DNA from: Anaerolineales bacterium
Lineage (GTDB): Bacteria > Chloroflexota > Anaerolineae > Anaerolineales > UBA11657
Assembly (NCBI GenBank): GCA_022450585.1
Contig: JAKUPR010000011.1
Span: 1 to 40,604 of the forward strand
Direction of reading: 5' to 3'
DNA: 40,604 nucleotides
Under the pieces are notes generated by a model. That model did no database searches. It was not told the DNA's origin and worked only from the letters and a program-made list of their open reading frames with translations. The position numbers and the translations under genes were made by a program. Below are positions 1 through 40,604 of this stretch, one piece after another (within the stretch, counting starts at the first letter, position 1; each line of letters starts with the position of its first letter).

Positions 1-458
1 TTAAGAGGCCACACTAGAATTGCTGCGGTCATCGCCGCCGGCAGCGGTCGCCTCAGCAGTGCTGGCAGACCACCCATGTAATCCTGATGCTGCAGAAACG
101 AAATCACTCCAGCCAGAAGCGACCATTCCAAAACTAGAAACAAGTGCGGCCCTTTCAAAACAGCATTTGAAAAACCACCAACAAGTGCAAGTACCACAGC
201 AGAATTACCACCCCACCACCCAGCGGCCAGTACTATAGGCACAAATGACAATATAGAGATTTGTACAGGCCCAAGTGGACCAATCGGGATCAGTTTATCG
301 TCAACTGGTACGGAAAAAATGGGGGTGACGTTGACCGCCACTAAGAACACTAGCAATAGCCAATGCCCTCGCCGAGCTGCTGTGCTGAGCTCTCGCCATC
401 CACGCCTACGCCGGTATAAGGAAAATGCCACCACCAAGATACCGAAGAACAGAACCAT
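1..458 (-). CDS. Partial integral membrane protein, C-terminal end outside window
   Basis: Not in the supplied ORF track (no stop inside window). The minus frame is open from ATG at 458 to the edge and reads MVLFFGILVVAFSLYRRRRGWRELSTAARRGHWLLLVFLVAVNVTPIFSVPVDDKLIPIGPLGPVQISILSFVPIVLAAGWWGGNSAVVLALVGG..., with several hydrophobic segments. The frame stays open upstream to a TAG near 580, so a non-ATG start is possible. Confidence 0.6.
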   Translation of the reverse strand, partial: MVLFFGILVVAFSLYRRRRGWRELSTAARRGHWLLLVFLVAVNVTPIFSVPVDDKLIPIGPLGPVQISILSFVPIVLAAGWWGGNSAVVLALVGGFSNAVLKGPHLFLVLEWSLLAGVISFLQHQDYMGGLPALLRRPLPAAMTAAILVWPL

Positions 459-682
459 TGTCCCCGGCCACCATGACGGCAAATGCAATTGCCTGTACAA
501 GTTCACAAACGGGATATCCACAACCGTTACGACCTTACTGTTTTCCGGACCTATACCGCAAAGCGTACGTAAATCGCCAACAACACTCTAGGATTATAGC
601 ATTCGTGCATCTGGGAGAGCCGCATTCATATGTGATAAACAATGTCTCCACCCCAGACACAAGCATAGATAAATAACTTATC

Positions 683-711
683 TTGCCTACCACATAACCG
701 TGTGCTAGACT
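683..711 (+). promoter_or_regulatory. Candidate sigma70-type promoter TTGCCT-17-TAGACT
   Basis: TTGCCT 683-688, 17-nt spacer, TAGACT 706-711; an ATG follows at 721. Confidence 0.35.
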
Positions 712-720
712 TTCTTAGTA

Positions 721-852
721 ATGTCTACCATCAATGTGCCAGATGAAGTTCAGGTGAATTTTGGAGGAAACCATGCCATGACCTGTACTAGCACAGATAT
801 TCTCGGAAAACCCATTTTATCAACAGTGAAGCCAAGCAACGCATCAAGTTAG
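721..852 (+). CDS. Short ORF (43 aa), possibly frameshifted or decayed
   Basis: MSTINVPDEVQVNFGGNHAMTCTSTDILGKPILSTVKPSNASS*; a shifted frame continues to 928. Sits just downstream of a promoter-like sequence. Confidence 0.25.
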   Translation: MSTINVPDEVQVNFGGNHAMTCTSTDILGKPILSTVKPSNASS

Positions 853-961
853 GGGGGCAGGAAAATCAGAAGAAGCATTGAAAGCTACTGCCGGAGTATT
901 CCCTGACCATGCTCAGAATCCTGCATAGGCGAAAGACAAAACATGAGCTCATAGAAAATAC

Positions 962-1717
962 ATGGCAACCGTCACTATTCTAGGCTGTGCACATTCCATC
1001 CCGGACGACAATCACGATGTCAGCCATTTCGCCGTACACGCAGAGAACAACGGCATACTGGTCGACTCCGGTACCAATCCCACCGTGCGGCTAGCGAAGG
1101 CGGGAATTGCATACGATTCTATAAGTGACTTAATTCTTACTCACTTTCACCCCGATCACATCACTGGCGCCCCACTGATGCTTATGAACATGTGGTTGCT
1201 CGGCCGCGAGAAACCTCTGCACATCCACGCACTCAGGCATTGTTTGCAAAGATTCAATCAATTAATGAATGCATATGATTGGCAGGATTGGCCTGGCTTG
1301 TTCGAAGTAAATTTACATGAGATTGAACCTTACGAACGGGCGCCGGTACTGACAAATGCTGATTTCGCAGTCGTCGCATCACCAGGTGACCACATGATAC
1401 CAGTCATCGGGTTACAAATCACAGACAAATCCAGTGGTCGCATACTTGCGTATTCCTCTGATACAGCTCCGTGCGATTCCATATTACGACTCGCTGCAGG
1501 CGCAGATATACTGCTCCATGAAGCTACTAATACAGGAATCGGACACAGCAGCGCAGCGCAGGCTGGAGAATTAGCATCTCGAGCACTCGTAGGAACTCTA
1601 TATCTCATCCACTACCGAGCAGGAAACACAGAAGAATCGAACCTTCTATCTGAGGCCCAAAGTCAATTCAATGGACCGGTCAAACTGGCGCGTGATTTTA
1701 TGACAATCGAGCTGTAA
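962..1717 (+). CDS. Metallo-beta-lactamase fold hydrolase (RNase Z-like)
   Basis: LILTHFHPDHITG (HxHxDH motif), GDH and later YLIHYRAG histidines; 251 aa. Confidence 0.85.
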   Translation: MATVTILGCAHSIPDDNHDVSHFAVHAENNGILVDSGTNPTVRLAKAGIAYDSISDLILTHFHPDHITGAPLMLMNMWLLGREKPLHIHALRHCLQRFNQLMNAYDWQDWPGLFEVNLHEIEPYERAPVLTNADFAVVASPGDHMIPVIGLQITDKSSGRILAYSSDTAPCDSILRLAAGADILLHEATNTGIGHSSAAQAGELASRALVGTLYLIHYRAGNTEESNLLSEAQSQFNGPVKLARDFMTIEL

Positions 1718-1745
1718 TAATTTGAGATGCACGGGGCGGACTATG

Positions 1746-2708
1746 TCAGGATTCAGATTCCATCGTCAAAAGCACCTTCAAACTGGCATGCTGCTTCGCC
1801 GTCTCAAAGGCATCTAATCCGTCATTCATGCTATAACTAGCATGAATGAGAGAATCAACCTCTACCTGCCTTTCAGACAACATATGCATTGCACGTTCAA
1901 ATGGACCGCATCGAGAACCCAGAATATTGATTTCATCCACCACCAAGGCGGATGCATCAACGCTTAGGAGGCCCGAGTAGGTACTCTTTAGCACCAATGT
2001 GCCCCGAGGACGTAAAGCTCTTCGGGCAATCGCAAACCCCTCCGCATTTCCAGTACAATCCACCGCAATGTCAAATGGACCATCAGGTGTATCGGGCGCC
2101 AAAACCGTCTCAATTCCCATCCTATCAAGAAGGCTAAGTTTCGCAGTGTTGCGATCAAACACACACAAATCGCAACCAGTCATTGCCAACGTCTGTGCTA
2201 CTAGTTGCCCCAATTTACCTGCCCCTACAAGTAAGACCCGATGGAATGACTCAATGGACAATTGCTCTTGAATCTGTAGGGCTGCAGCTAATGGCTCCAC
2301 GAAAGTGCCTGCGTCAGTCGAAATCTCAGCTGGCAGCACATGCAGATTGACAGAGGGAAGCTTCAAATATTCCGCAAAGGCACCATCACGGTTCATTATC
2401 CCCAGAACCGTACGATTGGAGCAGTGTGTTTTCCTTTCCTGTCGACAGTGGGAACACTCATTACATGCGACATTTATCTCACCTACCACCCGCTCACCTA
2501 ACAACTCATCCGAGCCCTTTTCCACAATGCCCACAAACTCATGGCCAAGTACACCAGCGAAGGGATAATATCCACGAGTCAACTCCAAGTCGGTATTGCA
2601 AATTCCGGCACGAATTACGCGTACTAACGACTCTTCAGGTGAAGGATCCGGAACCGGAAGGTCATCTCGTACACTCAACTCCTCGTTCTGCAGCCAGATT
2701 GCCAGCAT
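1746..2708 (-). CDS. Zinc-dependent MDR-family alcohol dehydrogenase
   Basis: ICNTDLELTRGYYPFAGVLGHEFVGIV, CNECSHCRQERKTHC structural zinc motif, VLLVGAGKLGQLVAQ Rossmann motif. Confidence 0.85.
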   Translation of the reverse strand: MLAIWLQNEELSVRDDLPVPDPSPEESLVRVIRAGICNTDLELTRGYYPFAGVLGHEFVGIVEKGSDELLGERVVGEINVACNECSHCRQERKTHCSNRTVLGIMNRDGAFAEYLKLPSVNLHVLPAEISTDAGTFVEPLAAALQIQEQLSIESFHRVLLVGAGKLGQLVAQTLAMTGCDLCVFDRNTAKLSLLDRMGIETVLAPDTPDGPFDIAVDCTGNAEGFAIARRALRPRGTLVLKSTYSGLLSVDASALVVDEINILGSRCGPFERAMHMLSERQVEVDSLIHASYSMNDGLDAFETAKQHASLKVLLTMESES

Positions 2709-2736
2709 AAAGTTATGCCTATGTAGTAACTAAGCC

Positions 2737-4473
2737 TTAACCCCTCCGCCCAAATTTCTTCTCGAGATGCTCAACACTTATACGAATCATCGTTGGCCGA
2801 CCATGTGGACAAGTAACCGGCGACTGACATTTCTCCAACTGTCGTAACAACACTTCCTGCTCTTTCTGAGAAAGTACTCGACCTGCACGCACAGCAGCAC
2901 GCTTACATACTCGCAAGATAATACGGTCCTCCTCACCCGGCGGCAATTCGTACCCATGAGAATTTTCATGTTCCAATACTCCAAGGAGTGCCTGTTCAGG
3001 CGTCAGAGCACCAATTACGGCCGGAAGCGCACGCACAACAAAACTGTCACCACCGAAGGGTTCAACCCTAAATCCCAAAGCATATAACGCATCTAAGTGC
3101 CGACGCAAATCCTCAGCGGCCTCGTAATCCAGAGTCACTGTCACTGCCTCCATCAAAGTCTGTGATTCAACCCTCGCACTTTGTGCAGCAGCCATATAAG
3201 ACTCATAAAGTACACGCTCGTGAGCTGCGTGCTGGTCAATTAAATAGAGCCCATCTGGGCCTTCAGCTACGATGTAAGCTGCTCCTACTTGACCAATAAC
3301 GCGCAATAGTGGCAATCCCGTCACAGGAAGTTCAGTCTGAGTTTCCGACTCGACGTTATCCTCAGTCACCAGATCGTCAGACTCCACACTATTTCCAAAA
3401 AAGAAAGGTGCGGGCCAATCGACCGACTCAACAACTTCCGAGTGGGGCCAACCCGATGTCATTGGGTGATTCAGAGCCCTTTGGTTGAGCAACGTCCGAC
3501 GCACTTCACGCTCTATAGAATTAAATACATGGTTAGGCTCCCTAAATCTCACCTCTGTTTTGGCAGGATGCACATTCACATCCACGTCCACGGGAGATAG
3601 CGTGATACAAATAACAGCGATTGGGTAACGTCCCTTCATTAACAAAGTATGGTAGGCACGCGTAATCGCTAGGGTAAGACGTGAGTCTTGCACATAGCGT
3701 CCATTAACAAATAGTGTGATTTCACGTCGGTTCGACCGACTCAGTGACGGCATGCTGACGTAACCATTTACGGCGACACCATGCCTCCCTCTACCAGAAA
3801 CCTCAAGTAATTGTTCAACTGTCTCCGCACCATATACAGCCACAAGTACATCACTCAGAGATCCAGTACCAAGAGATTGGAATTTCTGACGTTTGTCAAA
3901 ATGCAATCTAAACCTCACTCCCGGGAAAGCAAGTGCATAACGCGAGAACACGCGTCCTATGCGCGCTTTTTCAGCAGCATCAGATTTAAGGAACTTCAAC
4001 CGCGCTGGGAGATTAAAAAAAAGATTCTCTACTGAAACAATGGTTCCGCATGGCGTACTGACAATCGCACGGTCTGTAATTTCTCCCGCAGCTGCTCGCA
4101 GACGCGTGCCGATCTCTTCACCCGACGAGCGTGTCACTAAATCCATGTGGCTGACTGCAGAGATGGATGAGAGCGCTTCACCCCGAAAACCTAGTGTCTT
4201 GATACTGTCCAAATCACGCGCTGAACACAATTTGGAGGTGGCATGCCGCATAAAAACCAGTTCAGCTTCATCAGAGTGAATGCCTATCCCATCATCAGAC
4301 ACACGTATTAGTTGAAGTCCCCCTCCGTTCACTGTGACATTTATACTGCTAGCACCTGCATCGAGCGCATTTTCAAGTAACTCCTTCACAACCGAAGCAG
4401 GTCGCTCTACCACTTCACCTGCGGCAATTTTTGACACAACGGATTGGTGTAAGATTGCGATTGGCACCGCCAC
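2737..4473 (-). CDS. mutL: DNA mismatch repair protein MutL
   Basis: N-terminal IAAGEVVERPASVVKELLENALDAGA, GFRGEALSSIS; C-terminal DQHAAHERVLYE (DQHA-x2-E-x4-E endonuclease motif) and CPHGRPT. Confidence 0.97.
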   Translation of the reverse strand: MAVPIAILHQSVVSKIAAGEVVERPASVVKELLENALDAGASSINVTVNGGGLQLIRVSDDGIGIHSDEAELVFMRHATSKLCSARDLDSIKTLGFRGEALSSISAVSHMDLVTRSSGEEIGTRLRAAAGEITDRAIVSTPCGTIVSVENLFFNLPARLKFLKSDAAEKARIGRVFSRYALAFPGVRFRLHFDKRQKFQSLGTGSLSDVLVAVYGAETVEQLLEVSGRGRHGVAVNGYVSMPSLSRSNRREITLFVNGRYVQDSRLTLAITRAYHTLLMKGRYPIAVICITLSPVDVDVNVHPAKTEVRFREPNHVFNSIEREVRRTLLNQRALNHPMTSGWPHSEVVESVDWPAPFFFGNSVESDDLVTEDNVESETQTELPVTGLPLLRVIGQVGAAYIVAEGPDGLYLIDQHAAHERVLYESYMAAAQSARVESQTLMEAVTVTLDYEAAEDLRRHLDALYALGFRVEPFGGDSFVVRALPAVIGALTPEQALLGVLEHENSHGYELPPGEEDRIILRVCKRAAVRAGRVLSQKEQEVLLRQLEKCQSPVTCPHGRPTMIRISVEHLEKKFGRRG

Positions 4474-4555
4474 ATTGTATCATTTTCACGACTAGATAAT
4501 ACGCCTTTAGCACAGGCGACACATATCTGACGCGGTATAATCCCAGCACACAAAC

Positions 4556-4855
4556 ATGGAATTGATACTCGAACTGCGCTGGGACACCGTCGCACTACTC
4601 ACTCTGGCCATAGTAGCTATTCTGATACTCTATCTACGCATCGAAAAGAAGGCTAGAGGACTATCATTATTTTTTCTGGTAATACCAGCAGGATACATAA
4701 TGTATAAGGTGGCGGAATGGCAACAAAGGTTACCAGAGCTCTTTTTTGGATTTCTGAGCGGCGGAATTCTCTATTTGATCTGGCACCAATTTTACGGTCA
4801 GCGTATCCCACTGCCTTCCAGTGACAACATAAAGGTCTGGGGGCAAGAGGATTGA
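4556..4855 (+). CDS. Small membrane protein of unknown function
   Basis: 99 aa with hydrophobic segments (ALLTLAIVAILILYL; LFFLVIPAGYIMY); starts upstream of co-directional genes. Confidence 0.55.
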   Translation: MELILELRWDTVALLTLAIVAILILYLRIEKKARGLSLFFLVIPAGYIMYKVAEWQQRLPELFFGFLSGGILYLIWHQFYGQRIPLPSSDNIKVWGQED

Positions 4856-4885
4856 CGAGTATATGCTTACAACATCTACATCCTA

Positions 4886-7438
4886 GTGAAAACAAACAAA
4901 GGCCTCATAGCCAGACTGATGCCCGTTGCTCTGACCATGATTGCATGCGCCAGTACTACGCCTGCAACTTTTACAGCACCGCAGCATACGTTAGCATCAG
5001 ATAGCGATATGTCGCTTATCATAGAGCCAACTATTAACTTGCCTGCATCCGCGCGGACACCATCCCTGACACTCACAGAACGTCACCCGAGAGAACTGGG
5101 AGACAAAGAACCGGTCAAAGTGACCGGAAGCGTAGAAATAACTTTCCCGCTATTTGACAATTATCTAGTAGAACCATACGTAATGCTAGAAGATGAAAGT
5201 GGATTCGTGGAACGAGATTTCGATTTCACAATGCCTAGAGAAAATCAGGTGATTGGACCGCTAACGCGCAGCGACGAAAATACGTGGAAATATGTACTAC
5301 ATCTCCCAGTCATTCCTCCAGGTCGTCTAGTTGATGTGGACAATAACGGGAAGATAGACAGAGGCGTTCGTGTTTTAGCCATAGCTGTGCAAGCCAACGT
5401 TGTCGGAGACCCTTTTCTGGGAGAGAATGAATTCCGCGGTTGGTCCAGTGTATGGACTTCGGCACGCATAGACCCCGAAAACCATGATGAAATCTCGGGA
5501 GGGTTTCTCATAGTATGGGCCCCAGATGCAGAGCAAGCTTTTCCAATCGATTTCGGATCAGACGGGTTGCTGTTCACCTCTGACGATTCCACTTCTACAC
5601 TGAAACCAGGGTATACAATTGTCGATCTCAACAATACACCCTTTACCTTTAGCAAAGAAATTGCTCCCGAAATAGAACTGTATGAAGGTGATGTATCCGT
5701 TACCAACTATACTGAGATGGGTTACAGTGAGGCTTTTGAATCTCTCTGGAGCAAGGCATCGGTAGAATACCCCTTTACCCAATTGAAAAGCATCAATTGG
5801 CAGGATTTATATGAGCGATTCTCACCGAGGGTAGCCGCAGCACAATCCGCGGCCAACCACCAAGAATGCTTTTTGACCATGAGAGACTTTGCCATGAGTA
5901 TACCCGATGGACATGGAGGCCTAATTGGTGACGACGGCGGTTTTTTCCAGAGAAATACTGGGGGCGGAGCAGGACTAATTATGACCGAGCTCAGCGACGG
6001 ACGTGTGCTCGTTAGCTACCTTACTTCTGGCGGCGCCGCAGAAGAAGCTGGTATACAACTTCGGGACGAAATCATAGCAGTGAACGGAAAACCGGTCAAA
6101 GAAGCAGTGGCAGCAGTCACCCCGTGGAATGGGCCTTTTTCCGCACCACATGTACAAAGACTGGACCAGTATCGGTATTTGACGCGTGGAAAGGTGGGGA
6201 CAAACATAGATGTAAGCTGGAGACATACTAGTGGTAAAGAGAAGCAGGCCACATTGATATTACCTCCCGAGCAAGCCAGTCTGGCTGCCAGCTCTCTCTA
6301 CGCCGATATTGACCGCAACGCTCCGCCAGTGGAGTATGAGATCATAGAAGACTATGGATTGGGATACGTACGCATTTGGTCCCTATCGGACGACCTGAAC
6401 CTTACCATTCGTCTTTTCAAGCGCGCTGTAGAACTATTCTCCGAACGCAAATTGCCTGGGATGATACTAGACATGCGTCATAATCTAGGCGGTTCACCTA
6501 TGGGTACTGGACTGGCCGCATATTTCACCTCAGAGGAATTAGAGGTAATGCGTGGGTATTATTATAGCGAACGACTGGAACAATTCGACACGCACGGACC
6601 ACCAGACACTATTGAACCAGATGCCAAACTGCAGTTTAAAGGACGGATAGCAGTTCTTATCAGTCCAGCTTGCGCCAGCGCCTGTGAAAATGTAGCATGG
6701 GTTTTCAGCCAGCTGCCACAGGTGACAGTGCTAGGACATTATCCTAGCAACGGCATTATGGGTGAGGTCGGTCGTGGGCAATACAAGCTTCCGGGAGAAA
6801 TCTCCTTTCAAATTCCCACTGGAATGGACCTTGACATGCATGGCAACATTATCGTGGAAGGTCTTGGAGTGCAGCCTGATGTACTTGTGCCGGTAACCGA
6901 AAAGACACTGTTCAGCGAGAAAGACGATCTCCTTAACCATGCAATCGAGATGCTGCTGCAACCCACAGTATCTGGAGTGCAACCATCTGGACCAGCAACT
7001 ATGATGGACCCTGCCGATACCCACGCGTCCCTACAGCAGACACCGATCCTTGAGCAGCTGGCTTTCGAAGAATATAACAATGTTGGGCGCACCGGCGAGC
7101 AATATACTTATACAGTGCACCTAAGTGGTTCCGAGAAGGTTATCTGGATGCACAAATGGTGTGCTGCCACTAAGGCATTGGCAGTAAGCAATCTACGGGA
7201 CATGACAATCAACTTCAGCATGAACGATCAGCCAATTCCGAGAAAAAAGTTTTTGGCACTAGAGGGTGAATACAACGGTCAGTACTGTTATTATCATCTG
7301 ACAGGACTCGTAGATTGGCCAATGGGCGAGCACCAGCTGGACATCGAAGTGACTTTCAGGCAGGAAATCGACAACGGATTCCGAGACTACAAAGCAGGAA
7401 CGCACAGGTTCGAGTACCGAGTTTACGTGGACGAATGA
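4886..7438 (+). CDS. PDZ-containing S41-family (tricorn-like) peptidase, probable lipoprotein
   Basis: GTG start; lipobox-like ALTMIAC; PDZ core (GGGAGLIMTELSDGRVLVSYLTSGGAAEEAGIQLRDEIIAVNGKPV); DGHGG; SPACASACENVAW with a Ser at the S41 nucleophile position. Confidence 0.75.
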   Translation: MKTNKGLIARLMPVALTMIACASTTPATFTAPQHTLASDSDMSLIIEPTINLPASARTPSLTLTERHPRELGDKEPVKVTGSVEITFPLFDNYLVEPYVMLEDESGFVERDFDFTMPRENQVIGPLTRSDENTWKYVLHLPVIPPGRLVDVDNNGKIDRGVRVLAIAVQANVVGDPFLGENEFRGWSSVWTSARIDPENHDEISGGFLIVWAPDAEQAFPIDFGSDGLLFTSDDSTSTLKPGYTIVDLNNTPFTFSKEIAPEIELYEGDVSVTNYTEMGYSEAFESLWSKASVEYPFTQLKSINWQDLYERFSPRVAAAQSAANHQECFLTMRDFAMSIPDGHGGLIGDDGGFFQRNTGGGAGLIMTELSDGRVLVSYLTSGGAAEEAGIQLRDEIIAVNGKPVKEAVAAVTPWNGPFSAPHVQRLDQYRYLTRGKVGTNIDVSWRHTSGKEKQATLILPPEQASLAASSLYADIDRNAPPVEYEIIEDYGLGYVRIWSLSDDLNLTIRLFKRAVELFSERKLPGMILDMRHNLGGSPMGTGLAAYFTSEELEVMRGYYYSERLEQFDTHGPPDTIEPDAKLQFKGRIAVLISPACASACENVAWVFSQLPQVTVLGHYPSNGIMGEVGRGQYKLPGEISFQIPTGMDLDMHGNIIVEGLGVQPDVLVPVTEKTLFSEKDDLLNHAIEMLLQPTVSGVQPSGPATMMDPADTHASLQQTPILEQLAFEEYNNVGRTGEQYTYTVHLSGSEKVIWMHKWCAATKALAVSNLRDMTINFSMNDQPIPRKKFLALEGEYNGQYCYYHLTGLVDWPMGEHQLDIEVTFRQEIDNGFRDYKAGTHRFEYRVYVDE

Positions 7439-8223
7439 TTGACAAAAGAGTTACGCTTTCAGATGCAGCATCCCTAGTATCTGTCGGTAACACACTGGCG
7501 CTCGGCGGAATGACACTATATCGCAGGCCGCTGACCTTTACACGCACCCTGCTACGTGAGAATTTCGCTGCTCGTGACCTAACATTACTATGCTTTACCG
7601 CTGGAATCGAATCAGACATGCTCGTGGGCGATCACCGTGTACGTAGTGTACGATCATGTTATTTTGGTCTCGAGGTTTTTGGCCTAGCACCTATGTTTAC
7701 TCAAGCCGCCAGTGATGGCACCATCGAAATCATAGAAGAGACTGAAGCAAGCATCGCCTTCGGCATCCGCGCTGCACTTGCAAATGTCGGCTTCATGCCG
7801 AGTCGCGCCTGGATAGGAACTGATTTACCTCTTCTGCGCCCGGATGTGCAAACAATCAAGGATCCGTACAGCGACGACAAGTTTATCGCCTTCCCAGCAA
7901 TTAACTGTGACGTAGCTGTGATACATGCGCTCCAAGCCGACCGCACTGGCAATGCACTCATAGGTAATAACCCGGGCATTGATCCAGAGTTAGCCCTACT
8001 TGCAGACACCACCATAATCACCACAGAGGAGTTAGTTGATAAGCTCGACAACGCAGATATTCCTGGCCCAGTTGTACAAGCAGTAACACTCGCTCCAAAG
8101 GGAGCCTTACCTACATCATGTCACCCTCTCTATCCTCTAGATGGGAATGCCATTCTTGAGTACACTAAACGCTGCAAATCAGGGAAGTTCGAGGAATACC
8201 TTCAAGAGGTCTTGGCTCCATGA
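7435..8223 (+). CDS. CoA-transferase family I, subunit A-like (glutaconate CoA-transferase A type)
   Basis: MIDKRVTLSDAASLVSVGNTLALGGM..., FPAINCDVAVIHALQADRTGNALI; ATG overlaps the upstream stop (ATGA). Confidence 0.75.
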   Translation: MIDKRVTLSDAASLVSVGNTLALGGMTLYRRPLTFTRTLLRENFAARDLTLLCFTAGIESDMLVGDHRVRSVRSCYFGLEVFGLAPMFTQAASDGTIEIIEETEASIAFGIRAALANVGFMPSRAWIGTDLPLLRPDVQTIKDPYSDDKFIAFPAINCDVAVIHALQADRTGNALIGNNPGIDPELALLADTTIITTEELVDKLDNADIPGPVVQAVTLAPKGALPTSCHPLYPLDGNAILEYTKRCKSGKFEEYLQEVLAP

Positions 8224-9470
8224 CCTGGAAACTCTCGCGCAACCTACTCATCGTTATAGCAACACTCTTCACAGGAACCGGGATTTTCGTCGGTGGTTTC
8301 GTTACTGGCGCACGTTATTACGACCTTCTACCCATAGTAATCCCACGGTCTGATCACGTAATCGGTCTAGACACAATCGAAATTAAACCAGATGCAGCTA
8401 GCACGCCAGAGGACTTACAACTAGCATTCAGACCATTCTGGGAATCCTGGCGGTTATTACAGGAAAATTTCGTAGACCGACCCCTTGACACCACCGATCT
8501 GGTACATGGAGCAATTAAGGGTATGCTACGCGCTACCGGAGACCGCCACACCAATTACATGAGCCCCGATGAGCAAGAGATCATGCGCACTGACATGTCC
8601 GGGGAACTTGAGGGTATAGGCGCAGAGATTGATACTAGCGGAGATTTCCTCCGCGTAATATCTCCACTCCCCGGATCGCCTGCCGAGGCGGCCGGAATGT
8701 TACCGGGTGACACCATAATCTTCGTAGACGGAGAGGACGTGAGCGGGATGGATGCCTTTACAGTCATTGCTAGAGTACGCGGACCGTCTGGCTCTTCCGT
8801 TACTATAACCGTGTTGCGCGAAGGGGTGCCGGATCCACTAACAATGACGATAACGCGGTCCAAAATAACCATCCCCTCTGTGGAAAGCAGGATTCTAAGC
8901 AGTGGTATAGCTTACGTGAAAATTAATCGCTTCGGCGAGCATACTACAGATGAGCTCCGCACTCAATTGCAAACACAACTCACAAAAGATCCGCCTGGTA
9001 TTATTCTGGATCTGCGTAATAATCCAGGCGGATTCCTGGATGTAGGAATCAGCGTAACCTCTCAATTTGTTGGCAATGGCATTGTGATGGTTGAAAGATT
9101 CGGCGATGGGCGCGAACGTGAATACCGGGCACTCCGCGGAGGTATTGCTACTAAGATACCACTGGCTGTGCTAATTAACCGTGGCAGCGCTAGCGCCGCG
9201 GAGATTGTTGCCGGTGCAGTGAAAGATTATCAACGAGGTACGCTCGTCGGCGAAAGAAGTTACGGTAAAGGTACGGTGCAAACTTGGATGGACTTAAGCG
9301 ACCAACAGGGCGCAGTACGAATAACATTCGCGCGCTGGACAACACCCAAAGGGAATTCAGTAGATGGAGACGGTCTCATGCCAGACGTTAACGTCAACCG
9401 CAGTTATGAGCAATACAAGGACGGGATAGACCCACAACTAGATGCAGCAGTCGAAACGCTGCTAAATTAG
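8220..9470 (+). CDS. C-terminal processing peptidase (S41A, CtpA/Prc type)
   Basis: PDZ domain; INRGSASAAEIVAGAVKDYQRGTLVGERSYGKGTVQ with Ser and Lys at the expected 25-residue spacing; N-terminal signal/TM segment; ATGA overlap with upstream gene. Confidence 0.92.
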   Translation: MTWKLSRNLLIVIATLFTGTGIFVGGFVTGARYYDLLPIVIPRSDHVIGLDTIEIKPDAASTPEDLQLAFRPFWESWRLLQENFVDRPLDTTDLVHGAIKGMLRATGDRHTNYMSPDEQEIMRTDMSGELEGIGAEIDTSGDFLRVISPLPGSPAEAAGMLPGDTIIFVDGEDVSGMDAFTVIARVRGPSGSSVTITVLREGVPDPLTMTITRSKITIPSVESRILSSGIAYVKINRFGEHTTDELRTQLQTQLTKDPPGIILDLRNNPGGFLDVGISVTSQFVGNGIVMVERFGDGREREYRALRGGIATKIPLAVLINRGSASAAEIVAGAVKDYQRGTLVGERSYGKGTVQTWMDLSDQQGAVRITFARWTTPKGNSVDGDGLMPDVNVNRSYEQYKDGIDPQLDAAVETLLN

Positions 9471-9521
9471 TAACCTCATATGTTTCCATAAATACCGAGG
9501 GCATGCCGCACAAGTAACAAG

Positions 9522-9593
9522 AGCGGGTGATCGGAATCGAACCGACGACATTCAGCTTGGGAAGCTGACGTTCTACCGCTGAACTACACCCGC
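9522..9593 (-). tRNA. tRNA-Gly (anticodon CCC)
   Basis: Minus strand GCGGGTGTAGTTCAGCGGTAGAACGTCAGCTTCCCAAGCTGAATGTCGTCGGTTCGATTCCGATCACCCGCT; 7-bp acceptor, TCAGC-TTCCCAA-GCTGA anticodon arm, GGTTCGATTCC T arm. Confidence 0.95.
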
Positions 9594-9616
9594 ACACGAA
9601 CGATTATAAGCCGCGC

Positions 9617-10252
9617 TTATTTCCTGTCAAGAAAACCAAAACTCACGCCCCATATACCAGTTACAAATATCAGACTGCAAGCTGCCAGTGTCACGTACCA
9701 ACCCGGACCGATTGGAGGTAGAGAACCGTAGAGATCCCCAACCAGAGGCCGCACTAGCAGCAACCCCCGCAACGCTCTCTCGCCCAGCATAGCAGCTGCG
9801 ACACCCTGAACCAGACCTAGCCAGTACCAATCAGCCCAGCGCCAAGAAACTGCAGCCGCCACAATACTCGCCACTAGCAGTAGGAGATGTGCCTGAACAG
9901 AGGTATCTGTCCGGTACCACACAATTGCCGGATACGCGGGCAGCAGCATGAGCAATCCTAATACTACAGGTAACAAGAGCCAAATGCGCAAGCCACCTCT
10001 GGAGACATTTCGGGCCGTCAGCACGACCGCCAAAGCCAATAGCGCAAGAAAATGCATCCTACCCACTGGCAGGCTTCCAGACTGAACCTGGGGCAGCAAT
10101 GTTACCCAATCAGAGAGGTCGTAAGCTCCCATACTGAGCGCCGCAGCGCGGTGCGGAACCCACGGCAGAAAATATCCTAGCCAGAGTAGGAAAATGCCAA
10201 TCGAGTTCAGCGCCGAGACGAGCAGCGGCAACTTTAACACCGAGCTTGCCAT
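9617..10252 (-). CDS. Multi-pass membrane protein of unknown function
   Basis: 211 aa with many hydrophobic helices (FLALLALAVVLTARNV, LLLVASIVAAAVSW, WYVTLAACSLIFVTGIW). Confidence 0.6.
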   Translation of the reverse strand: MASSVLKLPLLVSALNSIGIFLLWLGYFLPWVPHRAAALSMGAYDLSDWVTLLPQVQSGSLPVGRMHFLALLALAVVLTARNVSRGGLRIWLLLPVVLGLLMLLPAYPAIVWYRTDTSVQAHLLLLVASIVAAAVSWRWADWYWLGLVQGVAAAMLGERALRGLLLVRPLVGDLYGSLPPIGPGWYVTLAACSLIFVTGIWGVSFGFLDRK

Positions 10253-10311
10253 GCATAGAATTTTATCATTCCTAAGTCCACATGAAAATCGGATCGCCTC
10301 CGATGAAATAG

Positions 10312-12162
10312 CTAATAGAACGCTGTGCGCAACACAGGCTGAAATAATTCCTTCTTATGGGCACATACGAGATCCAGAGAGCATGAGCTGCAATCCGGTA
10401 CATGCATCTCCGGACAACGCCGTCTGGCATTGAAAAAGAACCAGTCTACCGCTGCCATACTTTTTCCAGAAAGTTCCACCAGTTGCATAAGCGCATCATG
10501 GGAAGCACGACGGATTGCCCACTCATCTGCAGCAGGAATCAACCGTCGCTCGACGAGAGATCGACGCAAACTTGTATCCAAAACATCAACGAGACCAACA
10601 CGTAAGCAGGATCGCATCAGATGATAATCAATAATCGGGGGCAAACTCTCATCTGCACCAATACGCAGGAATTTTTCCGGGCGCTCACTTAGAATCAGTG
10701 CTAGCAGCACCGACTTCTTACGCAACACGTCCTCTTTGTATCCACCAATATGGTCAAGCCCGGTTAAGAACGAAAGCAGCGGCTTATGGCTGCAGTTAGC
10801 TCTAGCCACAATGTCCGACGGCGATAGACCTATTGATAACATGTCGTACCCATATGCGCGCGCTTGCTGCAGTCGCATCCGGCGCGCCGGCATCGGATCA
10901 GTGCCATCATCAGCACGCAATATGATACGAAGCCTTTTGGATGTCATACTGTACTGACCTGTCGACGAAAATAATTCGGGCGTATCTGTATACGCACGCA
11001 TCATAGCATGCCACAAATAATCAGATCCTTTGCGATGTGCACCATCTATAGGTGCAAGCAGGGGACGCCAGTAACGACCGGACCGCGCCTGCCAGAAACC
11101 GAACTGTTGTAAAGTCGCCGCGAAGAAAAATTCCAGTGCACCAGAGGCACCCACCTTCGGAAAACCCGGTCCGACAAAAGCGAATGGGTGTACATTCTCC
11201 ATACCTGCCAGAAGCTCAGCTACGGCAGATATCCGCTCTTGACACAGTGAGACACGTCGATCCATTTGTGGCCCGGGCAATATTCCAGAGTTCCAAAGCG
11301 CACGTGGTCCCACCGCTGTGACTACCTGCGCCGCTACGAATTGGGCCGCAGAAGCTGCGCGGAGCGGATGGTCTCCATTCGCCAGACGAGCCAACGTGGC
11401 CCCACAAAAAGCGTCACCAGCACCGGTCGGATCAAGTTCAGACGCCGGTTCCACAGGGATTAACGTCTCATGCTGACCCTGCCAAACACGTACGCCCCTG
11501 TGACCAAAAGTAACAAATAGAAGTTTGCCCGACTCGGCTTTCACGGCGTCCAAACTCCCGAACATGCCTAAGGCCTCGTGCTCATTCATAAAGAAAATAT
11601 CTGCCTTCTGAATAAGTCTATGCACAGCCACTGTTTCATGCCGGACAACACGTCCATACGTCCCCACAGAGATCAAACGCGCACCACGTTGACGACACGA
11701 ATCGAGGAATTCCAATTGACGCCAAGCACTACTCAGTGCAGCTATGTGCACTAGCTCGCATCCAGAAAGATCCGCGGGCAAATCTCCGGGTCTAAGTTGT
11801 GACTCAGAACCCCACTCTGCCGAGTCCAGGGTGGCTACACCTGCACCATGATGAGTAATCTCAAAATGCGGTAAACGTAGAGGGCTAACTTTTGGGCCGA
11901 ACCAAGTTATCCGTTTTGCTGCAGCCTGCAGCGCCTCGGGCATCGGATGCGGCAGTGGCGCAAACATGGCAACCTGTGCTCCCACCCGATGTGCAGCTGC
12001 CGCCGTGTACATTCCCGCACCACCAGCAGAACGTTCAGTCCGACCCCTAAAATGCAGCTGGTCCAGCGACGCCCCACCGACTACTAGCACGTCAGCTGTG
12101 AGACGCCGAGCGCCTACGAATTCAGGGCCCACACTATTCGTAACCCCTCGAGCGTCAGCCAC
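10312..12162 (-). CDS. Fusion protein: PfkB/ribokinase-family kinase plus C-terminal Cys4 (HhH-glycosylase-like) domain
   Basis: N-terminal VLVVGGASLDQLHF...GGAGMYTAAAAHRVGA and DPTGAGDAFCGATLA (PfkB signature 2). C-terminal ~300 aa ends CPEMHVPDCSSCSLDLVC (C-x7-C-x2-C-x5-C). GTG start at 12162 overlaps coaX; a GTG at 12132 is also possible. Confidence 0.8.
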   Translation of the reverse strand: MADARGVTNSVGPEFVGARRLTADVLVVGGASLDQLHFRGRTERSAGGAGMYTAAAAHRVGAQVAMFAPLPHPMPEALQAAAKRITWFGPKVSPLRLPHFEITHHGAGVATLDSAEWGSESQLRPGDLPADLSGCELVHIAALSSAWRQLEFLDSCRQRGARLISVGTYGRVVRHETVAVHRLIQKADIFFMNEHEALGMFGSLDAVKAESGKLLFVTFGHRGVRVWQGQHETLIPVEPASELDPTGAGDAFCGATLARLANGDHPLRAASAAQFVAAQVVTAVGPRALWNSGILPGPQMDRRVSLCQERISAVAELLAGMENVHPFAFVGPGFPKVGASGALEFFFAATLQQFGFWQARSGRYWRPLLAPIDGAHRKGSDYLWHAMMRAYTDTPELFSSTGQYSMTSKRLRIILRADDGTDPMPARRMRLQQARAYGYDMLSIGLSPSDIVARANCSHKPLLSFLTGLDHIGGYKEDVLRKKSVLLALILSERPEKFLRIGADESLPPIIDYHLMRSCLRVGLVDVLDTSLRRSLVERRLIPAADEWAIRRASHDALMQLVELSGKSMAAVDWFFFNARRRCPEMHVPDCSSCSLDLVCAHKKELFQPVLRTAFY

Positions 12163-12878
12163 GGAGCCACAACCTGAATGACACTAGTTTCACGCGCCAC
12201 CGTCTCTGCTAATCCTCCAGTACCAATTACCTGCATCTCTGGACCGAGCTCTGCGCCAAAACGCTCCACCATTCCCTCCACAAGACCCGCATAACCATAA
12301 AGCAGTCCAGATTGAATAGCATTGGGTGTGTTACGACCAATAGCAGCGGGCGGCGGCACCAAGTCAACACGCGGCAATTTAGCTGCTCGCTGGAAGAGTG
12401 CATCCGCAGCAATTTCTATTCCAGGTGCAATAGCACCTCCCAAGTATTCTCCCGCCGCGGAAACAGCATCGAAGGTTGTAGCTGTGCCGAAATCGACAAT
12501 GCATGCTGGACATCCATATAGCGAACGCGCAGCAGCAGCATCCACCACACGGTCTGCACCCACCTGTCGAGGGTCATCGTAACGTATGGGCACACCGGTC
12601 TTCACGCCAGCATCCACCACCAAGGGCTCCTGATGCAAATAATCCCTGCAAATATGTAGAAAAACACCGGTCAGAGGCGGCACTACTGAGGCTATAGCCA
12701 CGGCAGCAATATCATCTCTAGAAATACTCCCATGCTGAAAAAATCCGAGCAACTGCAAACCATATTCGTCACCAGTACGACCACGTGCGGTTTCCATACG
12801 CCATCGAGGTCCAAGGGTCTCTCCGGTGAAGACACCCACAGTGATATGTGTGTTACCAATGTCTATTGCCAAAAACAT
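12114..12878 (-). CDS. coaX: Type III pantothenate kinase
   Basis: MFLAIDIGNTHITVGVF; VVDAGVKTGVPIRYDDPRQVGADRVVDAAAARSLYG; IVDFGTATTFDAVS; GGAIAPGIEI. Confidence 0.95.
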   Translation of the reverse strand: MFLAIDIGNTHITVGVFTGETLGPRWRMETARGRTGDEYGLQLLGFFQHGSISRDDIAAVAIASVVPPLTGVFLHICRDYLHQEPLVVDAGVKTGVPIRYDDPRQVGADRVVDAAAARSLYGCPACIVDFGTATTFDAVSAAGEYLGGAIAPGIEIAADALFQRAAKLPRVDLVPPPAAIGRNTPNAIQSGLLYGYAGLVEGMVERFGAELGPEMQVIGTGGLAETVARETSVIQVVAPWLTLEGLRIVWALNS

Positions 12879-12890
12879 AATTGCTCCTTT

Positions 12891-13730
12891 TTAAGTCTCG
12901 CCCAGTACCATATTGTCAATCAGAACAACCTGACCAATGCACACGGCCAGACTGGCCAATACTTGCTCCGGCAGCTGCCTCAAATCCTGCAGTGTCTCTA
13001 CCTCTGTAATAGCTATATAACGAGCATCTGCTAATGGCTCAGTCGCAACTACATCCGACATCAGACCACACAGCTTATCTCCGTCCCGCTGTCCCTCTGC
13101 AAATGCTACGCTAGCAGCACTCAGTGCACGAAACAAAACAGTGGATGCCTGGCGCTGGTCCACACTCAAACGTGCATTGCGAGAGGAAAGTGCCAAACCA
13201 TCCGACTCCCGTACCGTTGGGCATGTTACCACCTCCACAGGAAAGCCAAGATCAGCCACAAGCCGACGCACCACGCAGACCTGCTGCGCATCTTTCTGTC
13301 CGAAATAGGCACGATCAGGCCTAAATGCAATAAGAAGCTTAGAAACTATCGTGGTCACCCCACGCATGTGCCCAGGACGACGCCCACCTTCCAGGCCACT
13401 CGTGAGTTGATTCACAGTCACGTATGTCTGATACCCATGCGGATACATCTCCGATCTGTCTGGTGCCCAAACCAAGTCAACGTTGTGAGTATCCAACAAA
13501 TCCAAATCCCGCTCGAGGTCACGCGGGTAATCGTCTAAATCATCGACCGACTCGAACTGAGCTGGGTTGACGAAAATGCTTGCAGCAACAAACTCATTCT
13601 CAGCGCGAGCAGACTGCACCAACGAGAGATGACCGCGATGCAAATATCCCATTGTAGGAACCAAACCAAGTGACCCTGTGAATGTAGCCCGTGCTGATCG
13701 TAATTCTAATAGCGTCTTGACTATCTTCAT
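12891..13730 (-). CDS. panC: Pantothenate synthetase
   Basis: VPTMGYLHRGHLSLVQ, SIFVNPAQF, YFGQKDAQQ, TVRESDGLALSSRNARL. Confidence 0.97.
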   Translation of the reverse strand: MKIVKTLLELRSARATFTGSLGLVPTMGYLHRGHLSLVQSARAENEFVAASIFVNPAQFESVDDLDDYPRDLERDLDLLDTHNVDLVWAPDRSEMYPHGYQTYVTVNQLTSGLEGGRRPGHMRGVTTIVSKLLIAFRPDRAYFGQKDAQQVCVVRRLVADLGFPVEVVTCPTVRESDGLALSSRNARLSVDQRQASTVLFRALSAASVAFAEGQRDGDKLCGLMSDVVATEPLADARYIAITEVETLQDLRQLPEQVLASLAVCIGQVVLIDNMVLGET

Positions 13731-13737
13731 GATTCAT

Positions 13738-14649
13738 TTATTGGCTGCGCGCAGCACGCACCAACTTGCAGAGCATGTAGTTCACTGGAGCAGGCACTCC
13801 ATGCAGCGCGGCCTCACGCACTATGGCACAATTTATCGACTCTATTTCGGTTAGTTCTCCACGACGCATATCTTGCAACATTGACGAATAATTACTAGCC
13901 GTCGCCTGAGCAACCATTATTACCTGTTCAGAAACGTCAAATGGAATCTCAATCCCCAAGGCAGCGGCTACGGCCTCGGTCTCTTCGGCCGCAGCAATCA
14001 TCAGTCCACGTGCATCCGGGCGGGAGAGCAGCTCACCATTAGTGATATCAAGCAGTGCGGTCAACGCATTGATGCCAGAGCTGACAGCAAGTTTTCCCCA
14101 GAGCACTGGTTCCAACTCACAGGTCAAAATAGTCGGAAAACCAGCCGTCTCAAACAAACCCGCCAGGCCTTGCAAGCGCTCGTCCATGCACTCCCGTAGC
14201 GCTAGGTAAGTGTCCCCTCCACCACTGTAACGCACATGGCCGGGAGACAGTAGAGCCGCTCCCTGCGTCGTTACGCCGGCAACCGCACGTTTCACACCCA
14301 CTCTTTCTTCCAATACCTCCAAGTTACCCAGTCCGTTCTGAAGCGTAACAACTATCCCATCGGGAGCAAGAACTAACGATGCCAAGCTGGCAGCCCGTTC
14401 GGTCTGCCAGCTTTTTACCAGCAGCAACGCCACCGACGCGGGTGCAAATTGCTGTGGATCCTCGCCAACACTCACCTGAACCGTATCTACAATGTCGTTA
14501 GCTTCAATACAGATTCCTCTTTTACTTATTGCTTCCATGCTCTGAAGCCAACTTCCCAGAAGACAGACATCAGAATGTGGTGCCAACCGCGCACCAAAAA
14601 GACAGGCCATCGCACCGGTGCCAATGATCGCAACACGCATATATGCCAA
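13738..14649 (-). CDS. panE: 2-dehydropantoate 2-reductase
   Basis: MRVAIIGTGAMACLFGARL, LLLVKSWQT, TLQNGLGNLE, VLWGKLAVSSGINALTAL. A start at 14640 (MRVAIIG) is also possible. Confidence 0.93.
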   Translation of the reverse strand: MAYMRVAIIGTGAMACLFGARLAPHSDVCLLGSWLQSMEAISKRGICIEANDIVDTVQVSVGEDPQQFAPASVALLLVKSWQTERAASLASLVLAPDGIVVTLQNGLGNLEVLEERVGVKRAVAGVTTQGAALLSPGHVRYSGGGDTYLALRECMDERLQGLAGLFETAGFPTILTCELEPVLWGKLAVSSGINALTALLDITNGELLSRPDARGLMIAAAEETEAVAAALGIEIPFDVSEQVIMVAQATASNYSSMLQDMRRGELTEIESINCAIVREAALHGVPAPVNYMLCKLVRAARSQ

Positions 14650-14651
14650 CC

Positions 14652-15551
14652 TTAGGAGTGCTTGCCGCTAGGCCGCAGGTCTTCTAGACTATCTATAAAC
14701 GTCTGCCATTCATCGTCCGGTATACCAAATGTATGTTCTGCACCTGGAAAATCACGCCGTCCGACTTCATCCCGATACCTCTCAAAAGCATTTAACATCT
14801 CCACGCGCAAATTGGAGTATTTTTTTACGAACCGGGGCGTGAAGCGATCAAAAAGACCTAGTAAATCGTTGCTAACCAACACCTGACCGTCACAGCCAGA
14901 ACCTGCACCGATTCCAATTGTGGGAACATTCAACCACTCGGAGATAAGCGTGGCCACCCGACCCGGAACCGCTTCTAGCACAATCGCAAAACACCCAGCT
15001 TTCTCTAGCGCAATAGCATCATCCAGAAGCGCACGCGCTGTGTTCGAGCTGCGACCCTGAACTCGGAATCCGCCCAGCTGATGTATTGCTTGTGGTGTCA
15101 ATCCAATATGACCCATTACTGGAATACCGGCTTCCACAATGGCACGCACGGTGGAAGCCATGCGACGACCACCTTCAAGCTTTACGCTGTCCATACCAGC
15201 ATCACTCAGAAATCTCCCCGCATTGCGCACAGCCTCAGATACATCCACCTGATATGAGAGAAAAGGCATGTCTCCGGTCATGAAAGCCCGCTTAGAGCCA
15301 CGCGCCACCGCGCGGCAATGATGCAACATTTCGTCCATTGTCACTGGAAGTGTGTTTTCATACCCTAGAACTACCATGGCCAATGAATCCCCAACCAAGA
15401 TTAGATCAACCCCAGCTGCATCAGCCACGCGCGCAGTAGGATAATCATATGCAGTCACCGCAACAATCGGATCACTGCAGTCTTTTTTATCTTGCAATGT
15501 TGCCAAGGAAATCTTGCTATTCGATGAATCGGATGGCACTTGTTGGCTCAC
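14652..15551 (-). CDS. panB: 3-methyl-2-oxobutanoate hydroxymethyltransferase
   Basis: VAVTAYDYPTARVADAAGVDLILVGDSLAMVVLGYENTLPVTMDEMLHH, VMGHIGLTPQ, PTIGIGAGSGCDGQVLV; GTG start with GGAGGAG SD. Confidence 0.97.
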   Translation of the reverse strand: MSQQVPSDSSNSKISLATLQDKKDCSDPIVAVTAYDYPTARVADAAGVDLILVGDSLAMVVLGYENTLPVTMDEMLHHCRAVARGSKRAFMTGDMPFLSYQVDVSEAVRNAGRFLSDAGMDSVKLEGGRRMASTVRAIVEAGIPVMGHIGLTPQAIHQLGGFRVQGRSSNTARALLDDAIALEKAGCFAIVLEAVPGRVATLISEWLNVPTIGIGAGSGCDGQVLVSNDLLGLFDRFTPRFVKKYSNLRVEMLNAFERYRDEVGRRDFPGAEHTFGIPDDEWQTFIDSLEDLRPSGKHS

Positions 15552-15592
15552 GCTATCTCCTCCTGTTTCAGTGTAATGCTAATTTCATACAT

Positions 15593-15620
15593 AAAAAAAG
15601 CCCTCCATCGCATGAAGGGC
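15593..15620 (-). terminator. Intrinsic terminator in the panB leader (attenuator-like)
   Basis: Minus strand GCCCTTC-ATGCGAT-GGAGGGC followed directly by TTTTTTT, about 40 nt upstream of the panB start and co-directional with it. Confidence 0.8.
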
Positions 15621-15739
15621 CGGTAACCTAATTGCATCTAAGCGAAACACCTGGGTATCTCCACCTACCCACGGATGTCACGCTGATTACATCACACTTT
15701 TGTTATCCAGCCGTCTCGCTCAAATTTGATGCAAGCGAC
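15593..15739 (-). ncRNA. Candidate structured leader (riboswitch/attenuator) upstream of panB
   Basis: Closing helix TTGCATC (15734-15728) with GATGCAA (15638-15632), continued by AGCGA (15720-15716) with TCGCT (15645-15641); internal hairpins GATGT/ACATC and TGGGTA/TACCCA; terminator at the 3' end. Family not assigned. Confidence 0.6.
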
Positions 15740-15745
15740 AACTTT

Positions 15746-15775
15746 AGTATAATTGCTGGAACATCCATCCGTCAA
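15746..15775 (-). promoter_or_regulatory. Sigma70-type promoter for panB operon
   Basis: Minus strand TTGACG (15775-15770), 18-nt spacer, TATACT (15751-15746). Confidence 0.65.
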
Positions 15776-15825
15776 GTGATGTTTGCGGAGGACAATCATG
15801 ACAATACTGCTGACACTGGATTAGA

Positions 15826-16938
15826 ATGACAAACTCACGCGTAACCCGCCTAGCCCACTTACTGGTGGATTATTCTACAGAAATCAAACGTGATGACCAA
15901 GTGCTAATCTGGGCACCTGCGAGCACTACCAGCATGCCTCTGATGCTAGCATTATATGAGCGCGTGCTAGAAAACGGTGGCCATCCACATCTAGCACCAT
16001 TTCTGCAAGGACCTGAAGATGTCTTCTTCCGCTTTGCACAGGAACATCAACTAGATTATGTATCACCATTTTACAAACTGGCCGTGGATACTTTCGACGC
16101 TATCATTCGCATAGAGGGCGTATCAAACACACGCGCACTCTCTAACGTCGATCCGACCAAGCAGGTACGCCGCCGACAAGCACATGAAACCATACTTAAG
16201 ACATACCTGCAGCGCGGAGACGCAGATCAATTAAAATGGAACGTAACACTCTTTCCAACAGACGCCATGGCCCAAGAAGCTGACATGAGCCTGCACGATT
16301 ACTCCCATTTCGTCTACCGGGCCTGCCATGTTAACGATGATGATGACCCGGTGGCCCACTGGCAATCTGTACGTTCCAATCAACAGCGCCTAGTTGACTG
16401 GCTTAGCAACCGGGACAGGGTACAAGTACGCGCAGCAAACATCGATTTAACCATGTCAATCAAGGGCCGCACTTTCATCAATGCCTGTGGCAAGCGCAAC
16501 ATGCCAGACGGCGAGATTTTCACAGGTCCGGTGGAAGATTCAGTCAACGGTCACGTACTTTTTGATTATCCGGTAACAGTTGGAGGACGAGAAATTGAGA
16601 ATATTAAGCTGCGCTTTAAAGATGGTAAAGTGGTTCACGCCAGCGCCACCAAGAACGAGCCCTACCTCCTTCAAATGCTTGACAGCGACCCAGGCGCGCG
16701 TTATGTTGGCGAATGGGCCATCGGCACCAACTATGGCATTGACCAACATACAAAACAGATACTTTTTGATGAAAAAATGGGTGGTAGCATGCACATCGCG
16801 GTCGGATCCGGTTATCCACTAACCGGCAGCCGTAATGTCAGCGCAATACACTGGGACATGATCAGCAACATTAAGAGCGAAAGCGAGATTACTGTGGACG
16901 GTGACTCGCTCTATAAAGACGGCCAAATCCAGATATAG
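15826..16938 (+). CDS. Aminopeptidase, M29 family
   Basis: RLAHLLVDYSTEIKRDDQVLIWAP; FTGPVEDSVNGHVLFDYPVTVGGREIENIKLRFKDGKVV; ELAIGTN-like EWAIGTNYGI; GSGYPLTG...SAIHWDMI. Confidence 0.9.
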   Translation: MTNSRVTRLAHLLVDYSTEIKRDDQVLIWAPASTTSMPLMLALYERVLENGGHPHLAPFLQGPEDVFFRFAQEHQLDYVSPFYKLAVDTFDAIIRIEGVSNTRALSNVDPTKQVRRRQAHETILKTYLQRGDADQLKWNVTLFPTDAMAQEADMSLHDYSHFVYRACHVNDDDDPVAHWQSVRSNQQRLVDWLSNRDRVQVRAANIDLTMSIKGRTFINACGKRNMPDGEIFTGPVEDSVNGHVLFDYPVTVGGREIENIKLRFKDGKVVHASATKNEPYLLQMLDSDPGARYVGEWAIGTNYGIDQHTKQILFDEKMGGSMHIAVGSGYPLTGSRNVSAIHWDMISNIKSESEITVDGDSLYKDGQIQI

Positions 16939-16982
16939 GCATTATCAAATAATCATTCCATCATATTGATATCGTGAGGACA

Positions 16983-17882
16983 TCATACCCGAATGCGCTG
17001 AAACTGCACCAACAAAACCCCGAGCAGCACCGCCACACCGCCAAGAGACTGCCAGAGTCCCAGACGTTCTCCAAGCAAAAAGTGTGCCAAAACAGCCGAA
17101 ATCACCGGTTGTGCTAGCATCATAGGTGCAACGGTCGCTGCAGACAGACGGCCAAGCGCATAAGTTATCGCGAGCCAACCGCCCACCTGTATGATGACGC
17201 CCAGATACAAAAAATTCAGGTAAGTTGAAATCTCATATCCAAAGAGTGGTTGCCGCAGAACGAGCATTGTGACCCCAAGGATGCAGGCAGCACCAGCACC
17301 CACTATCCAAAAAAATGAGAGGGTATCCAAATTTTCACGCACCTTCTGCCCAGATAGAAAAAAACAACCATAGAAAATCCCAGCCATCAAACCATACATC
17401 GATCCGGTGCCACCAACCACCGAAGACCAGCGGTCTACTCCTATAATCAGCGCAGCACCGACCATAGCCAACGCGAGACCAACCCAGAATCCAATCCGTA
17501 GCCGCTCTCGGAATAGCAGCATAGCGCCTAGGCCGACCCATACTGGGGCTGTGTTTGCCAGAAGTGTCGGTGTTGTCACACCGCTCATTGTCACCCCTGT
17601 GGTCCACAGACCCAAGTCCAAGCCAAAGCAAATCCCAGATATAATCGCCAAGCATAGCGTGCTGCTCGCCATGTGACCAGATTTGCGACGTTTCCTCAAG
17701 AACGGCACGCCTAGGACTAGCACTGCAATGACAACACGGTAAAACGCCGTAACCACACCGGGGGCGTTCGCCCAACGAATGAACAATGGTGACCAACCAA
17801 TGATTACTACTCCAATGCCAAGAGCGAGGTACGCCTTGACGTTGGAGCGAAAACGCAGCCTAAAAGCGGTAATCATAGCCAC
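16983..17882 (-). CDS. EamA/DMT-family transporter
   Basis: About ten TM segments; IGWSPLFIRWANAPGVVTAFYRVVIA and C-terminal APMMLAQPVISAVLAHFLLGERLGLWQSLGGVAVLLGVLL. Confidence 0.88.
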   Translation of the reverse strand: MAMITAFRLRFRSNVKAYLALGIGVVIIGWSPLFIRWANAPGVVTAFYRVVIAVLVLGVPFLRKRRKSGHMASSTLCLAIISGICFGLDLGLWTTGVTMSGVTTPTLLANTAPVWVGLGAMLLFRERLRIGFWVGLALAMVGAALIIGVDRWSSVVGGTGSMYGLMAGIFYGCFFLSGQKVRENLDTLSFFWIVGAGAACILGVTMLVLRQPLFGYEISTYLNFLYLGVIIQVGGWLAITYALGRLSAATVAPMMLAQPVISAVLAHFLLGERLGLWQSLGGVAVLLGVLLVQFQRIRV

Positions 17883-18157
17883 TGAATCTCCACATCCACA
17901 ACGTCCAAGTCCGGACGATGTTTTTCAGTCCACAAGATCGCCCGCCGCAGCACTTTCTCCACAACGGATTTTTCGTTACTAACGGCCACAATAGCAATTT
18001 GTGCCGATTGCCAGACATCGTTATGTCCAATCTCAGACACCGCCAAATTGAATTCCTTCCGCAGGCGCGTGAGAAGAGATCTAAGTTGTCCACGTTTCTC
18101 CTTCAGTGAACGCACGGATGGCAGGCATAGTTCTACAACGCACGCACCGATTATCAT
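17873..18157 (-). CDS. DUF503 (YlxP-like) protein
   Basis: MIIGACVVELCLPSVRSLKEKRGQLRSLLTRLRKEFNLAVSEIGHNDVWQSAQIAIVAVSNE; start chosen at internal Met of the longer ORF. Confidence 0.85.
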   Translation of the reverse strand: MIIGACVVELCLPSVRSLKEKRGQLRSLLTRLRKEFNLAVSEIGHNDVWQSAQIAIVAVSNEKSVVEKVLRRAILWTEKHRPDLDVVDVEIQWL

Positions 18158-18164
18158 GATGTTG

Positions 18165-19010
18165 CTACCGTTTTTCGCCGCGAGCGCGGCCACCCGAGGG
18201 AAGTCCAAACGTCCATTCCAAATTAGCGTATTTCCCCAGATGAAGTTTTTCAACCTGCTGTCTCTCGTCCGAGCTTAATGCACCGAACTGCACCTTAACT
18301 TCTAGCTCCCGTGAGAAACCACGCACAAGTGCCCTAGCCACATCGTCCCACTCGACCTCACGGTTCAACACCGCGGACAGTGTGGCGGCACTCCGCCGAA
18401 CTCGAGCACACGCATGATCACGATCCAACTCCGTATCGAACGCAAGGACGTTACAAATACGGGCGATATCACCATGAAGTGGCAAAGAGCCATGCTGCAG
18501 TACCCCTGCACCCTTTCTTAACTGAGCGCTGCCAATCAATTTACGCCCCTCTACTGTCATCTCATAATGAGAAGGATGCTCAAAACAAACTGGTCCAGAC
18601 ACAGCACAACGTTGGACATTGGAATCATTACGAGCAGAGATCCCAATGTCGTCAAGACCAGCAAGCAATGCGGCGCTCAGGCGCCGGTAAACCGGTAAAA
18701 CTCCGCCACACGCAATAGGGTCACTTTTGTTTAAATACACCGCATAAGTCAATTCATCAATATGGAGGATAGCACGACCACCGCTGGGTCGACGCACCAG
18801 ATCGTAGCCCAGTGAACGCAGGTTTTCTTGGTCAACAGCACGGGCCGACTGCGACCGCCCTAGAGAGAGGCACGCCGGTTCCCAAGCATACAGACGTAAA
18901 GTAGGTGGAGACATACCGCGCGAGACCGACCAAAGAATTGCCTCGTCCATAGCCATGTTGATGTATCCATCGCAGGGAGGGGAAAAAATTATCCGCCAGC
19001 ACTCAGCCAA
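18165..19010 (-). CDS. Lipoate-protein ligase / octanoyltransferase, LipM-like
   Basis: NMAMDEAILWSVSRG, LRLYAWEPACLSLGRSQSA, VRRPSGGRAILH, GPVCFEHPSHYEMTVEGRKLIGSAQLRKGAGVLQHGSL. Confidence 0.88.
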   Translation of the reverse strand: MAECWRIIFSPPCDGYINMAMDEAILWSVSRGMSPPTLRLYAWEPACLSLGRSQSARAVDQENLRSLGYDLVRRPSGGRAILHIDELTYAVYLNKSDPIACGGVLPVYRRLSAALLAGLDDIGISARNDSNVQRCAVSGPVCFEHPSHYEMTVEGRKLIGSAQLRKGAGVLQHGSLPLHGDIARICNVLAFDTELDRDHACARVRRSAATLSAVLNREVEWDDVARALVRGFSRELEVKVQFGALSSDERQQVEKLHLGKYANLEWTFGLPSGGRARGEKR

Positions 19011-19281
19011 AATTGCATCCGTTGTGGGAATGATTTACCACTTCCGAAAGGACATACCACTCAATCATATTTTTTTGCTCGGCGAAAAGCTGCCATAAGG
19101 ATGTTGCCACGGAAACCCTACTGGCCGCTCACGGTACGGATAGGATAACGAAAAAATTGAGTGCTCTAAAAATACATTAGGCTTATTTACTCAAAACTCG
19201 AGATCTTCAAGAATGTTTACGAATGTTAAAGGAACAGACGCAAAGATCTCTTGTCTCGCATATCCCTGTGTACGTTAACGG

Positions 19282-20208
19282 TCACATCATCTCTGAAATC
19301 AGACGATTAGACTGATCAGGGGAAAGCCCAAGCGGTCGAAAAGCTAGTGGTCCACCCTCAGACAAAACAGGCTCAAGGTCATTAAGTGACGATAGATCAT
19401 CACGACGCCAAAACACCCCTACAGGAATCTCGTCTCCCCACTGATAGCCCCGATCGATCGCCGCGTGAAAATCAGTTGAATCGTGACCTTCATCCTCTAG
19501 GAATTTTATCCGAGGCCTGAACCACTTGTAAGTATTATCCAGGTTGTAGGTCACACACGGACTGAATACATCAACGAAGGAGAAGCCTCTGTGCTCGATT
19601 GCCTGCTTCAGCACTTCAACCAAATGGGACTGCTTACCACTGTAACCCCGAGCCACAAAGGTAGCACCACCCGCCATAGCTAGAGGAATTGGATTTATTG
19701 GGTTTTCCAGATTACCTTCAGGGGTGCTTTTTGTCTGCATTCCGAGTACACTAGTAGGTGAAGTCTGTCCGGTCGTCAAGCCGTAAATCTGATTATCCAT
19801 AACGATGTAAGTAAGATCAACATTGCGACGCATGGTATGGAGAAAATGATTGCCACCGATCCCAAAACCATCACCGTCACCGCCAGTAACAAGCACGGTT
19901 AACTCATGATTCGACATTTTCACTCCAGTGGCCACTGCCAATGCACGCCCGTGTAGTGTATGCATACCATAAGTATTGATAAAACCTGGTAGATTAGAAG
20001 AACAGCCGATACCACTGATGGTAACAACTTGATGTGGTTGCAATCCCATTTCCGTCAGAGTTTTCTCTATCGCAGCTAGAACTGAGAAATCTCCACATCC
20101 AGGGCACCAATCCGGGTCAATTTTACCTTTGTAGGATTCCCGGACCACTTCCATAGGGGATTGGGAGCTAGGGTCCACTAAAGTTTGATCAGTAACTGAT
20201 ATCGTCAT
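19282..20208 (-). CDS. korB: 2-oxoacid:ferredoxin oxidoreductase beta subunit
   Basis: DWCPGCGDFSVLAAIEKTL, ISGIGCSSNLPGFINTYGMHTLHGRALAVATG, TGGDGDGFGIGGNHFLH (TPP binding). Confidence 0.93.
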   Translation of the reverse strand: MTISVTDQTLVDPSSQSPMEVVRESYKGKIDPDWCPGCGDFSVLAAIEKTLTEMGLQPHQVVTISGIGCSSNLPGFINTYGMHTLHGRALAVATGVKMSNHELTVLVTGGDGDGFGIGGNHFLHTMRRNVDLTYIVMDNQIYGLTTGQTSPTSVLGMQTKSTPEGNLENPINPIPLAMAGGATFVARGYSGKQSHLVEVLKQAIEHRGFSFVDVFSPCVTYNLDNTYKWFRPRIKFLEDEGHDSTDFHAAIDRGYQWGDEIPVGVFWRRDDLSSLNDLEPVLSEGGPLAFRPLGLSPDQSNRLISEMM

Positions 20209-20245
20209 ATTATCGTCTCTTCAATCATATTTTTCTTTAAGTTTT

Positions 20246-22075
20246 TTATACGACCATTTCATGAGTCGGCACATAAAGATCGGTCTCACCGGACAAAATC
20301 ACTTTAACACCATCACAAATGTGGTGGGGCATAAAAGGTTCGCCATCATATTTTCGGATATGGCCATTAGCCGTAAAACCAGTCTCTGAACGAAGATAAC
20401 GGGCAAATTGCCCACTATAATTGTTCTCCACAACTATGACATTCTTGACTCGCCCCAAGATACTTAAAACTACATCGACATGAAACGGGACAATCCACTT
20501 AATGTGAAGTTGATTACCTATTATGTCATCCTCAAGGGCTAATTTATTTATCGCCTCCACAATAACTCCCCAAGTTGAGCCAAATCCGACCAAGGTGAAT
20601 TCAGCACTCTCAGGACCAACAAGCTCTGGCGCCTGAATGTCGCTTAGCACAGTTCTCATCTTACGTGCGCGCTTATCTACCATCATCCTACGCTTGTGCG
20701 GATTGGTAAATTCGTCACTAATTAGAGTGCCGTCCTCATCATGCTCGTCAGTTGCTGCCACATAAATGTGTCCGGGTACCCCCGGAACCGCCCGCGGTGA
20801 TATCCCACTATCTGTATTCTTGTAGCGCAGATAGGAATTGTCATTGTATCCACCATGGGGATTATCTGAATCCTCATTAGAGAATATCATTTGACCACGA
20901 TCAATAATCGGATGAAAATTTAACTCATCTGGGTCGATACTGGATGTACCCTCGGAAATAAGAAGATCTGATAGCACCAATCCTGGGCACTGGTATTTGT
21001 CCGTCAGATTGAACAATTCTGGCATGATATTGAACAAATCAGCCTGTGTGGTCGGGGCAACAATCAAACGAGGATAATCGCCTTGACCCGCTCCAAGTAT
21101 CTGCCACAAATCGCCTTGTTCGGTCTTCGTAGGCACGCCTGTAGCAGGACCGGCACGCTGAACATCAATGCAAACAATCGGTGTCTCAATCATTCCAGAC
21201 ATACCGATAGCTTCAGTCATCAACGCAAATCCTCCACCTGAAGTGGCGCACATCGCTCGACAACCAGCATGCGCAGCGCCAACAACCATGTTAATTACAC
21301 CCAACTCATCCTCAACTTGCCTAACTATCACACCCAGCTCTCTAGCATGTCGCGCAATATACATCAGCACTCCGGTAGCAGGGCTCATGGGATAAGCCGC
21401 ATAAAACTTCACTCCAGCCGCGAGTGCTCCCATACCTGCAGCCTCGTTCCCTGTCAATACTGCGAGTCCATTGGATAACCGGGGTACTTCGTATGGAAAT
21501 GCGCTAAAACTTTTTGCGGCGTAATCATAACCCCTCTGAGCAATCTCCTTATTTGATTCCACAACAGCATCACCTTTGCGAGCAAAGATTCGTTCGAGCG
21601 CATCGGACAAATCATCGAATTCTATACCAAGCATGTACAATACAGTCGCAACTGCAACCGTATTGCTAGCCATTTTGTTGCCTGCTGTTATTTCTTTGAC
21701 AGGCAAAGGGCACAACTGGACCCCCTCTGGTACATCATTAGTCTCAATCTTGAGTTCATCGTATACCACGGATGATCCGGAAGGCATAATATGGATATGG
21801 CGATCAAAGGTATCCTGATTCAGCGGAATCATTATATCTAAGGCGTCACCCATACTCCACACGGGCCCATCACTTGCTCGGATAGTGAGGAAGGTATGAC
21901 CTCCTCGAATAATTGATTGGTAAGCATTGTAGGCATTTAACCTAAGGCCCCTGCGGGCAAAAATCCGCGCAAGAATATTGCCTGGCGTGGCGATACCTTG
22001 ACCCGCAGCACCGCCAATAGCAATAGCAAAATCTACCGTAGCTTGAGACTCTTCATTTCCATTATTCGTAGTCAT
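20246..22075 (-). CDS. korA: 2-oxoacid:acceptor oxidoreductase alpha subunit (fused gamma-alpha)
   Basis: N-terminal GGAAGQGIATPGNILARIFARRGLR gamma-type domain followed by GNEAAGMGALAAGVKFYAAYPMSPATGVLMYIA. Confidence 0.93.
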   Translation of the reverse strand: MTTNNGNEESQATVDFAIAIGGAAGQGIATPGNILARIFARRGLRLNAYNAYQSIIRGGHTFLTIRASDGPVWSMGDALDIMIPLNQDTFDRHIHIMPSGSSVVYDELKIETNDVPEGVQLCPLPVKEITAGNKMASNTVAVATVLYMLGIEFDDLSDALERIFARKGDAVVESNKEIAQRGYDYAAKSFSAFPYEVPRLSNGLAVLTGNEAAGMGALAAGVKFYAAYPMSPATGVLMYIARHARELGVIVRQVEDELGVINMVVGAAHAGCRAMCATSGGGFALMTEAIGMSGMIETPIVCIDVQRAGPATGVPTKTEQGDLWQILGAGQGDYPRLIVAPTTQADLFNIMPELFNLTDKYQCPGLVLSDLLISEGTSSIDPDELNFHPIIDRGQMIFSNEDSDNPHGGYNDNSYLRYKNTDSGISPRAVPGVPGHIYVAATDEHDEDGTLISDEFTNPHKRRMMVDKRARKMRTVLSDIQAPELVGPESAEFTLVGFGSTWGVIVEAINKLALEDDIIGNQLHIKWIVPFHVDVVLSILGRVKNVIVVENNYSGQFARYLRSETGFTANGHIRKYDGEPFMPHHICDGVKVILSGETDLYVPTHEMVV

Positions 22076-22121
22076 TATTTATATTTTCAATATCTCAATA
22101 TCATGCATCAACATCTAATTA

Positions 22122-22171
22122 TAATATATTGTGAAATTCTTGAAGAAGCAAAAGAATCACACAATATATTA
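22122..22171. repeat. Near-perfect 20-bp inverted repeat in the korA/EthD intergenic region
   Basis: TAATATATTGTGAAATTCTT / GAAGAAGCAA / AAGAATCACACAATATATTA; arms complementary at 18 of 20 positions, 10-nt spacer. Confidence 0.85.
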
Positions 22172-22264
22172 CTATATGACTGCTTCCTGAATTTGCTGCG
22201 CGTCATTTGTGCCAGAATCACCCTAACCTACACGACCACTATACACCAATGTATAATCGAGCCA

Positions 22265-22612
22265 ATGTACAAAATGACTCTACTATTCCGAAAGCCGACT
22301 GACCCCGATCTATTTGAGGAAAAATGGACGCGCATGTTTCTACCTATCGCTGAGGCAATGCCCGGATTAGAGCGTATCGCCGTGAGCCACATAGTGGGAG
22401 AGCCAGGAGGCACATCCGATTATCACCGCATACACGAGTTCTATTTTGCAGACCAACAAGCACTTGACCTAGCACTTACATCCGAGAAGGGTAAACGTGC
22501 AGGAAATATATTGATGAGCTTCGCAGGCGAGATTACCACCATACTCTTTTCCGAAGTATTTGAGGATACACTGGACAACTCCGAGACTCACGGCGAAACT
22601 ATCAACAAATAA
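22265..22612 (+). CDS. EthD-like (dimeric alpha-beta barrel) protein
   Basis: MYKMTLLFRKPTDPDLFEEKWTRMFLPIAEAMPGLERIAVSHIVGEPGG...HRIHEFYFADQQALDLALTSEKGK; upstream part of the longer ORF is unlikely coding. Confidence 0.75.
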   Translation: MYKMTLLFRKPTDPDLFEEKWTRMFLPIAEAMPGLERIAVSHIVGEPGGTSDYHRIHEFYFADQQALDLALTSEKGKRAGNILMSFAGEITTILFSEVFEDTLDNSETHGETINK

Positions 22613-22937
22613 TGTCTTCCACAAAGGTGGCCAAGAAATACGAACAGATGCATACCCCGTAAATGCAGCATTGCACAATAACAGGTCGACATACAAAGAA
22701 ATGAAAGAGTGAGGCTCATCCTGTGTCCGAACACGTCTCCGACAGGTCCAAACAGATTTACGACGGCATAATGATTAATGCACTCAATCAGTCAGTGTGG
22801 CAGCGAAAAATAAATTGGCGCATTTTCCAAGCACCTTACTGCAAAATATAGATTTCTGTGCTAGTATCTAGTTGGCATACTACCGGATTGTATGTTCGCA
22901 TACTTAAGTTAAGAAACGCGGGGATTAGCAACAGATA

Positions 22938-23282
22938 ATGGGAAAAATCATTGCATTTATCTTCTTCGCTATGTGGACCTTCCAATTGCTTGGCCGGGCA
23001 GCGAATGCCTTTACGCGATGGCAGCAAGAGCGTAGCCAATTCGGCAACACTGAGGAAGGTGAGTGGGAAGTCATCGATCCTGCCGAACGATCAGATGGAA
23101 CCCCGGTACAGGCTGCCCTTTCTAGTATTGAAAAAGCGCGACGCGTTTTCAATGGCAGGATGCGCAACCAGAACGGAACGCTAGATAACCGTGCCAATCG
23201 CATAGGAATATTGGTCCTGCTGGGAGCAACGGCTCTAGCCTTGCTGATTCTGGTACCAACCTTGATTGTGATTCTGCAGTGA
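22938..23282 (+). CDS. Small protein with two predicted TM segments
   Basis: 114 aa, N- and C-terminal hydrophobic segments (IIAFIFFAMWTFQLLG; IGILVLLGATALALLILVPTLIVIL). Confidence 0.6.
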   Translation: MGKIIAFIFFAMWTFQLLGRAANAFTRWQQERSQFGNTEEGEWEVIDPAERSDGTPVQAALSSIEKARRVFNGRMRNQNGTLDNRANRIGILVLLGATALALLILVPTLIVILQ

Positions 23283-23338
23283 TGCGTAACCAGCATTATT
23301 GTGTGGTACCATGCGAGTTGCTTCGCTGAGAGATGCAG

Positions 23339-23719
23339 ATGTCAGAAACCGAAAGAATCACCGTAGTCGAAGGACCAACACCGACTTTTGAGCCTAACAC
23401 GGAACCTTGGGTGCTTGGCATGTCAGAAGGGCCAGCGATTCCATTCACAGGACGCTGCTTGCTACGCACACTTGACGGAAACGCACTTTTACAGCGCTGC
23501 CGCGAAGCCTGGGGGAAAGGTCGTGCAGCATGCCTAGAATTCACTAACATGGCTGGTCTTCCAGAGGAAGCCTTGATACTGGCTGCCCGCGTGAGTGAAG
23601 TAGAAGCAGGGGAGGTGTTACACCTCTGGTTAAGACTTAACAGCTGGCCAGAGGAACTTGGAGACACTGACGATCCATTCGATTTTGAATCTGACGACGA
23701 AGACTCAACTGGATTGTGA
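23339..23719 (+). CDS. Hypothetical protein
   Basis: Open frame MSETERITVVEGPTPTFEPNTEPWVLGMSEG...; acidic C-terminus; no recognised family. Confidence 0.55.
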   Translation: MSETERITVVEGPTPTFEPNTEPWVLGMSEGPAIPFTGRCLLRTLDGNALLQRCREAWGKGRAACLEFTNMAGLPEEALILAARVSEVEAGEVLHLWLRLNSWPEELGDTDDPFDFESDDEDSTGL

Positions 23720-23771
23720 CAGGCAACTAGAACATTCTTGAATCCATTAGGGTGCCTGCATGTTCCGCAAT

Positions 23772-24578
23772 TTACCTTCCATGACGTCGAAGCCGCTGCT
23801 CAAAATCAGGTAGAGAAACACGCGAAGTTAAGTCCATGGAAATAGGTGTCACGGATACAACTCTTAGCTCCGAAATGGCGGAGATGTCGGAGTCCATTTC
23901 AAGCGTATCGTAATCTATCTCCTTTCGCAATTGCGGTCCCTCCTTCTCATTTAGGTTAAAGGGAATCCAATAATTCTGACGCGACTGGCGTGTAACCCGC
24001 CAGTCGGTTTCAATAGTGGCATTGCTAGGGACATCGACCTTAAGAACATCAACGTCGTGTGGACAAGCAAGGGACAACATCTTTTCTGCAAAAAGATGCG
24101 TAAAGTGCATGGCGGCGGTGAAATCTACCTCCTTAGAGTGGCTAAGATGATAGCTGATATCAGTTTCCAATGACACCGCTAATGCTGGAATATTAAAACT
24201 AGCTGCTTCAAGAGCAGCCCCGACTGTACCTGAGATGGTAACTCCATTGCCAACATTTTCACCATAGTTGATGCCTGATACTAACAAATCCGGTGGCCGC
24301 GGACTAAGCAAGAGTACTGCCCGCTGCACAGCCTGGGCGGGAGATCCCCCTACGGCATAGACATCCCAATATTCACTATTTACCCGTTTACGCATAGTAT
24401 TGACCACACCGTCCGCACTAGGTGGCATACTTCTCCCAGAGCTTGTCTGTTGCTCTCGCGGCGCAACTACCAGAACACTCCCGAGTGGCGCAAGCGCACT
24501 AGCAGCCGCAATAATTCCGGGTGAATCGACACCGTCGTCATTGGTGAGCACAATCAATTTATCTTGACGCTCAGACAT
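23772..24578 (-). CDS. surE: 5'/3'-nucleotidase SurE
   Basis: LIVLTNDDGVDSPGI, VVAPREQQTSSGRS, LLVSGINYGENVGNGVTISGTVGAALEA; start chosen at MSERQDK. Confidence 0.95.
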   Translation of the reverse strand: MSERQDKLIVLTNDDGVDSPGIIAAASALAPLGSVLVVAPREQQTSSGRSMPPSADGVVNTMRKRVNSEYWDVYAVGGSPAQAVQRAVLLLSPRPPDLLVSGINYGENVGNGVTISGTVGAALEAASFNIPALAVSLETDISYHLSHSKEVDFTAAMHFTHLFAEKMLSLACPHDVDVLKVDVPSNATIETDWRVTRQSRQNYWIPFNLNEKEGPQLRKEIDYDTLEMDSDISAISELRVVSVTPISMDLTSRVSLPDFEQRLRRHGR

Positions 24579-24694
24579 ACCTTCATCATACCACCTACCA
24601 CCAGAACATGCACCACACATACAGAGTTCCTAGTTCCATCTAAGAAGTACAATCTATGGTGATAGTATTAAAATCAGGAAACAGGAAAATAATA

Positions 24695-25081
24695 ATGACC
24701 AAAAAGAAAATTATCAGCACCGACAAAGCACCTGCAGCCATAGGACCATATTCGCAAGCCACAGTCGCAGGAAACCTAGTATTCACAGCCGGACAAATTC
24801 CTCTCGACCCTACAACCGGTGAACTAGTCACAGGCGGCATAGAGGAGCAAACACATCAGGTACTACAGAATATCCGGTCACTGTTACAGGTAGCAGGAAG
24901 TAATATGGAATCGGTCACGAAAACCACGGTGTTCATGACCAACCTCGACGATTTCAACGGCATGAACGAAGTTTACGCCAAGTACTTGGCAAACAAACCG
25001 CCCGCTCGAACCACGGTGCAGGTTTCTGGGTTGCCCATGGGTGCAAATATTGAAATTGAATGCGTGGCTGTAACAGCCTAA
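24695..25081 (+). CDS. ridA: RidA family (YjgF/Rid) deaminase
   Basis: ISTDKAPAAIGPYSQATVAGNLVFTAGQIPLDPTTGELV...PARTTVQVSGLPMGANIEIECVAV. Confidence 0.93.
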   Translation: MTKKKIISTDKAPAAIGPYSQATVAGNLVFTAGQIPLDPTTGELVTGGIEEQTHQVLQNIRSLLQVAGSNMESVTKTTVFMTNLDDFNGMNEVYAKYLANKPPARTTVQVSGLPMGANIEIECVAVTA

Positions 25082-25097
25082 ACGCCCGTACCCAATT

Positions 25098-25125
25098 TTG
25101 TCATCGTGTACCGCTAATGTATAAT
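25098..25125 (+). promoter_or_regulatory. Promoter upstream of tRNA-Val
   Basis: TTGTCA (25098-25103), 16-nt spacer, TATAAT (25120-25125). Confidence 0.6.
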
Positions 25126-25137
25126 TGCGACCAAAAG

Positions 25138-25211
25138 GGGCGGTTAGCTCAGCTGGTTAGAGCGTTGCGTTGACATCGCAAAGGTCGTTGGTTCGAGTCC
25201 AATACCGCCCA
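25138..25211 (+). tRNA. tRNA-Val (anticodon GAC)
   Basis: GGGCGGT...ACCGCCC acceptor, TTGCG-TTGACAT-CGCAA anticodon arm, GGTTCGAGTCC T arm. Confidence 0.95.
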
Positions 25212-25455
25212 CCTAAACGCGAAACAGTCAGAAAAGACAGTAACGTACTGACCGGATAACTCAAGCGGACGAAACAATTCCAGACGCCGAGTAGAAATCC
25301 TTACAAACCAACTCCAGCGATTATCAGGAAGAGAACAAACTCGACATGACCCAGACGCGCAGAAACTAAGGGCCCGGGATTACCCCATTATCCGCCCAAA
25401 ACAGATCACTGTGATCCACAAGCTAAATAGTGTGGGCGCAGATGAACACAGCTCT

Positions 25456-25482
25456 CGCTCCAAGTGGGAGCGCGCTTGTTTT
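25456..25482 (+). promoter_or_regulatory. Terminator-like hairpin in thrS leader
   Basis: CGCTCC-AAGTG-GGAGCG then CGC and TTGTTTT; 43 nt upstream of thrS ATG. Confidence 0.45.
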
Positions 25483-25524
25483 ATGTGCGATGTGATTTGC
25501 ACATAACCACCGGGAGAGACCAGC

Positions 25525-27312
25525 ATGGTTGAAAAGCACGAAAAGCATTATGAGGATACTGAGCTATATCGACTGCGCCATTCAACAGCACACGTGCTGG
25601 CCCAGGCAGTAATGGAGATGTTTCCCGACGAGACTCAGATCGCTATCGGTCCTCCCATTAAGGACGGGTTCTACTACGACTTCGACTTGCCACGCTCGCT
25701 GACTCCCGAAGACCTACGAAAATTGGAAAAGCGCATGCGCCAGATAATTGCCGGGCACCATGAATTCGTCCGTACTTTCACAACGGTGAAAGAGGCCCAA
25801 AAGCAATTCTCAGACCAGAAATACAAACTTGAAATTATTCAGGATCTTTTTCTCAGATATGAGAACGCAACCACCGAGCAGCCGGAAATATCTTTCTATA
25901 CTCATGACACATTTACAGACCTATGCCGCGGTCCTCACCTCGAACACACAGGCCAGATCAACCCTTCAGGCCTCAAGTTACTAAGTGTGGCCGGGGCTTA
26001 CTGGCGAGGAGACGAAAGCAACACAATGCTTCAGCGCATTTATGGAACCGCTTGGAGCAGCGCTGACGATTTGAAAGGGTACCTCTGGAAACTAGAAGAG
26101 GCCAAAAAACGGGATCACCGTAAGCTAGGAGCACAACTACAATTGTTCCACTTTTCGGCAGACGTGGGGTCAGGACTCCCGATGTTCACCCCAAAGGGTG
26201 AAACTGTGCGCCACTTGATGGAATCCTACGTACGTGATTTACAGACCCGCTACGGATATAAGCACGTCTGGACTGGCCATCTAGTAAAAGAGGATCTCTA
26301 CAAGAAATCGGGACATTACCAAAACTACCGAGCCGCTATGTTTCCGCCCATGATTGACGAAAACATCACGTTTCGCCTAAAACCAATGAACTGCCCCAGC
26401 CATATGACTCTTTTCAAGGAAATGGGGCGACACTCTTACCGCGAGCTACCCCTCCGTTTCGCCGAGTTTGCCACACTCTACCGTTACGAAAAATCGGGGG
26501 AGCTTACCGGCCTGACACGCGTACGATCACTTACACAGGATGACGCTCATATATTCTGCGCACCCACACAAATCGAGAGTGAATTCGGGCTAGCGCTCCA
26601 ACTGATTCAAGATGTCCTGCGACGCTATCACTTCAGCAATTACCGAGTACGCCTCTCACTTAGAGGTGATGGAGACAAGTACCTGCAGGACGATGAGAAA
26701 TGGCAAAGAGCAGAGTCCGCACTACGATCCGCTCTGGATGCCTCGGGAATTACCTATTACAGCGAAACTGGAGAGGCTGCCTTCTACGGCCCCAAAGCCG
26801 ACTTCATGGCGCAAGATGTACTCGGCCGAGAATGGCAGCTGTCCACTATTCAGGTAGATTTCATTCAGCCGGCACGACTAGGACTCACATACATCGGGGA
26901 GGACGGACAAGAGCACACTCCAGTAGTACTTCATCGCGCAGTAACTGGAAGCACCGAGCGCTTTCTAGGCGTTCTTATTGAGCATTACGACGGAGCATTT
27001 CCAGTCTGGCTAGCACCGGTACAGGCCGTAATAATTCCCATTACTGATCGACATCTTGATTATTGTCAGAAGCTGCACAACAACCTTCAGGCCCACGGAC
27101 TGCGTACTGAGATTGATACCAGCAACGATCGCATGAATGCCAAAATACGCAAGGCCCAATCTCAGCGTATCCCTTTCATGTTGATTGCCGGCGACCGAGA
27201 GCAGCAATCTAACCATATTTCCGTACGTCTTCGTTCTGGCGAGGAACTAAAATCACAAACCTTGGAGCAATTCCTTGCATTAACACAGGAAGCAATGGCA
27301 TCGGGAAAATGA
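25525..27312 (+). CDS. thrS: Threonyl-tRNA synthetase lacking the N-terminal TGS domain
   Basis: Begins directly at editing domain (RHSTAHVLAQAVMEMFP; CRGPHLEHT); catalytic MNCPSHMTLF, class II motifs; an in-frame TAA lies just upstream of the ATG. Confidence 0.96.
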   Translation: MVEKHEKHYEDTELYRLRHSTAHVLAQAVMEMFPDETQIAIGPPIKDGFYYDFDLPRSLTPEDLRKLEKRMRQIIAGHHEFVRTFTTVKEAQKQFSDQKYKLEIIQDLFLRYENATTEQPEISFYTHDTFTDLCRGPHLEHTGQINPSGLKLLSVAGAYWRGDESNTMLQRIYGTAWSSADDLKGYLWKLEEAKKRDHRKLGAQLQLFHFSADVGSGLPMFTPKGETVRHLMESYVRDLQTRYGYKHVWTGHLVKEDLYKKSGHYQNYRAAMFPPMIDENITFRLKPMNCPSHMTLFKEMGRHSYRELPLRFAEFATLYRYEKSGELTGLTRVRSLTQDDAHIFCAPTQIESEFGLALQLIQDVLRRYHFSNYRVRLSLRGDGDKYLQDDEKWQRAESALRSALDASGITYYSETGEAAFYGPKADFMAQDVLGREWQLSTIQVDFIQPARLGLTYIGEDGQEHTPVVLHRAVTGSTERFLGVLIEHYDGAFPVWLAPVQAVIIPITDRHLDYCQKLHNNLQAHGLRTEIDTSNDRMNAKIRKAQSQRIPFMLIAGDREQQSNHISVRLRSGEELKSQTLEQFLALTQEAMASGK

Positions 27313-27373
27313 AGCTCTGACCCGGAAATCGCAGATACTATGTTAGAGCTTTATTAGAAACGATAAGGACCCC

Positions 27374-27402
27374 TTGACTGCGTGATACCAGAGCATTATC
27401 AT
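27374..27402 (+). promoter_or_regulatory. groES promoter
   Basis: TTGACT-17-TATCAT immediately upstream of CIRCE. Confidence 0.6.
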
Positions 27403-27413
27403 CTGAGTTAGTC

Positions 27414-27440
27414 TTAGCACTCCAATGTGATGAGTGCTAA
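27414..27440 (+). promoter_or_regulatory. CIRCE operator (HrcA binding site)
   Basis: TTAGCACTC-N9-GAGTGCTAA, perfect inverted repeat upstream of groES. Confidence 0.97.
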
Positions 27441-27496
27441 CGGCATAAAGAATCTTTGAAACAAACAAATTGGAATTGATAGGAGGCAACAAAAAG

Positions 27497-27793
27497 ATGT
27501 CACTAAATCTGAAGCCACTGGGCGAGCGCCTAATTGTGGAACCGGTCGAGCAAGAGGAAACCACGTCGGGTGGAATTGTTCTGCCGGAGACGGCTAAGGA
27601 GAAACCGCAGAAAGGAAAGGTGCTTGCGGTGGGACCAGGGGCGCGCGATGAGAGCGGCAGTCGCGTCCAGATGGATGTAGCTGCGGACGACGAGGTACTG
27701 TTCGCGAAATATTCCGGTACCGAGGTCAAAATAGAGGGCAAGAAGCTGCTCATCCTCAAAGAAAGTGATGTGCTCGCAATTGTCACCGGTTAG
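27497..27793 (+). CDS. groES: Co-chaperonin GroES
   Basis: [44 protein letters not shown]. Confidence 0.97.
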
Positions 27794-27829
27794 TTTATTT
27801 ACATAACTATATAACTCAGGAAAGGATAA

Positions 27830-29497
<1,668 letters not shown>

Positions 29498-29533
29498 AAA
29501 GTAGATCTACTTTATAGTTTAGAGAAAGAATCT

Positions 29534-29572
29534 AAAAGGCCTCTCCGACAATTGTCGGAGAGGCCTTTTTTT
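29534..29572. terminator. Bidirectional intrinsic terminator between groEL and serC
   Basis: AAAAGGCCTCTCCGACAATTGTCGGAGAGGCCTTTTTTT, perfect palindrome flanked by A and T tracts. Confidence 0.93.
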
Positions 29573-29591
29573 AACGAAATATGGTTATTAG

Positions 29592-30713
29592 TTAATGAGA
29601 GTACTCCTCACGAAACTCATGCATAAAATCTCGTAAAGTACGCACTCCCTGGAGTGGCATAGCATTGTAGATAGAAGCACGAAGACCACCTACTGATCGG
29701 TGTCCTTTTAGATTGTGCATACCGCGCCTGAGTGCCTGTGTCAAGAAAATAGGCTCTAATTTTGAATCTGAAATACGCCAAGTGACATTCATGCGCGAGC
29801 GGCTATCGGCTTGGACGTGTCCTGAGTAAAAACCGTCACTCTCGTCAATTACCTGGTAGAGCATTGCAGCCTTTTCAGTATTTACAGATGCCATCTTTCG
29901 CAACCCGCCAATTTCCTGAAGCAACCACTGTGTCACCAGATTCACCATATAGATTGAAAATACAGGCGGAGTATTGTACATAGAATCTGCGCCCACATGC
30001 ACTCGGTAATCAAGCAACGCATGCAGGCTAGCAGATACGCGCTCAAGTAATTCTTCACGCAATATAACCACGGTTACTCCAGCCGGACCTGCATTTTTCT
30101 GAGCGCCAGCATAAATCAAATCATAGCACTCAGCAGCAATCGGCCTAGAGAGAAAATCGGAAGACATGTCACATACCAATGGGCACGACACAGCTTCAGG
30201 TTCCCAGTGCATTTGCAAACCATGAATAGTTTCGTTAGAGGTTAAGTGAACATAGGCCGCATCCGAGTCAGATTGCCACTCATTAGGTCGCGGCATGCGA
30301 GAGAATCCCTCTGGCTCTCCGTCCCAAATCACACATACCTGCCCTTCACGACGCGCCTCCTTCACCGCCTTTTTGCCCCAAGTGCCTGCAACGACATAAT
30401 TGGCGCACCGACCAGAGTCGCGCAGCAAATTCATAGGAATCATAGAAAACTGTAAAGTTGCACCACCCTGCAAGAACAGGATATGGTAATCCTCAGATAG
30501 ATTCAATAACACTCGCATATTCTCCCGCGTATCACTTAAGATTTGTTTGAATCTATCTGAGCGATGGCTCATTTCGAGCACGGACATACCCATCCCTCGG
30601 AAACCAAGAAGCTCTTCCTGTGCCCGCTGGAGCACCGAGAGCGGCAGCGCACCAGGCCCAGCAGAGAAATTATAAACTCGCGAATTTTTCATCGGATTGG
30701 CTCGATTACTCAT
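29592..30713 (-). CDS. serC: Phosphoserine aminotransferase
   Basis: YNFSAGPGALPLSVLQRAQEELL, GMSVLEMSHRS, LFLQGGATLQFSMIPMNLL, IYAGAQKNAGPAG. Start may be 30692 (MKNSRVYNF). Confidence 0.95.
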   Translation of the reverse strand: MSNRANPMKNSRVYNFSAGPGALPLSVLQRAQEELLGFRGMGMSVLEMSHRSDRFKQILSDTRENMRVLLNLSEDYHILFLQGGATLQFSMIPMNLLRDSGRCANYVVAGTWGKKAVKEARREGQVCVIWDGEPEGFSRMPRPNEWQSDSDAAYVHLTSNETIHGLQMHWEPEAVSCPLVCDMSSDFLSRPIAAECYDLIYAGAQKNAGPAGVTVVILREELLERVSASLHALLDYRVHVGADSMYNTPPVFSIYMVNLVTQWLLQEIGGLRKMASVNTEKAAMLYQVIDESDGFYSGHVQADSRSRMNVTWRISDSKLEPIFLTQALRRGMHNLKGHRSVGGLRASIYNAMPLQGVRTLRDFMHEFREEYSH

Positions 30714-30836
30714 GATGCAAGAACATGATTATAAAGCACTCGCCCATATTTTGGGGAATGTAGGCTCAATTGTGCTATACTCAGATTAACTTAATTACAT
30801 TATCGTTAGAGCACCCCGAGGTTAACAAAACGAATT

Positions 30837-31610
30837 GTGAACGACGACCATAGGTATATCCCTGAATCTGCCATGGCTATCATGGCGCACCCGGACGATA
30901 TCGAGTTTGCCTGCGCAGGGACATTATCTGGATGGTCACAAGCGGGTGCTAGAATTTCATACGTTCTCTGTACTAGCGGAGATGTTGGAATTGCACGCCC
31001 CGGGATTACTAAGAAAGAAGCCTCCTCTATACGCGAGAGCGAACAACAATCCGCCGCAAAAATCGTCGGAGCCAATGAGGTAATCTTTCTCCGCGAGCCA
31101 GACGGTATGCTGCAAGCTACCCTCGAGCTGCGCAAGAAGCTGGTGCGCGAAATCCGCCGCTTCCGACCAGAGGTGATATTCTGTGGCGACCCAAATAGAT
31201 TATGGGTCGAAGGTACATACATTAACCACCCCGACCATCGGGCCGCGGCTTTTGCAGCCGTGGACGCCATTTTTCCTGCTGCAGGACAACCTAACTTGTT
31301 TGAAGAACTATCCGAAGAAGGGCTAACAGCTTTCAAACCACGCAAAGTTTATGCCAGCCGCTTGGAACAGGGAGGTCATCTGGTTGCGATAGACGATACC
31401 ATAGAGATAAAGATAAGCGCATTAAGGGCCCATCGGAGTCAGTTTGAGCAGTGGGACCCTGGTAAGTCCGTTCGCGAACGCGCCTCGCTTCTTGCTAAAG
31501 AACAAAAGGGTATGGAATTTGCTGAGTCATTTACAGTTACCACTCTCGAGAGCGACGAGCTCTGGGAACAGCACCACGGAGAGGCGCTTGGTCGAGGCCC
31601 TGGCGCATAG
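30837..31610 (+). CDS. PIG-L family deacetylase
   Basis: [32 protein letters not shown] start. Confidence 0.88.
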
Positions 31611-31616
31611 CGCCGC

Positions 31617-32891
31617 ATGATCGCAACGCAAAGAAGGGGGCTCCCGCTCCCCGCAGCATGGAAGACCACTGTAGTAATAGCTGCTATGTTTGGAACTCTA
31701 CTTTCCGCCTGCGGCACGGACGTCGTTTCAACACAAGTACCAACTCCCTTCGCCACAACTGATCCAACCGAACTGCAGCTACGCAGCTACGACGCCTTTT
31801 GGGAAGGCATCCAGTCAGACTACATTTTCAGCGCAGTCACTACATTCGACTGGAACCTGCTACCGGCGCAAGAACGTAGAAAGGTAGCAGCTGGACTGTC
31901 GGAAGACGAATTCGACTTACTAATGCGCTCAATCATAGTTGAATTTCCTGAAAACACGGTCACATATCGTAACCGCACGGATCGTATAGAAGATGACCTA
32001 AACAGTACACTCTCATATGAGGGCATTGGCGCGTACGTTTCAGTATCCTCTGAACCCAGTCCTCACGTGATTATTCTTGCAGTAGTACCCGATTCGCCCG
32101 CTGAACAATCAGGCCTACGCGCACACGATTCAATTTACGCAGTCGACGGACAATCTGTAAGCGCAGAAGAGGGTATGGATGTGGTGAAGCGAGTCCGTGG
32201 ACCAGCGGGCAGCGTTGTGAAACTGGATGTACAGTCGCCTGACGGGAGCCGTCGCAGTATAAATGTAACTCGCCGTCGCTTGCAGGCAACTGACCAACTC
32301 CGCGTAGAAAGAAAGGATATTGCTCACGCAGGATTAATTAGATTACCCATTGGCGCAGGCGCGGAGTTAAGTAACATTATGCAACAGGCCCTCGAGGAGC
32401 TCGCCGAATACCAGCCTCGAAACCTGATAATTGACATGCGTGTCGCCCATTCGTCCGCAACATGGCCACTGAACGAGATGCTTGGGTTTTTCACAGAAGG
32501 TGAGATGGGTAATCAATACTCACACAGCGGACAACAAACTCTAGAAATCACCGGGGTCGACCTTACTGGCTCGCAGAGTATTCCGCTTATATTGCTTATC
32601 GGTCAAGAAACGCGCGGTGCTTCTGAAGTTTTTGCTGCTGCGTTGCAGGCCACAGGACGCGCCACTCTGATTGGCCAACCCACTCCAGGTCAAGTGATAG
32701 GTTTCGATCATTTCATCTTACCCAACGGCGGGGAGATATTTTTTGGCAGCTCTTCTTATGTCAGCCCATCCGGAGATGACATAGGCATGCGGGGTGTACA
32801 CCCGGACATAACCGTCGACACACACTGGGACGAGGTAACTGACGATGAGGACGCTGTTGTAAAGCGTGCGCTGCTACAACTTACTCAATAG
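31617..32891 (+). CDS. S41-like PDZ lipoprotein, probable pseudo-protease
   Basis: Lipobox-like LLSAC; PDZ GLRAHDSIYAVDGQSVSAEEGMDVVKRVRGPAGSVVKL; S41 core present but catalytic Ser and Lys positions read Gly and Gln. Confidence 0.75.
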   Translation: MIATQRRGLPLPAAWKTTVVIAAMFGTLLSACGTDVVSTQVPTPFATTDPTELQLRSYDAFWEGIQSDYIFSAVTTFDWNLLPAQERRKVAAGLSEDEFDLLMRSIIVEFPENTVTYRNRTDRIEDDLNSTLSYEGIGAYVSVSSEPSPHVIILAVVPDSPAEQSGLRAHDSIYAVDGQSVSAEEGMDVVKRVRGPAGSVVKLDVQSPDGSRRSINVTRRRLQATDQLRVERKDIAHAGLIRLPIGAGAELSNIMQQALEELAEYQPRNLIIDMRVAHSSATWPLNEMLGFFTEGEMGNQYSHSGQQTLEITGVDLTGSQSIPLILLIGQETRGASEVFAAALQATGRATLIGQPTPGQVIGFDHFILPNGGEIFFGSSSYVSPSGDDIGMRGVHPDITVDTHWDEVTDDEDAVVKRALLQLTQ

Positions 32892-33861
32892 GTTTCGCGA
32901 TAACGGCGACGCGGTGACTGTTTCCAGTAAATGGCCAACAAGTTAGTAGTGTTATGTGCTCGGTTGCAGTAGGCGCAAAGTATTCCATATGCACCAGTTT
33001 CTGCGACGCGCTCACGCTGTTTTCCTCAAACACATCCACCTGCTCCACAACATAATCAATCGTCTCAACTGCGTTGCGCACTGAAAGCACGTCACCGGGA
33101 TGTAATCGGTCCAAGCCTCGGAATACGCTTCCGTAAACATTGTGGTGCCCATAGAAAACTGCGTTTCCACCAGACCCCGGTGCTGCACTATTTACTAGAA
33201 AACCAGCCGAGCTGCCAGGTGAGTGCCACAAAACTGTTGTTCCACTAGCTGTCCTATCCGTGTGCCAACCCACCGGAATGACAGGTGCTTTGATGCCGAT
33301 TGCTGGAATACTCACCTCTAGAGGCAGAGTACTGCCGAACACTTGCTTCGCCAAATATTCCAGTCCCTCTGGCACGGGAGCGAACCCGCTTTCTTGATCC
33401 AGTCCTATGTCAGGCTCCATTTGAGGCGAAGGCGTGCCAGTAATCGGTAGGACTAACTGCTCGCCAGGCTGAAGGTATTGCGGGTTAACCGCGGGATTTG
33501 CTTCCATTAGCGCCTTTACATCTAAACCAAATTGACGCGCAATTTTTGCCATCCAGTCTCCAGACTGCACTTCATAAAGCACCGGTTCTGGACTAGCGAT
33601 AATTGTTGCAACAGGCACGTCGGTATTGGCAAGAACAACTTTGTATGTCTGATCACCAGATCCCGTATCGACATTAGCCACATTCATTTCAGTTGGTCGC
33701 GGAGTGTGAGTAATCATCTCAACTGCAGGAGCCACCATCTCGCTTGATTCTACTGCCACGGGCTGACCGGATGGTTCCGTGGCACCACAAGCAGAAAAGA
33801 AAAATCCGGCCGCCAGCCAGAACAATGGCCTTGGGACCGGATTATATTCGCGTTTGTCCAT
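32881..33861 (-). CDS. LysM-sortase fusion lipoprotein
   Basis: Lipobox-like FFSAC; LysM VQSGDWMAKIARQFGLDVKALMEANPAVNPQYLQPGEQLVLP; sortase VFYGHHN and ITLLTCWPFTGNSHRVAVIA (catalytic His, TLxTC, Arg). Confidence 0.88.
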   Translation of the reverse strand: MDKREYNPVPRPLFWLAAGFFFSACGATEPSGQPVAVESSEMVAPAVEMITHTPRPTEMNVANVDTGSGDQTYKVVLANTDVPVATIIASPEPVLYEVQSGDWMAKIARQFGLDVKALMEANPAVNPQYLQPGEQLVLPITGTPSPQMEPDIGLDQESGFAPVPEGLEYLAKQVFGSTLPLEVSIPAIGIKAPVIPVGWHTDRTASGTTVLWHSPGSSAGFLVNSAAPGSGGNAVFYGHHNVYGSVFRGLDRLHPGDVLSVRNAVETIDYVVEQVDVFEENSVSASQKLVHMEYFAPTATEHITLLTCWPFTGNSHRVAVIAKPIE

Positions 33862-33901
33862 CTTTCAGGCAAACCCGCGCGACGGACCTGCCGATGTCAC
33901 G

Positions 33902-35917
33902 CTATTCAGGACCGCTGCCGCGCCGCCTCCATCTCAATATCAAGCTAGCGCTAAGTAGAATGCCTACAAACCCTGCCAACACGGCCTGATATGTCCCGCT
34001 GCTGCCTGTGATAGGCAGTGCAGTGGGAACGCGCGCCGCCACTGTCCAAGTAGAAAACTGGGTCACATCCACACAAATCTGCTGCGCAAGACTATCCACC
34101 GCACGATTCGAAGTGATGGAACTCTCGTCTGCAAGACCAGGATTGCGCACCACCGCCAGATTAGCAGTCTCGCCACCAGCAGAAAGCAATTGCGTCGCGG
34201 TGTAATCAAAGCACATACGAACCGGGTTGGCACTAAAATCACTCATTACTGCTCCACTAGCATCACGGACCACAATCTCCACCACTGTATCCACCAGTGA
34301 GAATCCAGACCCAATGGAAGACGTCTCCCCGGAACCAAGAGGACGTATAGTAGCTGTCGCGCCCTCAGCCACCGCGCCAGATGCAAATGTGAGGGTAACT
34401 CCAGAAGCTGTATTGGAAACAGTTCCACCAGAAGCCGTCAGCGTACCTTTCGTCTGACCGCTAGGAGTACTTGTAGGTGCCACCGTCAGATTAGGGACCG
34501 GAGTAGGACTATGTGTAATCCCGAAATCCACACGAGCACCATCAGTACTGGTGTAGCAACTTACATCTGGATACCAGGTTGCCTGATTCACATGTACACC
34601 AGTTGCACTAAATCCCTCCGGAGGATTGATGCAAATTGTGTCTCCTGAGAATGTGATGTAATCAGCCCCTCCACCAAAACTATTGCCTCCGGTCGAGACA
34701 TTCTTGCCCTCATAATCATCGAATACCACACCGGAAAATTTCTCTGCCCAATATCCGCTATTGTTGGATTCAGCAGGCGGTGGCGGCCCTGCTCCAGGCT
34801 TCTTATTTGAAGCAAATACGAAACTGAACTCCATGATCCATCCGCCAGCAACCCGGGTTTTCGTTATATTCGCATTGGTAACTTCATCGCCCAGAAAGCC
34901 TGTCCATTGTTCCATAGGGTCATCTATGCCCATCCAAGTCATCACCGAGTCCGGGGCATACATCTTAAAGGTAGCAGTATGTCCGGTGATACCATCTACC
35001 GAATACCCGCTCTTCTTTGTGACCACACTGGGATCTGTTGACGACATATCACTATAATGCACTCCGATTCCTGAGAAGTGAGAGCCCTGCACAACACTCA
35101 TGTCGGGACTAAAAGACGTCAAGAACCCCAGGGCTGATCCGTACACGTCACCATTAGATTTGACCTGCTTAACGGTCTCGACAATGGCAGTAATGGTATT
35201 CCCACTAGTAGACCATGACTGACAATCCGCCATACAGTAAAGCGCTTTTGGTGTCTTGTTTGAAGGAAAATCCCAACTTATAGTAAATTCCTTGCCTGGC
35301 GGGAAGTATTCGTCCACTGACTCGGCATCAAGCTCGCTTTGCGCAGCAACGTCCTGCAAAACCAATACTAGGTCTCCGTCTTCTACAGGTGCAAGCGTCT
35401 CGGTCCCGGGTACTACCGAGAATGGCATCCACCCTGCTCCGCTATTGGTGGGAAAAACATTGAGATTGGAATAATTATTTATATAGTTTACCGTGAAGTT
35501 ACCTGACTCTGCCGTGATTGGATCTGGTGCATCCGGATAGCATGTAACCTGTATTTTGTATGTACCGTTGAAGTAGGCGGTCCAGTCTACACTCCAAGCA
35601 ACAGCACCAGCCCCAACCCCGCCTTGCACTTTGTTACCCATTACTCCAAGAGTTTCATTGATACCCTGGCTCTCTGAAATAGCTACTACTGTAGGTGTAG
35701 CAACAGCATCCGTACATGTACCAGTTACAGTAACCGAGGTACCGGTGACGTTGGATGGTGTGTCAGCGCTATTAGCATACGCAAGACGTGATGATTGGAG
35801 TAAACACATCGCCAGGAGTATAGCCAGCGTCAATACAAATCGCACCCAAGCACTCATACTGTAAACACCCAGTGGGTTCGCCTGATGGGCTTCGCTCGTA
35901 TCGATCGTATGTATCAT
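33902..35917 (-). CDS. Secreted LPXTG-anchored surface protein, ZU5-like region near C-terminus
   Basis: Signal peptide VRFVLTLAILLAMCLLQSSRLAYA; C-terminal LPITG-hydrophobic-RWRRR sorting signal; start may be 35857 (MSAWVRF). Confidence 0.85.
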   Translation of the reverse strand: MIHTIDTSEAHQANPLGVYSMSAWVRFVLTLAILLAMCLLQSSRLAYANSADTPSNVTGTSVTVTGTCTDAVATPTVVAISESQGINETLGVMGNKVQGGVGAGAVAWSVDWTAYFNGTYKIQVTCYPDAPDPITAESGNFTVNYINNYSNLNVFPTNSGAGWMPFSVVPGTETLAPVEDGDLVLVLQDVAAQSELDAESVDEYFPPGKEFTISWDFPSNKTPKALYCMADCQSWSTSGNTITAIVETVKQVKSNGDVYGSALGFLTSFSPDMSVVQGSHFSGIGVHYSDMSSTDPSVVTKKSGYSVDGITGHTATFKMYAPDSVMTWMGIDDPMEQWTGFLGDEVTNANITKTRVAGGWIMEFSFVFASNKKPGAGPPPPAESNNSGYWAEKFSGVVFDDYEGKNVSTGGNSFGGGADYITFSGDTICINPPEGFSATGVHVNQATWYPDVSCYTSTDGARVDFGITHSPTPVPNLTVAPTSTPSGQTKGTLTASGGTVSNTASGVTLTFASGAVAEGATATIRPLGSGETSSIGSGFSLVDTVVEIVVRDASGAVMSDFSANPVRMCFDYTATQLLSAGGETANLAVVRNPGLADESSITSNRAVDSLAQQICVDVTQFSTWTVAARVPTALPITGSSGTYQAVLAGFVGILLSASLILRWRRRGSGPE

Positions 35918-35968
35918 TGCTTTTTCCTATCGCAAAAGTTGTTAGGACACCGCAGTCTAATCACAAGC

Positions 35969-35997
35969 AATATAACACATGGCCACATTCAAGGCAA
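35969..35997 (-). promoter_or_regulatory. Candidate promoter for the LPITG protein/sortase pair
   Basis: Minus strand TTGCCT (35997-35992), 17-nt spacer, TATATT (35974-35969). Confidence 0.5.
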
Positions 35998-36151
35998 GCA
36001 ATGGATATATCCGACACGATTACTCACGTAATGTCAGACCACATACGGCACTCTGCAGGACATCCGTAGACCGCAATTATCAGGTATTGCTACTGTTTGA
36101 ACAACGTAACACCGATTCCTCCATGCAATTTGTGTGCCGCAACCCACCTAC

Positions 36152-38017
36152 TTATGGGAAAGCTATTGTGACCGTGCCGACCTGCACCCTGTCTGCAAAA
36201 CTCCTCGGACCGACCGCAGGTAGACGCTGCATGCTCGCCAGGTCATACCAACCCACTTGCACCCGGTATTCACCAGGTAGTAGATCAACGGGGAGCGAAA
36301 GCGCCACACGATCAATTACGGTCTCACCTGACTGCCAACGGGACGTTGGGTACGTCCCGCCGAGCGGCTGGCTGTCTACCTGAGCACGCAGATTGTCCTC
36401 ATCATCCAGAAAATGTACAAACGTGGTGTAATCAGCATCTATTGGGCGCAGCGCCTGCCACGCTAGCGCAAGTACCAAAGTTCCTCCAGGCGCTTGCCCG
36501 ACCTCAGACATACCAAATCCGGTGACCACAATCATATCCCCAAAACGTACCTCTGGCACACGACTCGGCATAATCTCGCCCTGCACGAAAAGGTCAAGGC
36601 TGCCATCTACGTAATCGCCATGGTAAGCATGAAATGCGCGCTGGTAGAGCCAAGTTTCGAGCTCGTGCTCTGGGTCATAGCTTGCAGGGTCACCATACAT
36701 AAGTAACCAGATGCGGTCATGTTGCGCGGTCACAGATTGCAACAACGGCTGCATCTTAGAGTCATCCCACGGAGGCATATTGTATGAGCGCACCTCGTGC
36801 AATCCGTAAAAATCATGAAGCGGCGCCTGCGCACCGTTCTGCAACAGCAAACCATCCCCCAGACGGCGATTGGCGTCCACGTAAGCCATCAAATCACCGT
36901 AACCTCCCTTGGCGTAAAGTGGTTCAAAGAAATAATTATGCAAAGAGCGCCAGTTAGCTAGCAGGGACAGCAAAAGCCAGAATATGGTCAGAGAACGTGC
37001 ACTAGACCGTAACCCAGCGGCGAGCAAAAGCAGATAGACCGGCATGACCACAATGAGATAGCGCGGGAAGAAAAACGGCATCAAAGGTCCGAGTAACCAG
37101 GCTCCCACCATCGGTATAAATAGCCAATACGCTAGCACTCTCTCGTCCCGTGAACTCTGGAGTACACCACGCAGTCCAATAGCCAAGGGAATCAATAGGA
37201 CGATTCCCAACCACCGCCCGAGCGGCGCAACAGTCTGACCCGCCCCAAAAGCCGACAGAGTGCCTGCCCAGACCGCATCCAGACCACCCACTCCAAGCGC
37301 ATCCCAACGCGCGCTAGCTTTTGAACCGATGAACTCGATTTGCGCCAGCACCCACGGGAAATAAGCCAGAGCGATGAATAACTGCCCACGCAACCAATTC
37401 AGCCAGCTGCGTCGATTCTCTCGCCGCTGCACGAAACGGAAAAGATTCTGCGCCACTAGAAGGAAAAAAGAATAGTAATGCGTAAAAATAGCTGCCAGCA
37501 TCGCCCCTAGAAATAGCGCCTCCCATCGACGCTCGCGTGTACGTTGCCAACGAACGTCAGCATACATTGACAGAGCACAAAAGAATGCCGCCCATGAGTA
37601 CATGCGCGTTTCCTGACTGTAATAGACCGCAAAACTAGAGATCGCACATAAACCGGATGCCAGAAACCCACCGGGGTAACCAAGCATCCGTCTTCCAAGC
37701 AAAAAGAGCAGCGCCACCAACAATACCCCCGGCAAGACCGAAAAGAAGCGTAACGCAAACAGACTCTGTCCTGCCAGCGATACCCAGAAATGCAGCATCG
37801 CATGATAGAGCGGAGGATGTGTCTCTGCACCCGCGGACAATACCTGCACCAGCGGCTGCTTGCTGAACGCAAGACTAAAGGCCTCGTCACCCCACAGGTT
37901 GTGCCACTGCAACCTGAACACACGCAGCCAAAAACCTAGTAGTAACATCACCACCATAGGTAAGTGATGATTTGACGCTCCACTCGGATACGAACGGGTA
38001 TGTGTTTTCGCGGTCAC
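36152..38017 (-). CDS. GT39/ArnT-like membrane glycosyltransferase
   Basis: WLRVFRLQWHNLWGDEAFSLAFSKQPL...GAETHPPLYHAMLHFWVSLAGQSLFALRFFSVLPG; many TM helices; GTG start. Confidence 0.85.
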   Translation of the reverse strand: MTAKTHTRSYPSGASNHHLPMVVMLLLGFWLRVFRLQWHNLWGDEAFSLAFSKQPLVQVLSAGAETHPPLYHAMLHFWVSLAGQSLFALRFFSVLPGVLLVALLFLLGRRMLGYPGGFLASGLCAISSFAVYYSQETRMYSWAAFFCALSMYADVRWQRTRERRWEALFLGAMLAAIFTHYYSFFLLVAQNLFRFVQRRENRRSWLNWLRGQLFIALAYFPWVLAQIEFIGSKASARWDALGVGGLDAVWAGTLSAFGAGQTVAPLGRWLGIVLLIPLAIGLRGVLQSSRDERVLAYWLFIPMVGAWLLGPLMPFFFPRYLIVVMPVYLLLLAAGLRSSARSLTIFWLLLSLLANWRSLHNYFFEPLYAKGGYGDLMAYVDANRRLGDGLLLQNGAQAPLHDFYGLHEVRSYNMPPWDDSKMQPLLQSVTAQHDRIWLLMYGDPASYDPEHELETWLYQRAFHAYHGDYVDGSLDLFVQGEIMPSRVPEVRFGDMIVVTGFGMSEVGQAPGGTLVLALAWQALRPIDADYTTFVHFLDDEDNLRAQVDSQPLGGTYPTSRWQSGETVIDRVALSLPVDLLPGEYRVQVGWYDLASMQRLPAVGPRSFADRVQVGTVTIAFP

Positions 38018-38166
38018 CTGACTTTCAATATAATCGTGCCAATGTTACGGTTTTCTACCATTCGCGCATGCCCTCCCTCAGCTTGCTCAATTAGTAGGAT
38101 CGAGTCGATTGCCGGGCGTAATTGCTCTGCGGTAAACAGTGGTCGGAAACGCTGCGGTGTACCAAT
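38014..38166 (-). pseudogene. C-terminal remnant of an MDR/quinone-oxidoreductase-type dehydrogenase
   Basis: Minus frame reads IGTPQRFRPLFTAEQLRPAIDSILLIEQAEGGHARMVENRNIGTIILKVR*, preceded in frame by TGA TAG; resembles the family C-terminus. Confidence 0.5.
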
Positions 38167-38301
38167 CTATCATGACATCCCCAGTCCCACATATCGGCTC
38201 CGGTACAGACTGCCAAAGCAAAGTCCGAGCAACGTCAGACTGAGCTACAAATGAAGAGTAAGTTTTCTGCTCATGCTGGCGAGAACCAGCATCGGGCGCA
38301 T

Positions 38302-39198
38302 CTATTGACTGGCGCGCACTTCGATTCCCGCCAATCGTTCCATAGCCTTGATGAGCGCATGGTTACCTTCAGCCCCGAGACCTTGAGCTTGCAAGACCCT
38401 GTAGTAATGAAAGGCCATGCTTGTTATTGGAGCGGGAACGCCCAACTCATCGGCAGCGGCTAGAGCCAAACGGACGTCCTTTTGTTGCAGGTCAATAGTG
38501 AAGCCAGGCCGCCAATCTCGCTCCAGAATCTGCGGACCACGCATGCTCAACATCCAGCTTCCGGCTGCCCCACCGCTCACCGCTGCAAGCGTCTTTTCCA
38601 AATCAAGATTACCGGCCTGGGCGAACAGAAGTGCCTCAGACATAGCAAGCGCATTTCCCACCACGAGAATCTGATTGACCAGTTTCACCATCTGACCCGC
38701 ACCAATACCACCTACATGCGTGATTTTCTCACCCATCGCGCGAAAAGCTGGCATAGCACGCTCCACATGGGAACTTTCACCACCAACCATTATGCTAAGA
38801 GTACCCTGGGCTGCCCCCTCGCTCCCCCCACTAATAGGGGCATCTAGCATGTGCATATCTCTCTGCGCCAACTGTTCCGAAATCTCTCGCGTCGCACGCG
38901 GGCTGATGGTACTCATGTCAATTACCAGAGAGCCGCTCCGTGCACCATGAATGACACCATTCTCTCCTAGAATGACCGCCTGAACATCCGGAGTATCACT
39001 AACACAGACGATAATAATATCGCACCTGGACGCTAACTCAGAAGGACTGCCAGCAGTGCTGGCCCCGGCAGCAACTAATTCATCGACCCGGCTTGCAGTG
39101 CGGTTCCACACACATACCTCGAAGGATGCCTGCAATAGGTTGCGAACCATTCCTTGCCCCATAATACCTAGACCAATAAAACCGACAATTTCACTCAT
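38302..39198 (-). CDS. 3-hydroxyisobutyrate dehydrogenase / tartronate semialdehyde reductase family protein
   Basis: VGFIGLGIMGQGMVRNLL, DAPISGGSEGAAQGTLSIMVGG, GAGQMVKLVNQ, RDWRPGFTIDLQQKDVRLAL. Confidence 0.92.
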   Translation of the reverse strand: MSEIVGFIGLGIMGQGMVRNLLQASFEVCVWNRTASRVDELVAAGASTAGSPSELASRCDIIIVCVSDTPDVQAVILGENGVIHGARSGSLVIDMSTISPRATREISEQLAQRDMHMLDAPISGGSEGAAQGTLSIMVGGESSHVERAMPAFRAMGEKITHVGGIGAGQMVKLVNQILVVGNALAMSEALLFAQAGNLDLEKTLAAVSGGAAGSWMLSMRGPQILERDWRPGFTIDLQQKDVRLALAAADELGVPAPITSMAFHYYRVLQAQGLGAEGNHALIKAMERLAGIEVRASQ

Positions 39199-39237
39199 AT
39201 GTCCACTCCTTAAAGTACTTACAATTTTACGACGACA

Positions 39238-40604
39238 CTAATTAACATTTACAGTAAACATTATAAGCGCCATAACAAAATTTACCATCAATAACACTGC
39301 CCCTATTACTAGAACAACACGCATGCCTCCGCTCAACCTGCGTAAAGGCCGTATATGCTGGCCAGCGAGAAGACGTCGCAAAGCATGTATCGTTTCTCTG
39401 ATAGTATCTTTTTGGGAATTGGTAGGCGCACCAACCCAGTCCCATCCGGGCCGCGACAGCGGTACCAGTAGCTTACGAGCAGGGCTCTCAGCTACTAGAC
39501 CAGCCAAGTCTCCGGGCGCTATGACTACGTCATCCGCCGACAACCCGTCTGTTACACCCGTCACTGCAATTTGCTCAATTACCAGTCCTGGGAATTCATC
39601 CCGGAGCACCAAACCAAGCGCAGCACCAAATTCGTCTTCCTCAGGTACCAAAATCACCACACGTACCTGGGTAGCATGATCACGCTCGTAGACCTTTTCT
39701 CGGTCTCGATCCTCACGCAGGCACGCACGATGGTATAGCCACAGACCGGCGGCTAGTACACTGAAAGCGATGGCATGTGCCAACAGACTCAGCAAATCTC
39801 CCGGTACTTCCGTGCCCAAAGCCAAGTTCAACAATTGCGCAAAGATTACAACCGTGCTAGCAAGAACAGTCATAGTAGCAACAAAAAGAAAGAGATAGAG
39901 ATAAATCTTACGGATTGTGGCACGCCGCTCTACCTGGCCCTCCGATCCGGCAGACTGCGAGTTTAGCTGGACTTTTCTCCATGACAGCAGCCAGACCGGG
40001 AGTCCGGCAACCAGCGCAGCGCTAGAACCCGCAACCTGCTCTCGCAGTCCATCCCCAAATCCATTTGTACTGAGCATAGCAATGAGGACACTGATAGTTC
40101 CTCCTAAGCCAATGAGCACTGCTCCTAGACCTATCGTAGCAAGAATATAACGATAAAGCCGGCGGATAGCAGCTTGACTGGGAACATCAGGCGCTAAGTC
40201 GGCATCACGCTGTAGCACTAGTGCGTGATAAGCCCACAACAACCCAAACACGGACATGGTAAGCAGAGCGACACGCAAGTCCCCAGTACTCTCCAACTCT
40301 AGCCATAATCCCAATAACCCGTCTATCAGCGTGGCAGCGATAGTTACCACTGTCAACGATCCGACAAACACGATCACGTAAAGATAGAGCTTACGTAATA
40401 CAGATTCGCGCTCCTCCACTCGTCCGGCATAGAAGAGTACTTGCGCTCGCCGCCAAGACATTTGCCAGAGTGTCAACCCAACTAGCAGACGCGCTGACTG
40501 CTCAGAGACCACAACCCCACCAGGAACGGCAGCAAAACCATCCCCGCCAATCTGAAAAATAAGCCAACGCAGCAGACTAATGAGGCTAGCTGAAGTAAGT
40601 GAAA
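39238..40604 (-). CDS. Partial membrane protein with tandem repeats (DUF5671-like), N-terminus outside window
   Basis: The frame of the listed ORF stays open to the window edge (SLTSASLISLLRWLIFQIGGDGFAAVPGGVVVSEQSARL...); repeated WRRAQ/WRKVQ...ER..(L/I)RK(L/I)YLY(V/L) units. Confidence 0.65.
   Translation of the reverse strand, partial: SLTSASLISLLRWLIFQIGGDGFAAVPGGVVVSEQSARLLVGLTLWQMSWRRAQVLFYAGRVEERESVLRKLYLYVIVFVGSLTVVTIAATLIDGLLGLWLELESTGDLRVALLTMSVFGLLWAYHALVLQRDADLAPDVPSQAAIRRLYRYILATIGLGAVLIGLGGTISVLIAMLSTNGFGDGLREQVAGSSAALVAGLPVWLLSWRKVQLNSQSAGSEGQVERRATIRKIYLYLFLFVATMTVLASTVVIFAQLLNLALGTEVPGDLLSLLAHAIAFSVLAAGLWLYHRACLREDRDREKVYERDHATQVRVVILVPEEDEFGAALGLVLRDEFPGLVIEQIAVTGVTDGLSADDVVIAPGDLAGLVAESPARKLLVPLSRPGWDWVGAPTNSQKDTIRETIHALRRLLAGQHIRPLRRLSGGMRVVLVIGAVLLMVNFVMALIMFTVNVN

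Follow-up and report, generated by a model that had tools for sequence, protein, structure and literature searches.

A PfkB kinase joined to a cysteine-bearing Qng1-like domain in Anaerolineales: a probable two-step nucleoside-recycling enzyme

The window (the whole 40,604-nucleotide stretch of Anaerolineales DNA analysed here) carries on its minus strand a single unbroken frame of 616 aa (10312..12162, GTG start as listed, the start codon being uncertain). As had been claimed from the sequence, this frame joins an N-terminal PfkB kinase to a C-terminal domain of about 320 aa that ends in a C-x7-C-x2-C-x5-C motif, and all the motifs quoted for it are present. The PfkB/ribokinase-fold nucleoside-kinase domain covers residues ~23-290 (11293..12096, minus strand; PF00294, E 6.3e-20) and includes the catalytic motif DPTGAGD at residues 244-250 (11413..11433, minus strand), of which D, T, G, A, G and D are invariant in the kinase alignment. 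Residues ~297-616 (10315..11274, minus strand) were assigned by PF10343, hhalign and Foldseek to the Qng1 superfamily (DUF2419/Q_salvage-like). The full-length AlphaFold2 model has a mean pLDDT of 93.5 and a pTM of 0.93. The gene stands at the end of a pantothenate operon on the same strand, composed of panB, panE and panC (12891..15551; PF02548, PF02558/PF08546 and PF02569) and of coaX, which encodes a type III pantothenate kinase (12114..12878; PF03309, E 5.3e-74). As annotated, coaX overlaps the fusion frame by 49 bp, an overlap that depends on the uncertain start. In the sister genome G001 coaX is also directly upstream of the fusion, so that conservation of the first ~16 fusion residues could come from coaX. 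A 211-aa membrane protein with no Pfam match is encoded directly downstream (9617..10252, minus strand), a position that is conserved across the window's family, whether the neighbouring gene encodes the fusion or the kinase alone.

The fusion is not an assembly artefact, because 72 of the best 80 of 158 relatives keep both domains in one open frame and because these fusions are spread over at least six phyla, among them Chloroflexota, Acidobacteriota, Gemmatimonadota, Myxococcota, Gammaproteobacteria and Neomarinimicrobiota/Fidelibacterota. The 158 relatives of the C-terminal domain were obtained by a scan of genome contigs; the other eight of the best 80 either consist of the C-terminal domain alone or are interrupted by a contig end or a frame break, and homologues covering the whole fusion were found in sister as well as distant genomes. 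The possibility raised with the original prediction, that the fusion would be missing from relatives, is thereby set aside, and the survey of domain architectures proposed along with it found a widespread fusion together with standalone C-terminal domains (G035 and others). The protein family is bacterial and chromosomal. Its distribution is patchy, since the C-terminal domain is plainly present in only 4 of 301 genomes of the window's phylum, one more having a bridging homologue only. In a tree of kinase domains, whose root and deep branches are unsure, three label changes were required between fused and standalone kinases. A single fusion event is possible, because two of the rows labelled as standalone that fall among the fused kinases are explained by a fragment at a contig end and by a broken frame.

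The solved structures closest in sequence to the kinase domain are MJ0406 (2c49, E 1.5e-18) and 3kd6 (E 6.6e-18). A Foldseek search with the full-length model also retrieved these two annotated nucleoside kinases, with a TM score of 0.76 for 3kd6, and matched ribokinases nearly equally well. The domain is therefore nearest to nucleoside kinases, with ribokinases almost as close. It shares DPTGAGD with the MJ0406-type and Chlorobium PfkB nucleoside kinases (2c49, 3kd6, 3b1q), which are its best matches in sequence and in fold, but differs from them by its low identity (~20%) and by being joined to a glycosidase-like domain.

For the C-terminal domain, the only Pfam match of the window's last 320 aa was PF10343 (Q_salvage), which scored 18.1 bits and missed the cut-off of 25. 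The same profile was matched by all 13 members of the first family alignment (best value 2.1e-9), and the relatives from G020 and G035 exceed the cut-off with 32.8 and 32.4 bits. The single domain found no match in the PDB by phmmer, and no NCBIfam family was assigned to it; a family profile retrieved human Qng1 from the PDB (E 3.5e-5). A weak match to T4 internal protein I was rejected. When profiles were compared by hhalign, the domain aligned end to end with canonical Qng1 (24 homologues from the phylum) with an E-value of 2.5e-21. The domain modelled alone by AlphaFold2 (pLDDT 86.7) gave 11 Foldseek matches in the PDB at E<0.001, every one of them Qng1, with TM scores of about 0.75; they include complexes with queuosine-5'-monophosphate. 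EndoIII, AGOG and MutY come after them, at E ~0.01-0.1. The original guess of a domain related to DUF2419 and to DNA glycosylases is thus supported in both parts and in this order by the fold search, with which the profile comparison agrees, and the predicted structure does match glycosylase folds. Together, these results show that the C-terminal domain is a member of the Qng1 (DUF2419/Q_salvage) superfamily, divergent by sequence.

This kinship extends to specific residues. K482 (10717..10719, minus strand) and D512, in an IDYH motif (10627..10629, minus strand), are the equivalents of K199 and D231 of S. thermophilus Qng1, the residues altered in structures 7u5a and 7ulc, and both are invariant in 85 of 85 sequences; by a weak alignment D512 also corresponds to the catalytic Asp of EndoIII. 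The equivalents of Qng1 Y232, E267, R271, R319, T320 and Y323 are invariant or nearly so, the last three lying at the C-terminal end: E547 and R551 of the window protein are invariant in the 85 sequences and R612-T613-x-x-Y616 is nearly so. Thus whole-domain homology, the predicted fold, the K199/D231 pair and the terminal R-T-x-x-Y are common to the window domain and Qng1 (PF10343; 7u91, 7ulc, 7ugk). In contrast, H53, D69, N72, D112, E146, D186, Q202, D207 and H316, near-invariant in Qng1, are replaced or variable in the window-type family, which further differs from Qng1 by its kinase fusion and by a cysteine motif absent from all 25 canonical Qng1 sequences. Since so many Qng1-invariant residues are replaced, the substrate need not resemble that of Qng1, and the replacements suggest that a different base may be recognized.

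Taken together, these features point to a bifunctional nucleoside-recycling enzyme, and we consider it probable that a kinase acts first and a Qng1-like glycosidase second, both the activities and their order being inferred. The N-terminal PfkB domain would phosphorylate the 5'-OH of a ribonucleoside, probably a modified one, at the expense of ATP. The C-terminal hydrolase would then cut the N-glycosidic bond of the resulting nucleoside 5'-monophosphate by means of the Lys482/Asp512 pair, yielding the free base and ribose 5-phosphate, so that the overall path would run from nucleoside to nucleoside 5'-phosphate to base plus ribose 5-phosphate. As the substrate of Qng1, a queuosine-5'-monophosphate N-glycosidase, is a nucleoside 5'-monophosphate, an attached nucleoside kinase would supply it. 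The same logic is known for pseudouridine, where PsuK and PsuG are fused in some eukaryotes and are thought to act in one chain: the PfkB kinase makes the nucleoside 5'-phosphate and the second domain converts it to base and ribose 5-phosphate (PMC9247573). The window protein differs from PsuKG in that its glycosidase belongs to another family (no PsuG-type match was found for the C-terminal domain in Pfam or fold searches), in that the kinase precedes the glycosidase whereas PsuKG has the glycosidase first, and in that the bond cleaved is probably N-C instead of C-C. Gene neighbours in other phyla are in line with nucleoside salvage. A CNT nucleoside transporter adjoins the fusion gene in four Acidobacteriota and three Myxococcota loci, and a PNP_UDP_1 phosphorylase gene is divergent from it in three Gammaproteobacteria; across all loci mostly no shared neighbourhood pattern was found, and these transporters and phosphorylases were seen on reading the immediate neighbours. 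With the fold and profile matches and the wide spread of the fusion, they support the kinase-glycosidase salvage role first proposed for this protein.

The nearest family being Qng1, with a solved complex with queuosine-5'-monophosphate, the nucleoside could be queuosine itself. The protein would then act as a queuosine kinase and a Qng1 that releases queuine, a vitamin-like base derived from tRNA, for insertion into tRNA or return to preQ1; this we regard as possible but doubtful. In its favour, carriers of the fusion from other loci encode QueA in 32 of 33 cases and TGT in 30 of 33, and the window genome has QueA and one TGT. The residues of the latter are of preQ1 type, as are those of all carrier TGTs that are readable at both positions, which have the Cys together with GG[LV][AS][VI]GE, a combination that we take, from general knowledge, to mark preQ1-type enzymes. 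By this rule free queuine would not be inserted by the carriers, which sets them apart from queuine users; the notion that they use queuine was rejected for this reason, and salvage of queuine in the eukaryotic style is unlikely. The unexplained source of preQ1 also speaks for queuosine: neither a convincing QueC nor a QPTR transporter was found in the window genome (G000, 87.5% complete), as in most of its family. Among 61 relatives, QPTR is absent from 9 of 10 fusion carriers versus 11 of the remaining 51 (Fisher p 8e-5); these cases come nearly all from one family, which mainly produces the anticorrelation. That the fusion makes up for missing preQ1 sources is a suggestive idea for the window's family but does not hold in other lineages and was not retained, since QueC occurs in 9, QPTR in 17 and at least one of them in 22 of the 33 other carriers, which would have no need for such salvage. 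An indirect salvage of queuine through a lyase remains conceivable here, a queuine lyase route having been described (PMC11130926). With many Qng1-invariant residues lost as well, the substrate is probably not simply queuosine. Separately, a second TGT with the signature LDDCTH...GGWPLD was observed at L212-L217 (G059, G035, G022, G055, G018 and G031); in G059 and G035 it has a QPTR gene within ~7 kb.

A feature that separates the window-type domain from canonical Qng1 is its Cys4 motif, C583-x7-C591-x2-C594-x5-C600 (10363..10416, minus strand), a probable [4Fe-4S] site of EndoIII type found in 85 of 85 relatives and 0 of 25 canonical Qng1. In shuffled C-terminal domains the same spacing arose in 4 of 100,000 trials. 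A weak local hhalign alignment with EndoIII (probability 7.6%) places IDYH opposite VDTH and brings the four cysteines into register; the motif resembles that of the HhH-GPD enzymes EndoIII, AGOG and MutY (C-x6/7-C-x2-C-x5-C), EndoIII itself having C-x6 and the window protein C-x7. Judging from this motif, the four cysteines would most likely bind a [4Fe-4S] cluster of the EndoIII type that is structural in role. It is a reasonable idea that an ancestral cluster was lost in canonical Qng1. Clustered cysteines near the C-terminus are likewise present in the divergent Qng1-like proteins of L065, L066 and L067. The standalone proteins of L066 (2596-3702, plus strand) and L067 (5347-6429, minus strand), with a cysteine-rich C-terminus, give matches to Q_salvage as well as to AGOG, an 8-oxoguanine glycosylase, and may form a link from Qng1 to the DNA glycosylases. 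L065 encodes two divergent paralogues (407-1549, plus strand; 5651-6862, minus strand) ending in C-x2-C-x11-C-x5-C; they lie on either side of an ABC transporter that has a family 5 solute-binding protein, after which come genes for a GntR-type regulator and an ABC_cobalt-type permease.

Such resemblances raise the question of a base-damage enzyme, acting in DNA or nucleotide-pool repair (for example on 8-oxoguanine or alkylated guanine), with a kinase that prepares damaged nucleosides. The EndoIII-like cysteines, the rank of EndoIII, AGOG and MutY right after Qng1 in the fold search and the double matches of L066 and L067 all fit this role, as does an alkyltransferase-like gene with an MGMT DNA-binding domain directly upstream of the fusion in seven Anaerolineales-type loci, often as a tandem duplicate (L113, L120, L111, L108, L003/G020, L114 and L109). 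We nevertheless judge it unlikely. This neighbour is limited to one group of related genomes, and the fold match to EndoIII is weak (E ~0.01, versus 1e-10 for Qng1) with a non-significant sequence match. The C-terminal domain has neither a Pfam HhH-GPD match nor a helix-hairpin-helix motif of the LPGVGRKTA type, the position of which is occupied by GGYKED-x-L-R-KKS, and a nucleoside kinase would be needless for an enzyme acting on DNA. From its sequence, the domain retains a cysteine motif of EndoIII type and yet is no EndoIII.

The pan locus itself shows that the two domains can be separated. In the window's family the order panB-panE-panC-coaX-kinase-membrane protein is kept, and the kinase is fused in G001. 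In the sister genus g2, the pan operons of G002, G004, G006 and G009 have a kinase without the C-terminal domain, followed by the same membrane protein; in G008 the standalone kinase and the membrane protein are present and only a weak match to coaX was found. Each genome of this genus (G002, G004, G006, G008 and G009) was observed to encode up to two diverged fusion paralogues and a standalone kinase, the latter in the pan operon of at least four. Trees that group the standalone pan-operon kinases with the window kinase were not rejected (p 0.61), pointing to a loss or gain of the C-terminal domain at this site, and the retention of the kinase alone means that the pan locus does not strictly tie one activity to the other. 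This arrangement could be taken to mean that the kinase alone is active and the C-terminal domain a non-catalytic module with a regulatory or structural task, which is however very unlikely: conservation of K482, D512, E547, R551 and, nearly always, R-T-x-x-Y across at least six phyla, and the existence of standalone C-terminal domains, argue for catalysis.

Co-expression with CoA synthesis, originally suggested by the coaX overlap, holds as far as adjacency in the window's family is concerned; among the loci examined outside this family no coaX was found beside the fusion gene, so that the link to CoA is local, and at least four sister-genus kinases occupy the site without the C-terminal domain. 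A role in CoA or pantothenate metabolism, as the conserved operon order might imply, is therefore most improbable, the more so as a Qng1-like domain has no known part in CoA synthesis. The 211-aa membrane protein may be a transporter of whatever substrate the fusion uses. A homologue of it also adjoins the standalone kinase gene found in G055.

Within the kinase-then-glycosidase reading, one possibility, which we place a little short of an even chance, is a separate Fe-S branch of the Qng1 superfamily with its own nucleoside kinase, salvaging or detoxifying a modified nucleoside other than queuosine. Both domains are known; their pairing and the cysteine-bearing Qng1 branch appear to be new, as no description of a kinase-Qng1-like fusion, nor any queuosine kinase, was found in the literature searched, which covered few subscription papers. 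The natural fusion of a kinase to a Qng1-like domain points to a candidate queuosine-kinase family and makes the two-step route testable within one protein. From the invariance of the cysteine motif one can suggest how a nucleotide hydrolase may have evolved out of DNA glycosylases with an Fe-S cluster. Should the substrate be other than queuosine, the protein would stand for a recycling step for a modified nucleoside, so far undescribed, in several environmental phyla, and a non-queuosine Fe-S branch of Qng1 would, if real, represent a new base-recycling pathway linking EndoIII-type DNA glycosylases to Qng1.

Follow-up and report, generated by a model that had tools for sequence, protein, structure and literature searches.

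A divergent pan-motif leader with a single hairpin, apparently coupled to a transcription terminator, before a pantothenate/CoA operon of Anaerolineales

Introduction

The pan motif (RF01749) is an RNA with two bulged adenosines that occurs in three phyla, mostly in tandem, in association with panB, panC or panD (Weinberg et al. 2010, PMC2864571). The same authors considered that it is perhaps the site of a dimeric protein. In another paper, RF01749 was also placed before the panB operon of Paenibacillus. According to an RF01749 search of open-access full text, apparently no ligand or mechanism has been assigned to the motif since 2010. Moreover, the open-access literature searched yielded no description of pan RNAs before coaX or ECF transporters, nor of a split arrangement. 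B. subtilis has a pan RNA of its own. Coenzyme A (CoA) has been named in reviews as a blind spot, for which no riboswitch is available (PMC10043782, PMC9971707).

The leader described here is located on a 40,604-nt stretch of DNA from an Anaerolineales bacterium (contig JAKUPR010000011.1), hereafter called the window. Like the pan motif, it possesses two conserved bulged adenosines and conserved core letters, and it lies before pantothenate genes. Unlike RF01749, the window contains one canonical hairpin, not a tandem, at the predicted 5' end of the transcript; it scores below the Rfam threshold, and in its relatives, a second hairpin is found on the Shine-Dalgarno sequence. Two further differences are the explicit antiterminator and terminator and a gene set that, across the class, adds transporters and coaX. 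The competition of a small leader structure with a terminator is reminiscent of attenuating metabolite riboswitches, for example HMP-PP/thiS (PMC6478431), but the direct binder could here be a protein.

Results and Discussion

Operon and Promoter

On the minus strand, panB, panE, panC and coaX form one gene run, together with a PfkB-like gene (Pfam assignments; Table 1). The promoter found by the scan is followed by a structured leader of ~146 nt and an intrinsic terminator, 5' of panB-panE-panC-coaX. The sequence-only reading that preceded this analysis had reported this promoter, this leader and a terminator before panB, and all three are present on the minus strand. The leader folds better than its shuffled counterparts (z = -3.84), only one out of 200 shuffles being as good. 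On the plus strand, a divergent promoter-like site (TTGATG-16-TATAAT, 15726-15753) overlaps the promoter and faces an M29 peptidase gene.

Table 1. Features of the pantothenate operon and its leader in the window.
Feature	Position	Strand	Evidence
Promoter TTGACG-18-TATACT	15746..15775	-	Promoter scan; spacing across leaders
Pan-type hairpin: lower stem GUCG/CGGC, 5 bp CUUGC/GCGAG, bulged A at 15730 and 15714, upper stem UCA/UGA, loop	15710..15739	-	RF01749 match, R1 model, covariation
Putative antiterminator, 5' strand GGCUGGAUAAC, GGC shared with the pan lower stem	15702..15712	-	Comparison and folding
Spacer between the antiterminator strands, containing two local hairpins (GATGT/ACATC; TGGGTA/TACCCA)	15628..15701	-	Sequence differs in family relatives
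Putative antiterminator, 3' strand GUUACCGGCC, its final three bases also beginning the terminator stem	15618..15627	-	Comparison and folding
Intrinsic terminator: 9-bp stem GCCCTTCAT/ATGGAGGGC, loop GCG, T7	15593..15620	-	Scan; class-wide recurrence
Degenerate Shine-Dalgarno pan-like hairpin, GC AUUAC A CU..AG GAGAU A GC, one middle-stem mismatch	15552..15579	-	Comparison with relatives
panB, ketopantoate hydroxymethyltransferase, GTG start at 15551	14652..15551	-	Pfam PF02548, E = 2e-114
panE, ketopantoate reductase	13738..14649	-	Pfam PF08546/PF02558
panC, pantoate-beta-alanine ligase	12891..13730	-	Pfam PF02569
coaX, type III pantothenate kinase	12114..12878	-	Pfam PF03309

Identity and Conservation of the Pan Hairpin

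At the gathering threshold, the Rfam scan of the window returned two tRNAs only, and no match in the leader. At a permissive E-value, the best match in the leader is the pan motif, with 25.5 bits (E = 0.016 for the stretch), below the gathering score of 36.2 bits, which is a curated cut-off and not a biological feature. In the alignment, the model's second hairpin is matched in full, both bulged adenosines included, and the first falls on the promoter; the score stays under the threshold because the leader has one hairpin of the usual tandem. Tandem examples from the class reach 36.0 and 31.4 bits against RF01749, just below the cut-off, and one lies above it with 47.1 bits. The tandem is a trait of most, not all, pan members: the window combines one canonical hairpin with a degenerate second one over the Shine-Dalgarno sequence. 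Its placement, upstream of a panB/panC/panD operon, is that of the pan motif. The pan motif had already been named as a candidate family, correctly so, as it is the best match and covaries in 52 leaders (see below). Folate, another suggestion of the sequence-only reading, is unsupported as a ligand: no Rfam folate (THF) match was obtained in the leader, even at the permissive E-value.

For the comparison, panB upstream regions were taken from genomes of the same order and from a set of named genomes with many Anaerolineae/Chloroflexi. A descriptor consisting of a lower stem, 5 bp, a bulged A on each strand and an upper stem finds the pan hairpin in more than 50 panB leaders. When 52 distinct copies are aligned with MAFFT, 95.6% of the cells are paired, a percentage that partly reflects selection, since the descriptor selects for pairing, and double changes are seen in 10 of the 11 pairs. 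The covariation score of these panB leaders is 0.572, compared to 0.196 after shuffling and at most 0.102 in slid registers. The Rfam match and the consistent placement are independent of the descriptor's selection for pairing. A covariance model, R1, built from panB leaders only and run on whole genomes, gives the window's hairpin 36.8 bits (E = 7e-6), the only match in this genome. The panB paralogue that some genomes carry as a second copy (46-49% identical, L060-L067) has no pan hairpin. The leader is a divergent single-hairpin variant of the known pan RNA; it is real and functional-looking, and the variant form of the motif is the new part.

In nearly all leaders of the same order, the -10 box lies ~7 nt 5' of the three inner pairs of the hairpin's lower stem, according to the spacing comparison; hence, the pan hairpin should mark the start of the transcripts. 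This fixed position beside the promoter would also suit a DNA operator, the inverted repeat after the -10 box then being the site of a transcription factor and not an RNA element. We consider this very unlikely, as G-U pairs are common (28 of the 52 copies at one position), the loop length is highly variable and both sides keep a bulged A. At other loci of the class, the hairpin has a terminator after it and often another hairpin before it; the antiterminator partner is conserved as well.

A different architecture had been drawn from the sequence, with a closing helix (TTGCATC/GATGCAA plus AGCGA/TCGCT) around the hairpins GATGT/ACATC and TGGGTA/TACCCA. All these letters exist in the leader, but the closing helix is not conserved in the family relatives, and nothing comparable is found in five leaders of the family: the window scores 17, and the five leaders 9-13.5, with their best partial helices involving unrelated partners. 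The closing-helix fold is also 3 kcal/mol worse than the fold with the pan hairpin and the terminator. The pairing of AGCGA with the TCGCT at the 5' end, proposed as the alternative to this helix, is the conserved pan hairpin.

Terminator and Antiterminator

The 5' strand of the putative antiterminator begins two bases past the bulged A on the 3' side; it reads GGCUGGA... and belongs in part to the pan lower stem. In each of the six family leaders that have a terminator, the pairing partner of this strand ends 2-4 nt within the 5' arm of the terminator, and the letters change from one leader to the next. The window pairs GGCUGG/CCGGCC plus UAAC/GUUA; in the family, the pairs are GGCUGGACA/UGUCUGGCC (L058), GGCUGGAUG/UGUCCAGCC (L019) and GGCUGAA/UUUAGCC (L057). 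In another family, unrelated letters are found at the same place (CGGUAGACA/UGUCUGCCG). The summed antiterminator score of the window's family is 106.5, against 21.2 for shuffled flanks, and that of the other family 65, against 34 (0/2000 as good in both). In a small, mixed set of further panB leaders, an antiterminator at the same register is unsupported (p = 0.64). The anchored score over the whole class amounts to 336.5 vs. 207 (0/1000 as good).

Terminator-like sites occur within 130 nt 3' of the hairpin at 49 of 65 class loci, where 0.3 would be expected. One could ascribe the terminator to an unrelated small transcript, panB being transcribed from a promoter further downstream. This is extremely improbable: the scan detected no minus-strand promoter-like site in the interval between the terminator and panB, and the layout of hairpin and terminator is conserved throughout the class.

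In a transcript ending before the 3' arm of the terminator, the full antiterminator is the best predicted fold (-44.4 kcal/mol, vs. -40.9 kcal/mol for the fold that keeps the pan lower stem closed). Once complete, the leader favours the pan hairpin together with the terminator (-54.9 vs. -49.2 kcal/mol). The folding and shuffle results therefore point to a three-way competition between pan hairpin, antiterminator and terminator, in which a stabilised pan hairpin should favour termination. As in an attenuator, a mutually exclusive antiterminator and terminator precede the coding region, as judged by comparison and folding only. The leader is apparently coupled to the terminator, and the earlier proposal, a regulatory leader containing a premature terminator, is supported. 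The mutually exclusive folds proposed with it hold as well, but with other partners: the competitor of the pan lower stem is an antiterminator absent from that proposal. We infer the polarity of this putative switch from these predictions.

A Second Hairpin over the Shine-Dalgarno Sequence

In many relatives, the Shine-Dalgarno sequence of panB is located inside a hairpin of pan geometry, with the form GC-AUCUC-A-CUC..GAG-GAGAU-A-GC or GG-nCCCU-A-CC..GG-AGGGn-A-CC. It is present at 25 of 56 panB starts with the first hairpin, compared to 7 of 1613 other Shine-Dalgarno/start sites, related sequences not being independent in this count. Covariation was counted on type I alone, a joint alignment of both types being out of register. 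Four pairs show double changes, and the score is 0.129 vs. 0.084 (0/500 as good; slid registers at most 0.073); the first middle pair of this type is often non-standard. The form is that of the upstream hairpin of the classical tandem pan RNAs of the class (GC-CACCG-A-CC..GG-CGGUG-A-GC). The pan geometry is shared, so the tandem looks split in this order, with one hairpin at the transcript start and one on the ribosome-binding site. The degenerate copy of the window (Table 1) is matched by an intact one in a relative of the same genus (L058).

Hairpins that can lie so far apart, at the 5' end and on the Shine-Dalgarno sequence, fit separate protein sites. Whether the binding partner of the pan hairpin(s) is a protein rather than a metabolite is evenly balanced in our judgment; the RNA architecture would work as proposed in that case too. 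The hairpin is small (~30 nt), with two bulged adenosines, and usually paired with a second one, and protein binding was suggested for the tandem motif by Weinberg et al. On the other hand, no candidate binding protein was found, and the operon has no visible RNA-binding gene. Direct sensing of CoA or a near precursor, the pan RNA being a riboswitch and, in this order, a split device acting on terminator and ribosome-binding site, is possible but doubtful.

Genes under the Pan Hairpin in the Order and the Class

Within the order, all R1 matches with E <= 3.5e-4 are located at panB, at coaX in a genus without panB/panC, or as an extra copy a short distance 5' of a panB that bears a hairpin itself. 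There are two such extra copies. In L009 (G050 contig C347, ~position 218), a pan hairpin stands directly before a DUF4058 gene, which is followed by a panB with a copy of its own. Weak matches (E > ~0.01) away from panB fall mostly within coding regions and were dropped as noise, and L267 of the class scan is probably of the same kind. In the sister genus g3, which belongs to the window's own family, panB and panC are missing from G003 (95% complete), G005 and G007. The pan hairpin heads coaX-coaBC in G003 and G007 (L165, L164), where it may simply have remained after panBEC had been deleted.

Across the class, 65 of 200 genomes have an R1 match at E <= 0.001. Among the 65 loci inspected, 19 hairpins precede panB and 28 precede ECF transporter genes (ATPases or the S component; representatives assigned by Pfam/NCBIfam, the remainder by BLAST clustering). 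A SBP_bac_5 binding protein follows at nine loci (eight genomes), a PhnD-type protein at two, PTS IIB at two and coaX at one. The latter locus carries a tandem pan, an antiterminator and a terminator. The other loci of the 65 are unassigned. The S component (PF12822; L222, L238, L242, L247, L251, L257 and L259, in addition to 21 EcfA loci) matches the general ECF family only, and no solved structure matched it. The SBP_bac_5 proteins, of the oligopeptide type (L205, L211/L262, L227, L228, L241, L244, L260 and L261), are possible transporters of pantothenate or of a CoA precursor. The PhnD-type proteins are found at L206 and L210, and the PTS IIB proteins, of the mannose/sorbose type, at L233 and L254. 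In L228, a Moco riboswitch match (1771-1882) is just short of its threshold (35.8 bits, cut-off 36).

The hairpin before transporters and pantothenate kinase in the relatives suggests a response to CoA supply, not to a pathway intermediate. These genes plausibly share pantothenate supply and CoA commitment, the substrates of the transporters being presumed, which would place the signal at or below pantothenate, most simply at CoA. Sensing of pantothenate itself or of an intermediate of its de novo synthesis (ketopantoate, pantoate), with coaX associated incidentally, would be consistent with the window, where the hairpin heads panB-panE-panC, and pantothenate repressing its own synthesis and uptake is a simple scheme. 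Yet, ~21 of the 65 hairpin-bearing class genomes (hand count) have no panB and use the hairpin on transporters. In addition, coaX is directly under the hairpin in two distant families, and a kinase repressed by its own substrate makes little sense. Sensing at this level is, in our view, rather unlikely. The de novo intermediates, put forward as ligands by the sequence-only reading, are disfavoured by the persistence of the hairpin on coaX and transporters where panB is missing. End-product repression at the level of CoA is most likely.

Proposed Mechanism

The pan-motif leader probably controls the pantothenate/CoA operon by transcription attenuation, a CoA-level signal leading to termination. 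The transcript would start with the pan hairpin. In the absence of the signal, the GGC on the 3' side of the pan lower stem, together with its flank, would pair with GUUACCGGCC, occupying the base of the terminator, and read-through would follow. The signal, CoA or a CoA-level effector acting directly or via a protein, would stabilise the closed pan hairpin and hold the GGC. The antiterminator would then be shortened and the terminator could form, switching off panB-panE-panC-coaX. In many relatives, the second hairpin would hide the Shine-Dalgarno sequence of panB, giving the same OFF polarity at the level of translation. We likewise infer the identity of the effector and its direct or protein-mediated binding. 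Comparison shows the pan hairpin, the promoter position, the terminator, the family antiterminator, the Shine-Dalgarno hairpin of the relatives and the gene set.

Conclusions

The expanded gene set, with coaX, ECF and other transporters and genomes lacking panB, narrows the effector to pantothenate or a later compound, most simply CoA. The antiterminator and terminator pairings define specific mutations to test. Of the class members examined, most go undetected by the Rfam model, and the placement of the hairpin points to candidate pantothenate-related transporters.
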